Of a DNA stretch of 64,000 nucleotides, positions 1 to 64,000 are shown in pieces. A program made the position numbers and the translations under genes. The stretch covers positions 1-64,000 of the forward strand of contig QHSX01000045.1 of assembly GCA_003221695.1 (NCBI GenBank). The letters run 5' to 3'. The notes under the pieces were generated by a model, which was not told where the DNA came from, did not search any database, and was given only the letters and a program-made list of their open reading frames with translations. The stretch is from Candidatus Rokuibacteriota bacterium (GTDB lineage: Bacteria > Methylomirabilota > Methylomirabilia > Rokubacteriales > CSP1-6). Each line of letters begins with the position of its first letter. Position 1 is the first letter of the stretch.

Positions 1-1
1 C

Positions 2-250
2 CCGGACGGCGAGAAATTCCGGGTGATCGAGGAGCTGACGCGCGAGCTCAAGGCGCGGTACGAGACGATCGACACCGACGGGGCGCGCGTCCTCTTCCCT
101 GGCGGGGGCTGGGGCCTCGTGCGCGCGTCGAACACGAACCCATACCTCACGCTGCGCTTCGAGGCACGGACCGACGGGGAGATCGAGGCGATGAAGCGTG
201 TGATCTACGACGCGCTCCGCAAGTATCCGTTCGTCACGCTCCCCGACTAG
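2..250 (+). CDS. Phosphomannomutase/phosphoglucomutase, C-terminal fragment
   Basis: The 5' part lies outside the window; 82 codons remain, read in frame from base 2. The residues match the C-terminal domain of the alpha-D-phosphohexomutase superfamily. The phosphate-binding loop RASNTNP is followed by YLTLRFEA, the usual RxSxTxP arrangement that grips the substrate phosphate. The cytosolic enzyme would interconvert hexose-6-phosphate and hexose-1-phosphate for sugar-nucleotide synthesis. Mannose versus glucose specificity cannot be decided without the substrate loop upstream. It is convergent with the HAD gene. Confidence 0.85.
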   Translation, partial: PDGEKFRVIEELTRELKARYETIDTDGARVLFPGGGWGLVRASNTNPYLTLRFEARTDGEIEAMKRVIYDALRKYPFVTLPD

Positions 251-276
251 CGGTTCGCCGGCCTGGCCACGGGCGA

Positions 277-390
277 GGCCAGGGTGGGGCTCCTCGACCA
301 CGCTAGCTGCTACCCGCGAGCGTTATCGTTCAGAAGCGCAGCTTCGGGTCAATCCCCAGAAGCTACGGGTCTCGGAACCCCACCCTGGCC
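277..390. repeat. Widely spaced inverted repeat between convergent genes
   Basis: GGCCAGGGTGGGG at 277-289 has its exact reverse complement CCCCACCCTGGCC at 378-390. The 88-nt interior carries a second, shorter stem (GCTTC...GAAGC, about 336-358). It fills the space between the convergent mutase and HAD genes. It could be an elongated bidirectional terminator or a remnant palindromic repeat element. There is no T-tract, so an ordinary intrinsic terminator is not clear. Confidence 0.5.
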
Positions 391-422
391 CCACCCGTCG
401 CCCCGCCGCCTCTGATCCGTCG

Positions 423-1124
423 TCAGCGCGAGTCGAGGATCAGGCGAACGGCGGCGAGCACGTCCGGTGCTTTCGAGCAGTCCCTCTCACCCCACAACCC
501 GGCGGGGTCCAGCAGGACGGCGTCGAGGCCGGCGGCGCGCGCGCCGTGCACGTCGACCGAGTACAGGTCGCCGACATAGGCCGCCTCGCGCGCCGCGACG
601 CGCGCCTCGGCGAGGGCAAGGTCGAAGATCCGCGGGTCGGGCTTCTCCACGCCGACCTCGGCGGAGTCGAGGACGAAGTCGAGATACGGCAGCAAGCCGA
701 GCGTCCGGAGGATCGCACGGATCGTCCCGTTGGAGTTCGAGATCACGCCGACGCCGAGCCCTCGGCCCCTCGCGAGCCTGAGCGCGGGTTCGGCCAGCGG
801 ATCGGCGACGTTGAAGAGCCCGGCGGGCGCGTTGTACGACCGCCGCCACTCGGTCAGGGCGTCGATGACCGCCTCGTCGATGACGCCGAGCGCCTCGAGG
901 ATCAGACGAACGTAGCGCGCGGCGCTGGACCGGCTCTCGGTGGACACGGCGCCGGGCGCCCGAGCGAAGACCTCCTCGTCCAGGCGAACGCGTGCGCGCC
1001 ACTCCGCGCGCTGGACCTCGTCGGGCGTCGCCCGGACGCCGTGCGTCGCGAGCTCCGCCGCGATCGCCGCGTAGTTCATCCGGACCAGCGTGTTGCCGGC
1101 GTCGAAGAAGACGGCGCGGATCAC
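423..1124 (-). CDS. HAD-superfamily hydrolase
   Basis: The 233-residue cytosolic protein has the HAD order of motifs: FFDAGNTL at residues 6-13 (nucleophile Asp8), a motif II serine in VISNSNGT near 130, the motif III lysine in GVEKPDPRIF near 160, and the acidic motif IV GDLYSVD near 187. The usual general-acid Asp two residues after the nucleophile is Gly10, as in the DAGxTL branch of the family, so phosphatase activity is likely but not certain. A helical cap lies between motifs I and II. Its start overlaps the copC stop by 4 bp, so the two are probably co-transcribed. Substrate unknown. Confidence 0.85.
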   Translation of the reverse strand: MIRAVFFDAGNTLVRMNYAAIAAELATHGVRATPDEVQRAEWRARVRLDEEVFARAPGAVSTESRSSAARYVRLILEALGVIDEAVIDALTEWRRSYNAPAGLFNVADPLAEPALRLARGRGLGVGVISNSNGTIRAILRTLGLLPYLDFVLDSAEVGVEKPDPRIFDLALAEARVAAREAAYVGDLYSVDVHGARAAGLDAVLLDPAGLWGERDCSKAPDVLAAVRLILDSR

Positions 1125-1486
1125 GGCGCCAGCCGGAACGCGAAGTCCCCCGCGGTGACGTGCGTGTCGACGGACACGACGCGCCAGATCACCTGGTACC
1201 GGCCGGGCGAGAGGGGGACGAGCGTGGTGCGCAGGAGCGCGGGACTGGACGGGTCCACCGCGCCGTCGGCGCGGTCGACGCGCTGTCCGGCCTCGTTCAC
1301 GACCTGGACGCTGCTGAACGCCGGCTCGAGCCGCTCCGTGAACCAGAGCTTCACCTCCGCCGGAGCCGTTCGGACCGTGGAGCCCACGCGCGGCTCGGCG
1401 CGATCGAGGAACGCGTGCGCCCGCGCCCCGGCCGCCGCCGCGAAGAGGGCGGCCGGGAGGAGGAGCAGCGCGAGGGCTCGGAGCAT
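1121..1486 (-). CDS. copC: CopC-domain periplasmic copper-binding protein
   Basis: This 121-residue protein has a signal peptide ending ...GARA, so the mature protein would begin with His (HAFLDRAEPRVGS). An N-terminal His together with the Asp-x-His of SVDTHVTAGDF near the C-terminus is the known Cu(II) site of CopC proteins. The Met-rich Cu(I) site of classical CopC is absent, so this is the Cu(II)-only type. It is transcribed divergently from the CopD fusion about 125 bp away, and the HAD gene follows with a 4-bp overlap. Its likely role is periplasmic copper delivery to the CopD membrane protein. Confidence 0.88.
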   Translation of the reverse strand: MLRALALLLLPAALFAAAAGARAHAFLDRAEPRVGSTVRTAPAEVKLWFTERLEPAFSSVQVVNEAGQRVDRADGAVDPSSPALLRTTLVPLSPGRYQVIWRVVSVDTHVTAGDFAFRLAP

Positions 1487-1599
1487 CAGTTGCCGACCTG
1501 TGGGCGGGGTCTCAGGACGCTTCGACCAGCGGGATCATGCGAGTGATCGGCACTCTACCCGAACAACGCCCGCCGCTCAACGCCGGTTCCGCCTTCCTG

Positions 1600-1605
1600 T
1601 ACACT
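1600..1605 (+). promoter_or_regulatory. Candidate -10 element of the CopD fusion gene
   Basis: TACACT lies 6 nt before an in-frame GTG (1612). This is the same leaderless-type spacing seen at several other genes here. No convincing -35 was found. It supports GTG 1612 over the ATG at 1537, whose extra 25 residues are polar and poorly conserved-looking. Confidence 0.4.
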
Positions 1606-1611
1606 AGCGCG

Positions 1612-3588
1612 GTGCTGGCACTCGGCCTCGCCGTCCGCTGGACGCACCTGGCCTGCTCGCTCCTCCTCGTCGGCGCCACGACGCTCATCGTGCTGGCCGG
1701 CCGCTCGGATCGCGCGACGGCGATTCACTGGGAAGAGCGCCTGCTCGCCCGGGCGCGCGCCCTCGCGCTCGCGGCGCTCGCCTCCGGGCTTGCCCAGGTC
1801 GCTCTCCAGACGGCGCTCCTCGAAGGGCGCACGGCGGCCGCGCTCGAGCCATCCGCGATCGCGCGGGTGCTCCTCGAGACCCAGGCCGGCCACGTCTGGC
1901 TCGTCCGCTACGGTGTCCTCGTGCTGCTCGCGACGTTTCTCGCCCTGCGCCTCAACGTGGAGCGGCGCGCGGACTGGCGAGCGGCGCGAGGCGAGGCGGC
2001 GCTGCTCGGCGCTGCCGCCCTCGTGCCCATCGCGGCCTCGGGCCACGCCGCCGCCGTGGAGCCGTCCGCCGCGCTCGCGACCGCCGCGGACGGCGTCCAC
2101 CTGCTCGCCGCGGGGGTGTGGGCGGGCGGACTCCTGCCGCTCGCCCTTCTACTCCGCGCGGCCGGGCGCGAGGAGGGCGCCGACGCGCGTCCCTACGCCG
2201 TCGTCGCGGCGCGCCGCTTCTCCCGCTGCGCGCTCGTTCTCGTGATCACGCTCGCCCTCTCGGGCACGGGGATGGCGGTGACCAACGTCGGCACCGTCGC
2301 CGGGCTCGTCGGGACCTCATACGGCCGCCTCCTCCTGGCGAAGGTCGTCCTGCTCGTCCCGATCCTGGCTCTGGCGGCCGTCAATCGTTCCGTTCATCTT
2401 CCGCGCCTCTCCGGCGACGGCGCCACCGTCGGCCGTCCGGCGATGCGGCGGCTCGCGCGCTTCGTGCTCGTGGAGGGCGCCCTCGCGCTCGCGATCCTCG
2501 CCGTCGTCGGCGCCATGACCGTCACGCCGCCCGCGCGCCACGAGCCCCCCGTGTGGCCGTTCGCCTTCCGCCTCTCGCCCGTGACGCTCGAGGGCGCGCC
2601 GAGCGCGGCCCTGCGGGCCCTCGCCGGGAGCCAGGTCGCGGTGCTCGGCCTGGTCGGGATGGCCACCGCGTTCCTCGTCCGCGCGTGGCGGCTCCGGCTC
2701 CTCGTCGGGGGGATCGTCCTCCTCGCCGCGGGCGCCGGGCTTGCGCTGCCGCCGCTCGCCATCGACGCCTACCCGACGACCTACCTCCGCCCGGCCGTGC
2801 CGTACCAGGCGGCGTCGATCGCGACGGGCGCGGCTCTGTACCGGACGAACTGCGTCGTCTGCCACGGGACGACGGGGGCCGGCGACGGCCCGGGCGGCGC
2901 CCGTCTCCCCCGGCGTCCGGCCGACCTCCGCGCGTCCCACACGGCGCAGCACACGGCGGGCGACCTCTTCTGGTGGATCAGCCACGGCATCCCGCGCGCC
3001 GAGATGCCCGCGTTCGGCGACCGCCTGAGCGAGGAGGAGCGGTGGGACCTCGTGAACTTCCTCCGCGCGCTGTCCTCTGCGTACGCGGCACGCACCCTGG
3101 GGCCGAGCGTCGAGCCCGAGCGCTCGTGGCTCATCGCGCCCGACTTCACGTTCGCCGTCGGCCCGACGCCGGCGCGCGCGCTCAAGGAGTATCGCGGACG
3201 ACGGATCGTGCTGCTCGTCCTCTACTCGCTGCCCGGTTCGCGCCCGCGGCTCGCCCAGCTCGCGGAGCGCTACGACATTCTCGTCACGCTGGGGGCCGAG
3301 GTCATCGTGGTACCGAACGACGCGGCGCCCGACGCCATCAAGCGGCTCGGCGCCCAGCCGCGCGTCTTCTTCCCCGTCGTCACGGACGGCGCCGCCGAGA
3401 TCGTCGCCGCGTACCGCCTCTTCGCCCGCCCGCCCCACGCCGAGCTCTTGATCGACCGCCAGGGCTACGTCCGCGCGATCAGCCACGGGGGCGGCGCGGC
3501 CACCGAGCTGAACACGCTGCTCGCCGAGATCCAGCAGCTCAACGAGGAGAAGGTGCAGGCGCCGGCGCCGGAGGAGCACGTGCACTGA
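1612..3588 (+). CDS. CopD-domain membrane protein fused to cytochrome c and a redoxin-like domain
   Basis: About 658 residues from GTG 1612 (an ATG at 1537 would add 25). Residues 1-390 form many transmembrane helices with the CopD signature HLLAAGVWAGG, so this part probably moves copper across the inner membrane. A class I cytochrome c domain follows, with heme motif CVVCH near residue 413 and an axial Met candidate in AEMPAFG. The last 150 residues resemble a thioredoxin/AhpC fold (SWLIAPDFTFAVG...), but the active-site cysteines are missing (YSLPGSRPRL where WCxxC would be). It is divergent from copC and overlaps the next gene by one base (TGATG). The fusion suggests copper import coupled to a periplasmic redox step. 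Confidence 0.85.
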   Translation: MLALGLAVRWTHLACSLLLVGATTLIVLAGRSDRATAIHWEERLLARARALALAALASGLAQVALQTALLEGRTAAALEPSAIARVLLETQAGHVWLVRYGVLVLLATFLALRLNVERRADWRAARGEAALLGAAALVPIAASGHAAAVEPSAALATAADGVHLLAAGVWAGGLLPLALLLRAAGREEGADARPYAVVAARRFSRCALVLVITLALSGTGMAVTNVGTVAGLVGTSYGRLLLAKVVLLVPILALAAVNRSVHLPRLSGDGATVGRPAMRRLARFVLVEGALALAILAVVGAMTVTPPARHEPPVWPFAFRLSPVTLEGAPSAALRALAGSQVAVLGLVGMATAFLVRAWRLRLLVGGIVLLAAGAGLALPPLAIDAYPTTYLRPAVPYQAASIATGAALYRTNCVVCHGTTGAGDGPGGARLPRRPADLRASHTAQHTAGDLFWWISHGIPRAEMPAFGDRLSEEERWDLVNFLRALSSAYAARTLGPSVEPERSWLIAPDFTFAVGPTPARALKEYRGRRIVLLVLYSLPGSRPRLAQLAERYDILVTLGAEVIVVPNDAAPDAIKRLGAQPRVFFPVVTDGAAEIVAAYRLFARPPHAELLIDRQGYVRAISHGGGAATELNTLLAEIQQLNEEKVQAPAPEEHVH

Positions 3589-3953
3589 TGCGCGCGTGGA
3601 AGGCCGTCGTCCTGATCGACCTGGCGCTCGTCGTCGGCGTCGGCTGGGGGTATGTGTACTGGGGGCTCAGGGCGAACCACCTCGAGCGCGAGCTCGCCAC
3701 CACGCGTGCGGCCGCGGCCAGCATCGAGCGGGAGTGGAGCGTCGAGGGCGTGGTCCGCGCGGTCCTGCCCGAGATCGACGTACTGGTCCTCACCCACGGC
3801 GAGATCCCGGGCTACATGCCCGCGATGACCATGGGCTTCCGCGCCGCCTCCCCCAAAATTACCGACTCGATTCGAGTGGGAGACGCGGTACGATTCACCT
3901 TACGGGGTGTGCCGCCGAACGTGGTGATCACCGCGATCCAGAAAGCGAAGTGA
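3588..3953 (+). CDS. Membrane-anchored CusF-like copper-binding protein
   Basis: 121 residues starting at the ATG inside the upstream TGATG junction. An N-terminal transmembrane helix (AVVLIDLALVVGVGWGYVYW) and a short coiled coil precede a CusF-type small beta-barrel. Residues THGEIPGYMPAMTM align with the CusF Cu(I) site: His, then Met-x-Met, with the usual Trp replaced by Tyr or Met. It likely receives or passes Cu(I) on the periplasmic face beside the CopD fusion. The stop lies 11 nt before the next start. Confidence 0.8.
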   Translation: MRAWKAVVLIDLALVVGVGWGYVYWGLRANHLERELATTRAAAASIEREWSVEGVVRAVLPEIDVLVLTHGEIPGYMPAMTMGFRAASPKITDSIRVGDAVRFTLRGVPPNVVITAIQKAK

Positions 3954-3964
3954 GAGGGACGGGC

Positions 3965-4930
3965 GTGCCGCGACCGGTCGCCGCGCTGTTGCTGGCCGCC
4001 CTGGCGGGCGCCACCACGCCCGCCACCGCGGCGACGCTCTTCATCACGAACACCAAGTCCGACTCGGTCTCCGTCATCGACACCAAGACGCTCGACGTCG
4101 TCGGCTCGATTCCCCTCGGCCGCGGCAAGCCGAACCGGATCGTCTTCCAGCCGGACGGCCGGGTCGCGTGGGTCGTCTACGACAAGAGCCACGACCTCGG
4201 CCTGATCGACGCCGACGCGCGGAAGCTCGTCCGGCGCGTCAAGATCGGTGGCAACCCGTACAACCTCGCCTTCACGCCCGACGGGAGCCACCTGCTCGTC
4301 CTCGACTGGTCGAGCGACACGAGCAACGACGAGGTGATCTTCTACGACCTGAAGGCGGAGAAGATCGACGGGCGCGTCGAGGTCTCGACCTGGCCGGCCC
4401 ACACCGCGTTCTCGCGCGACGGCAAGCTCGTCTACGTCTCCGGGGAGACCGCGGGCGACGTGACCGTGATCGACGTCGCCACCCGGGCGGTCGTCGCGCG
4501 CATCGTCCACGGTGGCGGCGACGCGATGGGGTTGGCGCTCACCGCCGACGGCAAGACGCTCTACGCGGCCGCGGGCGAGAACAAGGCGATCCTCAAGATC
4601 GACACCGCCACTCGCAAGATCAGGGGCGAGATCCCGCTGCCCGGCGTCGTCCACGAGGCGACCCTCACGCTCGACGGCCGCTATCTCTACACGACGCTTC
4701 GGAAGATCAACAAGATCGTCGTCGTGAGGACGGCCGACGACCGGATCGTCGCGACGATTGCGCAGCGGGGCTACCCCGACCTCGTGACCATGGAGCCCAC
4801 GGGCCGGTACGCGCTCGTGACCAATCGTTGGGCCGATCTCGTCAGCGTGATCGACCTCGCGTCGCACGCCCAGGTGCGGGCGATCCCGGTCGGCAAGGCT
4901 CCCCACGGGATGGCGCTCCGCCCGCGGTAG
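3965..4930 (+). CDS. YncE-type beta-propeller protein, exported
   Basis: 321 residues from GTG 3965, which has a good ribosome-binding site (GAGAGGGACGGG). An N-terminal signal peptide ends near ATPATAA. The mature protein is made of YVTN-like beta-propeller repeats (SVSVIDTKTLDVVGSIPLG, HLLVLDWSSDTSNDEVIFYD, VTVIDVATRAVVARI), typical of seven-bladed periplasmic propellers. No catalytic motif is evident. Such proteins sit beside metal and cytochrome genes and act as scaffolds or ligand binders. Here it is the last gene of the apparent copper operon. Confidence 0.8.
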   Translation: MPRPVAALLLAALAGATTPATAATLFITNTKSDSVSVIDTKTLDVVGSIPLGRGKPNRIVFQPDGRVAWVVYDKSHDLGLIDADARKLVRRVKIGGNPYNLAFTPDGSHLLVLDWSSDTSNDEVIFYDLKAEKIDGRVEVSTWPAHTAFSRDGKLVYVSGETAGDVTVIDVATRAVVARIVHGGGDAMGLALTADGKTLYAAAGENKAILKIDTATRKIRGEIPLPGVVHEATLTLDGRYLYTTLRKINKIVVVRTADDRIVATIAQRGYPDLVTMEPTGRYALVTNRWADLVSVIDLASHAQVRAIPVGKAPHGMALRPR

Positions 4931-4990
4931 CGCGGGGTGGAGGGCCAGATGGCTTTGCGTCCGCCACGAAGTGCGGTATCGTTCTCAGTC

Positions 4991-5272
4991 GTGACGAAGC
5001 TCAAGGCGCTCCTCCTGGTGCTGGGCATCGCCGTCCTCGTCGTGTCGGGCGCCTGTCTCCCGCACCTCCACGCCTCCGGCGAGTTCGGTCTCTGGAACGA
5101 GGAGCACGACCTGAGTCTCATGGCGGCGCTCGGGACCGCCGCGTCCCAGCTCGACGCGATGCCCGTCGTCGGGCTCGTGCTCGCGCTCTGCCTCACCCTC
5201 GCGTTGGCCGGCCCTCGTGCCGTCAGCGCGCCGCTCTGCCTTCCCGACCCCCGCGCGCCACCGCTCCGCTAG
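4991..5272 (+). CDS. Small two-helix membrane protein, unknown
   Basis: I do not recognise this 93-residue protein. From GTG 4991 it has a positively charged start (MTKLK), a first membrane helix (ALLLVLGIAVLVVSG), a short loop rich in Cys/His/acidic residues (CLPHLHASGEFGLWNEEHD), a second helix (VGLVLALCLTLALAGP) and a short Pro-rich tail. An ATG at 4937 is in frame but would add polar residues before the helix. It lies between copper and zinc-type genes, so the His-rich loop may bind metal. That is inference only. Confidence 0.5.
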   Translation: MTKLKALLLVLGIAVLVVSGACLPHLHASGEFGLWNEEHDLSLMAALGTAASQLDAMPVVGLVLALCLTLALAGPRAVSAPLCLPDPRAPPLR

Positions 5273-5358
5273 CCTCCTCCATCCGTTCGCGTCGCTCCGG
5301 ATAGCTCGCCGGTCGAGTCGGTCGGCGCGGCCGTCACACTCTCAGACGGAGGATCGCT

Positions 5359-6717
5359 ATGCGTGCTCTGGCTTTCGTCGTCGCCCTGGCGTGCTTCGTG
5401 GGGTTCCTCGCCCCGCCGGCCATCGCTCAGGATGCCGAAGCACTCAAGAAGGAGATCGAGCAGCTCAGGAAGCAGCTCGAGTCCGTCACCGAACGCCTCC
5501 GGCGGCTCGAGGCTCAGCCAGCCCCCGTGACCCCTCCACCCGCACCCTCCCCCGCGGGCCCGCCCGCCATGGCACCGCCGCCCCCGGGGATGTCTCTCGC
5601 CGAGCTGGCGCGTCCGCGCCAGCCGTTCTCGCTCTACGCGCAACGCGGCGCCGGCCAGCTCCTCTTCGACATCGGGGTCACCGGCGATTTCGTGGGCAAC
5701 CTCACGCAGTCGAACGTCGAGAAAGCCCAGGGCGGGACGTTCGCCGGCCAGGAGAACCGCTTCTTCCCGCGCGAGGTCGAGCTCTCGCTCTTCGGCCAGG
5801 TGGACCCGTATGCGTATGCAGAGGTTCGTATCGAGACCGGCGAGGAGGCGCGGGGCCAAGAACTTGGTGTGAAGCTCGCCGAGGCCAGCGTCACGCTCCT
5901 CACGCTGCCGCTCGGAACCCAGGCCAAGTTCGGCCAGATGCGGAACCGCTTCGGGTACTCGAACATGATCCACGAGCACGATCTCCCATGGATCGATCGG
6001 CCCAACGTGCTGCGGAACTTCCTCGGCGGCGAGGGGCTTCAAGAAAAGGGCGTCGAGGTGACGATCGTGCCCGACCTCCCCTTCTATCTCGAGGGGCTGG
6101 CCGGCGTCTTCAACGGCGACAACGAGACCGCTTTCGGCCGCGGCACGCTCCGGATCCCGCTCTTCACCGGCCGGCTGCGGACGTTTCTGGAGCTCGGCGA
6201 CGAGAACGCGGTGCAGCTCGGCATGTCGGTCGCGAGCGGCGAGTCGACGGAGAAGCAGCGCGACACCCTCCTCGGCTGGGAAGGGCGATACAAGTACCGT
6301 CCCGAGGGCTGGCTCCATCCGCTCCTGACGGTGACCGGCGAGGCGATCTATTCGCTGCGTCGGGTGCTCGTGGAGGTGGACACCGACGCAGACGGCCTCA
6401 CCGATCTCATCAAGAAACGCGAGCGCGACCGCCTCGGCTGGTACACGGGCGCCGAGGTGCAGCCATTCCGCCGCTGGGCGGCCGGTGTCCGTTACGACTG
6501 GTCGGAGTTCCCGTCGAACCCCGGGAAGGAGCGATCGGTCGAGCCCTACCTCACGTTCTGGCCGTCGGAGTTCCTCCGCTTCCGTCTCGCGTACAAGAAC
6601 ACCGATCGCACCCACCGCGAGACCCCCGGCGCGAACGATGGGAGCGCGAGGCGGGTGGACGAGGTGCTCTTCCAAGGCACGTTCATCCTCGGGGCGCACC
6701 CCGCTCACCCGTTCTAA
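5359..6717 (+). CDS. Outer-membrane porin with N-terminal coiled coil
   Basis: The 452-residue protein has a signal peptide (ending AIAQ), a periplasmic coiled coil (ALKKEIEQLRKQLESVTERL, residues 30-50), a Pro-rich linker to about residue 80, then a long beta-barrel region of alternating aromatic and polar strands ending in HPF, the C-terminal Phe expected of outer-membrane barrels. This build is typical of phosphate-selective porin (OprO/OprP)-like proteins. GGAGG precedes the ATG. Since znuA/znuB-like genes follow within 21 bp, a role in metal entry across the outer membrane is inferred. Its presence indicates a diderm organism. Confidence 0.8.
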   Translation: MRALAFVVALACFVGFLAPPAIAQDAEALKKEIEQLRKQLESVTERLRRLEAQPAPVTPPPAPSPAGPPAMAPPPPGMSLAELARPRQPFSLYAQRGAGQLLFDIGVTGDFVGNLTQSNVEKAQGGTFAGQENRFFPREVELSLFGQVDPYAYAEVRIETGEEARGQELGVKLAEASVTLLTLPLGTQAKFGQMRNRFGYSNMIHEHDLPWIDRPNVLRNFLGGEGLQEKGVEVTIVPDLPFYLEGLAGVFNGDNETAFGRGTLRIPLFTGRLRTFLELGDENAVQLGMSVASGESTEKQRDTLLGWEGRYKYRPEGWLHPLLTVTGEAIYSLRRVLVEVDTDADGLTDLIKKRERDRLGWYTGAEVQPFRRWAAGVRYDWSEFPSNPGKERSVEPYLTFWPSEFLRFRLAYKNTDRTHRETPGANDGSARRVDEVLFQGTFILGAHPAHPF

Positions 6718-6738
6718 GACACACACGGAGGCTAGACC

Positions 6739-7656
6739 ATGCGACGTCCGAGTCTTGTCGTCGGCGCGATCGTGACAACGCTGGCCCTGCTCGCTCCCGG
6801 GGTCCAGGCGGCGAAAAAGCTCCGCGTGGTGGTGACCATTCCCGACCTCAAGTCGCTCACCGAGGCGGTGGGCGGCGACCTGGTCGAGGTCGATGCGCTC
6901 ACGCGCGGCACGCAGAACTTCCACGAGGCCGAGGTGCGGCCGAGCATGATGCTGAAGCTCCGACGGGCCGACGCGCTGGTCGAGAACGGCGCCGAGCTCG
7001 ATTTGTGGGCCGACGTGGCCGTCCTCGGCGCGAACAACCCGAACATCGTCCGGGGCGCGGCGGGCCGGATCGAGATCTCGCGTGGCATCCCGCTGCTCGA
7101 AGTCCCTTCGACCCGCGTCGATCGCTCGATGGGTGACGTGCACCCGCTCGGCAATCCCCACTTCTCGCTCGACCCCGGCCTGGCGCCGATCATCACGCAG
7201 AACATCGTGGACGGGCTCTCCCGCCTCTCGCCCGACGACCGCCCGACGTTCGAGAGGAACCGGCGAGCCTTCCTCGAGAGGCTCGGTGAGGAGATGGGGC
7301 GCTGGACCAAGCTCATGGAGCCCGTCCGCGGCGCCAAGGTCGTCGCCTACCACCCTGACGTCATCTACTTCCTGACCCGGTTCGGCCTGGTCCAGGTCGG
7401 CACGCTCGAGGACCGCCCCGGCATTCCGCCGTCGCCGCAACACCTCGTCCAGATCATTCGCCAGATGAAGGCCGAAGGGATTAAGGTGATCCTCGTGGAG
7501 CCCTGGAACGACTTCAAGCTCGCCCAGCGGGTCGCAGAGGAAGCGGGGGCGAAGGCCTATGTCTTCGCGTCTGCCGTCGGCGGCGTCAAGGGCACCGACA
7601 ACTACATCGCGACCATCGAGTTCAACGTGACGCTGCTCGCCCAGGCCCTCAAGTAG
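6739..7656 (+). CDS. Metal ABC transporter substrate-binding protein (ZnuA/TroA family)
   Basis: 305 residues with a signal peptide ending GVQAA. Cluster A-I metal-binding fold: VVVTIPDLKSLTEAVGGD start, first His ligand His62 (NFHEAEVRPS), second in HPLGNPHFSLDP near 137, third in AYHPDV near 205, and an acidic residue in KGTDNYIATI near the C-terminus. The His-rich loop of true ZnuA is absent, so zinc versus manganese cannot be told. It is two nt upstream of the permease gene. SD GGAGG lies before the ATG. Confidence 0.88.
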   Translation: MRRPSLVVGAIVTTLALLAPGVQAAKKLRVVVTIPDLKSLTEAVGGDLVEVDALTRGTQNFHEAEVRPSMMLKLRRADALVENGAELDLWADVAVLGANNPNIVRGAAGRIEISRGIPLLEVPSTRVDRSMGDVHPLGNPHFSLDPGLAPIITQNIVDGLSRLSPDDRPTFERNRRAFLERLGEEMGRWTKLMEPVRGAKVVAYHPDVIYFLTRFGLVQVGTLEDRPGIPPSPQHLVQIIRQMKAEGIKVILVEPWNDFKLAQRVAEEAGAKAYVFASAVGGVKGTDNYIATIEFNVTLLAQALK

Positions 7657-7657
7657 C

Positions 7658-8506
7658 GTGGTCGGCGATCTCTTCGCGATCCTGTGGGCGCCGTTCTTGA
7701 TGTGCCTGGTGCTCACGGGCATCCACGCGTACCTGGGCGTCCACGTCCTCTCGCGCGAGGTCGTCTTCGTGGACATCGCCCTCGCTCAGATCGCGGCGCT
7801 CGGGGCCACCGCGGCGTTTCTCCTGGGCTGGGAGGCCGACACGTGGGAGTCGTACGCGTTCGGCCTCTCCGCCACGCTCCTCGGGGCGCTCGTGCTCGCG
7901 CTGACGCGCAGTCGACGGCGTCACGTGTCCCAGGAGGCGGTGATCGGCGTCGTGTATGCCGTCTCGTCCGCGGCTGCCGTGCTCCTCTCGGACCGCGCGG
8001 CGCACGGCGCCGAGCAGGTGCGCGCGATGCTCGTCGGTAACCTCCTCGCCGTCCGGCCACCCGAGGTCGCGCAGGTCGGGGCACTCTACGCGGCCATCGG
8101 CGTCTTTCACTGGCTCTGCCGGCGCCCGTTCTTCCTGATCTCGACCGACCCGGACACCGCCTTCCGCGAGGGCTGGCGGGTCCGGCTGTGGGACTTCCTC
8201 TTCTACGCGTCGTTCGGCGTCGTCGTCACCAGCTCGGTGCGGATCGCCGGCGTGCTCCTCGTGTTCTCGTACCTCATCGTGCCCGCGCTCGCCGGTATCA
8301 TGTTCGGGCGTACGATCCCGAGCAAGCTTCTGATCGGCTGGAGTTTCGGCACGCTCGTCAGCGTGCTCGGCATGGTCGCCTCGGCGGCGTTCGACCTCCC
8401 GACGGGCGCGACGGTCGTCTGCGCCTTCGGGCTCACGCTGGTCGCGCTCTCGGTCGTCTTCTACACGGTCCAGCCGGCGTCGGGACGCCTCACGCCGTCC
8501 GCGTGA
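7658..8506 (+). CDS. Metal ABC transporter permease (ZnuB/TroC family)
   Basis: The 282-residue integral inner-membrane protein has eight or nine helices and the family's conserved stretches (GVHVLSREVVFVDIALAQIA, LLVFSYLIVPALAG). It starts with GTG one base after the upstream stop, so it is co-translated with the binding protein. It should carry Zn, Mn or Fe ions with an ATPase partner. No ABC ATPase gene (Walker A/LSGGQ) of this family was found beside it or elsewhere in the window except the LIV pair at 35-37 kb. The partner must be encoded elsewhere, or the porin has displaced it. Confidence 0.88.
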   Translation: MVGDLFAILWAPFLMCLVLTGIHAYLGVHVLSREVVFVDIALAQIAALGATAAFLLGWEADTWESYAFGLSATLLGALVLALTRSRRRHVSQEAVIGVVYAVSSAAAVLLSDRAAHGAEQVRAMLVGNLLAVRPPEVAQVGALYAAIGVFHWLCRRPFFLISTDPDTAFREGWRVRLWDFLFYASFGVVVTSSVRIAGVLLVFSYLIVPALAGIMFGRTIPSKLLIGWSFGTLVSVLGMVASAAFDLPTGATVVCAFGLTLVALSVVFYTVQPASGRLTPSA

Positions 8507-8542
8507 CCGGCAGGCGCGTTTTGAGGTTCGTCCGCGACGGCG

Positions 8543-9166
8543 GTGGCGGTGGAGCCCGGCTTACCCCCGCGCCGTAGCCTCCGCAGGGTCCTGATCGCGA
8601 GCGCTGGCTGCTTTCTGGTGCTGGCGCTCGCGGTCGGCTTCATGCCCTCCCTGCCGGGCGACACGGCTGTTCGCGAGGCGCTCCTCGCCCTCGCGTCACC
8701 GCCGGTCCTCGCGGCGATGCGCGTGATCAACCGGGCCGGGAGCTGGCGGCTCCTCCTGCCCGCCTCGCTCCTCTTGTTCGTCGCCTTCGCGCACGCGCGC
8801 GAGCGGTGGTACGTGTGGGTCGGGCTCATGCTCGCTGCGCCGGCCACGGAGGGCGTCTTGAAGATCGTCGTCGGGCGGCCCCGACCGGAGGCGGCGTCGA
8901 TGGGGTTTCCGAGCGGCCACGCCACCGCGGCGGCGGCGTTCTTCGGCGCCGTCTTTTATCTCGCGGAGACGCTTCGACCGCCCGTGAGACGCCTCGTGCG
9001 GGCGGCCGCCCTCGTGATCATCGTACTCGTGGCGGCGGCACGCGTGATGCTCCGCGCCCACTGGCCGACCGATGCGCTCGGCGGGATCGCGCTGGGTCTC
9101 ACGCTGGCCTCCGCCGCCGCGCTGCTCGCCCTGCCGCGCGGGCGCCCGACCGACCCCCGTGCGTGA
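8543..9166 (+). CDS. PAP2-family membrane phosphatase
   Basis: 207 residues from GTG 8543 with about five membrane helices. All three PAP2 motifs are visible: KIVVGRPRP near residue 111, PSGH near 125, and ARVMLRAHWPTD near 172 with its His and Asp. Such enzymes dephosphorylate lipid phosphates such as undecaprenyl pyrophosphate or phosphatidic acid at the membrane. It follows the permease after 36 nt and may be on the same transcript. Confidence 0.85.
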   Translation: MAVEPGLPPRRSLRRVLIASAGCFLVLALAVGFMPSLPGDTAVREALLALASPPVLAAMRVINRAGSWRLLLPASLLLFVAFAHARERWYVWVGLMLAAPATEGVLKIVVGRPRPEAASMGFPSGHATAAAAFFGAVFYLAETLRPPVRRLVRAAALVIIVLVAAARVMLRAHWPTDALGGIALGLTLASAAALLALPRGRPTDPRA

Positions 9167-9241
9167 ACGGGATCAGGGTTCCGCCCTCACGAGCACGCGA
9201 CGCGACCCGGAAGGTTTCAGGTCTCGTGCAAGAGATCTGGC

Positions 9242-10522
9242 GTGACCCGACCAGCCAGCCTTCCGCACGTGGTGATCGTGGGCGGCGGCTTCGGTGGGCT
9301 CTACGCCGCACGGGCGCTCGCCCACCGGCCGGTGCGGGTCACGCTTCTCGACCGGCGCAACCATCATCTCTTCCAGCCGCTGCTCTACCAGGTCGCCACG
9401 GCGGTGCTGAACGCCTCCGATATCGCGGTCCCGCTGAGGTCCGTCCTGCGCCGGGCCACCAACATCACGGTCCTCCTCGCGGAGGTCGAAAAGGTGGAGC
9501 TGGCGAATCGCCGCCTCGTGCTCGATCGAGGCGAGATGGGATACGATGCGCTCGTCCTCGCGGCGGGCGCCAGCCACTCGTACTTCGGTCACGACGAGTG
9601 GGAAATGCTGGCGCCGGGGCTCAAGACCCTGGAAGATGCGCTCGAGATCCGTCGCCGCGTGCTGCTGGCGTACGAGGCCGCCGAGCGCGAGCAGGACGGC
9701 GCCGAGCGACAGGCGCTCCTCACGTTCGTGGTGGTCGGCGGCGGTCCCACCGGCGTCGAGCTGGCGGGCGCCCTCGGCGAGATCTCGCGCCAGACCATCG
9801 CCCGCGACTTTCGCCTGATCGACCCGACCAAGTCGCGCATCGTCCTTCTCGAGGGCGGGTCGCTCATCCTTCCGACATTCCCTGAGTCGCTGTCCCGCAG
9901 CGCGGCGGACGCGCTCCGCCGCATCGGCGTCGAGGTACGCGTCCGCGCGATCGTCACGCGCGTGACCCCGGACGCCGTGTGGCTCGGCGGCGAGCAGATC
10001 CGCACCCGCACGGTGCTCTGGGCGGCCGGCGTGGCCGCCACGCCGCTGGCGCGAACGCTCGGCGTACCACTCGACCGCTCCGGCCGCGTGCTCGTCGAGC
10101 CCGACCTGTCGATTCCGGTCCACCCGGAGGCGTTCGTCGTCGGCGATATGTGCGCGTTCCTGCATCAGACGGGCGCGCCGCTCCCCGGGGTGGCGCCCGT
10201 GGCCATCCAGCAGGGACGCGCGGTCGCGGACAACGTGCTGCGGCGACTCCGCGATGCGCCGACCCGCCCGTTTCGCTACCGGGACAGAGGCAGCATGGCG
10301 ACCATCGGGCGCGCGGCGGCGGTCGCGGTGGTCGGGCGCTTGAAGCTCTCCGGGCTCGTCGCGTGGCTCGCCTGGCTGTTCGTCCACATCATGTTCTTGA
10401 TCGGCTTTCGCAACCGCTTCCTGGTGCTGTTCGAGTGGGCCTGGGCGTACGTCACGTGGCACCGTGGCGCCCGGCTGATCACCGGACCGTGGAGGGGCCG
10501 CGGTGCAGCGAGAGGTCAGTAG
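9242..10522 (+). CDS. NAD(P)/FAD-dependent oxidoreductase, type II NADH dehydrogenase-like
   Basis: 426 residues. FAD-binding motif GGGFGGLYAARAL at 14-26, NAD-binding motif VVVGGGPTGVELAGAL near 160-175, and the second flavin motif FVVGDMCAFL near 300. A hydrophobic C-terminal segment (LVAWLAWLFVHIMFLIGF, about 373-390) would anchor it to the membrane, as in NDH-2. The function is likely non-proton-pumping oxidation of NADH with quinone reduction. It ends tail to tail with the acyl-CoA dehydrogenase gene, overlapping by 7 bp. Confidence 0.85.
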   Translation: MTRPASLPHVVIVGGGFGGLYAARALAHRPVRVTLLDRRNHHLFQPLLYQVATAVLNASDIAVPLRSVLRRATNITVLLAEVEKVELANRRLVLDRGEMGYDALVLAAGASHSYFGHDEWEMLAPGLKTLEDALEIRRRVLLAYEAAEREQDGAERQALLTFVVVGGGPTGVELAGALGEISRQTIARDFRLIDPTKSRIVLLEGGSLILPTFPESLSRSAADALRRIGVEVRVRAIVTRVTPDAVWLGGEQIRTRTVLWAAGVAATPLARTLGVPLDRSGRVLVEPDLSIPVHPEAFVVGDMCAFLHQTGAPLPGVAPVAIQQGRAVADNVLRRLRDAPTRPFRYRDRGSMATIGRAAAVAVVGRLKLSGLVAWLAWLFVHIMFLIGFRNRFLVLFEWAWAYVTWHRGARLITGPWRGRGAARGQ

Positions 10523-11679
10523 CTCTTGGGCAACCCCAGGACGTGCTCGGAGAGATAGTTGAGCACCATCTGCTGCGAGACGGGCGCGATCTTGTAGAGG
10601 CGGATCTCGCGCCAGAGCCGCTCGACGTAGAACTCCTTGGCGTAGCCGTAGCCGCCGTGCGTCTGGAGCGCCGCGTCGCACGCCTCGAACCCCGCGTCCG
10701 CGGCGAGGAGCTTCGCCGTGTTTGCCTCGGCGCCGCACGGCCGGCCGTGGTCGAAGAGCCACGCGGCCTTCAGGCACACGAGCTCGGCCGACTCGAGCTT
10801 GGCCCACGCGAGCGCCAGCGGATGCGCGACCGCCTGGTTCTGGCCGATCGGCCGGTCGAAGACGACACGGTCCTTGGCGTACTGAACGGCGCGCTCGAGC
10901 GCGGCCCGCCCGATCCCGACGGCCTCGATGCCGGTGAAGATGCGCTCGGGGTTGAGCGAGTCCAGGAGATGGTAGAACCCGCGCCCCTCGTCGCCGACGA
11001 CGTCCTCGGCCGGCACCGAGAGCGCGTCGATGAAGATCTCGTTCGAGTCCACCGCCGCACGCCCGAGCTTCTCGATCTCGCGCACGGTGATCTTCGACCG
11101 GTCGAACTCGGTGAAGAAGAGCGTCATCCCCCCGAACGGCTTCGCCGCGTCGCGGGGCGACGTGCGGGCGAGGAGCAGGATGTGGGTCGCCTCACGCGCG
11201 TTCGTGTTCCAGACTTTCCGACCGTTGACGAGATACCGGTCGCCCTTCTTCTCGGCGCGCGTCTGGATGCGCGAGGTGTCGGTCCCGGCGTTCGGCTCGG
11301 TGACGCCGAACGACATGACGATCTCGCCCGTCGCGATCCGCGGCAGGTACTTCTCCTTGAGCGGCTCGGCGCCGTGCTTGATCACCGGCATCGGCGGGAA
11401 CAGATAGAAATGGATCGGCGAGGCGCCCGAGGTGCCGGCTCCCGAGGCGCAGACCTCGTGGAGCATGATCGTCGCCTCCGTGACGCCGAGGCCGGAGCCC
11501 CCGTACGCCTCGGGGATGATCATCCCGAGCCAGCCCGCCTTCCCGAAGGCCTTCACCCAATCCCACGGGTACTCGGCCTTCTTGTCCCTCTCGAGCCAGT
11601 AGTCGAGGGAGAAAGAGCGCGCGAGCGTCGCGACCTCTTTGCGGATTAGCTCTTGCTGCTCGGTCAACTGAAAGTCCAT
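10516..11679 (-). CDS. Acyl-CoA dehydrogenase
   Basis: 387 residues from ATG 11679 (MDFQLTEQQELIRKEV). It has the full ACAD architecture: helical N-domain, beta-domain with FGVTEPNAGTDTSRI near 137, and helical C-domain ending YLSEHVLGLPKSY. At the position of the medium-chain enzyme's catalytic Glu376 the sequence is KIAPVSQQ, with no Glu. In helix G it reads NPER where the medium-chain enzyme has KTR, the base position used by isovaleryl- and long-chain dehydrogenases. It therefore probably uses that alternative Glu. Acyl substrate unknown. It is divergent from the lactonase-like gene through matching promoters. Confidence 0.9.
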   Translation of the reverse strand: MDFQLTEQQELIRKEVATLARSFSLDYWLERDKKAEYPWDWVKAFGKAGWLGMIIPEAYGGSGLGVTEATIMLHEVCASGAGTSGASPIHFYLFPPMPVIKHGAEPLKEKYLPRIATGEIVMSFGVTEPNAGTDTSRIQTRAEKKGDRYLVNGRKVWNTNAREATHILLLARTSPRDAAKPFGGMTLFFTEFDRSKITVREIEKLGRAAVDSNEIFIDALSVPAEDVVGDEGRGFYHLLDSLNPERIFTGIEAVGIGRAALERAVQYAKDRVVFDRPIGQNQAVAHPLALAWAKLESAELVCLKAAWLFDHGRPCGAEANTAKLLAADAGFEACDAALQTHGGYGYAKEFYVERLWREIRLYKIAPVSQQMVLNYLSEHVLGLPKSY

Positions 11680-11685
11680 GCGGGG

Positions 11686-11758
11686 CATTCTAGCATTGGC
11701 CCGCATGATCGAGGAGGGCACCCGCGGTCCCTGCGGCCCGACGCGTGATGCTAGAATG
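11686..11758. promoter_or_regulatory. Divergent leaderless-type promoter pair (inverted repeat CATTCTAGCAT)
   Basis: CATTCTAGCAT at 11686-11696 is the exact reverse complement of ATGCTAGAATG at 11748-11758. Each half holds a TAGAAT -10 hexamer facing its own gene: minus-strand hexamer 11687-11692, 7 nt before the acyl-CoA dehydrogenase ATG, and plus-strand hexamer 11752-11757, 8 nt before the ATG at 11766. With a start site about 7 nt downstream of the -10, both mRNAs would begin at or next to the AUG. Confidence 0.55.
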
Positions 11759-11765
11759 TCGCGGC

Positions 11766-12521
11766 ATGGCGGTCCAGACGCTCCACGCGCTGCAGAACGG
11801 CTTCATGGGCTTCGAGCGCTCGGGGCTCTTCTACGGCGAGTTCTCGGGCGAGCGGGTGCAGATCCCCATCGCCTGCTGGCTCGTTCGCGCCTCCGACGCG
11901 ATCATCCTCTTCGACACCGGCCTGTCGCCCCGGGCCGTCCCCGGTCTCATGCGCAACGACCCGATGGCGCGCTTCACCGAGGCGGACCTGCTGGTCAAGC
12001 GTCTCGACGCGCTCGGGCTCGAGCCCGACAACGTGGACCTCGTCGTCATCTCGCACCTGCACTACGACCACGCGGGAGGCGCGCAGCTCTTCCCGAAGTC
12101 CGAGCTCGTCGTCCAGCGGGACGAGTACGCCTACGCGCACTACCCGGCCTCGTTCTTCGAGAGCTTCTACTACCGCAAGAACTTCGACCTCCCGGGTTAC
12201 CGCTGGCGGCTCCTGGACGGCGACACCGAGCTGATGGACGGCGTGAGCGTGCTGCGCACCGACGGCCACACGCCGGGCCACCAGTCGCTGCTCGTCGAGC
12301 TGCCCGAGACCGGGCCGGTCATCCTCGCCGCCGACTCCTGCTACTGGCAAGAGCACATCGACAAGGAACGGGTGCCCGGCGTCGTCTGGAACCCGACGCA
12401 GGCGCTCCACTCGATCAAGAAGCTCAAGACGATCGCCCGGCTGACGGGCGCCAGGATCTTCCCGGGTCACGACCCGAACTTCTGGGAGACGGTCAGGCAG
12501 TCTCCGGACGCGTACCGCTAA
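11766..12521 (+). CDS. Metallo-beta-lactamase-fold hydrolase, N-acyl-homoserine-lactonase-like
   Basis: 251 residues from ATG 11766 (MAVQTLHALQNG), chosen because TAGAAT sits 8 nt upstream; the ATG at 11745 lies in front of the promoter. The zinc motif HLHYDHAGG near residue 98 and later ligands in DGHTPGHQS and ADSCYW are those of the two-zinc MBL fold. Layout and length fit the AttM/AiiA-like branch. Lactonase activity is possible, but this branch also contains other esterases. Confidence 0.82.
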   Translation: MAVQTLHALQNGFMGFERSGLFYGEFSGERVQIPIACWLVRASDAIILFDTGLSPRAVPGLMRNDPMARFTEADLLVKRLDALGLEPDNVDLVVISHLHYDHAGGAQLFPKSELVVQRDEYAYAHYPASFFESFYYRKNFDLPGYRWRLLDGDTELMDGVSVLRTDGHTPGHQSLLVELPETGPVILAADSCYWQEHIDKERVPGVVWNPTQALHSIKKLKTIARLTGARIFPGHDPNFWETVRQSPDAYR

Positions 12522-12570
12522 CGGTGCTCGTGGTTTCCAGGTTCTCCGGCCTCGTCGAGTAGGGCGTGGC

Positions 12571-13290
12571 ATGAGCGTCGCCACGGACATCAGGGCCCGG
12601 CTCGCGGCGCTCGACTGGGCGGCGCTCGAGGGGGCGCTCTGGGAGTGGGGCTACGCCAAGACGCCGCCCGTGCTCGCCCCCGCCGAGTGCGCCGAGCTGA
12701 TCGCGCTGTACGCCGACGACGGGCGCTTCCGGAGCCGCGTGGACATGGCCCGGTACAGGTTCGGCGTGGGCGACTACAAGTATTTCGCGGCGCCGCTGCC
12801 GCCGCTCGTCGAGGCGCTCCGTGTGCACGCCTACCCGCCGCTGGCGGCGATCGCGAACCGCTGGGAGACCGCGCTCGGGGCGGCGACGCGCTATCCGCCC
12901 GATCTCCCCGCGCTCCTCACCCTCTGCCGCCGCCGCGGCCAGACCAAGCCGACCCCGCTCCTCCTCCACTACGAGACGGGCGGCTACAACTGCCTCCACC
13001 AGGATCTCTACGGCGACGTCGTCTTCCCCCTGCAGCTCACCGGCTTTCTCTCCCGCCCGGGCGTCGACTACACCGGCGGCGAGTTCCTGCTGCTCGAGCA
13101 GCGGCCGCGCGCGCAGTCACGCGGCGAGGTCGTGGCGACCGAGCAGGGCGAGATCGTCATCTTCACGACGCGCCACCGGCCCGCGCGCGGCGCGCGCGGG
13201 CATCACCGCGTGGTGATGCGCCACGGGGTGAGTCGCGTACGCTCCGGCTCGCGTTACACGCTCGGCGTCATCTTCCACGACGCACGCTGA
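12571..13290 (+). CDS. 2-oxoglutarate/Fe(II)-dependent dioxygenase
   Basis: 239 residues. The C-terminal half has the double-stranded beta-helix signature: iron ligands His and Asp in YNCLHQDLYGD near 147, a distal His in GHHRVVMRHGVSRV near 215, and the 2-oxoglutarate-binding Arg in SGSRYTLGVIFHDA at the C-terminus. The sequence resembles the prolyl-hydroxylase-like oxygenases that bacteria encode as stand-alone proteins. Substrate (protein, amino acid or small molecule) is unknown. ATG preceded by GGGCGTGGC; 49 nt after the lactonase-like gene. Confidence 0.82.
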   Translation: MSVATDIRARLAALDWAALEGALWEWGYAKTPPVLAPAECAELIALYADDGRFRSRVDMARYRFGVGDYKYFAAPLPPLVEALRVHAYPPLAAIANRWETALGAATRYPPDLPALLTLCRRRGQTKPTPLLLHYETGGYNCLHQDLYGDVVFPLQLTGFLSRPGVDYTGGEFLLLEQRPRAQSRGEVVATEQGEIVIFTTRHRPARGARGHHRVVMRHGVSRVRSGSRYTLGVIFHDAR

Positions 13291-13333
13291 GCCGTCGCAG
13301 CGTCCCCGCGCCGCGATCGCCTCCACCGCCGGT

Positions 13334-13652
13334 TCACGATCCGCCACGGCAGGTGAACATCGTCGCGGAGACAACCCGCTCGTCCGCTGGATGCCGAGCG
13401 ATCACGATCGCGCCGTGGACATCCACGCGGCGTCCGAACGCCCGCATCGCGCGCGCCTTCGACTCGATGGCGTCCTCCAGAAACCGCACGCACTCTTCCC
13501 GACTCGACGCGGTGACTTCCTCTCGCCATGACACTTCACCGAAGCTCCCCGAGCCGTTTGTCACAAGCACCCAGGTCTCAACGGGGCGGCTCCGCATGCG
13601 AGACGGAAGACGTCAGGAGCAGGGAGGACACGAGGAGGGCCGCGCCGCGCAT
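13334..13652 (-). pseudogene. Small exported protein, apparently frameshifted
   Basis: Reading from ATG 13652 gives a clean signal peptide (MRGAALLVSSLLLTSSVSHA) followed by EPPR and a TGA at 13578-13580. The adjacent frame continues from the same point as VETWVLVTNGSGSFGEVS... for about 80 residues to a stop at 13334. Removing one C from the CCCC run (13583-13586 on the plus strand) joins the two into one protein of roughly 104 residues. Either the gene is recently broken or the assembly has a homopolymer error. I do not recognise the mature domain, which contains one conserved-looking Cys pair (REECVRFL and MFTC). Confidence 0.55.
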
Positions 13653-13739
13653 CACGGTGCGGGTATTTTGCACTAATTCGGTCGGGTCCACCAGCCGAGT
13701 TTCCGGATATTATCCGCATCGCGCGAGGACCTCCGACGC

Positions 13740-14495
13740 TCAGACGACGAGCTCCCGGCCGTCCTCGGCCGCCTCGACACCGAGCTCCTCGAGGCGTCCG
13801 AGCACGTCGTCGCTCATGTGGGTCAGGACGAGCCGGCGGCAGCCGAGCCGCGCGCGGTTCGCCAGCAGCGTCGCGACGTCGAGGTGGAACTTGACGCGCT
13901 TGTCGACGAAGAGCGCCTCCGCGATGAAGAGGTCGGCCGCGCGCGCCGCATCGACCAGCGTCTCGGTCCACTCCGTATCCCCCGAGTAGGCGATCACCTT
14001 GCCCTCGCACATGAGGCGCAGGGCGAAGGGCGGCGCCCCGCTCGCGTGCACCACAGGGAACGGTGTCACGGTGAACGGCCCGAGGGCGTGGTCGACCCGA
14101 TCGGCGAGCTCGACGAAGCGCGTGACGAATCGACGCTCGACGGCGGTCGAGCCGGGAAAGAGCACCTCCATCGCCGCGCGGACGCGTGCCTCCACTCCCG
14201 GCGGGCCCGCCACGGTGAGCGGCCGCGTGCGCCGCCTGAACTGACCGTCGAGGACGAGGAAGGGGACGCCGCCGAAGTGATCGCCGTGCAGGTGCGAGAG
14301 GACGACGGTGTCGATCGCCTGGGGGTCCACGCCGAACCGACGCATCGCGACGAGCGAAGAGGCGCCGCAGTCCAGGAGCGCCTGCGCGCCAGCCGCCTCC
14401 ACGTGGATGCAGGTCTGGAACCGCCCGCCGCTGCCGAAGGCGTCGCCCGACCCGAGGAACCGGACCCTCACCCCCGCCTCCACCCCGGCACTCAT
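13740..14495 (-). CDS. Metallo-beta-lactamase-fold hydrolase (RNase Z-like branch)
   Basis: 251 residues. Starts VRFLGSGDAFGSGGRFQTC, the strand-turn that begins tRNase Z/AtsA-like proteins, then zinc motif LSHLHGDHFGG near 86, His in VVHASG, Asp in YSGDTEW, and a final THMSDD. The length fits single-domain MBL enzymes rather than full tRNase Z, and the exosite arm of tRNase Z is missing. It is probably a cytosolic phosphodiesterase, lactonase or arylsulfatase-like enzyme. It is divergent from the PrpD gene, with start codons only 14 bp apart. Confidence 0.8.
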   Translation of the reverse strand: MSAGVEAGVRVRFLGSGDAFGSGGRFQTCIHVEAAGAQALLDCGASSLVAMRRFGVDPQAIDTVVLSHLHGDHFGGVPFLVLDGQFRRRTRPLTVAGPPGVEARVRAAMEVLFPGSTAVERRFVTRFVELADRVDHALGPFTVTPFPVVHASGAPPFALRLMCEGKVIAYSGDTEWTETLVDAARAADLFIAEALFVDKRVKFHLDVATLLANRARLGCRRLVLTHMSDDVLGRLEELGVEAAEDGRELVV

Positions 14496-14497
14496 GA

Positions 14498-14503
14498 TAT
14501 CGT
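14498..14503 (+). promoter_or_regulatory. Candidate -10 element of the MmgE/PrpD gene
   Basis: TATCGT ends 6 nt before GTG 14510. Weak on its own; listed because the spacing matches the other leaderless-type promoters. It overlaps the 5' end of the divergent hydrolase gene. Confidence 0.3.
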
Positions 14504-14509
14504 GCCCCC

Positions 14510-15874
14510 GTGAGCCTCACGGCCCGGGTCGCAGAGTTCGCCGTCAAGACCTCGCTCGAGGACTGCCCGCCCGAGGCGCTGGCCCGCGTGCGCCTCGCCG
14601 CGCTCGACACGCTCGGCGTGATGCTCGCGGGCGCGGGCGAGCCCGCCGCGCGAGCCGTCCGTGCGGTCGCGCGTGCCGAGGGCGGTACGCCCCTCGCGAC
14701 GGTCGTCGGCACCCGGCTCGTGACCTCGCCCGGATGGGCCGCGCTCGCCAACGGCACGGCCGGACACGCCCACGACTTCGACGACACGAACTTCGCGCTG
14801 ATGGGACACCCGAGCGTGCCGCTCCTGGCGGTCGCACTTGCGGCGGGGGAGGCCGAGACCGCCGACGGACGGGCCGTCACGCTCGCCTACATCGTCGGCT
14901 TCGAGGTCAGCGCGACCCTCGGCGCCGCGCTCAACCCCGAGCACTACACGCGTGGCTGGCACGCGACGTCCACGCTCGGCACCCTCGGCTGCGCCGCGGC
15001 GGCGGCGCGTCTGCTGCGGCTCGACGTCACCCAGACGCGCCACGCCCTCGCGATCGCGGCGACGCACGCGTCGGGGCTCAAGGAGAACTTCGGCTCGATG
15101 ACCAAGCCCTACCACGCGGGCCACGCGGCGCTGAGCGGGATACGCAGCGCTCAGTTAGCGCGCGAAGGCCTGACGGGCTCGGATACCGCGCTCGAGGGCA
15201 AGCAGGGATACGTCGCCGCGTTCGGCGGTGGACCGCGGCTCGAGCAGTCGCTCGACGGGCTCGGGCGCGTCTGGCAGCTCCTCGCCTCGGGCATCGCGGT
15301 CAAGCCCTACCCGTCGTGCGCCCTCACCCACTCGGCGATCGACGCGCTCCTCGAGCTGCGCGCCGCTCACGGGCTGGCGCCGCGAGACGTGGTCGCCGTC
15401 GAGGTCGCCGTGAACCGCGTCGTCCCCGACGTCCTCACCCACACGCGGCCGACGACCGCGCTCGAGCGGAAATTCTCGATGCAGTTCTGCGCCGCGGCGG
15501 CGCTCGCCGAGGGACGCGTGGACCTCCGCTCGTTCGAGGACGGCGAGGTTCGGAACCCCGTGCTGCGTGCGCTCATGGAGCGCGTCACGCTGGTCGTGGA
15601 TCCGTCGCTCCCGGACGGGCTCGAGCAGCACGCGTGGAGTCGCGTCGCCCTGCGCCTGGCCGACGGGCGCACGCTGACGACGGGGCCGCGCGGGGCGCAC
15701 GGGCATCCCGACACCCCGCTCGCGCCCGAGGCGCTCCACGCCAAGTTCCTCGCGTGCGCGACGCGCGTCCTGCCGGAGGACGAAGCGGAGGGGGTGGCCG
15801 AGCAGCTCGCGCACCTCGAGGACGTCCCCGACATTCGCGCGCTCACCTCGCGGCTCGCGGGCGAGCTGGACTGA
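14510..15874 (+). CDS. MmgE/PrpD family protein
   Basis: 454 residues from GTG. The family's hallmarks are visible: NGTAGHAHDFDDTNFALMGHPS near 81, HATSTLGTLGCAAAAARLL near 150, SGLKENFGSMTKPYHAGHAA near 188 and KPYPSCALTHSAIDALL near 265. Members include 2-methylcitrate dehydratase, cis-aconitate decarboxylase and iminodisuccinate epimerase; the sequence does not single one out. Three palindromic hairpins lie between its stop and the next CoA transferase gene. Cytosolic. Confidence 0.87.
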   Translation: MSLTARVAEFAVKTSLEDCPPEALARVRLAALDTLGVMLAGAGEPAARAVRAVARAEGGTPLATVVGTRLVTSPGWAALANGTAGHAHDFDDTNFALMGHPSVPLLAVALAAGEAETADGRAVTLAYIVGFEVSATLGAALNPEHYTRGWHATSTLGTLGCAAAAARLLRLDVTQTRHALAIAATHASGLKENFGSMTKPYHAGHAALSGIRSAQLAREGLTGSDTALEGKQGYVAAFGGGPRLEQSLDGLGRVWQLLASGIAVKPYPSCALTHSAIDALLELRAAHGLAPRDVVAVEVAVNRVVPDVLTHTRPTTALERKFSMQFCAAAALAEGRVDLRSFEDGEVRNPVLRALMERVTLVVDPSLPDGLEQHAWSRVALRLADGRTLTTGPRGAHGHPDTPLAPEALHAKFLACATRVLPEDEAEGVAEQLAHLEDVPDIRALTSRLAGELD

Positions 15875-15880
15875 GCAACA

Positions 15881-16001
15881 TCGGGGGGAGCGACGTCGCT
15901 CCCCCCGAAACCCCCCATCGGTCGCCCGCGGCGGCCGCGGCGGGGAATCGGTTGCGCCGGCCAAGCCGGCGCTCGAACCGCGGGAGCGCAACGCGCTCCC
16001 G
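15881..16001. repeat. Three-hairpin palindromic intergenic element (REP-like)
   Basis: Hairpin 1 (15881-15908): arms TCGGGGGGAGCGA and TCGCTCCCCCCGA around CG. Hairpin 2 (15954-15972): GCGCCGGC-CAA-GCCGGCGC. Hairpin 3 (15981-16001): CGGGAGCG-CAACG-CGCTCCCG, ending just before the ribosome-binding site of the next gene. A shortened copy of the hairpin 2 context (GGAATCGTTGCGCCGGCGC, then CTCGAA) occurs at 63692-63715, so this looks like a dispersed element. Hairpin 1 could also terminate the PrpD transcript, though no T-run follows. Confidence 0.6.
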
Positions 16002-16016
16002 GCGGAGGAGACATGC

Positions 16017-17210
16017 ATGGGCGCGCTCGACGGGATCAAGATTCTCGAGCTGGCGCGGGTACCGCCGGCGGAGCTCCCCGGGATGCTGCTGGCCGACATG
16101 GGGGCGGACGTCCTGAAGATCGAGACCCCCGAGCCCGGGCGGTACATGGACGAGAGCTGGGTCCGGCGGACGATCCACTCGTTCACGAACCGCAACAAGC
16201 GCTCGATGACGCTGAACATGAAGGCGGGCGACGGGCAGGCGATCTTCAGGAAGCTCGCGGCGGGCGCCGACGTGATCGTCGAGGGCTTCCGGCCGGGCGT
16301 CATGTCGCGGCTCGGCGCCGACTACGCGACGCTCAGCCGCCTGAACCCGCGCCTCGTCTATTGCTCGCTCTCGGGCTTCGGCCAGGACGGCCCGTACCGC
16401 GACCATCCCGCCCACGACATGAACTACCTCTCGCTCGCCGGCGTCCTCGGCCTGATCGGTGAGCCCGGCCGCAAGCCCGTCATTCCGCTGAACCTCGTCG
16501 CCGACTACGCGGGCGCGTCCATGCACGGGGCGCTCGGCATCGTGCTCGCGCTCTACGCGCGCGAGCGGACCGGGCGCGGCCAGCACGTGGACGTCGCCTA
16601 CCTCGACACGTCGGTCTCGCTCCTCGCGGCAACGCCGAACATGCGCTTCTTCTTCAGCGACGGCCTGGCCCCGCGGCGGGGCGAGGGGTTCCTCGGCGGA
16701 TCCTATCCCTACTACGCGATCTACGAGACCCGGGACGGCAAGCTCCTCACGGTCGGCTGCACCGAGCCCTGGCTCTGGGAGAACTTCTGCAGGGCGATCG
16801 CCCGGCCGGAGCTCGCGCGGTTCGCGCGCAAGCCCGACCAGTTCGTGCGCGCCGCCGACGCCGAGGAGGAGGCCGCGCGAGGGGAGATCGAGGCGATCAT
16901 CAAGACTCGCGACCGCGACGAGTGGTTCGCCCTCCTCACGAAGGCCGACGTGTGCGTCGGCAAGGTGTACGAGGTCGAGGAGATGGTGCGGGACCCTCAG
17001 ATCAACCACCGGCAGATGATCGTGGACGTCGAGCACCCCAAGCACGGGCGCGTCCGTCAGGTCGGCATCGCGATCAAGCTCTCCGACACGCCCGGGACGC
17101 TCCGGAGCGCCGCGCCCCTGCCGTCCGAGCACACCGAGGACGTTCTAAAAGATCTCGGGCTCTCCGCCGCCGACATCGGACGGCTCCGCGACACGGGCGT
17201 CATCGAGTAG
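16017..17210 (+). CDS. CaiB/BaiF family CoA transferase, alpha-methylacyl-CoA-racemase-like
   Basis: 397 residues, ATG with strong SD (GGAGGAG). Class III CoA-transferase fold: KILELARVPPAELPGMLLAD start, ADVLKIETPEPG, and the catalytic Asp in PAHDMNYLSLAGVLG near 140. NLVADYAGASMHGALG is the pattern seen in alpha-methylacyl-CoA racemases, so it may epimerise 2-methylacyl-CoA or move CoA between carboxylic acids. Cytosolic, monocistronic, convergent with the patatin gene. Confidence 0.88.
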   Translation: MGALDGIKILELARVPPAELPGMLLADMGADVLKIETPEPGRYMDESWVRRTIHSFTNRNKRSMTLNMKAGDGQAIFRKLAAGADVIVEGFRPGVMSRLGADYATLSRLNPRLVYCSLSGFGQDGPYRDHPAHDMNYLSLAGVLGLIGEPGRKPVIPLNLVADYAGASMHGALGIVLALYARERTGRGQHVDVAYLDTSVSLLAATPNMRFFFSDGLAPRRGEGFLGGSYPYYAIYETRDGKLLTVGCTEPWLWENFCRAIARPELARFARKPDQFVRAADAEEEAARGEIEAIIKTRDRDEWFALLTKADVCVGKVYEVEEMVRDPQINHRQMIVDVEHPKHGRVRQVGIAIKLSDTPGTLRSAAPLPSEHTEDVLKDLGLSAADIGRLRDTGVIE

Positions 17211-17250
17211 CGCCCGGGGGACGGTTGGTCGTCCTCTGGTCAGCGCGCTC

Positions 17251-17280
17251 CCCGCCCTCGCCCTCCGAGAGGCGAGCGGG
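17251..17280. terminator. Candidate bidirectional hairpin terminator
   Basis: CTCGCC-CTCCGAGA-GGCGAG, extended by CCCG/CGGG with a small bulge, sits between the convergent CoA transferase and patatin stops. No U-tract on either strand, so strength is doubtful. Confidence 0.4.
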
Positions 17281-17282
17281 AC

Positions 17283-18341
17283 TTAGACCGCGAGCGCCTG
17301 GAGCTGCAGGCGCTTGAGCAGCGGCGCGCCGTGCTCGTCGAGCCACTCCCGCGTGGACTCGTAGCCGAACCGGAGGGCCGCGCGGCTCGCCTCGAAGCCC
17401 ATCGAGGGCCCGAAGAGCGGCGCCTTGGCCTGCGAAGGCTGGATGAGGAAGAACTCGGTCCGCGGGTACTTCATTCGAAGCGTCGTGAGGCCCAGCTGGA
17501 GGAGGTTCTGGCTGTAGATCCGGCCGGCCTGCTCCATGATCGAGTAGAGGCCGCGGCTGCGCAGCGGGGCGGCGGTCTTCCCGTTGTTCGGCACGAGCGG
17601 GTTCACGACGATCACGACCCGCGCGCCCCCCTCGGCGGCAAGGTCCGCGTGGCCGCTGAAGCCCACGCCGCCGTCGACGTAGTCATGGCCGGCGACGGTG
17701 TAGGGCTCGAAGAAGCCGGGGATCGCCGAGGAGGCCGCGATCGCGACGCTGATCGGGACGTCACGGAGCTCGTCGCGGCCGAACACGACGCGCTGCGCGC
17801 TGTCGAGGTCGATCGCCGGGATCAGGAGCGTGCGCTCGAGCTCCGGGAAGGAGTTCCGGAGCCCGCGCTTGTCGAACGCCTCCCGCATGAAACGCTCGAG
17901 CGTCTCGAGGCCGAAGAACCCCGCGGGGAGATCGTGCTCGGCGTGGGCGAGCATGTCGGGCACCGAGCCGCGCATCCCCCTGATCGCGTTCTTGCCGATG
18001 GCCCAGACGAGGCGGCCGAAGCGTCCGGCGGCGTGACGGAACGAGTCCGAGGCGAAGACGGCGCTGCGCCGGAAGTTCAGCGGGTCGTCGAGGTCATGGT
18101 CGATGATGCGGAAGAGCTCGGAGGCGGGCACCCCGGCGGCGAGGATCGACGCCACGACCGCGCCCGCACTGCAGCCGATATAGATGTCGAAGCGGCCATG
18201 GCTGTTCATCCGCTCCTCGAGGGCGGTGATCGCGCCGACTTCGTACATCCCCCCGATGACGCCGCCACCCGCGAGCGCCAGCGCGCAGCGGGGTCGCTGT
18301 CGGGGTCGCCAGAGCTCCTTCGCGCGCTCCAACCAGTCCAT
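17283..18341 (-). CDS. Patatin-like phospholipase
   Basis: 352 residues from ATG 18341 (MDWLERAKELWRP), the first ATG after a TAGAAT promoter; ATG 18353 overlaps that hexamer. Oxyanion-hole glycines ALAGGGVIGGMYEVGAI at 22-38, nucleophile Ser58 in GCSAG, and the dyad Asp in YVDGGVGFSG near 215. This Ser-Asp dyad enzyme hydrolyses acyl esters of membrane lipids. No signal peptide, so cytosolic or membrane-peripheral. The C-terminal 100 residues are helical and basic. Confidence 0.88.
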   Translation of the reverse strand: MDWLERAKELWRPRQRPRCALALAGGGVIGGMYEVGAITALEERMNSHGRFDIYIGCSAGAVVASILAAGVPASELFRIIDHDLDDPLNFRRSAVFASDSFRHAAGRFGRLVWAIGKNAIRGMRGSVPDMLAHAEHDLPAGFFGLETLERFMREAFDKRGLRNSFPELERTLLIPAIDLDSAQRVVFGRDELRDVPISVAIAASSAIPGFFEPYTVAGHDYVDGGVGFSGHADLAAEGGARVVIVVNPLVPNNGKTAAPLRSRGLYSIMEQAGRIYSQNLLQLGLTTLRMKYPRTEFFLIQPSQAKAPLFGPSMGFEASRAALRFGYESTREWLDEHGAPLLKRLQLQALAV

Positions 18342-18351
18342 GCCGAAGTTC

Positions 18352-18357
18352 ATTCTA
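18352..18357 (-). promoter_or_regulatory. TAGAAT -10 element of the patatin gene
   Basis: The decamer TGCTAGAATG (18351-18360, minus strand) is identical to that before the acyl-CoA dehydrogenase and lactonase-like genes. Its TAGAAT ends 10 nt before ATG 18341. Confidence 0.5.
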
Positions 18358-18387
18358 GCAAGCCCCCTGCCAGCCCAAGCCCCAATC

Positions 18388-18409
18388 CGGAAAACCATTG
18401 AATTTTCCG
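18388..18409. repeat. A+T-rich inverted repeat upstream of the patatin gene
   Basis: CGGAAAA-CCATTGAA-TTTTCCG, 7-bp arms, lies 30 bp upstream of the patatin -10. It is A+T-rich against a G+C-rich background, so an operator is possible. The remaining sequence to 18563 shows nothing else I can support. Confidence 0.35.
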
Positions 18410-18563
18410 TCGGCTATCCCTGAGCCCTGCCCTTTTGACGTCGCGCGAACCCGAATGACGCAGGGCGAATCCGATAAGTTCTTGGACGGACCGGCCAGGA
18501 TGGCGCCACCCAGCGGACACCCCGGGGCCGACCTCCATCTGGGCACGATCCCTGCGGAGACGG

Positions 18564-19085
18564 CTACTTCGCGAAGTGATCCCGGGCGAGCGGCGGCCTC
18601 ACGTCGGCGCCGGCGAAGGAGAGGGTCACCACGATCTCGACCGAGGCCCCGCCCCCGAGCCCCTGGCAGCCGATCGCGGCGCGCGTCGGCTTGCCCCGAT
18701 CGCCATACAGCTCGACGAGGAGATCGGCCGCGCCGTTGACGACGCGGGGCTGGTCGTTGAAGCCCGGTGCCGAGTTCACGAACCCGGTCATGTGGACGAC
18801 CTGCTGCACCCGGTCGAGGTCGCCGAGGGCGTACCTGACAGCGGCCAGGGTCGTGAGGGCCGCGTAGCGCGCGGCCTCGTAGCCCTCTTCGACCGTCAGG
18901 TCCCGACCAAGCACGCCCGGGAGGTAAGGCTTCCCGTCCCGGATCGGTACGGTCCCCGAGAGGTAGAGCAGGCCCTGCACGGGGAAGTGCGAGACGTAGT
19001 GCGCGCCCGCCGGGTTACTCCGGTAGAGGTCCTCGAGATTCGGTACCGCCAGCCCGAGCGCCTTGAGCTTCGCCTCGATCTGCAT
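18564..19085 (-). CDS. RidA/YjgF family protein
   Basis: 173 residues, slightly longer than the usual 130 because of an N-terminal extension (MQIEAKLKALGLAVPNLEDL). Core features: LLYLSGTVPIRDGK, the helix AARYAALTTLAAVRYALGDL, and GKPTRAAIGCQGLGGGASVE, which keeps the Arg used by active RidA enzymes to bind the imine carboxylate. Likely hydrolyses reactive enamines/imines or a related intermediate in the cytosol. Divergent from pirin. Confidence 0.85.
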   Translation of the reverse strand: MQIEAKLKALGLAVPNLEDLYRSNPAGAHYVSHFPVQGLLYLSGTVPIRDGKPYLPGVLGRDLTVEEGYEAARYAALTTLAAVRYALGDLDRVQQVVHMTGFVNSAPGFNDQPRVVNGAADLLVELYGDRGKPTRAAIGCQGLGGGASVEIVVTLSFAGADVRPPLARDHFAK

Positions 19086-19218
19086 CTGAGCCTCCCGCGG
19101 AATTTCACGTCGGAGTCGCCTGATCGCGATCCCACCCTACGAGAGGAGCGTCGACGATGTCAAAAGTCGCCGGGAGTTCAGAATCCCGATCGGCCGGCCG
19201 CCACTCTAAAGGGTCGAC

Positions 19219-19917
19219 ATGGTTATCATCAGGCGCTCGGAGGAGCGGGGCCGCGCCGACTACGGCTGGCTCGACACGCGCCACACCTTCGCGTTCGCGG
19301 ACTACGACGACCCGAAGTACAGGGGCTTCCGGAATCTGCGCGTGATCAACGAGGACCGCGTGCAGCCCGGTCAGGGGTTCCCGACGCACGGCCACCGCGA
19401 CATGGAGATCGTGTCCTATGTGCTCACCGGCGCCCTGGAGCACAAGGACAGTCTCGGAACAGGCTCGGTCATCTGGCCTGGTGACGTCCAGCGAATGAGC
19501 GCGGGCACGGGCGTCCGGCACAGCGAATACAACCCCTCGAAGGACGAGCCTGTGCACTTCCTTCAGGTGTGGGTGCTGCCGGAGCGGCAGGGGCTCGAGC
19601 CGGGCTACGAGCAAAAGCACTTCCCTGACGACGACAAGCGTGGCCGGCTGCGCCTCATCGCCTCGCGCGACGGCGCGGACGGCTCGGTGACGATCCATGC
19701 CGACGTGAAGATTTACGCGGCGGTGCTCGAGCCCGGCGAGCGGGTGCGCCACGCGCTCGGCGAAGACCGGCACGCCTGGCTCCAGGTCGCGCGGGGCGCC
19801 GTCACGCTGAACGGTCGGCCGCTGGTCCACGGCGACGGCGCGGCGGTGAGCGGCGAGCCGGCACTGGCGATTGCGGGCGCGCAGCGGGCCGAGGTCCTGC
19901 TGTTCGACCTGGGCTGA
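19219..19917 (+). CDS. Pirin family protein (bicupin)
   Basis: 232 residues. The N-terminal cupin carries the pirin metal site THGHRDMEIVSYVLTGALEH (three His and Glu, about 56-75), then the conserved MSAGTGVRHSEYNPS near 95. The C-terminal cupin is degenerate. Homologues bind Fe and some oxidise quercetin; the physiological substrate here is unknown. Its start is an ATG after GGGTCGAC without a good SD. Convergent with the response regulator. Confidence 0.87.
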   Translation: MVIIRRSEERGRADYGWLDTRHTFAFADYDDPKYRGFRNLRVINEDRVQPGQGFPTHGHRDMEIVSYVLTGALEHKDSLGTGSVIWPGDVQRMSAGTGVRHSEYNPSKDEPVHFLQVWVLPERQGLEPGYEQKHFPDDDKRGRLRLIASRDGADGSVTIHADVKIYAAVLEPGERVRHALGEDRHAWLQVARGAVTLNGRPLVHGDGAAVSGEPALAIAGAQRAEVLLFDLG

Positions 19918-19929
19918 GGCGGGTCGGAC

Positions 19930-20586
19930 CTACTCGTCCACGCGCCGTTGCTGTCGCAGGCGTTCGAGCTCGGGCTCGACGAACTTCGTCCGGCACTCCG
20001 GGCAGATGCCGTGGGTGAACTGGGCCTCCGAGTGTTCCTCGATGTAGCTCTCGACCTGCTGCCAGTAGTTCCGGTCGTCGCGCACCTTCTTGCAGTAGGA
20101 GCAGATCGGCAGGAGCCCGTGGAGCAGCTTCACGCGGGCGAGCGCGTCCTCGAGCTCTCGGACCCGGTCGGCGAGGATCGTCTGGAGCTCGAGCAGCCGC
20201 TCGCCGACGCGAACCCGGGCGCGTAGCTCTTCCCGCTGGAAGGGCTTCACGATGTAGTCGTCGGCGCCCGCCGTGAGGCCCGTCACGATGTCCTGGGTGC
20301 GCGCCCGCGCCGTCACGAAGATCAGGTAGGGCTTGAGGGGCTTCGGCAGCGCGCGAACCCTCCGGCACAGCTCCAGGCCATCCATCCCCGGCATCGTCCA
20401 GTCGAGGATCGCCAGGGCCGGCGCGTCCTCGCGCTCGAGGATCGCGAGGGCCTCCTCGCCCGTGGCCGCCGCGAAGACCTCGTAGCCCCAACCCCGGAGC
20501 GACGTCTGGATCAGGCGGCGGATGCCCGGCTCGTCGTCGACGACGAGTACCCGGAGCCTATCCGATGGTGTCGGGCTGGCCGGCAT
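19930..20586 (-). CDS. Response regulator receiver protein with C-terminal CxxC/CxxC zinc-ribbon-like region
   Basis: 218 residues from ATG 20586, which shares one base with the upstream stop (TGATG) after a GGAGGTG ribosome-binding site; a GTG 3 nt earlier is possible. REC domain 10-130: acidic pair VVDDEPG, phospho-acceptor Asp in ILDWTMPGMDG near 61, Thr in VTARA, Lys in IVKPF. A coiled coil links to ICSYCKKVRDDRNYWQQVES and HGICPECRTKF, a Cys4 module usually found behind PAS or HAMP domains of sensor kinases. No DNA-binding output. No histidine kinase is adjacent, so its partner is unknown. Confidence 0.87.
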   Translation of the reverse strand: MPASPTPSDRLRVLVVDDEPGIRRLIQTSLRGWGYEVFAAATGEEALAILEREDAPALAILDWTMPGMDGLELCRRVRALPKPLKPYLIFVTARARTQDIVTGLTAGADDYIVKPFQREELRARVRVGERLLELQTILADRVRELEDALARVKLLHGLLPICSYCKKVRDDRNYWQQVESYIEEHSEAQFTHGICPECRTKFVEPELERLRQQRRVDE

Positions 20587-21410
20587 CACACCTCCATCAG
20601 GTCTTCGCCGACGGCGACGGGCCCGGCGTAGTGCTTCCGGGCGGCGGCCCGGAGCGCCTCCGGGTCGGACCCGGGCATCAGGTGGGTCATCACGAGCGCC
20701 TTCGCGTGCGCCTCCTTTGCCACCAGGCCGATCTGGTCGGGCTGGGTGTGGTAGGCGGCGAGGTCTCTAATCTTGTCCTCGATCGTCGCCCAGCCACAGC
20801 CGGGGGCCCACGACGTCTTCGCCATCTCGCAGCACTCGTGGACGAGACAGTCGACGCCGTGCGCCCAGCGCACGAGGTTCTCGCACGGCCGCGTGTCGCC
20901 GGAGACGACGACGCTGCGGCCGCCACCCTCGAAGCGGAAACCGTACGCCGGCTTCACGGGGTCGTGCTCGACGAGGAACGCGCTCACCCTGACGCCGCCA
21001 GCCTCCGTCACGCTGCCCTCCTCGATCTCCGTCACGCGCACCTCGGGCCGCGTCCGATCGTGCATGTGGGCGCGGCGCACTTCGATGTCCCACGCGAGGT
21101 AATCGAGCAGCCGGGCGACCTGCGCGCGCGTCCCGGCCGGCCCCCAGATCTCGAGCGGCGCGTTCTGGCCGCCGATCCAGCGCGTGATCAGCAGGTGGCC
21201 CAGGTCGATCGTGTGATCCGAGTGGTGGTGCGTGATGAAGACGCGCGGCCAGTCGTACGGCCTCATGCCCACCTGCACGAGCTGGACGCCGACGCCCGAC
21301 CCGGCGTCGACGAGGAAGCACTCGCCCTCGAGCGAGAGCAGTGTCGCCGGGCCGCGCCGTCGCGGGTTGGGCGGCGGGGAACCGGTGCCGAGAAGGATCG
21401 CGCGTAGCAT
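20586..21410 (-). CDS. Metallo-beta-lactamase-fold hydrolase
   Basis: 274 residues. RNase Z/AtsA-type opening AILLGTGSPPPNPRRRGPA, zinc motif ITHHHSDHTIDLGH near 60, later His/Asp in VEHDPVKPAYGFRF, VSGDTRPCENL and MTHLMPGS. The pattern resembles ribonuclease Z-like arylsulfatases (AtsA), but the reaction cannot be assigned. It is translationally coupled to the response regulator. TAGTAT lies 28 nt upstream of the ATG, with GGAG as SD. Confidence 0.83.
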   Translation of the reverse strand: MLRAILLGTGSPPPNPRRRGPATLLSLEGECFLVDAGSGVGVQLVQVGMRPYDWPRVFITHHHSDHTIDLGHLLITRWIGGQNAPLEIWGPAGTRAQVARLLDYLAWDIEVRRAHMHDRTRPEVRVTEIEEGSVTEAGGVRVSAFLVEHDPVKPAYGFRFEGGGRSVVVSGDTRPCENLVRWAHGVDCLVHECCEMAKTSWAPGCGWATIEDKIRDLAAYHTQPDQIGLVAKEAHAKALVMTHLMPGSDPEALRAAARKHYAGPVAVGEDLMEV

Positions 21411-21438
21411 GGGGCTCCGTCGAAGGGAGCTACGACGG

Positions 21439-21444
21439 ATACTA
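21439..21444 (-). promoter_or_regulatory. Candidate -10 (TAGTAT) of the hydrolase/response-regulator operon
   Basis: Found on the minus strand in GTGCTAGTATCC, the same GCTAGNAT core as the TGCTAGAATG promoters, but here 28 nt before the start codon with a leader that has its own SD (GGAG). Confidence 0.4.
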
Positions 21445-21465
21445 GCACGACGCCGCGGCTCGCCC

Positions 21466-23076
21466 CTAGCGCCGCTTCTTCCTCGCGCGGAGGTCGATCA
21501 CGCCCGGGCGGCGGCGTGGGTCCTCGCCGCGCGGGAAGATCTGGGTCTTTTGCACTTTCTGGGTTCCGGTGGTCGGGAGGCTCGCGACGAAGAGGATCCA
21601 GCCGGGCGCCTTGAAGTAGGCGAGCTTGTCGAGGCACCAGTCGACGAGCCGCTCGGCGAGCGCGTGGTCGGCGCTGGTCCCCGCCATCGGCACGACGCAA
21701 GCCATCACCTCTTCCTCGCGGATCTCGTCCGGCACCGCGAGGACCGCGACCTGGGCCACGGCCTCGTGGGCCTGGAGGGCCGCCTCCACCTCGGCGGCGG
21801 CGATGTTCTCGCCTGAGCGCCGGATGATGTTCTTCTTGCGGTCGACGAAGTGGAACATGCCGTCCTCGGCCTGCCGCACGACGTCGCCCGTGTGGAACCA
21901 GCCGCCACGCCACGCCTCCTCGGTCGCCTCCGGGTTCTTGAGGTAGCCCGAGAAGAAGCCCCGGCGAGGATCCGGCCCGGTGCAGCGGACGACCAGCTCG
22001 CCCTCCGTTCCGCGCGGGACCTCACGGTCACGCTCGTCCACCACCCGCGCGTCGAACTCGCCGAAGGGTCGGCCGAAGGCGCGTGTCGACGTCTGTCGCG
22101 GATCGTGGCAGTCGCCGAAGATGCGCCCGGTCTCGGTCATGCCCCACACCTCGATCAGCGGGAACCCGAACCGCTTCTCGAAGACCTGGTGGAGCTCGGG
22201 CTCGACCCCCGCCCCCACGCCGAACCGCACGCGGTGTCGGGTCTCCTCGGGTGTGGGCGGCTGGTTGAGGAGCAGTGGCGGCATCACCCCGAGGTAGTGG
22301 ATGACGGTCGCGCGGGTCGCGACCACGTCCCTCCACCAGCGCGTGGGGCTGAAACGCTCGGGGAGGATCAGGCAGTTCGCGGTGAGGATGACGCACGTCG
22401 CGGTCACCGCCTGGCAATTCATGTGGAAGAGCGGCAGGGGATTCAGGATGCGGTCGCGGCCTCGCTCGAAGCCGACGCGTCCGCCGAGATCCCGATACCA
22501 GGCGCCCGCGTTCAGGTAGTAGAAGTTGGTCAGGACGCAGCCCTTCGGTCGCCCCGTCGTCCCCGAGGTGTAGAGGAGGCTACACTCGGTCTCGAGTCCT
22601 GGGGTGGAGGCCCGGGGGACCGGGCCGGGCTTCGGGAGCCTCGCGGGCATGGCCCCGGCGTTCACGACGGGCAGGGGCTTCGGACGCTCGCGGCCGACCG
22701 CCTCGAGGTCGGCGACCCGACTCGCGATCGAGACCGCCAGGTCGGCCTCGGAGTGGTCCATCTGGTAGAGCATCTCGTCGTGCCGGTAGTCGGGGTTGAT
22801 CGGGACGATCCCGCATCCGAGGCTGTTGAGCGCCAGGTAGTGGAAGAAGAACTCCGGCCGGTTCTCGAGCAAGAGCGCGACGCGGTGGCCGTGACCGTAG
22901 CCAGCCGCGGCATAGAGCTCCCGCATCCTCGCGACCTCGGCTCTCGTCCGGGCGTACGTGAGCTCGACGCCGTCGGGATGGTACGCGCGCCCCGTGGCAG
23001 GCGGCACCGCGAGGAAGGCGTGGTCGGGCGCCGTCTCGGCGGTCGCGACGAAGGTCTCGTAGACCGTCGTGGCCAT
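21466..23076 (-). CDS. AMP-binding acyl-CoA synthetase (CaiC-like)
   Basis: 536 residues. ANL-superfamily motifs: P-loop YTSGTTGRPKGCVLTN near 170, AMP-site EVWGMTETGRIFG near 310, WFHTGDVVR near 400, hinge DRKKNIIRRSGENIAAAEVE near 420, and catalytic Lys in the C-terminal GTQKVQKTQIF. Activates a carboxylic acid to its CoA thioester through an acyl-AMP. The best resemblance is to carnitine/crotonobetaine-type ligases, but the substrate is open. Start is two nt after the formate-THF ligase stop, so the two form an operon. Confidence 0.9.
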   Translation of the reverse strand: MATTVYETFVATAETAPDHAFLAVPPATGRAYHPDGVELTYARTRAEVARMRELYAAAGYGHGHRVALLLENRPEFFFHYLALNSLGCGIVPINPDYRHDEMLYQMDHSEADLAVSIASRVADLEAVGRERPKPLPVVNAGAMPARLPKPGPVPRASTPGLETECSLLYTSGTTGRPKGCVLTNFYYLNAGAWYRDLGGRVGFERGRDRILNPLPLFHMNCQAVTATCVILTANCLILPERFSPTRWWRDVVATRATVIHYLGVMPPLLLNQPPTPEETRHRVRFGVGAGVEPELHQVFEKRFGFPLIEVWGMTETGRIFGDCHDPRQTSTRAFGRPFGEFDARVVDERDREVPRGTEGELVVRCTGPDPRRGFFSGYLKNPEATEEAWRGGWFHTGDVVRQAEDGMFHFVDRKKNIIRRSGENIAAAEVEAALQAHEAVAQVAVLAVPDEIREEEVMACVVPMAGTSADHALAERLVDWCLDKLAYFKAPGWILFVASLPTTGTQKVQKTQIFPRGEDPRRRPGVIDLRARKKRR

Positions 23077-23078
23077 GG

Positions 23079-24701
23079 TCAGAAGAGGCCCACGATGTTG
23101 CCGTCGGGGTCGACGTCGATGGACTCGGCGCCCGGCACCTTCGGCAGGCCGGGCATCGTGAGGATGTCACCGGCGTACGCGATGACGAACCCGGCCCCCG
23201 CGGCGAGCTTCGCGTCGCGGATGGTCACGCTGAAGCCCCGCGGCCGGCCGGGCTTCTTCGCGTCATCCGAGAGCGAGTTCTGCGTCTTCGCGATGCACAC
23301 CGCGAGCCCGCCGTAGCCCGCCGCCTGCCAGCGCGCGAGCTTCGTCGCCGCCGCGGGCATGAGCCGCACGCCGTCGGCGCCGTAGATCTCGGTGGCGATC
23401 GCCTCGATCTTCTTCGTGAGCGGCACGTCGTCCGCGTACAGGTAGCGGAACGTCCTGGCGTCCGCGGAGTGGATCGCGTCCAGCACCGCTTGCGCGAGGT
23501 CGGTCGCGCCCGCACCACCGAGCTCCCACGCGCGCGAGTCCTTGGCGCGGACGCCCATCGCGCGGCACGCCTCGAGGATCTCGACCGCCTCCGCCTCGGC
23601 GTCGCTCGCGAAGCGGTTCACCGCCACGACCGGTACCAGGCCGAAGCGGCGCACGTTCTCGACGTGCTTCGCGAGGTTCTCGAGCCCGTGGAGCTTCACC
23701 GCCCGGACAGTCGCCACGATCACCGCGCAGGCGGGCGTGAGCCCGCCCGTACGGCACGTGATGTCCACGAACTTCTCTCCACCGAGGTCGGTCGCGAAGC
23801 CCGCCTCGGTGACCACGACGTCGCCCAGCTTGAGGCCGAGGCGCGTGGCGATGAGACTCGAGCAGCCGTGGGCGATGTTGCCGAAGGGCCCGCCGTGGAC
23901 GAGGGCCGGTGTCCCCTCGAGGGTCTGGACCAGGTTGGGCTTGAGCGCGTCCTTGACGAGGACCGCCATCGCCCCGGCAGCCCGAAGCTGGCCCACGGTC
24001 ACGAGCCCGCCGTCAGCCGTCTCGCCAACGATCACGCGCTCGGCGCGGTGTCTAAAGTCGCGCAGGTCCGTCGCCAGGCAGAAGATCGCCATGACCTCGG
24101 AGGCTTCGGTGATCTCGAAGCCGCTCTCGCGCGGCACGCCGTGGGCGGGACCGCCGAGGCCGACGACGATGTTGCGGAGCGCGCGGTCGTTCATGTCCAC
24201 GACGCGCTTCCAGAGGATCCGGCGTGGATCGAGGGCGAGCGCGTTGCCCTGGGCCAGGTGATTGTCGACCATCGCGGCGACCAGATTGTGGGCGGCCCCG
24301 ACCGCGTGCATGTCGCCGGTGAAGTGCAGGTTGATCTCCTCCATCGGCGCGACTTGCGCGCGACCGCCACCGGTGGCGCCGCCCTTGGCGCCGAAGAGGG
24401 GCCCGAGGGCGGGCTGGCGCAGCGCGGCGATCGAGCGCGTGCCGAGCTTGCGGAGGCCGTCGGCAAGGCCGATCGTCGTCGTCGACTTCCCCTCGCCTGC
24501 GGGCGTCGGCGTCATCGCGGTCACGAGCACGAGCGCGCCGTCCGGCCGCGCCCGGGATCGCTCGATCGCCCCCCAGCGGACCTTGGCCTTGTAGCTGCCG
24601 TACGGCTCGAGATCGGCCGCGGCGAGCCCCAGCGTCTCGGCCACGTCCTCGATCGGCCGGAGCTTGACCGTTCGGGCGGTCTCGAGATCCCTCGTCCCCA
24701 T
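23079..24701 (-). CDS. fhs: Formate-tetrahydrofolate ligase
   Basis: 540 residues, close to the usual 555. ATP-binding loop TPTPAGEGKSTTTIGL near 65, followed by LRQPALGPLFGAKGGATGGG and the formate/folate region NLHFTGDMHAVGAAHNLVAA near 125, GGPFGNIAHGCSS near 270. Makes 10-formyl-THF from formate, THF and ATP in one-carbon metabolism; cytosolic tetramer. Immediately upstream are two tandem copies of a 23-bp promoter-like element, the nearer one ending 2 nt before the ATG. The AMP ligase gene follows. Confidence 0.96.
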   Translation of the reverse strand: MGTRDLETARTVKLRPIEDVAETLGLAAADLEPYGSYKAKVRWGAIERSRARPDGALVLVTAMTPTPAGEGKSTTTIGLADGLRKLGTRSIAALRQPALGPLFGAKGGATGGGRAQVAPMEEINLHFTGDMHAVGAAHNLVAAMVDNHLAQGNALALDPRRILWKRVVDMNDRALRNIVVGLGGPAHGVPRESGFEITEASEVMAIFCLATDLRDFRHRAERVIVGETADGGLVTVGQLRAAGAMAVLVKDALKPNLVQTLEGTPALVHGGPFGNIAHGCSSLIATRLGLKLGDVVVTEAGFATDLGGEKFVDITCRTGGLTPACAVIVATVRAVKLHGLENLAKHVENVRRFGLVPVVAVNRFASDAEAEAVEILEACRAMGVRAKDSRAWELGGAGATDLAQAVLDAIHSADARTFRYLYADDVPLTKKIEAIATEIYGADGVRLMPAAATKLARWQAAGYGGLAVCIAKTQNSLSDDAKKPGRPRGFSVTIRDAKLAAGAGFVIAYAGDILTMPGLPKVPGAESIDVDPDGNIVGLF

Positions 24702-24703
24702 CT

Positions 24704-24749
24704 ACTGTAGCGGGGGCCGCGAGGTCATTGGAGCGGGGGCCGCGAGGCC
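24704..24749 (-). repeat. Tandem pair of a 23-bp promoter-like element
   Basis: Minus-strand copies abut exactly. The upstream one (24727-24749) reads GGCCTCGCGG-CCCCCGCTCCAAT, the downstream one (24704-24726) GACCTCGCGG-CCCCCGCTACAGT. Further copies are at 33090-33112 and 54256-54278. The 3' hexamer looks like a -10 box. The pair covers the last codons of the transglutaminase gene and the spacer before fhs. Confidence 0.65.
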
Positions 24750-26800
24750 GCGGTAGACCGTAGGTGGCCTGATAGAGGTCCGGCGTGGCGCCGCAACTCC
24801 AATACCGATTCTTCCATTGTTGTGGCTTCCCCCGTCGTGAGTGGTCGCAGACTGAAGCGGACCCGCTCGTAGGCAGCCGTGAGCCGTGCGAGCGGCTCGG
24901 CGCACGCGGGGACCGCGGCCTCGACCCGCTGCGCAAACTCGCGCGCCGTCTCCCCGTCGTGCGGCCGGAGCCCGCGACGCGCGAGCGTCCGGAGCGCCCG
25001 CGCGTAAAATTTCGGCAGCGCGGCCCGCGCGGCGGCGTGCCCCCCGCAGCGCGAGACGAGCAGCACGGCCAGCAGCGCGACGAGGACCGCCAGGATCACG
25101 AGCTCACGGGGAAGCGCGCGCCACGCGCGAAGGTCGGGCGCCGATGGACGCCAGGCGAGCGCCGCCTGGTGGAGCCTGACGGTCGCCAGCACCTGATCTT
25201 GAAGGCTCCAGCCGACGACGTAGCGATACCAGCGCACCCGCAGCGCGTCCAGGTACAGCGCCACCGGAGCGGGCGGTTCCCCGGGCCCGACGTCGCCACG
25301 CGGCGAGGGATCGAAGGTCATCCACCCGCCGCTCACGTACGCCTCGACCCAGGAGTGCGCGTCGCGGAGCCGGACGATGAAGTACCGGCCGTAGGGGTTC
25401 CACTCGCCACGCTGGAACCCGTTCACCACGCGCGCCGGAATGCCGAGCGAGCGGAGCATGACCGCGAGCGCCGCGGCGAAGTACTCGCAGTTGCCCGACC
25501 GCTGGACGAAGAGGAACTCCTCCACCGGGTCGAGCGTCGTCGTCCGCCGGAGCGTCAGCGTGTAGCGATACCGGCCGGCGAGGTGCGCGGTGAGGGCCGC
25601 CGCCGCTTCCCGCGCCCCGCCCGCGTCCGCCGTGACCTCGCGCGCCAGCGCCCGGACGTGCGCGGACAGCGGCGGGAGCTGCAGGAACCGGGCACGCGTC
25701 TCCGCGTCGAGCGGCTCGCCGGACCCGGCCCGACCCGACTCGAGCTCGGAGTGCGCGAAATAGCGGAAGCGCGCGGCGGCGCTCGGGACGGAGACGCCGC
25801 CCGTGTCGTCGACCACGATCGCATTGGCTCGCACCGAGAGGTGCAGCAGACGCGGGGCCGCGAAGAGCACGTCGGTGCCGAAGGGCTCGAGGTAGACCTC
25901 CTGGCTGAGGACCGGCCCCGTCCCCCGGAAGCGTCCGAGCTCGAACTCCCCCGTCGGTGAGCGCCAGAGCCCCGACCGCTCGCGTCGCGCGACGGACCAT
26001 GCGTGCCCGTCGTAGGTATCGAGGGCGACGCCTCGCCACCGGAGGCCCGGGCGCCGCTCGAGCTCGCCCGCCGCTTGCTCGGGGATATGCACGCGCATGG
26101 CGATCGCGTCGTCGGTCTCGATCTGGCCGAACGAGCCGAGCTCCACCCGATCGGAGAACCCGGTGACCATCCGGGACGTGTGGGTCCGGAGCGTGAGAGC
26201 CGCCTGGCCGATGCGCGGGATCACGAAGAAGAGCGCGGCGGTGATGGCGAGCGTCGCGACCGATGCTCCGAGGGAGAGCCCGAGGAGATCCCGGCCGAGG
26301 CCCGCCGCCGGCGCGTCGGGGCGCGACGTCAACCGCTCGGACTCGACGGCGATGTGGTAGAGCATCAGCATCCACGTGCCCGCCACGAGAAAGACGAGGA
26401 AGACGAACAGGTAGCCGACCCCGAACGTGAACGGCGCGGCGGCGACGAGCATGAAGAATGCGAGGAAAGCGACGTCGCGCAGATCGCGCACGCCGTTGCA
26501 CATCGCGAGGCGGTAGAGGAGCAGGAAGAGCAGCAGGCGCGACAGGCCGTCGAGCGTCGAGCTCGCGAGGTAGCCGAGGTCGACCGCCGACGCGATCGCG
26601 GCGACGAGCACGAGCCCGCGCGCGAGCCCCGGCACCGCGTTGACCCGGTCGCGGAACGGCGCGTTCCGCCACGTCGCGAGCACGGCCAGTAGAGCGGCCG
26701 CCACGCCGCCATCGCCGATCAGCCCCGCAAGGTGCAGGGCCACGAGGCCGTCGCACGCGAGGATGAGCGTCGCGAGGCGGAGCGCCGGAGAGGGCGACAC
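24725..26800 (-). CDS. Transglutaminase-like membrane protein (TgpA/DUF3488 type)
   Basis: 691 residues. The first 200 contain about six membrane helices (DUF3488 region). A periplasmic transglutaminase core follows with catalytic Cys in RSGNCEYFAA near 437, His in DAHSWVEAY near 482 and Asp in TFDPSPRG near 498. Another helix (LVILAVLVALLAVLLVS) and a DUF4129-like cytosolic tail end the protein. Third gene of a MoxR-DUF58-TgpA operon, one nt after DUF58. The last residues (TAASRPPLQ) are encoded inside the tandem 23-bp repeat, so the native C-terminus may have been altered. Substrate unknown. Confidence 0.88.
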   Translation of the reverse strand: MSPSPALRLATLILACDGLVALHLAGLIGDGGVAAALLAVLATWRNAPFRDRVNAVPGLARGLVLVAAIASAVDLGYLASSTLDGLSRLLLFLLLYRLAMCNGVRDLRDVAFLAFFMLVAAAPFTFGVGYLFVFLVFLVAGTWMLMLYHIAVESERLTSRPDAPAAGLGRDLLGLSLGASVATLAITAALFFVIPRIGQAALTLRTHTSRMVTGFSDRVELGSFGQIETDDAIAMRVHIPEQAAGELERRPGLRWRGVALDTYDGHAWSVARRERSGLWRSPTGEFELGRFRGTGPVLSQEVYLEPFGTDVLFAAPRLLHLSVRANAIVVDDTGGVSVPSAAARFRYFAHSELESGRAGSGEPLDAETRARFLQLPPLSAHVRALAREVTADAGGAREAAAALTAHLAGRYRYTLTLRRTTTLDPVEEFLFVQRSGNCEYFAAALAVMLRSLGIPARVVNGFQRGEWNPYGRYFIVRLRDAHSWVEAYVSGGWMTFDPSPRGDVGPGEPPAPVALYLDALRVRWYRYVVGWSLQDQVLATVRLHQAALAWRPSAPDLRAWRALPRELVILAVLVALLAVLLVSRCGGHAAARAALPKFYARALRTLARRGLRPHDGETAREFAQRVEAAVPACAEPLARLTAAYERVRFSLRPLTTGEATTMEESVLELRRHAGPLSGHLRSTAASRPPLQ

Positions 26801-26801
26801 C

Positions 26802-27823
26802 TCAGCCGAGTGTCACGCGGAGCTCGCGGAGCCGCGCGTCGGACGGGAGGTGAACGGCCCGCGTCGGGCCAGCGGGCGCGCCGGGATCGAACAGGGCGAG
26901 CGCGGTGAGGATGCGCGTGCGCTGCGCCGGTCCGCTGCCGAGCGGGACGTGGACGCCGGGCCCGACCAGCTCGACCGCCGCGCCCTTCTCGAGGAGGTGG
27001 ACGGCGAGCGACGCCGCGTCGGCGAGGCCGCGCTCGAGCCGCTCGGGATCCCCGCGCCCGGTCCCCTCGAGCACGAGCCGGGCGTCGAGCGCCGCGTCGG
27101 CCTCGAGCTCACGCACCATCAGCGTGGCGGACTTCGCGCTCGACCGCCAGTGGATGAGCCGGGGGTCGTCGCCGAACCGATACTCGCGCAGATCGTGGAG
27201 GCCGTGCCCGCGGCCCCGCCGAGGGGCCGGCGCGACCCCCGTGCCGGCGAGCTCCCGGCGCCGGTCGGGAGAGAGGGGGCGAACCGCCGGGTAGACGAGG
27301 GCCTCGGCGCTCGGCGGGAGCTGCGCCGCCTTGACGAACAGGCCGAACGGAAACCGCGTGGCGACCTTGAAGCCCGCCAGCCGCCAGGGTCCCCGCGCCC
27401 GTGGAGTCTCCGACCACGTGACGAGCCGCTCACCGCCCGCTTCCAGCCTGGCGAGATACGCGCTGTGATCCCCGCCCAAGACTTCGACGGTGATCGAGTA
27501 GGAGGTGCGCCAGCGCTTGCGGTTGACCACACGGGCCACGAGGAGCGCGGCCTGTCCGGCGAAGAGCTCGTGGGGCAGGATGGCCTCGACGCGCACCCGA
27601 CGGATCGACTGCTCGGAGAGCACGCCTGACACGATGATCAAGCCGAGCAGCATCGAGACGAGGAGGTAGAAGAGATTGTTCCCGGTGTTGATCGCGGCGA
27701 ACCCGAGGCCGAGCGCGGCGCCGAGGCACCACCAGCCGTCGCGCGTGGGCCAGAGCGTGCGTCGCGGCCAGGAGCGCCACCACCCGAACCTGCGCTCGGA
27801 CGCCACGCGAGGGTCCCCCGCAT

Positions 27824-27827
<4 letters not shown>
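26802..27827 (-). CDS. DUF58 domain protein
   Basis: 341 residues. Two adjacent N-terminal membrane helices (GWWCLGAALGLGFAAINTGN and LFYLLVSMLLGLIIVSGVLS), then a soluble region with the DUF58 signature GLHDLREYRFGDDPRLIHWR near 205, followed by a von Willebrand A-like fold. The DUF58 protein usually works with a MoxR ATPase in maturation of another protein or complex. It overlaps the MoxR gene by 4 bp. Confidence 0.9.
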
Positions 27828-28765
<938 letters not shown>

Positions 28766-28806
28766 GCTCCACTCATATCACCGGACGGAGCGCGCGCAAA
28801 GCGACG

Positions 28807-31131
28807 TCAGGGCGGGCGCTCGCGGCCCACGGCGGCGCGCACGAGCGACTCGGCGCGGATCGGGAGTCGCGTGACGCGCACCCCGAGTCCGCGCACGGCG
28901 TCGGCGACGGCGTTGGCGATCGCGGCGGGGGCCCCGATCGTGCCCCCCTCGCCCATGCCCTTGACGCCGCCGGGCATCACGGGCGAAGGCGTTTCCAGAT
29001 GGACGATCTCGAACGGCGGCACGTCATCCGCCTTCGGCAAGGCGTAGTCCATCAGCGTCGCCGTGAGGAGCTGGCCGTCGTCGCCGTAGACGACGGCTTC
29101 GAGCAGTGCCTCGCCGATCCCCTGGGCCACGGCGCCGTGGATCTGGCCCTCGACGATCAGCGGGTTGATGACGGGGCCGCAGTCCTCGACGAGCGCGTAC
29201 CGTCCGAGACGGACGCGCCCCGTCTCGCGATCGATCTCGACGACGGCGACGTGCACGGCTCCGGAGAACGTCGGCCCCGGCGGGTCGAAGTACACGGTGG
29301 CCTCGAGGCCCGCGGAGAGGCCGGGGGGCAGGCCGCCCGGCGGCGGCGTATACGCGAGGCGCGCGACCTCGCCGAGCGTCACTGCGCGATGCGGAGCGCC
29401 GCGCACCCACGCCCGCCCGTCTTCGAGGGCGACGTCCGCTGGGCCCGCTTCGAGGCAGTGGGCGGCGAGCGCCTGGAGCTTTTCCCTCACCCGGTCCGCC
29501 GCCGCGGCGGCGCTGCCGACCATCGAGACGGCGCCGCGGCTCCCGAAGGTCCCGCTGCCGCGCGGAGCGCAGAGCGTATCGACCGGGAGCACGCGGACCG
29601 CGTCCATGGCGACGCCGAGGCGATCGGCCACGAGCTGCGCGACCGTCGTCGCGTGACCCTGACCCTGCGACGGGAAGCTCGTCAGGCAGCTCACGGTCCC
29701 GTCCGGGCCCATCGTCACCGTCGCGGCCTCGATGCCGGGAACGTCAGCCATCCCGCGTCGGCGAAACACCGCGGAGCCCATGCCGGTGTACTCCGTGTAG
29801 CACGCGATCCCAACGCCGACGAGGCGGCCGGCGGCGCGCGCCGCCGCCTGGTCGCGGCGGAGCCGGTCGTAGTCCACCGCGGCGAGGACCTGCTCGAGCG
29901 CCTTGGGGAAATCGCCGCTGTCGTACGTCATCCCGCTCGCCGAGGTGAACGGATACGCCTCGCGCGGGATCAGGTTGCGACGGCGTACCTCAGCGGGGTC
30001 GAGGCCGAGGCGCTCGGCCACGAGGTCCAGGAGGCGCTCCATGACAAACGCGCCCATGGCCATGCCGACGCCGCGATAGGCGCCGAGCGGCGGCTTGTGG
30101 GTCTGGACGGTGACCGCCTCGTACTCGTAGGCGGGCGTGCGGTACGGGCCCGGCAGGATCGTCGCACTCCCGAGCGGCTCGAGGGCGCCGGTGAGCGGGT
30201 AGACGTGGTACGCCCCGCCGTCGGACACCGCGCGCGCGCGGAGGCCTCGGAGCACGCCGTCGGCCTCAGCGGCGACCTCGACGTCCATCCGTTGCGCGCG
30301 CGCCTGCGACCCCGCGGCGAGGCTCTCGCGGCGCTCCTCGACCCATTTCACCGGACGCCCGAGCACCCGCGCGCTCGCGGCGACCGCCACGTCCTCGGGG
30401 AAGACGTGCGTCTTGAGCCCGAACCCCCCACCGACGTCGGGAGCGATGACGCGGACCCGCGTCTCGGGCAGACCGAGCGAGAACGCCAGCGCCGTCAGCA
30501 TGATGGACGGCGTCTGGGTGGACGCCCACACCGTGAGCGTCTCGCCGTCCCAATCGGCGAGGACGCCGCGCGGCTCGAGGGGCGACGGGGCACACCGCGC
30601 GTGGTCGAAGGTCTCGCGCAGTACCAGCGGCGCGCCCGCGAACGCGCCCTCGACGTCGCCCTGGCGATGGCGGCGTCGAAAGAGGACCCGGTCGGCCGCC
30701 GGGGCGGGGTCGATCGACACGCTCGCCGGGAGCGGCTCGTACTCCACCCGGACCAGCTCGCGCGCGTCGGCGGCGACCCATGCGCTGGTCGCGACGACCG
30801 CGGCGACGGCCTCGCCGCAGAAACACGTGCGGCCATCGGCGAGGACGGGCCACGCGGTCGGCGTGAACCCGTCGCCGTCGAGGCGAGGCGCCAGGGGCCG
30901 GGCAACGGAACGCAGGTCCCCGGCCGTGAGCACCGCCAGGACACCCTCGAGGCGCCGCGCAGCGCTCGCGTCCACCCAGCGAATCACCGCATGGGCGTGC
31001 GGGCTCCGCACGAACGCGAGTGACACCATGCGCGGGAGGACGACGTCGTCGAGGTAGCGGCCGCGGCCTCGCAAGAGGCGCGGGTCCTCGACGCGCTTGA
31101 CGCGAGCGCCCGTCAGGCGGGGCCGGATCAC
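28807..31131 (-). CDS. Molybdenum hydroxylase large subunit (xanthine dehydrogenase/aldehyde oxidase family)
   Basis: 774 residues. Starts RVEDPRLLRGRGRYLDDV as in CoxL/XdhA-like subunits; molybdopterin-binding stretches include DVGGGFGLKTHVFPED near 233, PPLGAYRGVGMAMGAFVMER near 350, and the catalytic Glu region GVKGMGEGGTIGAPAAIANA near 725. The CO-dehydrogenase loop (VAYRCSFR) is absent, so this is an aldehyde or N-heterocycle hydroxylase, not CO dehydrogenase. Neither the FAD nor the [2Fe-2S] subunit is encoded nearby. Last gene of the leftward transporter-enamidase operon, 3 nt after the luciferase-like gene. Confidence 0.88.
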   Translation of the reverse strand: MIRPRLTGARVKRVEDPRLLRGRGRYLDDVVLPRMVSLAFVRSPHAHAVIRWVDASAARRLEGVLAVLTAGDLRSVARPLAPRLDGDGFTPTAWPVLADGRTCFCGEAVAAVVATSAWVAADARELVRVEYEPLPASVSIDPAPAADRVLFRRRHRQGDVEGAFAGAPLVLRETFDHARCAPSPLEPRGVLADWDGETLTVWASTQTPSIMLTALAFSLGLPETRVRVIAPDVGGGFGLKTHVFPEDVAVAASARVLGRPVKWVEERRESLAAGSQARAQRMDVEVAAEADGVLRGLRARAVSDGGAYHVYPLTGALEPLGSATILPGPYRTPAYEYEAVTVQTHKPPLGAYRGVGMAMGAFVMERLLDLVAERLGLDPAEVRRRNLIPREAYPFTSASGMTYDSGDFPKALEQVLAAVDYDRLRRDQAAARAAGRLVGVGIACYTEYTGMGSAVFRRRGMADVPGIEAATVTMGPDGTVSCLTSFPSQGQGHATTVAQLVADRLGVAMDAVRVLPVDTLCAPRGSGTFGSRGAVSMVGSAAAAADRVREKLQALAAHCLEAGPADVALEDGRAWVRGAPHRAVTLGEVARLAYTPPPGGLPPGLSAGLEATVYFDPPGPTFSGAVHVAVVEIDRETGRVRLGRYALVEDCGPVINPLIVEGQIHGAVAQGIGEALLEAVVYGDDGQLLTATLMDYALPKADDVPPFEIVHLETPSPVMPGGVKGMGEGGTIGAPAAIANAVADAVRGLGVRVTRLPIRAESLVRAAVGRERPP

Positions 31132-31134
31132 GGG

Positions 31135-32127
31135 CTACCGACCGCCTTGGACCCGCGGCAGCACCTCGCCGGCGATCAGCTCGAGCTGGTCCATCCCCCA
31201 GGTGAGCGGGTTCAGCACGATCGTGTCCACGCCGCCGTCGAGCGCCTCGATTCGGGCGCTGATCCGCTCCGCCAGCTCCTTGGCCTCGCCGAGCAGGTAG
31301 TGCGTCGACCAGTACTCGAGGTCCATGCCCGAGTAGACCGAGAAGTGCGGGATCGCGGACTCCGGCCGCTCGCCGGGTCTGAGCACCCAGATGAAGTTCG
31401 AGTACACGCGCCCGATCTTCGCGGGGTCACGTCCGAGCTCGCGCGCGAAGCGCTGCACCCGCCCCCAGTCTGCCTTCACCATCGCGGGCGTCGCCGAGGA
31501 ATGCGGCACCCACGTGTCGGCGTACTTCGCGATGCGCCGGAGCACGGGGTCGATGTTCGTCACGGTCTGGCCGTAGACCTTCTCGAACGGCTGCGAGCCT
31601 CCGCCGATCCAGATCGGCGGGTGCGGCCGCTGCACGGGCTTCGGATCGATCGTGAGGTCCCGGACGCGGTAGTACGCGCCCTCGTAGGTCACGTGGTCGC
31701 CCGCCCAGAGCGCCCGGACGAGCTCGATCGCCTCGTTCATCCGCGCGCCGCGCTCGCGGTGGGGCACGCCCATGAGGCGGAACTCCTCCTCGTGCCAGCC
31801 GACGCCGATGCCGAGGATCGACCGCCCGCCGGAGAGGAGATCGAGCGTCGCCCACTCCTTGGCGAAGTAGACCGGGTTGCGGAGCGGCAGGACGAGCACC
31901 ATCGTTCCGAGCCGGAGCGTCCGCGTGACACCCGCTAGGGCCGAGAGGAGCGTGATCGGCTCGAGCCAGGTGCACGCGTAGGCGGGCGGCGTCAGCAGGA
32001 GGTGGTCGATCGACACGGCGCAGTCGAAGCCGAGGTCCTCGGCCCGACGGAGGTACCGCCCCATCTCCTCGAGCGTCGCCGTGCGGGGCCCGAGGGCAAA
32101 CGAGGGGATGCGGAGCCCGTGTCTCAT
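31135..32127 (-). CDS. Luciferase-like F420-dependent oxidoreductase (TIGR03619-like)
   Basis: 330 residues of TIM-barrel luciferase-like monooxygenase type. Markers: LGFDCAVSIDHLLL near 33, TRTLRLGTMVLVLPLRNPVYFAKEWATL near 69-96, GGRSILGIGVGWHEEEFRLMGVP near 101 and PVQRPHPPIWIGG near 165. Members use F420H2 or FMNH2 to reduce or oxygenate small substrates. Its start overlaps the DUF1185 stop by 4 bp, which ties it to the enamidase operon. Cytosolic; substrate unknown. Confidence 0.87.
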   Translation of the reverse strand: MRHGLRIPSFALGPRTATLEEMGRYLRRAEDLGFDCAVSIDHLLLTPPAYACTWLEPITLLSALAGVTRTLRLGTMVLVLPLRNPVYFAKEWATLDLLSGGRSILGIGVGWHEEEFRLMGVPHRERGARMNEAIELVRALWAGDHVTYEGAYYRVRDLTIDPKPVQRPHPPIWIGGGSQPFEKVYGQTVTNIDPVLRRIAKYADTWVPHSSATPAMVKADWGRVQRFARELGRDPAKIGRVYSNFIWVLRPGERPESAIPHFSVYSGMDLEYWSTHYLLGEAKELAERISARIEALDGGVDTIVLNPLTWGMDQLELIAGEVLPRVQGGR

Positions 32128-32696
32128 CTGAGACCGTCCTCCTTCTTGGCTTCCTCCTTCGTGAGCCCGCCCACCCGCGGGTGCGGCCGGCCGCCGTCGG
32201 TCACGGCGATCGCGAGCACGATCTCGTCGGCGCGCGGCGCGTCGTGGAGCCGCACCTCCATCGCGTCGTAGTGGGTGCGCACGAACGCCGCGTCTTTGAA
32301 GTGGAGCGGGACGTCGATGGTCGTGCCGGGGCCGCCGAGCTTCTTGGCCGAGGGAATGATGGCTTTGCCACCGCCGACCGCCGCGCGCAGGGGCGCGCCG
32401 AGCTTCGGATGAAGCAGCGCGGCGGCGTGCTCGTATTCGCCGGCTTCGCCGACGACCGCGGCCTTGCCGTAGGACTCGGCGGGGCCACCGAGGGCCTCCG
32501 TCGCCTTCTTCGCGAGCAGCGCCCCGAGCTCCTCCCCCGCGTCGACGAGCAGCGTGAGCTCCTCGACGAACTTCCCGGCGAACGGGTTCTCGATGACGGC
32601 GACCGCCGCGACCTTGCGTACGGGACGCCTCGCGGCGCGGCCCCCGTCGGTCAGGATCTCCTCCACCACGGTGACGAGCTTTCGGATCTTCACCAT
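32124..32696 (-). CDS. DUF1185 / 'amino acid synthesis' family protein
   Basis: 190 residues from ATG 32696 (MVKIRKLVTVVEEILTDGG). The length, the opening, and KVAAVAVIENPFAGKFVEEL, GPAESYGKAAVVGEAGEYEH, GKAIIPSAKKLGGPGTTIDV and RADEIVLAIAVTDGGRPHPR are those of the PF06684 family, named for amino acid synthesis but biochemically undefined. Members often sit beside luciferase-like or amidohydrolase genes, as here. Linked by overlap to the luciferase-like gene and by 5 nt to the RidA gene. Confidence 0.85.
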   Translation of the reverse strand: MVKIRKLVTVVEEILTDGGRAARRPVRKVAAVAVIENPFAGKFVEELTLLVDAGEELGALLAKKATEALGGPAESYGKAAVVGEAGEYEHAAALLHPKLGAPLRAAVGGGKAIIPSAKKLGGPGTTIDVPLHFKDAAFVRTHYDAMEVRLHDAPRADEIVLAIAVTDGGRPHPRVGGLTKEEAKKEDGLR

Positions 32697-32701
32697 CGAG
32701 C

Positions 32702-33172
32702 TCAGCCCTCCCCGACGTAGGCGTCGGCCTCGATCTCGACGAGCATCTCGGGAACCACGAGCCGCGTGACCGCGACCAGCGTCGCGGCCGGACGGATCGC
32801 GCCGAAGACCTCGCCGTGGGCCCGCCCCACCGGCTCCCAGTCCGCGATCGCCGTCACGTAGATCCGCGTCCTGACGACATCCTCGAGACGCGCCCCGGCC
32901 GCGGCCAGCGCCCGCTCGATGTTGCGGAGCGTCTGGCGCGCCTGGGCGTACGCGTCCCCCGCGCCCACGATCGCGCCGCGCTCGTCCGTGGCGGTCGTCC
33001 CCGACACGTGGACGTACGCGCCGACCCGCACGGCGCGCGAGTAGCCCACCACCGACTCCCACGGCGCGTCGCTCGAGATGTTCCGACGCGCTGTAGCGGG
33101 GGCCGCGAGGCCGATGCGACTCGGCAGGTGGCGTGCCGCAGGCGCGACCCGGCTCCGTTTCGCTTTCGCCAT
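32702..33172 (-). CDS. RidA/YjgF family protein, atypical active site
   Basis: 156 residues if ATG 33172 is the start. The conserved RidA fold begins only at [11 protein letters not shown] (about residue 29); residues 20-27 are encoded by a copy of the 23-bp element, and no other good start codon exists in between. Core: [17 protein letters not shown], then [21 protein letters not shown]. Classical RidA has Arg in the PARS motif; here it reads PAAT. It therefore lacks the key Arg and belongs with the divergent Rid groups, a superfamily that also holds 2-aminomuconate deaminase. A role in handling an enamine intermediate is inferred from the operon. Confidence 0.83.
33090..33112 (-). repeat. 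23-bp promoter-like element, third copy
   Basis: Minus strand: GGCCTCGCGG-CCCCCGCTACAGC, differing from the copy next to fhs at two positions. It lies inside the N-terminal extension of the RidA-like gene, just before its conserved part. Confidence 0.6.
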
Positions 33173-33175
33173 CCG

Positions 33176-34405
33176 TCAGTCCAGCCGGTGGAACACGAGG
33201 CCATCCAGGAGCTTCGGATAGAAGTGGGTGGACTTCTGCGGGAGCAGCTCGCCGCCCCGGACGACCGTCTGGAGCTCCTCCGGCGTGGTCGGCGCGATCA
33301 GGAAGGCGGCCTGGTACGCTCCTGCACGCGCGAGACGGACCGCCTCCCCCTGATCCGGGGTGTAGTCCACGTGGGTCCTCGCGTCGAGCTTCGCGTCGGT
33401 GATCCCGAGGAGCGGTTTGAGGAGCCCCTCGTGGAGGATCGACACCGCGAGCTCGCGCCAGGCGCGCGACGTGCCGGCTGGCCACGCGATGCGGTCCAAC
33501 CGGTCGGGGCGCAGGGTGACGACGGCGGCGTCGGCCCCGGCGACGACACCGATCGTCCGGTTGGCCGGATGAAAGGCGATCGGGTCCGGCAGGGGCGCCA
33601 CCTCGAACCATTGGCGCGCGGCGCTCAGGAGACCGTCGAGGTCGAAGCGCTCGACGTTGCGGACGAGCCGATGGTTCGGGAAGATCGTGAGGCCAGGCGC
33701 CTCGAGCGTGAAGAACGCCATCAGCTTGGCCGTCGCCTCGGGGTGGCGCCGCGCGTATTCGACGGCCGTCTCGTAGCGGTGGTGCCCGTCGGCGATGATG
33801 ACCGGCCGCGGCTCCATCAGCTCCTGGAGGTGCGCGACGCGCGCCTCGTCGGTGATCCGCCAGAGGCGGTGGAGCTCGCCCTGAAGGTCGCGCGCCTCGC
33901 TGATCGGCTCACCCTCGGGCGCCGTGGCGCGCAGGAGCTCGCCCTCGGGGTCGCTCACCAGCATGAAGAGGAGCCCGAGGTCGGCGCGCGTCGCGGTGAG
34001 GAGGTCCAGGCGGTCCTTCTTCGGCCCCGCGTGGGTCCGCTCGTGCGGGAGCACGCGGCCGTGCTTGTACTCGCTCACCTCGCCCAGCGTGACGAAGCCT
34101 CGCCGTGTCACCGAGCGGCCGCCGACGCGGTACGTCTGGGTGTAGGGGTAGATCGCGGGGCGCTCCTCGCGCCGCCAGATCCCGCGCGTCAGCCAGGCGT
34201 CGAGGACTTCGCGCGCGCGGGCGTACTTGTCGACGCCCCGCTCGTCCCGCGCGAACGTCACGCGCACGATGTTCTCCGGGCTCATCGCGTAGAGGCGCTC
34301 CTGGGTCGCCGGGCTGATCTGATCGTACGGCGGGGCGACGGCCGACGACACGTCGCGGCTCGTGCCGACGGCGTACCGGTAGCCGCGGAAGGGCTCGATG
34401 TGCAC
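33176..34405 (-). CDS. DUF1015 family protein
   Basis: 409 residues from GTG 34405. Family features: opening PFRGYRYAV, VAPPYDQISPATQERLYAMS near 27-46, PAIYPYTQTYRVGG, LPHERTHAGPKKDRLDLL near 121, and IIADGHHRYETAVEYA near 202. The last is the most conserved stretch, and its Asp-Gly-His-His-Arg looks like an active or binding site. Biochemical role unknown; homologues occur near serine/amino-acid and amidohydrolase genes. It lies two nt after the enamidase stop and four nt before RidA, firmly inside the operon. Confidence 0.88.
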   Translation of the reverse strand: MHIEPFRGYRYAVGTSRDVSSAVAPPYDQISPATQERLYAMSPENIVRVTFARDERGVDKYARAREVLDAWLTRGIWRREERPAIYPYTQTYRVGGRSVTRRGFVTLGEVSEYKHGRVLPHERTHAGPKKDRLDLLTATRADLGLLFMLVSDPEGELLRATAPEGEPISEARDLQGELHRLWRITDEARVAHLQELMEPRPVIIADGHHRYETAVEYARRHPEATAKLMAFFTLEAPGLTIFPNHRLVRNVERFDLDGLLSAARQWFEVAPLPDPIAFHPANRTIGVVAGADAAVVTLRPDRLDRIAWPAGTSRAWRELAVSILHEGLLKPLLGITDAKLDARTHVDYTPDQGEAVRLARAGAYQAAFLIAPTTPEELQTVVRGGELLPQKSTHFYPKLLDGLVFHRLD

Positions 34406-34407
34406 GC

Positions 34408-35583
34408 TCAGTGGCCTCCCGTGGCGGGTCCGGGCCCCTTGACGACCTCCGCGGCGCGCGCCGCGGGCGCCGTGTTGCGGCTCCGGCCGATCATGATCTT
34501 GCCGTCGATCAAGACCATCGAGATCCCGGGGAGATCGCCCGCCGTGAGCGCCGACAGCGCGTCCCTGCCGACCCCGCCTATCGGCGCGTCGCAGATGACG
34601 AGGTCGGCCTCCCGGCCCTCCGCGAGCGTGCCCCTGCCAAGCCGGTAGACGCGCGCCGTGTTGCCCGTCGCGCACGCGACCGCCTCGGCCGGCGGCAGGC
34701 CGCCCACGGCCGCGAGCAGTGAGAGCGTCCGCAGCACGCCGAGCGGGATGACGCCCGTGCCCGAGGGCGCGTCGTTGCCGACGATGATCCTGTGCGTGGC
34801 GCGTGCCGCGGTGGCGACGCGGAGCGTGTGGAGCGCGGCCTTCACGTTGCCGCACTGGACGATCTCGACGGCCATGTCGGTGGCGACGAGCCGCTCGATC
34901 TCGGCGGGCGTGAGCGAGGTGGTGCCGCCGTTGATGTGGCCGACGACGTCCGGGCTCGCCTCGAGCACGACGTCGGCGCCGATGGGGCTCGACCCGGCGA
35001 TCGAGGGACCGCCCGTGTGGATCGTCACCGTCATCCCGTGCGCCTTGGCCCACCGGACCATCGGAGCCGCGTCTTTGCCCGTCTTGACCGAGCCGAGCCC
35101 GATCTCGCCGACGAGCCTCACGCCGGCGGCGGCCATCTCGGCGAAGTCCGACTCGACCAGGCCGAGCTCGAGGATGGGCGCGCCCGCGTGGACCTTCACC
35201 CCGCCGGGCCGGAAGTTTGCGTAGGCCTTGGCCGCGACGATCGCGAGCGCCTTGAGCCCGACGATGTCTTTCGGGCGTCCGGGCAGGTGCACCTCCCCCG
35301 CCGAGATCGCGGTGGTGACGCCGCCGTGCATCATCGAGTCGATGAAGTCCACCGTGCGCTGACGCGGCGTGAAGTCGCCGAACACCGGGTGGACGTGGGA
35401 GTCGATGAGGCCCGGAAGCACCGTCGTCCCCTTCGCGTCGATCACGGTGTCCGCGTCGTCGTCGAGCCCGCGGCCGAGTCCGACGATCGTGCCGTCGCGG
35501 ATCACCAGCGAGTCGCCGTCGAGGAGCGGACGCCGGATGTCCCCGCTCACGAGCTGACCGATGTTTCGAATGAGCGTCTTCAT
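34408..35583 (-). CDS. Enamidase-like amidohydrolase
   Basis: 391 residues. Metal-dependent amidohydrolase fold with HVH at residues 63-65 (LPGLIDSHVHPVFGD), VGEIGLGSVKTGKDAAPMV near 159, HTGG near 195, HINGG near 217, and GNDAPSGTGVIPLG near 270. These and the tail SRNTAPAARAAEVV match my memory of Eubacterium barkeri enamidase, which hydrolyses 1,4,5,6-tetrahydro-6-oxonicotinate to 2-formylglutarate in nicotinate fermentation. So a cyclic enamide is the likely substrate; the exact ring is not known. It overlaps livF by 4 bp, so it is co-translated with the transporter. Confidence 0.85.
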   Translation of the reverse strand: MKTLIRNIGQLVSGDIRRPLLDGDSLVIRDGTIVGLGRGLDDDADTVIDAKGTTVLPGLIDSHVHPVFGDFTPRQRTVDFIDSMMHGGVTTAISAGEVHLPGRPKDIVGLKALAIVAAKAYANFRPGGVKVHAGAPILELGLVESDFAEMAAAGVRLVGEIGLGSVKTGKDAAPMVRWAKAHGMTVTIHTGGPSIAGSSPIGADVVLEASPDVVGHINGGTTSLTPAEIERLVATDMAVEIVQCGNVKAALHTLRVATAARATHRIIVGNDAPSGTGVIPLGVLRTLSLLAAVGGLPPAEAVACATGNTARVYRLGRGTLAEGREADLVICDAPIGGVGRDALSALTAGDLPGISMVLIDGKIMIGRSRNTAPAARAAEVVKGPGPATGGH

Positions 35584-36272
35584 ACGCTGAGGTACGCCCT
35601 CCGGAGGGATGGATCCGCGTCCAGACGCGCGAACGGCCCCTCGAACTTGATCTGCCCCTTCTCGATGATGTACGCGCGGTCTGCGAGCCGCCGCGCGAAC
35701 CTCACGTTCTGCTCGGACAGGAGAATCGTCAGCCCCCCGCCCTTGAGGGCCGCGATGTTCTCCGCGAGCGCGCGCACGACCACCGGCGCGAGCCCCTCCG
35801 ACGGCTCGTCGAGCAGGAGGAGTCTCGGGCTGGTCATCAGGGTCCGCGCGATCGTCAGCATCTGCTGCTCGCCGCCCGAGAGGCTCCCGCCGCGCCGACC
35901 GGCGAGCTCCCGCAGCCTCGGGAAGAGCCTCGAGACGCGCTCGCGCGTCCAGGTGCCGCCCGGCCGCTCGCCGACCTCCAGGTTCTCGGCCACCGTGAGG
36001 TCGCTGAAGATCCGTCGGTCCTCGGGCACGAAGCCGATCCCGGCACGGGAGATCTCATGGGTTCGGAGCCCGGCGAGCGACCGCCCCTGGTACAGGATCT
36101 CCCCTCCCGTCACGTCCACCAGCCCGACGACGGCCTTGAGCGTCGTCGTCTTGCCCGCGCCGTTCCGGCCGAGCAGGCAGACGACCTCCCCCTCCCGCGC
36201 CGCGAGGTCCACGCCGTACAGCACGTGACTCCGACCATAGTAGGCGTGGACCCTGCGCAGCTCCAGCATCAC
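35580..36272 (-). CDS. livF: ABC transporter ATP-binding protein (LivF type)
   Basis: 230 residues. Walker A GRNGAGKTT near 35, LSGGEQQMLTIARTLM near 135, Walker B LLLLDEPSEGLAP near 158. Length and the short C-terminus are those of LivF. Cytosolic energy unit for the branched-chain-amino-acid-type (HAAT) transporter. Overlaps its neighbours by 4 bp each side. The operon suggests the cargo is the enamidase pathway substrate rather than an amino acid; that is inference. Confidence 0.92.
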   Translation of the reverse strand: MMLELRRVHAYYGRSHVLYGVDLAAREGEVVCLLGRNGAGKTTTLKAVVGLVDVTGGEILYQGRSLAGLRTHEISRAGIGFVPEDRRIFSDLTVAENLEVGERPGGTWTRERVSRLFPRLRELAGRRGGSLSGGEQQMLTIARTLMTSPRLLLLDEPSEGLAPVVVRALAENIAALKGGGLTILLSEQNVRFARRLADRAYIIEKGQIKFEGPFARLDADPSLRRAYLSV

Positions 36273-37027
36273 GTCGCCTCCGCCGGCTCCCCCAGGTACA
36301 CCGCCTGCACTTCCGGGTTGGTGCGCACCGTGTCCGGTGCGCCCTCGGCGATGACGCGCCCCTGGTGCAGCACCATGACGCGCTCCGCGACCGCGAAGAC
36401 GACGTCCATGTCGTGCTCGGTGAAGAGCACAGTCAGCTCCCGCTCGCGCGCGATCGACCCGGTGAGCGCCATGAGCGCGCCGCGCTCTGCCGGGGCCATG
36501 CCGGCCGTCGGCTCGTCGAGGAGCAGGAGCGCGGGGTCGTTCGCGAGCGCGATCGCGAGCTCGAGCTTCTTGAGGTCGCCGTAGGCGAGGACGCCCGCTG
36601 GCCGCCGGGCCTGCTCGGCCAGGCCCACCTGCGCGAGGAGCGCGAGCGACCGCTCGACCTCGAGGCGGTCCACCAGCCGCAGGAGGCCTCGGCTTCGCCC
36701 CGTGGCGGAGAGGCGCGCGACCTGCACGTTCTCGAGCGCACTGAGCGTCGCGAACGTCGCGGTGATCTGGAACGTGCGGCTCACGCCCCGTCGCCAGATC
36801 GCGTGCGGCGCGAGCCCCAGGATCTCCTCCCCACGGTAGGAGACCGCGCCTCCGTCGGCGCGGAGCTGGCCGGCCAGGATGTTGAAGAACGTCGACTTGC
36901 CGGCGCCGTTCGGGCCGATGAGCGCGCGGATCTCGCCGCGCGCCAGCTCGAAGCTCACGCCGTCCACGGCGCGGACGCCGCCGAACGCCTTGCAGACGCC
37001 GACGACCCGCAGCAGCGGCTCAGGCAC
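36269..37027 (-). CDS. livG: ABC transporter ATP-binding protein (LivG type)
   Basis: 252 residues. Walker A GPNGAGKSTFFNILAGQL near 36; the signature is the LivG variant, here LAYGDLKKLELAIAL near 153; Walker B LLLLDEPTAGMAP near 172; C-terminal helix GAPDTVRTNPEVQAVYLGE typical of LivG. Forms the ATPase heterodimer with LivF. Starts within the last codons of the permease gene. Confidence 0.92.
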   Translation of the reverse strand: MPEPLLRVVGVCKAFGGVRAVDGVSFELARGEIRALIGPNGAGKSTFFNILAGQLRADGGAVSYRGEEILGLAPHAIWRRGVSRTFQITATFATLSALENVQVARLSATGRSRGLLRLVDRLEVERSLALLAQVGLAEQARRPAGVLAYGDLKKLELAIALANDPALLLLDEPTAGMAPAERGALMALTGSIARERELTVLFTEHDMDVVFAVAERVMVLHQGRVIAEGAPDTVRTNPEVQAVYLGEPAEAT

Positions 37028-38849
37028 GACGGTCTCCGAGCACGCCGAGGACCCCGCGCGGGAAGACCAGCACGAGCAGGATCAGGACGGCGCCGAGCAC
37101 GAGCTGCCAGTACTCCGTGTACTTCGTCGCGACCGTGTCGAGGAGCTTGTAGATCGCCGCGCCCACGGCCGCGCCCGCCGGCGCCTGCACGCCGCCGAGC
37201 AGCACCATCACGAGGGGCTCCACCGACATCGGCACCGCCAGGAGGTTCGGGAACACGCTGCCCTTGAGGAACACGAACGCGCCGCCGGCGAGACCGCCGA
37301 AGAACCCCGCGACGACGAACGCCAGCCACTGGTGGAGCCGGATGTTGATCCCGACCGTCTCGGCGCGCCGGGCGTGATCGCGGGCGGCCCGGAGCGTGAG
37401 ACCGAACGGCGCGCGCCCGATGCGCGCGAGGAGGGCGACGCCGCCGCCGCACGCGGCGAGCGCGAGGTAGTAGTAGGCGAGCGGCCCCGCCAGCCACGCG
37501 GCGGGCCAGATGCCGAGCAGGCCGTTGTCGCCGCCCGTGACGTCGTACCACTGGTGGACGATCGCGAAGGCGATCTGGGCAAAGGCGAGCGTGAGCATCG
37601 CGAAGTAGATGGACGACAGGCGCACGCAGAAATAGCCGTAGAGAGCGGCGCCCGCGGCGGCGGCCAGGGGCGCGGCGGCGAATGCGAGGAGCATCGGCGC
37701 CTTCGTCCACGTCACGAGCAGCGCGGCGCCGTAGGCGCCGAGGCCGAAGGTGGCCGCGTGGCCGAACGACACCATCCCCCCCGTGCCCATGAGGAGTTGG
37801 AGGCTCGCCGCGAACAGCGCGAAGGCGAGGATCTCGACGAGCACCCAGACGTGGAACGTCGGCAGGAGGGGCGGCGCGGCGATGAGCACGGCGAGGACGG
37901 CGGCCACCCACCGCCGGGGGAGACGCACGGCGCCCGCCGTGACGACGGCGGCGGCCGCGGTCCGCTGCGGGGCGGGGGGCCCTCCGAGCAACCCCCACGG
38001 CCGCACGATCAGGACGACCGCCATCACGACGAACGTCATCACGAGCGACGCCCGCGGGAGCACGAGGACGCCGAACGCGTCGATGACGCCGATGAGGACC
38101 GCGGCGAGCAGCGCGCCGGGCAGCGAACCCATGCCGCCGACGACGACGACCACGAACGCCTCGGTGATGATCGAGGCGTCCATCACGTTCGTCAGCGCCT
38201 GCCGCGGCACCTGGAGCGCGCCGCCGAGCCCCGCGAGAAACGAGCCCAGAGCGAAGACCGAGGTGAAGAGCCGCGCCTGATCGACGCCGAGCACGGCGAC
38301 CATCTCGCGGTCCTGCGTCGCCGCGCGGATCACGACACCCCACCGGGTCCGGTAGAACAGCCACCAGAGGCCGGCGGCGACGAGCGGTCCGAGCGCGATC
38401 AGCGCGAGGTCGTACGTCGGAAAGAGCTGGCCGGCGATCGCCACCGAGCCGGCGAGCCCCGGCGCGGCCGGCCCCGTCAAGTTCTCGCTGCCCCAGCAGA
38501 GCTTCACGAGGTCGGCGACGACCAGCACCAGCGCGAACGTGAGGAGGAGCTGATAGAGCTCGGGCGCCCGGTACACGCGGCGCAGCAGGGTCACCTCGAC
38601 GCCGAGGCCGGTCAGACCGACCGACGCCGCGGCCAGCAGCACGGCGACGTAGAACGCGGCGGCGCCGAGCGGCAGGGTCGCGGCGAGCGTATAGGTCAGG
38701 TACGCAGCGAGCATATAGAAGGAGCCGTGGGCGAAGTTGACGATGCGGGTGACACCGAAGATCAGCGAGAGCCCGGACGCGATGAGGAAGAGGACCATGG
38801 CGTGCGCCAGGCCCGACAAGAGCTGGATCAGGACGAGCGACGGTGACAC
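37020..38849 (-). CDS. Fused LivH-LivM ABC transporter permease
   Basis: 609 residues from GTG 38849, which overlaps the binding-protein stop by one base. Residues 1-290 are LivH-like (LSLIFGVTRIVNFAHGSFYM, VVVVGGMGSLPGALLAAVLIG); residues 315-609 are LivM-like (GTGGMVSFGHAATFGLGAY, ARDHARRAETVGINI, KLLDTVATKYTEYWQLVLG). Both halves keep their coupling-helix motifs, so a single polypeptide forms the whole transmembrane pathway. Usual systems have two genes. Confidence 0.9.
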   Translation of the reverse strand: MSPSLVLIQLLSGLAHAMVLFLIASGLSLIFGVTRIVNFAHGSFYMLAAYLTYTLAATLPLGAAAFYVAVLLAAASVGLTGLGVEVTLLRRVYRAPELYQLLLTFALVLVVADLVKLCWGSENLTGPAAPGLAGSVAIAGQLFPTYDLALIALGPLVAAGLWWLFYRTRWGVVIRAATQDREMVAVLGVDQARLFTSVFALGSFLAGLGGALQVPRQALTNVMDASIITEAFVVVVVGGMGSLPGALLAAVLIGVIDAFGVLVLPRASLVMTFVVMAVVLIVRPWGLLGGPPAPQRTAAAAVVTAGAVRLPRRWVAAVLAVLIAAPPLLPTFHVWVLVEILAFALFAASLQLLMGTGGMVSFGHAATFGLGAYGAALLVTWTKAPMLLAFAAAPLAAAAGAALYGYFCVRLSSIYFAMLTLAFAQIAFAIVHQWYDVTGGDNGLLGIWPAAWLAGPLAYYYLALAACGGGVALLARIGRAPFGLTLRAARDHARRAETVGINIRLHQWLAFVVAGFFGGLAGGAFVFLKGSVFPNLLAVPMSVEPLVMVLLGGVQAPAGAAVGAAIYKLLDTVATKYTEYWQLVLGAVLILLVLVFPRGVLGVLGDRRA

Positions 38850-40063
38850 TAGTTCCCGATGCGCATCTTCTTCACCTCGTCATCGGACGGGAGCACGCGA
38901 TCGCCCGGGACGTACTCGTAATTGATCAGGACGCCGACGCCCCGCTTGGCGTCGAGCTTGGTGGTGCCGACCCACGCGCCCATCGTCGACTGCCCGTCCG
39001 ACGCGCGGAAGGTGATCGACCCGATCGGCGTCTCGACCTTGAGGCCTCGGAACGCGGCGACGAGCTTGTCGGTGTCGGTCGAGCCCGCCTTCCGGATCGC
39101 CTCGGCGATGGAGAGATACGTGATGTAGCCGACCAGCGAGCCGAGCACCGGGTTCTTGTCGGTGCGCTTCATGAACTTGGCGACGAACTCCTTGTGCGCG
39201 GGAAGCTGGAGGTCGTACCAGGGGTAGCCCGTGACGAGCATGCCCTCGGGCGCCTCGAGCTTGAGCGGATCGATGTACTCGGGCTCGCCGAGCAGGATGC
39301 CGACGACGAACATCTTCTTGAAGAGTCCGCGCTTGTCCGCCTCCCGGACGAACGCGATCCAATCGCTCCCGAACAGCGAGACGTAGAGCGCGTCGGGGCT
39401 CTGCGCCAGGATCGCGGTCACGAACTGGCTCGGCTCGATCTTGCCGAGCGTCGGCCAGTGCTCGCCGACGATCTGCGTCTCGGGCCGGAGCTCCTTCAGC
39501 CGGTCGCGGAACGTCTCCCACGCCCGTTTGCCGTACTCGTAGTTCGGCCCGATCGTCGCCCACTTCGCCGACGTCAGCTTCGCCGCCTTCTCGGCCAGCA
39601 TGCGCCCCTGCTCGTAGGTGTTGGGACGCACCCGGAAGACGTGATCGTGGCCCTTCGCCCACGTGAGCGCCTCGGTGAGCGGCTCCGCGGCGACGAAGAG
39701 GACCCGGTTCTGCTTCGCCCAGTCCGAGACCGCGAGGCCGACGTTCGACAGGAACGTCCCCGAGATCAGCGCGACCTTCTCCGACGCCACCAGCTCCTGC
39801 GCGTGCTTCTGCGCCTCGGCGGGCTGGCCCTTGTCGTCGCGGAAAACGACCTCGAGCTTACGGCCAAGCACGCCGCCCTTCGCGTTGACCTCCTCGACCG
39901 CCATCTCGACCGCCTGCCGGTACGGTCCGGTGAACGGGGCGCCGATGCCGCTGAAGGAGTTGATCTCCCCGATCTTGATGGGGGCCTGTGCGGCGACCGG
40001 CGCGACGGGGGCCGCGAGGAGCAGGACGGTCGCGAGCGTGCCGAGGACGCGGTGTGATTTCAT
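38849..40063 (-). CDS. ABC transporter substrate-binding protein (LivJ/LivK type)
   Basis: 404 residues from ATG 40063, with signal peptide (RVLGTLATVLLLAAPVAPVAAQ). Type I periplasmic binding fold of the branched-chain amino acid/amide family: IKIGEINSFSGIGAPFTGPY, AVEMAVEEVNAKGGVLGRKL, and GPNYEYGKRAWETFRDRLKE near 172. Ligand contacts cannot be read, but the class includes binders of amides, urea and aromatic acids. First transporter gene, 49 nt after the regulator's stop, so probably on the same transcript. SD GGGGGG precedes the ATG. Confidence 0.9.
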   Translation of the reverse strand: MKSHRVLGTLATVLLLAAPVAPVAAQAPIKIGEINSFSGIGAPFTGPYRQAVEMAVEEVNAKGGVLGRKLEVVFRDDKGQPAEAQKHAQELVASEKVALISGTFLSNVGLAVSDWAKQNRVLFVAAEPLTEALTWAKGHDHVFRVRPNTYEQGRMLAEKAAKLTSAKWATIGPNYEYGKRAWETFRDRLKELRPETQIVGEHWPTLGKIEPSQFVTAILAQSPDALYVSLFGSDWIAFVREADKRGLFKKMFVVGILLGEPEYIDPLKLEAPEGMLVTGYPWYDLQLPAHKEFVAKFMKRTDKNPVLGSLVGYITYLSIAEAIRKAGSTDTDKLVAAFRGLKVETPIGSITFRASDGQSTMGAWVGTTKLDAKRGVGVLINYEYVPGDRVLPSDDEVKKMRIGN

Positions 40064-40112
40064 GACGAGCCCCCCGTGGTGCGGGTAACTGTCAGACCAA
40101 AGCGCGGCGAAG

Positions 40113-42581
40113 TCAAGCGCTGGACGCTCGGGGCGCGGCGCCCTCCACGAGACCGACGGTTCCGACGACCGCGCCGCGGGCGTCGCGCACGAGCGCCACG
40201 GAGGTGTCGATCTCGGCCCAGCCGCCCGACTTCTTCCGGAACGTCGTCCGGTAGCCGGCGACGCGCGTCTCGACACGGAGCCGGCGCATGAGCGCCCGCG
40301 CCTCGTCCATCCCGCCCTTGTAGAAGTCGCTGACGTGGTGCCCGAGGAGCTCCTTGGCCTCCCAGCCGCAGACCTTCTCGGCCAACGGGCTCCAGTAGGT
40401 GATCCGCCCGTGGACGTCGGTCGTCAGCACGGCGTCGGTTCGGTTCTCCACGACGGACCTCAGGAAGCCGTGTGCCTGACTCACCTCCTCGTGGAGCCGG
40501 GCGCCCGCGAGCGCGACCGCGGCCTGGTCGGCGAAGGCCTCGGCGAGACGGATCTCCGGCGCGTCGAAGACGCGGCCCGCCCGGGCGCCGACGGCCAGCG
40601 CGCCGATGACCGTGCCGCGCGCGATCAGCGGGACCGCGAGCCCGGCGCGGACCGTTCCGAGCTCGATCCGGGCGCGCACCTCGGACGTGTAGCCGACACG
40701 GGGGTCGACGAGGACATCGGGCGAGAAGACGGCGCGCCGCTCCCGCATGGCGAGCTCGACCATGCCGGACTCGGGCGGCAGGTTCCAGTCGAACTCGTCC
40801 TCCTCGTTCGATCGGGCGAGCGCGATCATCGCGCCGGAGCCCGGCTCGAGCTGGTAGAGCAGCGCGACGGTCGCGTCGAAGAGCTGCCGCACGCTGTCGG
40901 CGATCCGGTGCGCGAGCGCGTCGCGGTCGAGCGACTGGGCGAGCAAGCGGCTGGTCTCGGCGAGCGTCCGGGTCGCCTCGGCGGCGCGCTTGGCCTCGGT
41001 GATATCCACCATGACGCCGTGCAGCCGGCGGACGACGCCGTCATCGTCCGTGACCACGTGAACGAAGTCACTGAACCAGACGACGCGGCCGTCGGCCGCG
41101 ATCATCCGGTATTCGAGCTCGTGATCCTCCCGCGAGTCGGGCTCGAGCCGCATCGTGAGGAAGCGAACGCGGTCGTCGGGATGGAGGTGGCTGAGCCAGA
41201 AGTCGCCCTCGGTGTACCAGCGTTCCACGGGATAGCCCAGGATCTTCTCGGCCGCGTGGCTCACGTAGATGGTGCGCCAGGTTGCCGCGTCGACCTCCCA
41301 GACGATGGCGGTGAGGTCCTGTGCGAGGTTCCGCAAGCGCCGTTCGGAGTGGGCGGCGGCCGCCTGGGCACGCGCCTTGCCCTGCTCGGTCTCGTGGAAG
41401 CGCCGGGCGTTCTCGAGTGCGAGCGCCGCCGTGGCGGCGAACCCGGACAGGAGCCCCAGCTCCGGCTCCGAGAACTCCCGCTCCGCGCTCGACGCGAGCG
41501 ACAGGGCGCCGAGCACTTCGCCGCGCGAGACCAGGGGCACGGCGACAATCGACTTGTGGCCTTCGACGCCCGCTCGCTCGCGCAGCCACGCCGGCAGGTT
41601 GACGCGCGGGTCGGTCGTGACGTCGCGCGCCGCGACCGGCCCGCGCTGCTGAACCGCGAGCCCCGCGACGCTCGACCGGGGCGGGATCACCCGCCCCGTC
41701 CACTGGGCGGCGCCGAGCTCTCCGGCCGTCGCCACGCAGACGAGGTCGCCCGAGGCTCGGTCGAGCTCGAAGAAGCAGGCGCGGTCGACGCGGAAGTGGT
41801 CGAGCACGGCCGAGACGACCCGCGCGGCCGCCTCGCCGAAGTCGAGCGTGCCGACCAGCTCGTGGCCCACGCGGGCGAGGGCCGTCGCGGCCTCCTCCGC
41901 ATGCTTTCGCTCCGTGATGTCGCGCACGATCATGAGGAGCTGCCGCCGGGCGCCCCGCTCCTCGGCGAGAGGCACGAGCCGCGCCTCGTAGCGCTTCGCG
42001 CCCAGCGCAAACTCGGACGACACGGGGGACGGCGCGTCGAGGGACTGACAGAGCGCGGCTCCGAGCCTGAGCCCCGGCTCCGGCGGAAACACGTCCACGA
42101 TCTTCTTTCCCCGAGCCAGCTCGAGCGAGGCGACGAAGCTCCCGCCCGATCCGCCCTCGTAGGCGAGCACCTTTCCCTCGGCGTCGAGCCACACGTAGAG
42201 GTCGGGGAAGGCGCGGAAGATGGCCTGGAGCTCGGCCTCGAGCCTCACCAGCCTGCTCGTGACGTCCCTCAGGCGCGCGAAGTCGATGATCTGGGCGCCC
42301 CGCCGCGGCCCCGGCGTCGCGTCGACCGCGTCGGGGGCGTCGCGGCGAGTGGCGGGTCCCGGCCCGAACATGACCCACTCGGGGGCAACGTCGAGGTCGT
42401 GGGCCAGCCGGGTGAGGTTGTCGTAGGCCGGGATCCGGTCGCCGAGCCAGGCGTAGACGTACTGGGGCCGGTAGTCCTTCTCACTGCAGAAGCGGGCGAC
42501 GTCGGGTCGGCCGTTCCTCCAGTACCCGAGCGCCCTCAGGCGCTGCCCGACCCGCTGGCCGACTCCCGGGAAGCGGCTCAT
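40113..42581 (-). CDS. HTH-PAS-GAF-PAS-GAF-PAS sensor protein without kinase domain
   Basis: 822 residues from ATG 42581 (a GTG lies 9 nt upstream). Residues 1-70 look like an XRE/CI-repressor-type helix-turn-helix: GQRLRALGYWRNGRPDVARF, YAWLGDRIPAYDNLTRLAHD, APEWVMFG. Then PAS about 105-225 (ends DITERKHAEEA), GAF 226-395, PAS 410-530 (HPDDR, DITEAKRAAEA), GAF 540-695, PAS 696-822. No HisKA, HATPase, GGDEF, EAL or receiver domain is present. It probably binds DNA itself and senses a small molecule or redox state, regulating the operon it heads and perhaps the divergent one. Confidence 0.85.
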   Translation of the reverse strand: MSRFPGVGQRVGQRLRALGYWRNGRPDVARFCSEKDYRPQYVYAWLGDRIPAYDNLTRLAHDLDVAPEWVMFGPGPATRRDAPDAVDATPGPRRGAQIIDFARLRDVTSRLVRLEAELQAIFRAFPDLYVWLDAEGKVLAYEGGSGGSFVASLELARGKKIVDVFPPEPGLRLGAALCQSLDAPSPVSSEFALGAKRYEARLVPLAEERGARRQLLMIVRDITERKHAEEAATALARVGHELVGTLDFGEAAARVVSAVLDHFRVDRACFFELDRASGDLVCVATAGELGAAQWTGRVIPPRSSVAGLAVQQRGPVAARDVTTDPRVNLPAWLRERAGVEGHKSIVAVPLVSRGEVLGALSLASSAEREFSEPELGLLSGFAATAALALENARRFHETEQGKARAQAAAAHSERRLRNLAQDLTAIVWEVDAATWRTIYVSHAAEKILGYPVERWYTEGDFWLSHLHPDDRVRFLTMRLEPDSREDHELEYRMIAADGRVVWFSDFVHVVTDDDGVVRRLHGVMVDITEAKRAAEATRTLAETSRLLAQSLDRDALAHRIADSVRQLFDATVALLYQLEPGSGAMIALARSNEEDEFDWNLPPESGMVELAMRERRAVFSPDVLVDPRVGYTSEVRARIELGTVRAGLAVPLIARGTVIGALAVGARAGRVFDAPEIRLAEAFADQAAVALAGARLHEEVSQAHGFLRSVVENRTDAVLTTDVHGRITYWSPLAEKVCGWEAKELLGHHVSDFYKGGMDEARALMRRLRVETRVAGYRTTFRKKSGGWAEIDTSVALVRDARGAVVGTVGLVEGAAPRASSA

Positions 42582-42591
42582 CCCAGGCACC

Positions 42592-42616
42592 TTCTACCAT
42601 AGAACGTCTCACGTGA
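42592..42616. promoter_or_regulatory. Candidate operator in the divergent control region
   Basis: TTCTA-CCA-TAGAA (42592-42604) and the 8-bp palindrome TCACGTGA (42609-42616) lie side by side just upstream of the sensor-regulator start. The region 42582-42768 separates the two divergent catabolic operons, so these are the best candidate binding sites. The rest of the region shows no clear structure beyond the cupin promoter. Confidence 0.4.
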
Positions 42617-42738
42617 CGCATGAAAGCGATTTGGACGGCGGGGACGCGACTTAGCCCCATCCCCTCACCTATGGGTCAGGGACAACCCGAGGGCGGACGG
42701 CGCCGGTATGGGGCCTCGCGGGAATCGCGACGACGAAG

Positions 42739-42744
42739 TACACT
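42739..42744 (+). promoter_or_regulatory. Candidate -10 (TACACT) of the cupin-dioxygenase operon
   Basis: TACACT lies 24 nt upstream of the cupin ATG, with a strong SD (ACGAGGAGG, 42755-42763) in between. GGGCCTCGCGGG about 22 nt before the -10 resembles the left half of the 23-bp element, but at different spacing. Confidence 0.4.
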
Positions 42745-42768
42745 TGGGCCGCTCACGAGGAGGCGCCC

Positions 42769-43152
42769 ATGGAGGACGAGGTCCGAGTCGCCGCCACGAC
42801 CACGGGGGTCGCGCAGGTCTTCGACCTCCACGCGCTCAAGGCCTTCGCCCCTGACAAGCGCGTCCGGAAGATGCTCTTCAAGACCGACCAGCTCTGGTCG
42901 GAGATCGCCTGCTACGAAGCGGGACAATCCACCGTCATGCACACGCACCCCCGGGAGGAGGAGGCGATCTTCGTGCTCGAGGGCACCGCCAACATGAGCA
43001 TCGCGGGCGAGGAGGTCGTGGTGCCTGCCGGGGCCATCGTGAAGTTCCCGAGCAACGTCCCCCACGACGTGCGCAACCTCCAGAACACGCGCTGCGTGAT
43101 CATGTTCATCAAGGCGAACCCGAAGCTCCTGAAGGGGTTGTCCGATGGGTAA
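42769..43152 (+). CDS. Cupin domain protein
   Basis: 127 residues. Single cupin barrel with motif 1 MHTHPREEEAIFVLEGTANM (two His, Glu; about 61-80) and motif 2 FPSNVPHDVRN near 100 (third His), enough to bind one divalent metal. N-terminal 30 residues are polar. It could be a dioxygenase, isomerase or small-ligand binder. Its stop overlaps the LigA-type start by 8 bp, so it heads the rightward operon. Confidence 0.85.
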   Translation: MEDEVRVAATTTGVAQVFDLHALKAFAPDKRVRKMLFKTDQLWSEIACYEAGQSTVMHTHPREEEAIFVLEGTANMSIAGEEVVVPAGAIVKFPSNVPHDVRNLQNTRCVIMFIKANPKLLKGLSDG

Positions 43153-43486
43153 CGTGGAGCGCTGCGACACGACGCTGCCGACCAACGAGATGATGTTCTA
43201 CGTCCGGCGCGACCCGGCGCTTCGGGCGCGCTGGCGCACCGACCTCGCCGGGATCGCGAAGGAGTTCGGCCTGAGCGGCGCAGAGTACGAGGCGATCCGC
43301 GATCGGGACCCGAAGCGGCTCATGGACCTCGGCGTCCACCAGTACTACGTCCCCCAGATCCTGCGCCTGTTCTTCGGCGCCGCCCAGAACGAGAACGCGA
43401 GCGCCGCGCTCCAGTGCTACCGGCGCGCCTTCCCGGAGGAGACGGCGAAGGCGATGGAGCTCCAGGCCCGACTGGAGGGCACGTAG
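43145..43486 (+). CDS. Extradiol dioxygenase small subunit, LigA type
   Basis: 113 residues, all helical, matching the alpha subunit of protocatechuate 4,5-dioxygenase-type enzymes: NEMMFYVRRDPALRARWRTD, AIAKEFGLSGAEYEAIRDRD-like helix, LMDLGVHQYYVPQILRLFFG near 60-79. The small subunit caps the LigB active site and contributes to substrate binding. Three nt before the LigB gene. Presence of both subunits points to a true ring-cleaving heterodimer. Confidence 0.85.
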   Translation: MGNVERCDTTLPTNEMMFYVRRDPALRARWRTDLAGIAKEFGLSGAEYEAIRDRDPKRLMDLGVHQYYVPQILRLFFGAAQNENASAALQCYRRAFPEETAKAMELQARLEGT

Positions 43487-43489
43487 ACC

Positions 43490-44335
43490 ATGGCGCAGAT
43501 CGTCGCGGCGATGGCGATGACCCACTCCCCCGGGCTCACCGGCTGGTTCACGCGCGCGCCCGAGGCGTACCAGCGGCTCGCCCTCGGCGCCACCGCGGAA
43601 ATGCGGCGCCGCCTCGAGGCCGCGCGCCCGGACGTGCTGGTGATGTTCACCAACGACCATCTCCTCAACTGGCCGATCAACAACATCCCCGAGTACACGG
43701 TCGGGATCGGCGAGGAGCACGTGGGCCCGGCCGACTGGTTCGACGAGTGGCTCGGCATGGAGAAGTACCGCGTCCCCGGCCATCCCGGACTGGCCCGGTG
43801 GATCGTCAACGAGGGGGCGCGCCGGCGTCTGCCGTTCGCCTGGCTGCGCCGGATGCAGTTCGACGACGGGATCTCTGTGCCCACCCACTACCTGAACCCC
43901 GACGCGAGGTTCAGGCTCGTCCCGGTCGGGATGAACTGCACGGTGCCGCCGATCCCGACGCCAGAGCGCGCCCACCAGGTCGGCACCGTGCTCCACGACG
44001 TGCTCCGGGCGTATCCCGGCGACGATCGGATCGCCGTGATCGCAACGGGCGGGCTCTCTCACGAGCCGGGGGGGCCTCGCTACTTCTGGGTGGACGAGGA
44101 GTTCGACCGGTGGTTCCTCGACCTGCTCGCAAAGGGCGATCGTGAGGCGCTGCTCTCCGAGTGCACGCTCGAGCGGATGGAGAAGGCGGGCTCCGGCGGC
44201 ACCGCCGAGCTCATCTCTTGGTTCCTCGTTCTCGCGATGACCCGCGGCCCCGCCGACGTGCTCGCCTACATGCCCGCGGTCGCGTGGCGCTCGGGCACGG
44301 GGATGGTCGCGTGGAGCGCGCTCGCCGGGGACTGA
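43490..44335 (+). CDS. Class III extradiol ring-cleavage dioxygenase, LigB type
   Basis: 281 residues. Predicted Fe(II) ligands His12 (MTHSPG) and His57 (FTNDHLLNW) match His12 and His61 of LigB, with a late Glu (GTAELISW near 242) as third ligand; the catalytic acid/base His is in ATGGLSHEPGG near 187. It would cleave a catecholic or hydroxylated N-aromatic ring meta to the hydroxyls using O2. The substrate pocket differs from standard protocatechuate enzymes as far as I can judge, so the natural substrate is unknown. Confidence 0.87.
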   Translation: MAQIVAAMAMTHSPGLTGWFTRAPEAYQRLALGATAEMRRRLEAARPDVLVMFTNDHLLNWPINNIPEYTVGIGEEHVGPADWFDEWLGMEKYRVPGHPGLARWIVNEGARRRLPFAWLRRMQFDDGISVPTHYLNPDARFRLVPVGMNCTVPPIPTPERAHQVGTVLHDVLRAYPGDDRIAVIATGGLSHEPGGPRYFWVDEEFDRWFLDLLAKGDREALLSECTLERMEKAGSGGTAELISWFLVLAMTRGPADVLAYMPAVAWRSGTGMVAWSALAGD

Positions 44336-44355
44336 CGCTCCCCGCCTCTCGACCG

Positions 44356-45306
44356 ATGCCCACCACGCATGCCCTGGACGACCGGACGGTCCACTACGAG
44401 TGGAACAACGCGCTCGCGCCGCGGCTCGAGATCGAGCCGGGCGACACCGTCGTCTTCGACACGCGCGACGCGGCGGACGGCCACTACCGGGCCACCTCGT
44501 CGCACGCCGACGTGCTTGCCCGCGGTCCGTTCCGCGGCCACCCCCTGACGGGGCCCGTCAGGGTCAAGGGGGCGCGGCCCGGCGACGCGCTGGTGGTCGA
44601 GATCGTGCGGGTCGAGCCGCGGGCCTCCTTCGGCTGGACCGCCATCCGACCGGGGCGCGGCCTCCTGCCCGAGGGCGAGTTCCCCAAGCCGTTCCTGCAG
44701 CTCTGGGATCTCGCCGACACCGCCCACGCGCGCATGGGCCACGGGATCGCCGTGCCGATCGAGCCGTTCCCCGGTGTGATGGGCACCGCGCTGGACGTCC
44801 CCGGTGGTCACAGCACCATGCCGCCGCGGAAGAACGGCGGCAACATGGACATCAAGCAGCTCGTCGCCGGCACGACCCTCTACCTGCCGGTCTGGGTGGA
44901 TGGCGCCCTGTTCAGTATCGGGGACGGGCACGCGGCGCAGGGCGACGGCGAGGTCTGCGTGACCGCCGTCGAGATGATGGCGCGGGTCACGCTCCGGTTC
45001 GGCCTCGAGCCGGGACGCCACCTGAAGGAGCCGCAGCTCAGGACGCGCGGGCCCCTCGCGGCCGGCACGAATCGCGGACCGTACTTCGCGACGACGGCGC
45101 ACGGCCCCGATCTCTTTGCCGCCGCGCAGCAGGCCGTCCGCTACATGATCGACCACCTGGTGGCCGAGCGCGGGCTCGCGCGCGAGGAGGCGTACATCGT
45201 CTCGAGCGTCGCCGTCGACCTCAAGATCAGCGAGATCGTGGACACGCCCAACTGGATCGTCTCCGCGTTTCTCCCCGAGTGCATCTTCGCGCCGTCGATC
45301 CGATGA
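44356..45306 (+). CDS. Acetamidase/formamidase family protein
   Basis: 316 residues from ATG 44356; an upstream in-frame start would run back into the dioxygenase gene. FmdA_AmdA features: LEIEPGDTVVFDTRDAADG, HPLTGPVRVKGARPGDALVV near 62, GHSTMPPRKNGGNMDIKQL near 152 (metal/active-site region), LFSIGDGHAAQGDGEVCVTA near 182. Hydrolyses short amides or formamides, releasing ammonia. In this operon it is a good candidate to deaminate or deformylate a ring-cleavage product. Overlaps the next gene by 4 bp. Confidence 0.88.
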   Translation: MPTTHALDDRTVHYEWNNALAPRLEIEPGDTVVFDTRDAADGHYRATSSHADVLARGPFRGHPLTGPVRVKGARPGDALVVEIVRVEPRASFGWTAIRPGRGLLPEGEFPKPFLQLWDLADTAHARMGHGIAVPIEPFPGVMGTALDVPGGHSTMPPRKNGGNMDIKQLVAGTTLYLPVWVDGALFSIGDGHAAQGDGEVCVTAVEMMARVTLRFGLEPGRHLKEPQLRTRGPLAAGTNRGPYFATTAHGPDLFAAAQQAVRYMIDHLVAERGLAREEAYIVSSVAVDLKISEIVDTPNWIVSAFLPECIFAPSIR

Positions 45307-46082
45307 TGCTCGATCGCCTGGATCACCTGGTCCTGACCGTCCGCGACCCCGCAGCGACGTGCAACTTCTACCGCGGGGTCCTCGGCATGGAGATAGTGAC
45401 CTACGGCCAGGGGCGCGTCGCGCTGCGCTTCGGATCGCAGAAAATCAACCTGCACCCGGCCGGGCGGGAGTTCGAGCCGAAGGCCGAGCGGCCGACCCCC
45501 GGATCGGGCGACCTGTGCTTTCTGACGGATGAGCCTCTGGAGGCGTGGAGCACCCGTCTCGCCGAGCACGGCGTCCCGCTGCTCGAGGGCCCCGTCAAGC
45601 GGACGGGCGCGCTGGGCCCGATCGAGTCGATCTATCTGCGCGACCCCGACGGCAATCTGCTCGAGATCGCCCGCCGACTCGAGGCCGCCGGCGACGCGCT
45701 CGCGCCGTTGCGCGAGTGGCTCCGCGCGCTCCAGGCATGCGTCCGGGCCCGCGACTTCGACGGGGGACGGCGCCTGTGCGCGCCCGACGTGATCGCCTTC
45801 GGCACGGTCGCCGACTTCGTCGAGGGCGTGGACCGGGTCATGGAGCGCCAGTGGCGGCGCGTCTGGCCGACCATTCGCGACTTCACGATCCGGATCGACG
45901 AGGCGCGCGGCGCGGTCCGGGAGGACCACGCCTGGGTTGCGGCGCCGTGGGACTCACAGGGCGTCCGCCCCGACGGCACGACGTTCGCTCGGCCGGGGCG
46001 GCTCACGATCGCCCTCGTGAGAGACGCGGACCGGTGGCTCGCCGTGCACACCCACTTCTCGCTCACACCGTCACCGACGTGA
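45303..46082 (+). CDS. VOC (glyoxalase/bleomycin-resistance) domain fused to an NTF2/SnoaL-like domain
   Basis: 259 residues from ATG 45303. Residues 1-130: VOC fold with LDHLVLTVRDPAATCNFYRG, YGQGRVALRFGSQKINLH and IYLRDPDGNLLEIAR, retaining likely His and Glu metal ligands. Residues 140-259: SnoaL/NTF2-type cone (WLRALQACVRARDFDGGRRL, VTIRI-like strands, RDADRWLAVHTHFSL), typical of small lyases/isomerases. The fusion suggests isomerisation or further cleavage of the product made by the dioxygenase upstream. Confidence 0.83.
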   Translation: MMLDRLDHLVLTVRDPAATCNFYRGVLGMEIVTYGQGRVALRFGSQKINLHPAGREFEPKAERPTPGSGDLCFLTDEPLEAWSTRLAEHGVPLLEGPVKRTGALGPIESIYLRDPDGNLLEIARRLEAAGDALAPLREWLRALQACVRARDFDGGRRLCAPDVIAFGTVADFVEGVDRVMERQWRRVWPTIRDFTIRIDEARGAVREDHAWVAAPWDSQGVRPDGTTFARPGRLTIALVRDADRWLAVHTHFSLTPSPT

Positions 46083-46113
46083 ACCCCTGAGCTCGAACCC
46101 GGAGGAGGGCACG

Positions 46114-46950
46114 ATGCACATCGGCGTCTGCATGTTCAACACCGACTACGCGATCCGGATCGAGGAGCTGGCCCGCGCGGCCGAGGAGCGCCGCTTCGAA
46201 TCACTCTTCGTTCCCGAGCACACCCACATCCCCGCGAGCCGCCGCACCCCGTTCCCCAGCGGGGGCGAGCTGCCGCGCGAATACTCCCACACCCTCGACC
46301 CGTTCGTCGCGCTGGCCCATGCCGCAGCGGTCACGACCCGGATCCGGCTCGGCACGGGCATCTGCCTCGTCATCGAGCGGGACACGATCACGACCGCCAA
46401 GGAGGTGGCGAGCGTCGACTTCGTCTCCAACGGGCGCTTCCTCTTCGGGATCGGCGGCGGCTGGAACGTCGAGGAGATGGAAAACCACTCCACCGACCCC
46501 AAGACACGCTTCAAGCGGCTCGCCGAGCAGGTGCTCGCGATGAAGCAGATCTGGACGAAGGACACCGCCGAGTTCCACGGGAAGTTCGTGAGCTTCGACC
46601 CGATCTGGATGTGGCCCAAGCCCGTGCAGAAGCCCCACCCGCCGATCCTCCTCGGCGGCGAGAGCGGTCACACGCTGCAGCGGGTCGTGGACTTCTGCGA
46701 CGGCTGGTTCCCCCGCGGGCGCGCGGGCGACGTGATCTTCACGGGGCTCGCGGACCTCAGGGCGCGCGCGGCCCGCGCGGGGCGCGATATGAAAACGATC
46801 TCCGTCTCCGTCTTCGGCGCCAAGCCAGAGGCGGCCGCGCTCGACCGGCTCGGGGAGGCGGGCGTGACGCGTGCAATTCTCAGGTTGCCGTCGGAGCCAC
46901 GCGACCGGGTGCTGCCGCTCCTGGACCAGTACGCCAAGCTCGTCCGGTGA
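46114..46950 (+). CDS. Luciferase-like F420-dependent oxidoreductase (TIGR03619-like)
   Basis: 278 residues. ERRFESLFVPEHTHIPAS near 30, TTRIRLGTGICLVIERDTIT near 73, GGWNVEEMENHSTDPKTR near 112, PKPVQKPHPPILLGG near 165, DGWFPRG near 195. F420 or FMN TIM-barrel oxidoreductase of the same broad class as the copy in the leftward operon. SD GGAGGAGG precedes the ATG. It overlaps the PPOX reductase gene by 4 bp, consistent with a shared F420 step. Confidence 0.87.
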   Translation: MHIGVCMFNTDYAIRIEELARAAEERRFESLFVPEHTHIPASRRTPFPSGGELPREYSHTLDPFVALAHAAAVTTRIRLGTGICLVIERDTITTAKEVASVDFVSNGRFLFGIGGGWNVEEMENHSTDPKTRFKRLAEQVLAMKQIWTKDTAEFHGKFVSFDPIWMWPKPVQKPHPPILLGGESGHTLQRVVDFCDGWFPRGRAGDVIFTGLADLRARAARAGRDMKTISVSVFGAKPEAAALDRLGEAGVTRAILRLPSEPRDRVLPLLDQYAKLVR

Positions 46951-47384
46951 GCCTGGACCTCCCGGCGTGGGCCGCCGAGCTCCTGTACCAGAGCCGCGTC
47001 GCGCGGCTCGGCACGGCGGACCGCGCCGGGCGGCCGCTCGTCGTCCCGGTCTGCTATGCCTTCGACGCGCGCGTCTGCTTTTCGGCGATCGATGCGAAGC
47101 CCAAGCGCGTCGCCGCCCGTGACCTCCGGCGCGTACGCAATATCGAGGAGAACCCCCAGGTCTCGCTCGTCGTGGACCGCTACGATGAGGACTGGTCGCG
47201 GCTCGCCTGGGTGATCGTCGAGGGTCGCGCCGACCTCGTGACCGACGGGCCGGTACGCACGAGGGCCGTGGACCTCTTGCTGGCCAAGTACGCGCAGTAC
47301 CGCGCCATGGGGCTGGACCGGGAGCAGGCGACGGTCATTCGAATAACGCCCGAGCGGGCACTCGCCTGGAGGTACGCCCGCTAG
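46947..47384 (+). CDS. PPOX-class F420-dependent oxidoreductase (TIGR03668-like)
   Basis: 145 residues from GTG 46947 overlapping the upstream stop (GTGA). Split beta-barrel flavin/deazaflavin-binding fold: VARLGTADRAGRPLVVPVCY near 17-36, DAKPKRVAARDLRRVRNIEE near 50, VSLVVDRYDEDWSRLAWV near 77. These fit the TIGR03668 group. Uses F420H2 to reduce an unsaturated bond. Ends 9 bp from the convergent repeat-protein gene. Confidence 0.87.
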   Translation: MSLDLPAWAAELLYQSRVARLGTADRAGRPLVVPVCYAFDARVCFSAIDAKPKRVAARDLRRVRNIEENPQVSLVVDRYDEDWSRLAWVIVEGRADLVTDGPVRTRAVDLLLAKYAQYRAMGLDREQATVIRITPERALAWRYAR

Positions 47385-47393
47385 CCGCGTCGC

Positions 47394-49136
47394 TTAACCC
47401 TTCTGGACCTCGAGTCCGTCCGGCGTCACGACCACGGCCGCCTGGCCCGCCTGCCGCATTGCATGAGGCAGCCGCAGCTGGTCGAGGACCCCCCGGATCT
47501 CCGAGTCATGATGCGCGTCGAAGAACTCGAACGCGACCAGCGCCGAATGGCAGACCTTACCCTGGGCGTCCTGCACCTGGAGGACCTGCGCGTTCTGCTG
47601 GTAGTCGAAGAAGTCGTAGATCGTGCACATCGGGAACTCGTGATGCAGGTAGTCGCGCACCGCGGCGATCTTCGCGTCTTGGTCGTTGAGGCGGGGCTTC
47701 TCGGGGAACCTCCCGATCTGCGCCTCGTCGAGTGCGGGCTTGTCGAGAAACTTCCCGATCCGCGCCTCCTCGAGTGCGGGCTTATCGAGAAACTTCCCGA
47801 TCCGCGCGTCATCAAGCGCGGGCTTGTCGAGAAACTTCCCGATCCGCGCCTCCTCGAGTGCGGGCTTCTCGAGGACCTTCCCGATCCGCGCGTCATCAAG
47901 CGCGGGCTTGTCGAGAAACTTCCCGATCCGCGCGTCCTCGAGTGCGGGCTTCTCGAGGACCTTCGCGATCTGCGCCTGGTCGAGTGCGGGCTTCTCGAGG
48001 ACCTTCCCGATCTGCGCCTCGTCGAGCGGGGTCTTCTCAAAGAACTTCCGCCACTGGGGCACCAACTCGCCGTTCGGTGGGAGCTTGACGACGTCGAGCA
48101 AGGCGCGCTGCATGGCGTCGTCGTATCGCCCCGCCCCTCCGTTGCGAGAGGGCCTGGCGTGCGCGCTCGCGGGCTCCTTCTCGGATCCGGCCGTCAGGCT
48201 CGCCGGCTTCGCGGGCGCGGGGACCTCCTCGACCAGACGAGTGTCGAACGTGCCGGCCAGCTTCTCGAGGAGCTTCCGCCACGCGGGGGTCAGCTCGTGA
48301 TCGTCGCCCAGGTCGCCGTCGTGTGCCGCCGTCGGTTGGGACACGACCTCTCGGGGAGGGTGCGTCACCGTCGGGTCCTCGGCGATCGGCATGATCGACG
48401 CCGCGATGGACTCCTGGGACTCGGCCCGCCCTGGCGCGCGCTCGGGTGGAGGCGTCGCCCCCGGCGACGTCAGGAGGCCGAACCACCGGGACTGCGGCGT
48501 GTGCTCGGCGGGCGCGTGCTCCACGCGCCGGGCCGCGGTCTCTGCGTGCTCGACCGCCCTGTGCTCCGCGTGCTCGGCGGCCGGATCCGGCGCCGAGGGC
48601 GGGACATGGCGGCGGAAGACATCGAGATGCCCGGGTGCGACGGGGGGAGGCGCCGACGGCACGGCTCGAGCAGGCTCGCTCGCCGTCCAGTCGACGGGGT
48701 CGAGATAGAACCCGGTGGCGTTATTGACCTCGACGCACCGATATTCGAAGCAGTTCACGGCCGGGAAGGCGAGCAGCCGGATCTTTCTGAGGAACGATTC
48801 GGGCAGCCGCTCGGCGATGAACACGACGCGCGGCGGCCAGCCGTGAGCGCCATCCCCCGCCGGCATCAGACGCCGGACGGACTCCGGATACTCGAGTGTC
48901 CACGCGTAGGCCTCGACCATCCTGAAGAGCGTCGCGTCGTCGCCTGTGAAGCTGAGCGCGATGAGGGCCGGCGTGTTGTGGCGATCCAGGCCGACGAGCT
49001 CGACCGTCGAGCGGCCGAAGTTGGCGGTGGTGGAGAGGACGCGGAATCCAGCCTCCACTGCCTCAGCGTTCTCAGCAACGAGCTCCTGCAGCTGGGACAG
49101 GTCCTTGACTTCGTGCTTTCTGAATGTCAGCTTCAT
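47394..49136 (-). CDS. Unrecognised repeat protein (eight 14-residue repeats)
   Basis: 580 residues. Residues 1-150 form an alpha/beta domain (VLSTTANFGRSTVELVGLDR, ALIALSFTGDDATLFRMVEA, RVVFIAERLPESFLRKIRLL) whose strand order recalls a PD-(D/E)XK nuclease-like fold, but the catalytic E-x-K is not visible (ALSF instead). A low-complexity Pro/Ala/Glu/His linker spans about 150-330. Residues 367-478 are eight repeats of consensus [ED]KPAL[DE][DE]A[RQ]IGK[FV]L, then a degenerate ninth. A final globular part (VRDYLHHEFPMCTIYDFFDY) ends the protein. No signal peptide. Function unknown; the repeats would form an amphipathic rod or solenoid. Confidence 0.75.
   Translation of the reverse strand: MKLTFRKHEVKDLSQLQELVAENAEAVEAGFRVLSTTANFGRSTVELVGLDRHNTPALIALSFTGDDATLFRMVEAYAWTLEYPESVRRLMPAGDGAHGWPPRVVFIAERLPESFLRKIRLLAFPAVNCFEYRCVEVNNATGFYLDPVDWTASEPARAVPSAPPPVAPGHLDVFRRHVPPSAPDPAAEHAEHRAVEHAETAARRVEHAPAEHTPQSRWFGLLTSPGATPPPERAPGRAESQESIAASIMPIAEDPTVTHPPREVVSQPTAAHDGDLGDDHELTPAWRKLLEKLAGTFDTRLVEEVPAPAKPASLTAGSEKEPASAHARPSRNGGAGRYDDAMQRALLDVVKLPPNGELVPQWRKFFEKTPLDEAQIGKVLEKPALDQAQIAKVLEKPALEDARIGKFLDKPALDDARIGKVLEKPALEEARIGKFLDKPALDDARIGKFLDKPALEEARIGKFLDKPALDEAQIGRFPEKPRLNDQDAKIAAVRDYLHHEFPMCTIYDFFDYQQNAQVLQVQDAQGKVCHSALVAFEFFDAHHDSEIRGVLDQLRLPHAMRQAGQAAVVVTPDGLEVQKG
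47703..48038 (-). repeat. Eight 42-bp coding tandem repeats
   Basis: Period 42 bp, in frame, inside the repeat-protein gene. Each unit contains a variant of AAGCCCGCACTCGA on the minus strand. Neighbouring units are nearly identical, alternating two subtypes (ARIGKFLD and ARIGKVLE), which suggests recent unequal duplication. Confidence 0.85.
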
Positions 49137-49402
49137 CCGGACACTAGCCGAGCAACCGGTGTGCCAGTGGTAAAGGTCTACTCCGGCCTGCTGAATCAGT
49201 GGGTTAAGGCTAGGCGAACGGTTCGGGAGCCGTCATGGGATGGTCAGAGTGGCACTCGTGAGCTGGACGGCTGTCACCGGGCCAGACGTCAGGTAGCGGC
49301 TAGAAATTGGCCGGTGTCGCGGGCGATCAAGATCTAGGCACGTCGGCTGGTGCCTTAGCGGAGAACAGTGGCGTAAGCTATTGACTTGAGAACGAAAGAG
49401 AG

Positions 49403-50557
49403 ATGACTTCCGACTCGAGGACGGTGGCACCCGGATTGCTCCAGATTCAGGACGGCAGCGTCCGAGCTCCAGGGTCGGCGCTGCGAACAATGGCCACTGA
49501 GACCATGTCGCTTGCGATTAATCTCACCGAGGCGTTCCGCGACCTCGTGCAGATCGGCATTGCCCTCACGAGCGAGCGGGACCTCTCGACGCTGCTGCAC
49601 CGGATCCTGACCGAGGCGCGTCGCTTCACGCGCGCGGAGGCGGGCACGCTCTTCCTGCGCGAGAACGACGAGCTCCATTTCGCCGTCGTCCAGAACGAGC
49701 GGCTCGCTCGCCGACTCGGCGAGGCGGAGATGCAGCGCCTGTTGCAGTCCGAGCCTCTCAAGCTCTCCGAGTTGAGCTTGGCCGGCCACGTGGCCCTGAT
49801 GGGCGAGATCGTCAACATTCCCGACACCTACACGATCCCGTCGGACCGGCCCTACAGCTTCGATCCCCTCTTCGACGCCCGGTACGACTACAAGACCCGG
49901 TCGGCCCTCGTGGTGCCGCTGCAGGACCCCGCCGGGAACATCTTCGGCGTCCTCGAGCTCATCAACGCCCTCGACGAGAGCGAACGCGTCGTGCCGTTCG
50001 ACCCCGAGTACGAGGGCCTCGTGCGCTCGCTCGCCTCACAAGCCGCCGTCGCGATCCGGAACGCCCGGCTCGAGGACCTCTCGTTCAAGGACGCGCTCAC
50101 GGACGTCTACAACCGGCGCTACTTCATCGTGCGCATGGAAGAGGAGTCCCGCAGGCACCTGCGGTTCGCCGAGCCGGTGTCGCTCGTCCTGCTGGACCTC
50201 GACCGCTTCAAGGACGTGAACGACCGGTTCGGGCACCGCGCGGGCGACGAGGCATTGCGCGAGGTCGCCCAGATCCTGCTCAAGCACTCACGGAACTTCA
50301 CGGTCGTCACCCGGTACGGGGGGGACGAGTTCGCCGTGCTCCTCGTCAACACCCCCAAGCGGGGCGCCGTCGCGTACGCGGAGCGGATCCGCGAGGTCAT
50401 CGCGCAGCACGTCTTCACCTACGGCACGGTCACGGTCAGTCTCGGCGTCGCGAGCCTCCCGGAGGACGCGGCGAGCGGCGACGACCTCGTCGTCGCGGCG
50501 GACAAGGCGATGTACGAGGCGAAGCGCTTGGGCCGGAATCGCGTCGTCGTGGTGTAG
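49403..50557 (+). CDS. GAF-GGDEF diguanylate cyclase, paralogue 1
   Basis: 384 residues from ATG 49403; by comparison with its paralogues the native start may be ATG 49490 or 49505 (MSLAINLTEAF). GAF domain about 45-205, GGDEF domain about 220-384 with DLDRFKDVNDRFGHRAGDEA and the intact active site RYGGDEF near 305. No RxxD inhibitory site precedes it. It should make cyclic-di-GMP in response to a ligand of the GAF domain. First of three tandem copies. The 265 bp upstream shows no gene or clear promoter. Confidence 0.9.
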   Translation: MTSDSRTVAPGLLQIQDGSVRAPGSALRTMATETMSLAINLTEAFRDLVQIGIALTSERDLSTLLHRILTEARRFTRAEAGTLFLRENDELHFAVVQNERLARRLGEAEMQRLLQSEPLKLSELSLAGHVALMGEIVNIPDTYTIPSDRPYSFDPLFDARYDYKTRSALVVPLQDPAGNIFGVLELINALDESERVVPFDPEYEGLVRSLASQAAVAIRNARLEDLSFKDALTDVYNRRYFIVRMEEESRRHLRFAEPVSLVLLDLDRFKDVNDRFGHRAGDEALREVAQILLKHSRNFTVVTRYGGDEFAVLLVNTPKRGAVAYAERIREVIAQHVFTYGTVTVSLGVASLPEDAASGDDLVVAADKAMYEAKRLGRNRVVVV

Positions 50558-50583
50558 GCGCCCTGGAACGTCGGGAGGGCACG

Positions 50584-51639
50584 CTGGCGGAACCCCCAGC
50601 CATCAATCTCACTCAGGCCTTCAAGGAGCTGGTGCAGATCGGGATCACGCTGACCAGCGAGCGCGACCTGAGCGTCCTGCTGGAGCGGATCCTGACCGAG
50701 GCACGACGCTTCACGCGCGCCGAGGCCGGCACGCTGTTCCTCCGCGAGGGTGACCAGCTCCGCTTCGCCGTGGTCCAGAACGACCGGCTGGCGGGAAAGC
50801 TCGGCACCGAGGAGATGAAGCGCCAGTTCGAGGAGCAACCCCTCAACCTCCGCGAGATGAGCCTCGCCGGGCACGTCGCCGTCACGGGCGACATCCTGAA
50901 CCTCTACGACCCTTACGCGATCCCGTCCGACCGGCCGTACAGCTTTGACGGACGGGTGGACGCGCGCATGAACTATCGGACCGAGTCCATTCTGGTCGCG
51001 CCGCTCCAGGGCCCCTCGGGTAACGTCCTCGGCGTGCTCGAGCTGATCAACGCGATGGACGACGGTCGAGTCCTCCCCTTTGACCCCCAGTACGAGCCGC
51101 TCGTGCGCGCCCTCGCCGCGCAGGCTGCGGTCGCGATCCGGAACGCCCGGCTCGAGGACCTGTCGCTCAAGGACGCGCTGACGGACGTGTACAACCGTCG
51201 GTACTTCATGATTCGCCTGGAGGAGGAGTTCAAGCGCCACGCGCGGTTCGGTGAGCCGCTGTCGCTGGTCATGCTCGACGTCGACCACTTCAAGGAGGTC
51301 AACGACCGCTTCGGCCACCGGGCGGGCGACGAGGTGCTCCGCGGGATCGCGGGGCTCCTCCTGAAGCACTCGCGGAGCTTCAGCGTGGTCACCCGGTACG
51401 GAGGCGACGAGTTCGCCATGGTCCTCGTCAACACCCCCAAGGACGGTGCCTTGACCTACGCCGAGCGGATCCGGTCCGTCGTGGCGGAGTACGAGTTCCG
51501 CCACGGCACCGTCACCGTGAGCCTGGGCGCGGCCTCCCTGCCGGAGGACGGCGCCTGCGGCGACGACCTCGTCGTGGCCGCCGACAAGGCGCTCTACGAT
51601 GCAAAGCGGCTGGGGCGGAACCGAGTCGCGCCACTCTGA
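50584..51639 (+). CDS. GAF-GGDEF diguanylate cyclase, paralogue 2 (possible CTG start)
   Basis: 351 residues if translation begins at CTG 50584, which follows SD GGGAGGG by 4 nt and gives LAEPPAINLTQAFKELVQIG, aligning with the start of paralogue 1. The first ordinary start, GTG 50632, would delete a conserved N-terminal helix; AAGGAG precedes it. GAF about 18-170, GGDEF with MLDVDHFKEVNDRFGHRAGD and intact RYGGDEF near 272. Active cyclic-di-GMP synthase expected. 26 nt after paralogue 1 and 8 nt before paralogue 3. Confidence 0.88.
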   Translation: MAEPPAINLTQAFKELVQIGITLTSERDLSVLLERILTEARRFTRAEAGTLFLREGDQLRFAVVQNDRLAGKLGTEEMKRQFEEQPLNLREMSLAGHVAVTGDILNLYDPYAIPSDRPYSFDGRVDARMNYRTESILVAPLQGPSGNVLGVLELINAMDDGRVLPFDPQYEPLVRALAAQAAVAIRNARLEDLSLKDALTDVYNRRYFMIRLEEEFKRHARFGEPLSLVMLDVDHFKEVNDRFGHRAGDEVLRGIAGLLLKHSRSFSVVTRYGGDEFAMVLVNTPKDGALTYAERIRSVVAEYEFRHGTVTVSLGAASLPEDGACGDDLVVAADKALYDAKRLGRNRVAPL

Positions 51640-51647
51640 GCGGGGTC

Positions 51648-52691
51648 ATGGCTGACCAGACACGGCTCCTTGACGAGCTCCTCGAGATCGGGATCGCCCT
51701 CACGAGCGAGCGGGATCTCGGGGCGCTCCTCGAACGCATCCTCTCGCAGGCCCGACGCTTCACGCGCGCCGAGGCCGGCACGGTGTTCCTGCGCGAGGGC
51801 GACCACCTCCGCTTCGCGGTGGTCCAGAACGACTTCCTCGAGGCGCGGCTGGGCAAGCGCGAGATGGAACGGCGGTTCCAAGCCGAGCCGATGCCACTCG
51901 CCGAGCCGAGCCTGGCGGGACACGTCGCCCAGACCGGAGAGACCGTCAACGTGAGCGACGCGTACGCGATCGTCGGGCAGCGGACCGTGGCGTTCAACAA
52001 AGCCGTCGACGAGACGACCGCCTACGCGACCCGCTCCGTCTTCGTCGTGCCGCTCCAGGACATCAACGGCAACATCGTGGGCGTGCTCGAGCTCCTCAAC
52101 GCGCTCGGCGATGACGGCTCGATCGTCGCGTTCGACCCGGGGTGCGAGAAGCTGATCCGCGCCCTCGCCTCCCAGGCCGCCCTCGCGATCCGCAGCGCGC
52201 GGCTCGAGGACCTGTCGTTCAAGGACCCGCTGACCGACCTCTTCAACCGGCGCTACTTCACGCTCCGACTCGACGAGGAGGCGAAGCGCGCCACGCGCTT
52301 TGGCCATCCCCTCTCGCTCGTCTACATCGACCTCGACGACTTCAAGAAGCTGAACGAGGACAAGGGGCGGGCGGCGGGCGACGAGGTGCTCAGGGAGGTG
52401 GCGCGGCTCCTGGTGAAGCACTCGCGCAGCTTCACGATCGTGGCGCGCCGGGAAGGCGACGACTTCGGGGTGATCCTCGCGAACACGCCGAAGGCCGGCG
52501 CGATGAGCTATGCCGAGCGCATCCGTGGCGTCCTCGAGCAGCACCCGTTCCCGCAAGGCCCGGTCACGGCGAGCCTCGGCGTGGCGGCCTTCCCCGCCGA
52601 CGCGGCTACCGCCGATGACTTGATGGTGCGGGTCGAGCAGGTGCTCGGCGAGGCGAAGGCGCGGGGCAAGAACCGCGTCGCGCAGCGCTGA
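51648..52691 (+). CDS. GAF-GGDEF protein, paralogue 3 with degenerate active site
   Basis: 347 residues. Same GAF-GGDEF build, but the signature reads REGDDF instead of GGDEF near 268, and the metal-binding helix reads YIDLDDFKKLNEDKGRAAGD, losing the Asn-Asp and the Phe-Gly-His of its sisters. Cyclase activity is therefore doubtful. It may bind GTP or regulate the other two as a hetero-oligomer. It ends 22 nt before the next gene. Confidence 0.87.
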   Translation: MADQTRLLDELLEIGIALTSERDLGALLERILSQARRFTRAEAGTVFLREGDHLRFAVVQNDFLEARLGKREMERRFQAEPMPLAEPSLAGHVAQTGETVNVSDAYAIVGQRTVAFNKAVDETTAYATRSVFVVPLQDINGNIVGVLELLNALGDDGSIVAFDPGCEKLIRALASQAALAIRSARLEDLSFKDPLTDLFNRRYFTLRLDEEAKRATRFGHPLSLVYIDLDDFKKLNEDKGRAAGDEVLREVARLLVKHSRSFTIVARREGDDFGVILANTPKAGAMSYAERIRGVLEQHPFPQGPVTASLGVAAFPADAATADDLMVRVEQVLGEAKARGKNRVAQR

Positions 52692-52713
52692 GCCGCGTCC
52701 AAAGGAGCCAGCC

Positions 52714-53397
52714 ATGACCGCGCCGAGTCCGTTCCGGAAGGAGCTCGAGGCCGCCGTCAACGCCCGGCACAGCCGGCTGAACCCGTTCACCGAGAAGTGG
52801 GTGAAGGGCGAGCTGTCGCGTGCCCAGCTGGGCGCGTGGGCGGCGCAGCACTACCAGTACGTGTCGCAGTTCCCGCGATGGTGCGCGACCGTGTACGGCG
52901 AGTGCCCGGACCCGGACGCGCGCGACTTCCTGCTCGAGAACATCATCGAGGAGGAGTCGGGGACCAAGCACGTGGACCTCCTCATCCGCTTCGCCGAAGC
53001 GTGCGGCGTGAGCCGCGCGGAGGTCGAGACGGCGCGGCAGCTGCCGACCACCCGCGGGCTCACCGCCTGGTGCTACGAGATGTCCCACCGGCCGTTCCAC
53101 ATCGCCGCGGCGGGGCTCCTGGTCGGCCTCGAGTCGCAGGTGCCGGGCATCTATAAGCGCAACCTGCCGCCGCTCAAGACGCACTACGGCTTCACCGACC
53201 ACGAGGTCGAGTTCTTCGCGATCCACATCGAGGCCGACGAGGTGCACGGCGAGCGCGGCTACGCGATCGTCGAGCATCACTCGACGACCCCCGAGAAGAA
53301 GGTCGAGGCGATCGAGGCCGTGCGTCAGGCGACCGAGATGCGCTGGCAGTACATGACCGGGCTCCACCGCGCCTTCGTCCTGAAGGAGGAGCTGTAG
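52714..53397 (+). CDS. TenA/CADD-like heme-oxygenase-fold protein, candidate diiron oxidase
   Basis: 227 residues, all helical. Ligand set expected for heme-oxygenase-like diiron oxidases is in place: Glu79 and His86 (EEESGTKH), Glu140 (GLESQ), His171, Asp175 and His178 (IHIEADEVHGE), with the same spacings as chlamydial CADD as I recall it. TenA's catalytic Cys is not evident, so thiaminase function is unlikely. CADD's self-sacrificed Tyr position seems to be Phe25, so p-aminobenzoate synthesis is also doubtful. The Rieske gene 49 nt downstream could supply electrons. Substrate unknown. Confidence 0.82.
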   Translation: MTAPSPFRKELEAAVNARHSRLNPFTEKWVKGELSRAQLGAWAAQHYQYVSQFPRWCATVYGECPDPDARDFLLENIIEEESGTKHVDLLIRFAEACGVSRAEVETARQLPTTRGLTAWCYEMSHRPFHIAAAGLLVGLESQVPGIYKRNLPPLKTHYGFTDHEVEFFAIHIEADEVHGERGYAIVEHHSTTPEKKVEAIEAVRQATEMRWQYMTGLHRAFVLKEEL

Positions 53398-53446
53398 TGC
53401 ATGTGGTCGTGCGAGCCGCAGGCCGTCCGACGGCCGAGGCGAGTCT

Positions 53447-53755
53447 GTGAGCCTGATTCGCGTGGCCGGCCTGGCGGACCTCCCGGCGGGCCAGCTCAAG
53501 CTCGTGGAGGCGGGCGGCACGCGCGTCGTCCTGGTCCGCGTCGACGACGCGGTCTACGCGTGCGACGACGTCTGCGCCCACCAGGGCGGCCCGCTGAGCA
53601 AGGGCAAGCTCTCTGGCGCACGTCTCGCCTGCCCGTGGCACGGATGGATGTACGACGTGCGCACGGGCGAGTGCGTGCTGCCCCGGCGCGGCCACCGCGT
53701 GGCGAGCTATCCGGTCCGGATCGACGCGGGCGAGGTCTGGGTGGAGGTCCCCTGA
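53447..53755 (+). CDS. Rieske [2Fe-2S] ferredoxin-like protein
   Basis: 102 residues from GTG 53447. Cluster ligands CAHQGG near 43 and CPWHGWMYDVRTG near 63 give the Cys-x-His...Cys-x2-His set. The small soluble size matches ferredoxins of ring-hydroxylating or nitrite-reductase-like systems rather than a full oxygenase. Two nt before the GlcG-like gene, so probably co-expressed with it and with the metal-oxidase candidate. Confidence 0.88.
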   Translation: MSLIRVAGLADLPAGQLKLVEAGGTRVVLVRVDDAVYACDDVCAHQGGPLSKGKLSGARLACPWHGWMYDVRTGECVLPRRGHRVASYPVRIDAGEVWVEVP

Positions 53756-53757
53756 GG

Positions 53758-54183
53758 ATGGCGCTCACGCAGAAGCAAGCCCACGAGTGCATCCAGCGCG
53801 GATTCGCCGAGGCGCAGGCCCTCGGCTTCAGGGTCGCCATCGCCGTCGTGGACGACGCCGGTCACCTCGTCGCCTGCGAGCGCATGGACGGCGCCCTCTG
53901 GGTCACGCCCGAGATCGCGCGGGCGAAGGCCAACGCCGCCGCCGCCTTCCGCGCGACGACGCTCGAGCTCGAGGAACGCTTCGCCAAGGGGCGCCAGCTG
54001 TTCGCGTCGAACGTCGCCACGCTCGGCGATTACCAGTTCGTCTTCGGCCGCGGCGCCGTGCCGCTCGTCGAGGGCGGGCAGATCGTCGGCGCCGTCGGCG
54101 TGAGCGGCGCGGTCCCCGCCGACAACGACCACACGATCGCGGACGCCGCCGCGGGGCACCCCGAGCTTCCCCGGAGCCAGTAG
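53758..54183 (+). CDS. GlcG/HbpS-type heme-binding family protein
   Basis: 141 residues, ATG 2 nt after the Rieske stop (TGAGGATG). Family stretches: AQALGFRVAIAVVDDAGHLV near 20-39, ARAKANAAAAFRATTLEL near 60, GAVPLVEGGQIVGAVGVSGA near 100. Members bind heme or corrinoids (HbpS, PduO C-terminal domain), or act as accessory proteins. No signal peptide, so cytosolic. Two hairpins follow its stop. Confidence 0.85.
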   Translation: MALTQKQAHECIQRGFAEAQALGFRVAIAVVDDAGHLVACERMDGALWVTPEIARAKANAAAAFRATTLELEERFAKGRQLFASNVATLGDYQFVFGRGAVPLVEGGQIVGAVGVSGAVPADNDHTIADAAAGHPELPRSQ

Positions 54184-54187
54184 GAAC

Positions 54188-54218
54188 GACCGGCGAGCAC
54201 CGGTCTCCGCGAGCGGAG
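54188..54218 (+). terminator. Double hairpin after the GlcG-like gene
   Basis: GACCGG-CGAGCA-CCGGTC (54188-54205) and CTCCGC-GA-GCGGAG (54205-54218) lie just after the stop and before the next promoter. No U-run, so only a likely transcription boundary. Confidence 0.4.
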
Positions 54219-54248
54219 TCCCGGGCTCCTCCAGCAGGCCACCTTCGG

Positions 54249-54278
54249 TTGTTCCGGCCTCGCAGTACCCGCTACAAT
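54249..54278 (+). promoter_or_regulatory. Sigma70-like promoter overlapping a 23-bp element copy
   Basis: TTGTTC (54249-54254), 18-nt spacer, TACAAT (54273-54278), then 8 nt to GTG 54287: a good match to the housekeeping consensus with an expected start site at the initiation codon. Bases 54256-54278 (GGCCTCGCAG-TACCCGCTACAAT) are the fourth copy of the 23-bp element, which here clearly supplies the -10 box. Confidence 0.65.
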
Positions 54279-54286
54279 ACCCCCCC

Positions 54287-54445
54287 GTGAAGTTCGAGGT
54301 GGAGGTCTATCAGAACGAGGCGCGAGAGTGGGTGGCGACGGCCGTCGCCTACGGCGTTACGGCGACCGGTCGCACCGAGAAGGAAGCCCTCGCCCGTGTC
54401 CTGGAGGCCCTCGCGCAGCATCTCAAGACGGCGGCCCGCCCGTGA
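54287..54445 (+). CDS. 52-residue HicB-like small protein
   Basis: GTG start 8 nt after a TACAAT box; the stop overlaps the CoA transferase start as GTGA. The sequence KFEVEVYQNEAREWVATAVA followed by a Gly-turn, GRTEKEALARVLEALAQHL and a short tail has the beta-beta-beta-alpha pattern of HicB/DUF1902-type partial RNase H folds. No HicA toxin is adjacent, so it is more likely a stand-alone regulator or remnant than an antitoxin. The promoter, coupling and protein-like composition support a real gene. Confidence 0.6.
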   Translation: MKFEVEVYQNEAREWVATAVAYGVTATGRTEKEALARVLEALAQHLKTAARP

Positions 54446-55626
54446 GCGGCGCGCTCACGGGCCTTCGCGTCATCGACTGCTCGCGCCTGATCGCCGGCGG
54501 CGTGCTCGCGACGATCCTCGCCGACCACGGCGCGGACGTCCTCAAGGTCGAGCATCCGCGTGGCGGCGATCCCCTACGCACCTGGCTCAGGGAGCGCGGT
54601 GAGCTCTGGTGGAAGGTCTACGCGCGAGGCAAACGCTCGATCACGCTCAACCTCGCCCACCCGCGCGGCCAGACGCTGCTCAAGCGTCTGGTCAGGGACG
54701 CCGACGTCCTCGTCGAGAACTTCGTCCCGGGCACGCTCGAGAAGTGGGGGCTCGGCTGGGACGCGCTCTCGGCCGAGAACCCGCGTCTGGTCTTCGCGCG
54801 CGTGTCGGGCTGGGGGCAGGACGGCCCCTACCGCGACCGTCCGGGCTTCGGCACGATGGTGGAGGCGATGAGCGGCTTCGCAGCCGCGACGGGCCCGGCG
54901 GACGGGCCGCCCACGCTGCCCTCGTTCCCGATGGCCGACATGGTCGCCGCGCTCGCCGGGGCCGTGGCGGTGCTCACGGCGCTGCGCCATCGCGATCACG
55001 TCTCCGGCCGTGGCCAGGTCGTCGACATCTCCCTCTACGAGTCATTGCTGTCCCTCCTCGGGCCCAGCGCCGCCGAGTACGCGCTCGACGGCACGATCCG
55101 GACACGCCACGGTAACCAGTCCGACAACGCGAGCCCCCGCGGCACCTACCGGACGGGCGACGGCAAGTGGGTCGCGCTCTCGGCCTCGACACCCGCCTCG
55201 GCCAGGGCCCTCTTCGACGGGCTCGGCCTCGTCGACCTGCTCAACGACCCCAGGTTCGCGACCAACGACGCGCGCGTCGCGCACAACGACCTAGTCGACG
55301 CGGCGCTCGCGCGGACGATCGGCGGGCGAACGCTCGACGAGATGCTCCACCTCTTCAAGACGTTGGACCTCACGGCGGCGCCCGTCTACGACATCGCGGA
55401 CATCACCAAGGATGCGCACGTGGTCGCTCGCTCCATCCTCGTGGATGTCGCCGACCCAGACCTCGGCACCGTCCGCATGACCGCGCCGACGCCCCGCCTC
55501 GCCGACACGCCCGCCGCGGTTCGCGGGGTGGGACCGCTGCTCGGCGCCCACAACCGCGAGGTCTACACGTCGCTCGGGCTCGGTGACGCCGAGATCGACG
55601 AGCTCCAGCGTGACGGGATCATCTAG
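54442..55626 (+). CDS. CaiB/BaiF family CoA transferase, catalytic Asp absent
   Basis: 394 residues from GTG 54442. LRVIDCSRLIAGGVLATILA opening, ADVLKVEHPRGGDPLR, AYARGKRSITLNL-type strand, and DGPYRDRPGFGTMVEAMSGF near 130. In formyl-CoA transferase-like enzymes the catalytic Asp sits where this reads PGFG, so covalent aspartyl-CoA chemistry is doubtful; a branch of the family shares this PGFGT pattern. Coupled to the small upstream gene. It may be a racemase-like or lyase-like member acting on CoA esters made by the AMP ligase downstream. Confidence 0.87.
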   Translation: MSGALTGLRVIDCSRLIAGGVLATILADHGADVLKVEHPRGGDPLRTWLRERGELWWKVYARGKRSITLNLAHPRGQTLLKRLVRDADVLVENFVPGTLEKWGLGWDALSAENPRLVFARVSGWGQDGPYRDRPGFGTMVEAMSGFAAATGPADGPPTLPSFPMADMVAALAGAVAVLTALRHRDHVSGRGQVVDISLYESLLSLLGPSAAEYALDGTIRTRHGNQSDNASPRGTYRTGDGKWVALSASTPASARALFDGLGLVDLLNDPRFATNDARVAHNDLVDAALARTIGGRTLDEMLHLFKTLDLTAAPVYDIADITKDAHVVARSILVDVADPDLGTVRMTAPTPRLADTPAAVRGVGPLLGAHNREVYTSLGLGDAEIDELQRDGII

Positions 55627-56521
55627 CACGCCAGGCGGCCCCCTCGTCAGCCCACGCGCGCTCGTGATCGCCGTCGCGTCGCTCCTCGCCCTCTCGTTCG
55701 TCTGGGGAGCATCGGTTGCGGGGGCCGAGTACACGGGGCCGCTGATCGACGCGCACGCCCACCTGCCGAACGCCAAAGCGATCGACGCCTACGTGCAAGC
55801 GATGAAGCGGAACAACGTCGGCAAGGTGCTGCTGCTCGGCGTCGGCGGCGTGCAGAAAGACGACCCGGCGTGGATCGCCGCCGCCGCGCGCAAGTACCCG
55901 GACCGCGTCCTCGCCGCGCTCCCGCTCCCCGACCCCACCGACGGCTCCACGGCCGCGCGGCTCGACGGCGAGCTCGCGAAATCGTCTGCACGCGCGCTCG
56001 GCGAGGTTCACCTGCGCCAGATGGGACGCCGGAACATCGACCGCAACCCGGGCGATCCGGCGTTCGGCAGAATCCTCGAGGTCGCCGCGGCGCGCGGCGT
56101 TCCCGTCGTCGTCCACTACGAGCTGACCGACGCGGCCGCCGCCGCGCTCGATCACGCGCTCGCCGCGCACCGGAAGGCGACGCTCGTCCTCGCCCATGCC
56201 GGCGAGGGCCCGCCCGCGCGCGTGGAGGGGCTGCTCGCTCGGAACCCGAACCTGATGGTCGATCTCTCCGGGATGCACTTCCAGCGCACGCCCGCGCTCG
56301 CGACCGAGACCGGCCCGCTCGACCCGGCGTGGAAGGCCCTGATCGTGAAGATGCCCGACCGCTTCCTGATGGGGATCGACGTGTGGGCGCCCCGCCTCTT
56401 CGAGCCTGCCATGCTCGATCGACTCTTCGTGTGGACGCGCCGGATCCTCGGCGAGCTCCCGCCGGACGTCGCCGAGCGGGTCGCCCACAGGAACGCGGCC
56501 ACGCTCTTCCACGCCGAGTGA
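55610..56521 (+). CDS. Exported amidohydrolase-2-type TIM-barrel hydrolase
   Basis: About 303 residues from GTG 55610; GTG 55664 would start right at the hydrophobic signal (IAVASLLALSFVWGASVAGA), and an open frame also reaches 55583. Metal site DAHAHLPNA just after the signal peptide, then VVVHYELTD, LVLAHAGEG and GIDVWAP late, the pattern of amidohydrolase-2 (ACMSD/LigJ-like) enzymes, with the final Asp in LMGIDVWAP. Periplasmic location is unusual for this group. Overlaps the CoA transferase end and the AMP ligase start. Confidence 0.8.
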   Translation: MTGSSSTPGGPLVSPRALVIAVASLLALSFVWGASVAGAEYTGPLIDAHAHLPNAKAIDAYVQAMKRNNVGKVLLLGVGGVQKDDPAWIAAAARKYPDRVLAALPLPDPTDGSTAARLDGELAKSSARALGEVHLRQMGRRNIDRNPGDPAFGRILEVAAARGVPVVVHYELTDAAAAALDHALAAHRKATLVLAHAGEGPPARVEGLLARNPNLMVDLSGMHFQRTPALATETGPLDPAWKALIVKMPDRFLMGIDVWAPRLFEPAMLDRLFVWTRRILGELPPDVAERVAHRNAATLFHAE

Positions 56522-58170
56522 CCACCGTGTCGCCGAACCCCTTCGCCCACGCCACGGCGGCCGCCATGCTCGACGCTCTCGCCACGCGCCACGGCGCGCG
56601 CGAGGCGATCCTGTGCGGCGCGCGGCGCGTCACCTTCGCCGCGTTCCGCGCGAGCGTGGACCGGCTCGCGCGCGGCCTCGCGGCGCTCGGGATCGGCCGC
56701 GGCGACACGGTGGCGATCTGGCTTCCGAACCGGCCCGAGTGGTTCTTCGCCCAGTACGCGTGCGCGCGGCTCGGCGCGGTCGTCGTCGCGCTCAACCCGC
56801 GCTACAGGTCCCACGAGCTGACGTACATCCTGGGTCAGGCGGACGTGACGGTGCTCCTCATGACGGACCACCTCGGCGGGGTCGACTACTTCGAGACGCT
56901 CCACGAGGTGGTGCCGGAGCTGCCCCGATCCGTTCCCGGAGAGCTCGACCTGCCCACGCTCCCGCGGCTCAGGCACGTGGTCGTGGACGCCGACGACCCC
57001 TATCCCGGCTGCCATCGCCTCGGGGACGTGCTCGACCTCGACGCCGACCTCCGCGCCTCGCCCCCGCCCGGACCCGACGACGTCTTCACGCTGCTCTACA
57101 CATCGGGCACGACGTCGTTTCCCAAGGGCGCCATGATCACGCATCGCAACTGTGTGCCTCACGGCTGGAACGTCGGCGAGGTGTTGCGCCTGACGGCGGA
57201 CGACCGCGTGCTCCACGCCCTCCCCGCGGCGGGGACGTGGGGCGGCGTCAACGTCCCGCTCACGACGTGGAGCCACGGCGCCTGCCTCGTCCTCATGGAC
57301 ACCTACGATCCGCTCCGCGCGCTCCAGTTGATCGAGCGCGAGCGCTGCACCGTCTGGAACGCGGTGGATACGATGGTCACGGCAATGCTCGAGCACCCGG
57401 ATCTCGACCGGTACGATCGATCCTCGCTTCGCACCGGCGGCCTCGGATCGACGGGCGGTGGCGCCCACGGCCTCTTCGAGGCGTTCGTCGAGCGGATCGG
57501 TGTGCGGTACGGCTACGAGCCCTACGGCATGACGGAGCTCAACGCGATGGCGCTGTTCCATCACCTCGACGAGCCGCCTGAGCTCCGGAAGCTCCCGGGC
57601 GTCAACCCGGCGCCCGGCCTCGAGGTCCGCGTCGTCCATCCCGAGACGGGTGCGCTCTCTCAGCCCGGCGAGGAGGGGGAATTGCAGTTCCGTGGCGAGT
57701 GCGTCACGCGCGGCTACTACAAGAACCCGGAGGCGACTGCCGCGGCCTTCACGCCCGACGGCTGGTTCCGCTCGGGCGATCTCGGCGTCCAGGACGGCCG
57801 GGGCCACACGATCTTCAAGGGCCGGCTGCGTGAGACGCTCCGGATCAGTCACTTCATGGTCGCGCCCGGCGAGATCGAGGTGTTCCTGATGTCGCACCCT
57901 GACGTGGCGCAGGCGTTCGTCGTCGGCGTCCCCGACCCCAAGCTCAACGAGGCGCCGGTCGCGTACGTGATCCTGAAGGAAGGCGCGTTCCTCACCGAGG
58001 CGGCGCTGCGCGCCTTCGCTCGTGGCAAGATCGCCTCGTACAAGATTCCCGTCGGGATCCGCTTCGTCAAGGACGTGCCGCGTACGCCCGGCCCGCACGG
58101 CGACAAGGTCCAGCGCGGCAAGCTCCGAGAGCAGGCCATCCGCGAGCTGGCGCGGGGAAGGGCGGAGTGA
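56518..58170 (+). CDS. AMP-binding acyl-CoA synthetase
   Basis: 550 residues from GTG 56518 (overlaps upstream stop, GTGA). ANL motifs: YTSGTTSFPKGAMITHRN near 192, YGYEPYGMTELNAMALFHHL near 330, WFRSGDLGVQDGRGHTIFKG near 416, and a C-terminal HGDKVQRGKLRE. The hinge reads GRLRETLRISHFMVAPGEIE, whereas most members have GRxKxxIxxxGENVxPxEIE, so the adenylation-thioesterification switch region is somewhat divergent. Likely activates an aromatic or branched carboxylate to CoA for the neighbouring CoA enzymes. Confidence 0.9.
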   Translation: MTTVSPNPFAHATAAAMLDALATRHGAREAILCGARRVTFAAFRASVDRLARGLAALGIGRGDTVAIWLPNRPEWFFAQYACARLGAVVVALNPRYRSHELTYILGQADVTVLLMTDHLGGVDYFETLHEVVPELPRSVPGELDLPTLPRLRHVVVDADDPYPGCHRLGDVLDLDADLRASPPPGPDDVFTLLYTSGTTSFPKGAMITHRNCVPHGWNVGEVLRLTADDRVLHALPAAGTWGGVNVPLTTWSHGACLVLMDTYDPLRALQLIERERCTVWNAVDTMVTAMLEHPDLDRYDRSSLRTGGLGSTGGGAHGLFEAFVERIGVRYGYEPYGMTELNAMALFHHLDEPPELRKLPGVNPAPGLEVRVVHPETGALSQPGEEGELQFRGECVTRGYYKNPEATAAAFTPDGWFRSGDLGVQDGRGHTIFKGRLRETLRISHFMVAPGEIEVFLMSHPDVAQAFVVGVPDPKLNEAPVAYVILKEGAFLTEAALRAFARGKIASYKIPVGIRFVKDVPRTPGPHGDKVQRGKLREQAIRELARGRAE

Positions 58171-59288
58171 GCATGTTCCGGACGGCGCTCTGCGAGCTGC
58201 TCGCGATCGAGTACCCGATCGTCCAGTCGGGTATGGGGGGTGTCGCCGGGCCCGAGCTCGTGGCGGAGGTGTGCCGCGCCGGCGGCCTCGGCATCCTCGC
58301 CGGGCTCAACGTCCCGCCGGACGACCTCCGGAAGATGATCCGCGGCGTGCGCGGGCTGACCGACCGCCCGTTCGGGGTGAACCTCTGGCTGCACAAGGCG
58401 CTCCGACCCCCGATCGATCCCGCCACCGTGACCGAGGAGACGCTGCGCGGCGTCCAGGCGATGCTCGATCGCTTCCGTGAGCGGCTCGGCATCCCGAAGA
58501 CGGCGACCCGCCCCGGTCGCGCGCCGGACCTCGTGGACGCGGGTGTCGCCGTCATCCTCGAGGAGCGACCGCCGGTGTTCTCGACGGCCCTCGGCGCGCT
58601 CGAGCCCCGGCTGGCCGAGGAGTGCCGCCGGCGAGGGATCAAGGTCATGGCCATGGTCTCGACCGTGGAGGACGCGCGGACCGCCGCGGCGGACGGCGCC
58701 GACGTGATCGTCGCCCAGGGAGGCGAGGCCGGCGGGCACCGCTCGGTCGATGGCAAGCCCGCGTCGCCGGAGGCGGCGACCGTGGGCCTCATGGCCCTGC
58801 TGCCCCAGGTCGTGGACGCGGTGCGTGTGCCCGTCGTGGCCGCGGGCGGCATCGCCGACGGGCGCGGTCTGGTCGCCGCCCTGGCTCTCGGCGCGAGTGG
58901 GGTCCTGCTGGGCACGCGCTTCGTGGCGACGCGCGAGTCGATGGCGTCGGAGGTCTACAAGAAGCGCGTCCTCGAGAGCGAGAGCGGTGCCACCACGGTG
59001 ACGGACGTCCTCACCGGCCTCTGGGCACGGGCGCTCGCCAACACCTTCACCCGGGAGTACACCGAGTCCGGCGCCCCGGTCCTGCCGCCGCTCGTCCAGC
59101 GGGGCGCCGCCACCGACGTCTACCTCGCCGCGCTCAAGCAGGGCGACCCGGAGTACTCTCCCATGATGGCCGGCCAGTCGGTCGGGCTCATCCGCGACCT
59201 GCCGGGCGCGGGCGAGGTCGTCGAGAGCGTCATCCGCGAGGCGCGCGCCGTGCTGGAGGCGCTCCCGCGGCGCGTCCGTCTGGCCTAG
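58167..59288 (+). CDS. Nitronate monooxygenase / 2-nitropropane dioxygenase-like FMN enzyme
   Basis: 373 residues from GTG 58167, 4-bp overlap with the AMP ligase (GTGA). TIM-barrel FMN fold: YPIVQSGMGGVAGPELVAEV near 15-34, GGLGILAGLN, NLWLHKALRPP near 73, VIVAQGGEAGGHRSVDGKP near 180 with the catalytic-type His, VVAAGGIADGRGLVAALALG near 222, GTRFVATRES near 250. The family includes nitronate monooxygenase and FabK-type enoyl reductase; reaction not settled. Confidence 0.87.
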   Translation: MSMFRTALCELLAIEYPIVQSGMGGVAGPELVAEVCRAGGLGILAGLNVPPDDLRKMIRGVRGLTDRPFGVNLWLHKALRPPIDPATVTEETLRGVQAMLDRFRERLGIPKTATRPGRAPDLVDAGVAVILEERPPVFSTALGALEPRLAEECRRRGIKVMAMVSTVEDARTAAADGADVIVAQGGEAGGHRSVDGKPASPEAATVGLMALLPQVVDAVRVPVVAAGGIADGRGLVAALALGASGVLLGTRFVATRESMASEVYKKRVLESESGATTVTDVLTGLWARALANTFTREYTESGAPVLPPLVQRGAATDVYLAALKQGDPEYSPMMAGQSVGLIRDLPGAGEVVESVIREARAVLEALPRRVRLA

Positions 59289-59506
59289 CGTCGCGCCGCG
59301 CGGTCACCGTCGCCCGGGGGCGCCGACGCGCGATGCGCACCGTGCGCCCGCGCCGACCCGCGTCGCGCAACGCCGGCAGAAGTACTTCTCACCGAGTGCG
59401 ACATCGTCGACGCGGAGCAGCGGCTCGTGGCCCGTGCGAGCTCGACCGTCATGACGCTGCGAGGCGAGGCGGCGGCCGACCGCTAGACGCGTCGCCAACC
59501 GTCGAG

Positions 59507-59512
59507 TATTCT
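59507..59512 (+). promoter_or_regulatory. Candidate -10 (TATTCT) of the F420 oxidoreductase gene
   Basis: TATTCT lies 28 nt upstream of GTG 59541 with a strong SD (GGAGGAGGA) between. The rest of the 252-bp gap holds no convincing gene, only a degenerate Cys-x2-Cys reading frame on the minus strand. Confidence 0.4.
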
Positions 59513-59540
59513 CGGGAGCATCCCGGAGGAGGAGACGCCC

Positions 59541-60557
59541 GTGAAGCTCGACGTCGGCATGCTGACCCACGATCTGCAATCCATCCCGAGCTACGCCCGC
59601 AAGGTCGAGGCGCTCGGGTACGACTGCCTGTGGTCCTCGGAGACGCAGCACGATCCGTTCCTGCCGCTCGCCGTGGCGGCCACGGTCACGTCCGAGATCA
59701 AGCTCGGCACGGCGATCGCGGTGGCGTTCCCTCGGAGCCCCATGGTGCTCGCCCACATCGCCTGGGATCTCCAGAGAGCGTCCGCGGGCCGTTTCGTCCT
59801 CGGCCTCGGCACGCAGGTGAAGGGTCACAACGAGCGGCGCTTCTCGGTGAAGTTCGAGTCGCCCGGCCCCAAGATGCACGAGATCGTGCTCGCCCTGCGC
59901 GCCATCTGGGACTGCTGGCAGAACGGGACCAAGCTCGACGTCAAGGGCCGCTTCTACCGCTTCGACCTGATGACGCCGTTCTTCAACCCCGGCCCCATCG
60001 CCCATCCGAGGATCCCCGTGTACATCGCGGGCGTGAACCGGTACATGTGCCGGATCGCGGGCGAGGTCTGCGACGGCCTGCACGTCCACCCGTTCAACAG
60101 CCCAACGTACCTGCGCGAGTACGTCCAGCCCGCCGTCAACGAAGGGCTCCGCGCCTCGGGCCGGAAGCGGGAGGACTTCACCTACGTCACGTCGACATTC
60201 GTCGTGGTCGGGGACACCGAACAGGAGCTCGCCCAGCACCGGCAGTCGGTGAGGCAACAGATCGCCTTCTACGCCTCGACGCGCACCTACGAGCCCGTGC
60301 TCGCCGCCCACGGCTGGCAGGACCTCACGCCCGCGCTCCACCGGAAGTCGGTCGAAGGGGACTGGAAGGGCATGGCCGACCTGATCACCGACGAGATGGT
60401 GGAGACGTTCGCCGTCACCGGCACGTACGCGACGATCGGGCGGACGCTCAGGGAGCGCTACGCGGGGCTCCTCGATCGCACGTCGCTCTACCAGCCGTAC
60501 CAGCCCGGGCTCGACGACCCGCGCCTGCCCCGGCTCGTCAAAGAGTTTAACGGGTGA
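59541..60557 (+). CDS. Luciferase-like F420-dependent oxidoreductase (TIGR03617-like)
   Basis: 338 residues from GTG with SD GGAGGAGG. KLDVGMLTHDLQSIPSYARK opening, ALGYDCLWSSETQHDPFLPL near 28, SEIKLGTAIAVAFPRSPMVL near 52, GRFVLGLGTQVKGHNERRFS near 87, HPRIPVYIAGVNRYMCRIAGE near 155. GTQVKGHNERR is the signature I associate with the TIGR03617 group. Third luciferase-like enzyme in the window. It may act on acyl-CoA intermediates of the surrounding operon; substrate unknown. Confidence 0.89.
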   Translation: MKLDVGMLTHDLQSIPSYARKVEALGYDCLWSSETQHDPFLPLAVAATVTSEIKLGTAIAVAFPRSPMVLAHIAWDLQRASAGRFVLGLGTQVKGHNERRFSVKFESPGPKMHEIVLALRAIWDCWQNGTKLDVKGRFYRFDLMTPFFNPGPIAHPRIPVYIAGVNRYMCRIAGEVCDGLHVHPFNSPTYLREYVQPAVNEGLRASGRKREDFTYVTSTFVVVGDTEQELAQHRQSVRQQIAFYASTRTYEPVLAAHGWQDLTPALHRKSVEGDWKGMADLITDEMVETFAVTGTYATIGRTLRERYAGLLDRTSLYQPYQPGLDDPRLPRLVKEFNG

Positions 60558-60629
60558 GCTTCACCGACCGTCGGGCGCCGGGGCCGCGAAGGCGCCCCGA
60601 CGGCGAACATGGCAGACCCCGGAGGCGAC

Positions 60630-61871
60630 ATGGCTGACCTGTACGATCTCGGCGAGCGACCGCCCCTCGGCGAAGTGCCGAAGCGCATGCACGCGTACGT
60701 CGTGCGCCAGAACCGCTTCGGTCCGCCGCGCGAGGCGTGGCGGCGCGAGATCATCCCAACGCCGACCCTCGGCGCCGACGAGGCGTTGATCTACGTGATG
60801 GCGTCGGGGATCAACTACAACAACGTCTGGGCGGCGCTGGGCGCGCCACTCGACGTGATCGGCGAGCGCCAGAAGGCGGGGGAGCCCGAGGACTTCCACG
60901 CCGGCGGCAGCGACTGCTCCGGCATCGTCTGGGCCGCCGGCCGCGACGTAAAGCACGTGCGGGTCGGCGACGAGGTCGTCGTCCACAGCGGCTGGTGGCG
61001 GCCCGACGACTCGTGGGTGCGCTCGGGCCGTGACCCGATGCTCGCCGAGTCGACGCGCATCTGGGGGTACCAGACCAACTACGGCAGCTACTGCCAGTTC
61101 GCCCGCGCTCAGGCTCATCAATGCGTGCCGAAGCCGAAACGGCTGACCTGGGAGGAAGCGGGCTGCTTCCTCCTCTGCGCGTCCACGGCCTACCGGATGC
61201 TCACGGGCTGGCCGCCCCATATCGTCGAGCGCGGCGACGTCGTCCTCGTCTGGGGAGCGGCGGGCGGGCTCGGGAGTCTGGCGCTCGAGATCACACGCGC
61301 CGCCGGCGGCCGGGCGGTCGCGATCGTCTCCGACGAGGCGAAGCGGAAGTTCTGCGTCGATCACGGCGCCGCGGGCGTCGTCAACCGCGGCCAATTTTCC
61401 CACTGGGGACCGTTGCCCGACACCAAGGACGCCAAGGCGTACGGCGAGTGGGCGAAAGGCGCCCGTGCGTTCGGCAAGGCGATCTGGGATGCGCTGGGCG
61501 AGCGCGTGAGTCCACGCATCGTCTTCGAGCACCCGGGCGAGGCGACGCTGCCGACCTCCGTCTTCGTCTGCGCGACCGGCGGCATGGTCGTCATCTGCGC
61601 CGGCACGACCGGCTACAACGCCACGCTGGACCTGCGCTACCACTGGATGCGCCAGAAGCGGTTCCAGGGGAGCCACCTGTCCAACGATGAGCAGGCCGCC
61701 GCCGTCACACGGCTCGTCGCCGACGGCAAGGTGGACCCGTGCCTGTCGAAGACCTACGCCTTCGACGACATCCCGGAGTGCCACCAGCTGATGCTCGAGA
61801 ACAACCACCCATACGGAAACATGGCCGTCCTGGTGAACGCCCGGACGCCCGGGCAGGGCGTCTCGACGTGA
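60630..61871 (+). CDS. Crotonyl-CoA carboxylase/reductase-like enzyme
   Basis: 413 residues from ATG 60630, which has SD GGAGG at 5 nt; ATG 60609 adds seven residues and has no SD. Medium-chain reductase fold with ASGINYNNVWAALGAPLDV near 58, HAGGSDCSGIVWAAG near 89, LTWEEAGCFLLCASTAYRML near 173, NADPH loop WGAAGGLGSLALE near 207, and RYHWMRQKRFQGSHLS near 337. These are the places where crotonyl-CoA carboxylase/reductases hold their CO2-binding residues, so reductive carboxylation of an enoyl-CoA is plausible. Ethylmalonyl-CoA pathway partners are not in the window. Confidence 0.9.
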   Translation: MADLYDLGERPPLGEVPKRMHAYVVRQNRFGPPREAWRREIIPTPTLGADEALIYVMASGINYNNVWAALGAPLDVIGERQKAGEPEDFHAGGSDCSGIVWAAGRDVKHVRVGDEVVVHSGWWRPDDSWVRSGRDPMLAESTRIWGYQTNYGSYCQFARAQAHQCVPKPKRLTWEEAGCFLLCASTAYRMLTGWPPHIVERGDVVLVWGAAGGLGSLALEITRAAGGRAVAIVSDEAKRKFCVDHGAAGVVNRGQFSHWGPLPDTKDAKAYGEWAKGARAFGKAIWDALGERVSPRIVFEHPGEATLPTSVFVCATGGMVVICAGTTGYNATLDLRYHWMRQKRFQGSHLSNDEQAAAVTRLVADGKVDPCLSKTYAFDDIPECHQLMLENNHPYGNMAVLVNARTPGQGVST

Positions 61872-62449
61872 CGGGCCGTGCGCGTCGCGCCGTGCCCGGC
61901 GCGACGACGATCCTGGTCCTCGGCGCGCTGGCCCTCGCGCACGCCGACGCGGCTGACGAGGCGCCGTGGGCGCTCCTGCGCGCCGGCGGTCAGGTCATCG
62001 TCATGCGACACGCGGCGACCGACCGCTCGCTCGGTGACCCGCCGGGCTTCCGTCTGGACGATTGCTCCACCCAACGTAACCTCTCCGACGAGGGCCGCGC
62101 CCAGGCGCGCCGCGTCGGCGCCGCCTTCGCCACGAGAGGGATCCCGATCGGGCGCGTGCTCTCGAGCCAGTGGTGCCGCTGCCTCGAGACCGCGCGTCTG
62201 GCGTTCGGCGGGGCCGAGCCCTGGCCCGCGCTCAACTCATTCTTCCACGACCGCTCGCTCGAAGCCGAGCGGACCCGCGAGGTCCGCGCCCTCGTCTCCG
62301 AGCGCCCGGCGACGGCCAATCTGGTGCTCGTGACCCATCAGCTCAACATCGACGCCCTCGCCGGCGTCCACCCCCGAGAGGGCGAGCTGGTTGTCCTCAC
62401 GCCGCTCGGCCAAGGTCAGGTCCGCGTCGCGGGTACAATGAGGCCATGA
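61868..62449 (+). CDS. Exported histidine phosphatase family protein
   Basis: 193 residues from GTG 61868 (GTGA overlap). Signal peptide (TTILVLGALALAHADA), then the phosphohistidine motif VIVMRHAATDRS near 49, RNLSDEGRAQARRVG near 73, SSQWCRCLETA near 100, and the second His in VLVTHQLNI near 158. Periplasmic branch-2-like phosphatases of this size are common; substrate unknown. Its stop overlaps the phosphofructokinase ATG. Confidence 0.86.
   Translation: MTGRARRAVPGATTILVLGALALAHADAADEAPWALLRAGGQVIVMRHAATDRSLGDPPGFRLDDCSTQRNLSDEGRAQARRVGAAFATRGIPIGRVLSSQWCRCLETARLAFGGAEPWPALNSFFHDRSLEAERTREVRALVSERPATANLVLVTHQLNIDALAGVHPREGELVVLTPLGQGQVRVAGTMRP
62434..62439 (+). promoter_or_regulatory. 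Candidate internal -10 (TACAAT) for the phosphofructokinase gene
   Basis: TACAAT in GGGTACAATGAGGCC ends 6 nt before ATG 62446, within the end of the phosphatase gene. No -35 was seen. It could give a separate leaderless transcript. Confidence 0.45.
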
Positions 62450-63678
62450 AGACACTCGCCATCCTCGTCGGCGGGGGCCCGGCCCCCGGGATCAACGCGG
62501 TCATCGCGGCCGCGACGATCGAGGCACGGAACCGCGGCGCGCGCGTGCTCGGCTGCTACGACGGCTTCAAGTGGCTCGTCGAGGGCGACCTCGAGCACGT
62601 GACCGAGCTCACGATCAACGAGCTGTCGCACATCCACTTCGACGGCGGCTCGATCATCCGCACCTCCCGCACCAACCCCGCGCGTACGCCCGATGGCCCC
62701 GGCCGCGTCGCCGAGACGCTCAAGCGCCTCGGCGTCGACTACCTCATCACGATCGGCGGGGACGACACGGCCTTCGCGGTCTCCCGCGTCGCCCGCGCCC
62801 TGCCGGGGCTCGCCGTCGCGCACGTGCCGAAGACGATCGACAACGACCTGCCGCTCCCGAGCGACATCGTCACCTTTGGGTTCACCACGGCGTGCGGCCT
62901 CGGCAAGGACCTCGTCCGCAATCTGATGCAGGACGCCGCGACGACGGAACGCTGGTTCTTCGTGACCGTCATGGGCCGACGCGCGGGCCACCTCGCCCTC
63001 GGTATCGGCGGCGCCGCAGGCGCGACGCTCACCGTCGTCGCCGAAGAGTTCCCGGAGTCCAAGATCGCGCTGGACCGTCTCGCCGACGTCCTCGAGGGTG
63101 CGATCATCAAGCGCCGCCTGCACGGGCGCAACCACGGGGTCGCGATCCTCTCGGAGGGCCTCGCCGAGAAGCTCGACCTCGAGTCGCTCGGTCCCGTGGA
63201 GCGCGACCAGTACGGCAACGTCCGGCTGGCCGAGCTCGACCTGGGCCGGATGCTCAAGGACCGGGTCGCCGGGCGGTTGCGCGAGCGCAACGTGGACGTG
63301 ACGATCGTCGCGAAAGATCTCGGGTACGAGCTGCGATGCGCGCCGCCCGGCGCGCACGACATCCAGTACAGCCGGAGCCTCGGCTACTGGGCGACGCGCT
63401 TTCTCCTCGAGGGAGGCTCGAGCGCGATGGTGACGATCCAGGCCGGGCGCCTCGTGCCCATCCCCTTCGGGCTCCTGCTCGACCCGAAGACTGGCAAGAT
63501 CCGCGTGCGCTACGTCGAGGTCGACTCGGAGATGTACCAGACGCTCTACGCGTACATGATCCGCCTCAAGCCGGAAGACTTCGACGACCCGGCGAGCGTG
63601 GCGGCGCTCGCCAAGGCCGGCAACCTCAGCGAGAGCGAGTTCGTGAAGCGCTTCGCTCCCGTCGTCGGCCGCGCGTAG
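62446..63678 (+). CDS. pfp: 6-phosphofructokinase, PPi-dependent type
   Basis: 410 residues. LVGGGPAPGINAVIAAATIE at the start, IGGDDTAFAVSRVA near 104, HVPKTIDNDLPLPSDIVTFG near 126, VTVMGRRAGHLALG near 170. ATP-dependent enzymes have GGDGS and PGTIDND; here Asp replaces the first Gly and Lys the second, the established signature of pyrophosphate use. Likely reversible phosphorylation of fructose-6-phosphate in glycolysis/gluconeogenesis. Followed by a small palindromic repeat and a convergent Nudix gene. Confidence 0.9.
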   Translation: MKTLAILVGGGPAPGINAVIAAATIEARNRGARVLGCYDGFKWLVEGDLEHVTELTINELSHIHFDGGSIIRTSRTNPARTPDGPGRVAETLKRLGVDYLITIGGDDTAFAVSRVARALPGLAVAHVPKTIDNDLPLPSDIVTFGFTTACGLGKDLVRNLMQDAATTERWFFVTVMGRRAGHLALGIGGAAGATLTVVAEEFPESKIALDRLADVLEGAIIKRRLHGRNHGVAILSEGLAEKLDLESLGPVERDQYGNVRLAELDLGRMLKDRVAGRLRERNVDVTIVAKDLGYELRCAPPGAHDIQYSRSLGYWATRFLLEGGSSAMVTIQAGRLVPIPFGLLLDPKTGKIRVRYVEVDSEMYQTLYAYMIRLKPEDFDDPASVAALAKAGNLSESEFVKRFAPVVGRA

Positions 63679-63691
63679 AAACCTCCCCCCA

Positions 63692-63715
63692 GGAATCGTT
63701 GCGCCGGCGCTCGAA
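63692..63715. repeat. Short copy of the palindromic intergenic element
   Basis: GGAATCGTTGCGCCGGCGC followed by CTCGAA repeats the core of the element at 15945-15977 with the hairpin loop deleted; GCGCCGGCGC (63701-63710) is a perfect palindrome. It lies between convergent stops. Confidence 0.5.
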
Positions 63716-63721
63716 GCACGG

Positions 63722-64000
63722 TCAGTAGTACCCCGGATCGCCAGGCATCAACACGCGCCGCTTGCCGGAGTCGTCGAGCACGCGCGGTCGAATCGTCTCG
63801 ACCGGGCGTCCCGCGAGGCGCGCGAGCGCCACGGCGACCGACGGCGCGCCCTCGAAGAGCATGAGGTTGCGGACGGTCGGGTTGCGCAGCGAGATCTCAC
63901 CCCGCGCCGCGGCGTCGATCGCCTCACGCGGCCCAAGCCAACGAACCGCGATGACCTCCTTGCCATCGAGGGTCGCCTCCTGCCCTGCGGGCGCCTCGGC
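63722..64000 (-). CDS. Nudix-family hydrolase, C-terminal fragment
   Basis: The 5' end lies beyond the window; 92 codons remain. Residues GKEVIAVRWLGPREAIDAAA, ISLRNPTVRNLMLF and the tail RVLMPGDPGYY are typical of the C-terminal part of NUDT19-like Nudix proteins in Proteobacteria and relatives, where WxxPxEAL and PTxxNL follow the Nudix box. The Nudix box itself is outside, so activity cannot be judged. Confidence 0.65.
   Translation of the reverse strand, partial: AEAPAGQEATLDGKEVIAVRWLGPREAIDAAARGEISLRNPTVRNLMLFEGAPSVAVALARLAGRPVETIRPRVLDDSGKRRVLMPGDPGYY

Follow-up and report, generated by a model that had tools for sequence, protein, structure and literature searches.

A conserved gene cluster in Rokubacteria encoding a probable heme-oxygenase-like dimetal oxidase, a Rieske ferredoxin, and an HbpS-like protein

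In the available text of PMC11363339, the characterized heme-oxygenase-like dimetal oxidases (HDOs) other than FlcD are described as requiring reduction of a diferric cofactor after turnover, and SznF, UndA, and BesC as needing a reducing agent for multiple turnovers. A 64,000-nucleotide stretch of contig QHSX01000045.1 from a Candidatus Rokuibacteriota soil bacterium (the window) raises the question of whether such an enzyme could possess its own electron donor, as a putative HDO gene in this DNA is followed immediately by genes for a small Rieske ferredoxin and a member of the HbpS/DUF336 family.

Gene layout, predicted fold, and metal site

The HDO gene (52714-53397, plus strand) encodes a 227-residue protein matching Pfam family PF14518 (Haem_oxygenas_2; 5e-33), the Rieske gene (53447-53755, plus strand) begins with GTG and encodes a 102-residue [2Fe-2S] ferredoxin (PF00355, Rieske; 1.2e-20), and the third gene (53758-54183, plus strand) encodes a 141-residue HbpS/DUF336-like protein (PF03928, HbpS-like; 2e-33). 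The genes are arranged head to tail with gaps of 49 and 2 bases, and all three Pfam scores are well above cut-off, in full agreement with a sequence-only reading that had described a tight cluster of an HDO, a Rieske protein, and a GlcG/HbpS-like protein. The motif CxH-x16-CxxH is present in the window Rieske protein and in 27/27 Rieske neighbors of related HDOs. In size and cluster motif, this protein resembles the dioxygenase-type Rieske ferredoxins of the HcaC, AndAb, and MocE families, which are among its best NCBIfam matches (every listed cut-off was missed), but no Rieske dioxygenase was present among the neighboring genes scanned with Pfam. A scan for promoters and terminators found none. 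Just upstream of the HDO gene are three tandem, paralogous GAF-GGDEF genes (49403-52691, plus strand); the third (51648-52691) has REGDDF where the first two have YGGDEF, and on this sequence its cyclase site looks degenerate. Farther upstream, a 580-residue frame on the minus strand (47394-49136) contains successive repeats that resemble one another (variants of ARIGKVLEKPAL) and has no Pfam match. A nitronate monooxygenase-like (NMO) gene (PF03060) is located downstream of the trio at 58167-59288.

The best sequence match of the HDO in the Protein Data Bank was NePabS (9pj4; 6.6e-28), and CADD (1rcw and 8va9) was also matched. Its nearest NCBIfam family was the CADD family TIGR04305, with a score of 140.6 bits versus a cut-off of 200. 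The AlphaFold2 model, for which the input alignment comprised 29 sequences (the window HDO and 28 orthologs), had a mean pLDDT of 88 and a pTM of 0.86; it displayed a heme-oxygenase-like seven-helix fold and matched CADD, PqqC, UndA, TenA, and HrmI. CADD was the best Foldseek match (8va9, TM 0.84), and VIA-align superposed the model on CADD (1rcw) with a Z score of 24.5 and an rmsd of 2.1 over 211 residues, thereby bearing out the CADD/TenA-type fold that had been proposed from the sequence. The fold alone cannot separate these families because the TenA, PqqC, and UndA structures followed closely (Z 22.4-23.3). The CADD metal ligands, which we take to be Glu81, His88, Glu142, His174, Asp178, and His181, align with Glu80, His86, Glu140, His171, Asp175, and His178 of the window protein. 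All six positions, Glu80 included, are invariant among the 29 sequences of the ortholog set and in a separate group of 10 aligned sequences that includes sister HDOs, paralogs, CADD, and NePabS; thus, a 3-His/3-carboxylate ligand set is present by sequence alignment and conservation. Five of these residues are those assigned by the sequence-only reading. Its choice of Glu79 as the first ligand is probably off by one residue; the window HDO has one residue fewer before the histidine, and Glu79 aligns with CADD Asp80 and is also invariant among the 29 sequences, but the alignment favors Glu80. With this ligand set, the HDO may bind iron or another dimetal cofactor and activate O2, and the protein is a probable heme-oxygenase-like dimetal oxidase closest to the CADD/PabS group.

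Conservation of the cluster and its counterpart in Burkholderiales

A single scan of GTDB genomes, using patterns derived from one protein, provided 32 loci, all titled Rokubacteria or Methylomirabilota, with HDOs that are 78-96% identical. The Rieske gene lies directly downstream of the HDO gene in 27 of the 31 testable loci (L031 ends inside the HDO), so HDO homologs do cluster with Rieske genes; with the ligands also aligning by sequence, neither of the two outcomes that the earlier reading had named as refuting it was obtained. HbpS directly follows the HDO, with no Rieske gene, in the other four (L009, L014, L021, and L032). An HbpS-like gene comes next in 30/30 testable loci and is thereby the most constant partner of the HDO; the sequence of L022 stops within the Rieske gene, and that of L018 runs out at a contig end partway through HbpS. 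Among 60 genomes, the Rieske type (at least 62% identity) was found as 25 copies in 24 genomes, with the other Rieske matches listed being at most 48% identical, and a comparison of coordinates revealed that all 25 copies adjoin an HDO or an HDO fragment. This Rieske type was present in 24 of 27 genomes possessing the HDO (at least 78% identity) and in 0 of 33 lacking it, although these counts and those for the loci are not independent, because the underlying genome sets overlap and share ancestry. The three exceptional genomes (G008, G019, and G038) encode HbpS beside the HDO and have no Rieske match in the corresponding loci (L051, L046, and L057). Given that 4/31 loci and 3/27 genomes have no Rieske gene beside the HDO, the Rieske protein is not obligatory. 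One of these loci (L046, 3.7 kb) has a second HbpS-like gene (2396-3190) after the first, and the start of its product appears by eye to be a signal peptide.

HbpS-like genes are rare in the window genome (4 matches in 4.6 Mb), and abundance therefore does not explain the constant HbpS neighbor; clustering of the three genes is more than chance. Grouping 31 loci by the gene families flanking the trio within 4 kb yielded seven context groups, the largest containing 20 loci, where loci were linked by any shared flanking family, the ORF caller was crude, no called ORF of L029 lay completely within 4 kb, and the single-locus groups L018 and L022 rested on short stretches. The trio thus persists while its neighbors change. 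In 15/31 loci, the gene after the HDO could begin at an in-frame start that overlaps the HDO stop codon by 4 bp. In comparisons with the window, dN was less than dS for all three genes; for L027, the dN/dS pairs were 0.157/0.551 (HDO), 0.270/0.618 (Rieske), and 0.167/0.507 (HbpS). As a control, we inspected 10 loci of HDO paralogs (L060, L061, L062, L088, L089, and L092-L096; 2.9-9.5 kb), none of which contained HbpS, and a Rieske domain was found in just one (L096), at the C-terminal end of a 435-residue frame. L096 (G007, contig C82, 1-9500) encodes two HDO paralogs along with this Rieske domain on a contig shared with a window-type HDO.

A tblastn search of 72,556 plasmid records with the HDO returned 200 records with a match, of which six, from Cupriavidus metallidurans (two), C. 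campinensis, Cupriavidus sp. EM10, and Caballeronia SBC1 and SBC2, were 47-48% identical; the other plasmid matches listed were at most 28.9% identical, and the annotated ones were mostly PqqC. The same six records were recovered at E 1e-10 with a Cupriavidus HDO as the query. Outside Methylomirabilota the search covered plasmid records, and the observed spread of this HDO clade to other phyla is a lower bound. Five of the six sister loci were fetched. In Caballeronia, the HDO gene is followed by those for an aldehyde dehydrogenase (ALDH), HbpS, a BenC/MmoC-like FAD-2Fe2S reductase, an OCD/mu-crystallin protein, and an MFS transporter; divergently oriented genes encode two Fer2 ferredoxins around a 116-residue protein, an alpha/beta hydrolase, and a GntR regulator, and past these lies a porin gene. 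The unannotated Cupriavidus loci (3/3 fetched) contain, by sequence, the HDO, ALDH, HbpS, reductase, OCD, both ferredoxin, and 116-residue protein genes, with Pfam assignments made for one of the three loci and the reductase of L067 matching in two frames. Fer2 and reductase genes are thus present in 5/5 Burkholderiales loci fetched, all from one bacterial family, with the Fer2 ferredoxins in place of the Rieske protein. The 116-residue protein between the two ferredoxins (L063:7069-7419 and its Cupriavidus counterparts) occurs in both genera and has no Pfam match. Neither the BenC-like reductase nor a related ALDH was found in the Rokubacteria loci searched (11/32).

Phylogenetic analysis joined the Rokubacteria and Burkholderiales HDOs. 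In a trimmed tree of 20 rows, constructed without six paralog rows (L062, L088, L089, L093, and both of L096) and L014, the two groups formed one clade (support 97/96) and CADD and NePabS were placed apart (99/96). The support for the Rokubacteria and Burkholderiales grouping was 91/86 in a first tree of 27 rows that included the long paralogs. The Rokubacteria HDOs did not resolve as a clade of their own in the trimmed tree (p-AU 0.239).

The HbpS-like partner and alternative functions

One HbpS subtype is found in 28 of 30 Rokubacteria loci. The other two (L006:7087-7521 and L017:7034-7423) have a different subtype after the HDO-Rieske pair, which is 58-63% identical to the Burkholderiales HbpS proteins compared and 30-38% identical to the common Rokubacteria type where full-length copies of it were compared; Pfam confirmed the family of the L006 protein (1.2e-37), and the HDOs of L006 and L017 are 88 and 86% identical to that of the window. 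This replacement of HbpS by another family member suggests a need for a DUF336 protein of some kind at that position. Among solved structures, the window HbpS is best matched by EfgA (6bws; 1.4e-14) and the Caballeronia HbpS by 2a2l, which corresponds to OrfY according to the EfgA paper (PMC8153426). The available text of that paper describes EfgA, also a DUF336 protein, as a formaldehyde sensor and places DUF336 genes in aldehyde-making pathways. Equivalents of EfgA Lys57, Ser114, Asp121, and Arg42 are kept in the window HbpS, and the first three are present in 30/30, 28/28, and 28/28 Rokubacteria HbpS proteins (two gaps at each of the last two positions) and in 5/5 from Burkholderiales. The same three residues are also retained in OrfY, PduOC, NahX, and the other DUF336 proteins of the window genome; these pocket residues are conserved across DUF336 generally and so provide no indication of an aldehyde ligand. 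Orthology to EfgA is unsupported, since the window HbpS (37% identity) is about as close to it as are two other DUF336 proteins of the genome (35 and 37%; the fourth, weak match was left out of this alignment). Furthermore, the window HbpS is tied to the HDO cluster, whereas EfgA has no conserved gene context in the available text of PMC8153426.

Several other functions for the cluster were considered. Rather than handling an aldehyde, HbpS could protect a labile diiron site, either by chaperoning iron or by shielding the site from peroxide. This role would suit the most constant partner of the HDO, given that many HDOs have a labile diiron cluster (HDO review) and that Streptomyces HbpS is an iron-binding protein that guards against oxidative stress mediated by iron, but the D/EXXE motifs are poorly conserved among HbpS-like proteins (both points from the available text of PMC3754957), and we judge the proposal unlikely. 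The heme-oxygenase fold, the HbpS family name, and the ferredoxin neighbor would also fit a heme-degrading module consisting of a heme oxygenase, its ferredoxin donor, and a heme-handling HbpS. The six His/carboxylate dimetal ligands are invariant, however, and His19, presumably the candidate proximal heme ligand given its N-terminal location, is replaced by Ser in the Burkholderiales HDOs; in addition, the annotated Caballeronia clusters have a catabolic appearance, with no heme-uptake gene among those listed. With the dimetal ligands kept and His19 not conserved in the sister enzymes, a heme oxygenase is very unlikely. An N-oxygenase that works with the product of the downstream NMO-like gene was suggested by the proximity of that gene and by the occurrence of N-oxygenases among HDOs (HDO review). 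The NMO family is broad, however; tblastn matches to this gene were confined to loci of the largest context group, with none in the other six, and the Caballeronia clusters have no annotated NMO gene. We rejected this highly improbable pairing because its gene context is not conserved.

The nearest solved relatives of the HDO by sequence are para-aminobenzoate (pABA) synthases, raising the alternative that it supplies folate synthesis in a genome without PabB, as CADD and NePabS do, with other residues being sacrificed. In favor of this idea, the window HDO is the sole match to NePabS at E 1e-5 in its own genome, which contains one chorismate-binding enzyme above the TrpE cut-off and none above the PabB cut-off, the latter being so strict that only 4/14 control genomes passed it. 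Same-class genomes G039-G046 have two chorismate-binding matches each. Related genomes without an HDO ortholog (G011, G014, G016, and G017) likewise have one such enzyme, however, and the occurrence of the HDO therefore does not follow the lack of PabB. The window HDO shares its fold and ligand set with CADD (C. trachomatis CT610) and NePabS (N. europaea NE1434) at 27-32% identity, but these two differ in forming a separate clade, in having other gene partners, and in possessing the sacrificial Tyr and Lys together with several radical-path aromatic residues that the window protein does not have. The position of CADD Tyr27/NePabS Tyr25 is occupied by Thr26, and by Thr in 29/29 sequences of the ortholog set, which upholds the earlier claim that the sacrificial Tyr of CADD is missing. 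The donor Lys of the pABA synthases (CADD Lys152/NePabS Lys159) is lost as well, being replaced by Asn150 (Asn in 28/29 and Thr in one). The essential NePabS residue Tyr41 corresponds to Trp42, Tyr45 to His46, and Trp99 to Leu90; CADD Tyr141 is replaced by Leu139 and CADD Tyr170 by Phe167, the latter position also being Phe in NePabS. In the Burkholderiales sister HDOs, the two sacrificial positions are occupied by Ser and Gln. The roles of these sacrificial and essential residues in NePabS and CADD are taken from the available text of PMC11965152 and PMC13108848. These substitutions, the TIGR04305 score below cut-off, and the lack of a folate gene among the neighboring genes scanned with Pfam make a pABA synthase improbable. 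We dropped it on the basis that both sacrificial residues are absent and that the distribution of the HDO does not match that of a missing PabB; the best reading of the sequences is that the HDO is distinct from a pABA synthase of known mechanism.

Proposed function and significance

We favor, as somewhat more likely than not, a multi-component, O2-dependent HDO oxygenase with a dedicated [2Fe-2S] supply and HbpS as the third component; the core of this proposal, an oxygenase with a redox partner, is likely. The oxygenase reading is based on the predicted fold, the conserved ligands, the loss of the sacrificial pair, the conserved cluster, and the [2Fe-2S] chain of the sister cluster. The Rieske protein would supply the HDO with electrons: kept reduced by a reductase encoded outside the cluster, it would restore the diferrous form of the dimetal site, after which O2 would yield a peroxo intermediate capable of oxidizing a separate small substrate. 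The HDO would thereby turn over instead of sacrificing its own residues as in CADD. HbpS/DUF336 could be a near-obligate third component that binds a product or cofactor, and in Burkholderiales the ferredoxins and reductase may take the electron-supply role of the Rokubacteria Rieske protein.

The product of this oxygenase might be a reactive aldehyde arising from oxidative C-C or C-N cleavage. The constant HbpS, with EfgA as its best solved relative, and the dehydrogenase of the sister cluster suggest such a product. We prefer this sub-hypothesis, which is possible but less than even in our estimation, because BesC carries out C-C cleavage with formaldehyde release (available text of PMC13108848), the sister HDO has an adjacent ALDH gene, and every testable locus has a DUF336 partner. 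More speculatively, the clusters may represent a new class of three-component HDO oxygenases in which the DUF336/HbpS protein captures or senses a toxic aldehyde and the [2Fe-2S] donor is interchangeable between lineages, a proposal that we consider doubtful at present.

The closest functional precedent is provided by mangotoxin biosynthesis, where MboA needs the reductase MboB for its second oxidation and the full reaction; according to its authors, MboAB may be the first characterized dedicated HDO-redox partner pair (available text of PMC13185094). It was also the only characterized HDO-redox pair that we found in open-licence papers, and among these we found no paper on an HDO-Rieske pairing (beyond one review) or an HDO-HbpS/DUF336 pairing. 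The systems are alike in combining an HDO with a dedicated [2Fe-2S] redox partner, and the Burkholderiales sister cluster resembles MboAB further in its BenC-like FAD/2Fe-2S reductase. They differ in that MboB is a flavin reductase whereas the adjacent partner in Rokubacteria is a Rieske ferredoxin, and in that MboA belongs to a biosynthetic cluster for which the available text of PMC13185094 mentions no HbpS partner. As with MboAB, a redox gene is consistently found beside the HDO, in 27/31 Rokubacteria and 5/5 Burkholderiales loci.

Should the Rieske protein prove to be the donor of an HDO that also has a constant DUF336 partner, the cluster would reveal how HDOs are re-reduced in cells, and a function open to testing would be gained for both the HDO and the DUF336 families; the Cupriavidus and Caballeronia clusters come from named isolates. 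If the three-component class is real, the widespread and poorly explained DUF336 family would gain a partner enzyme.
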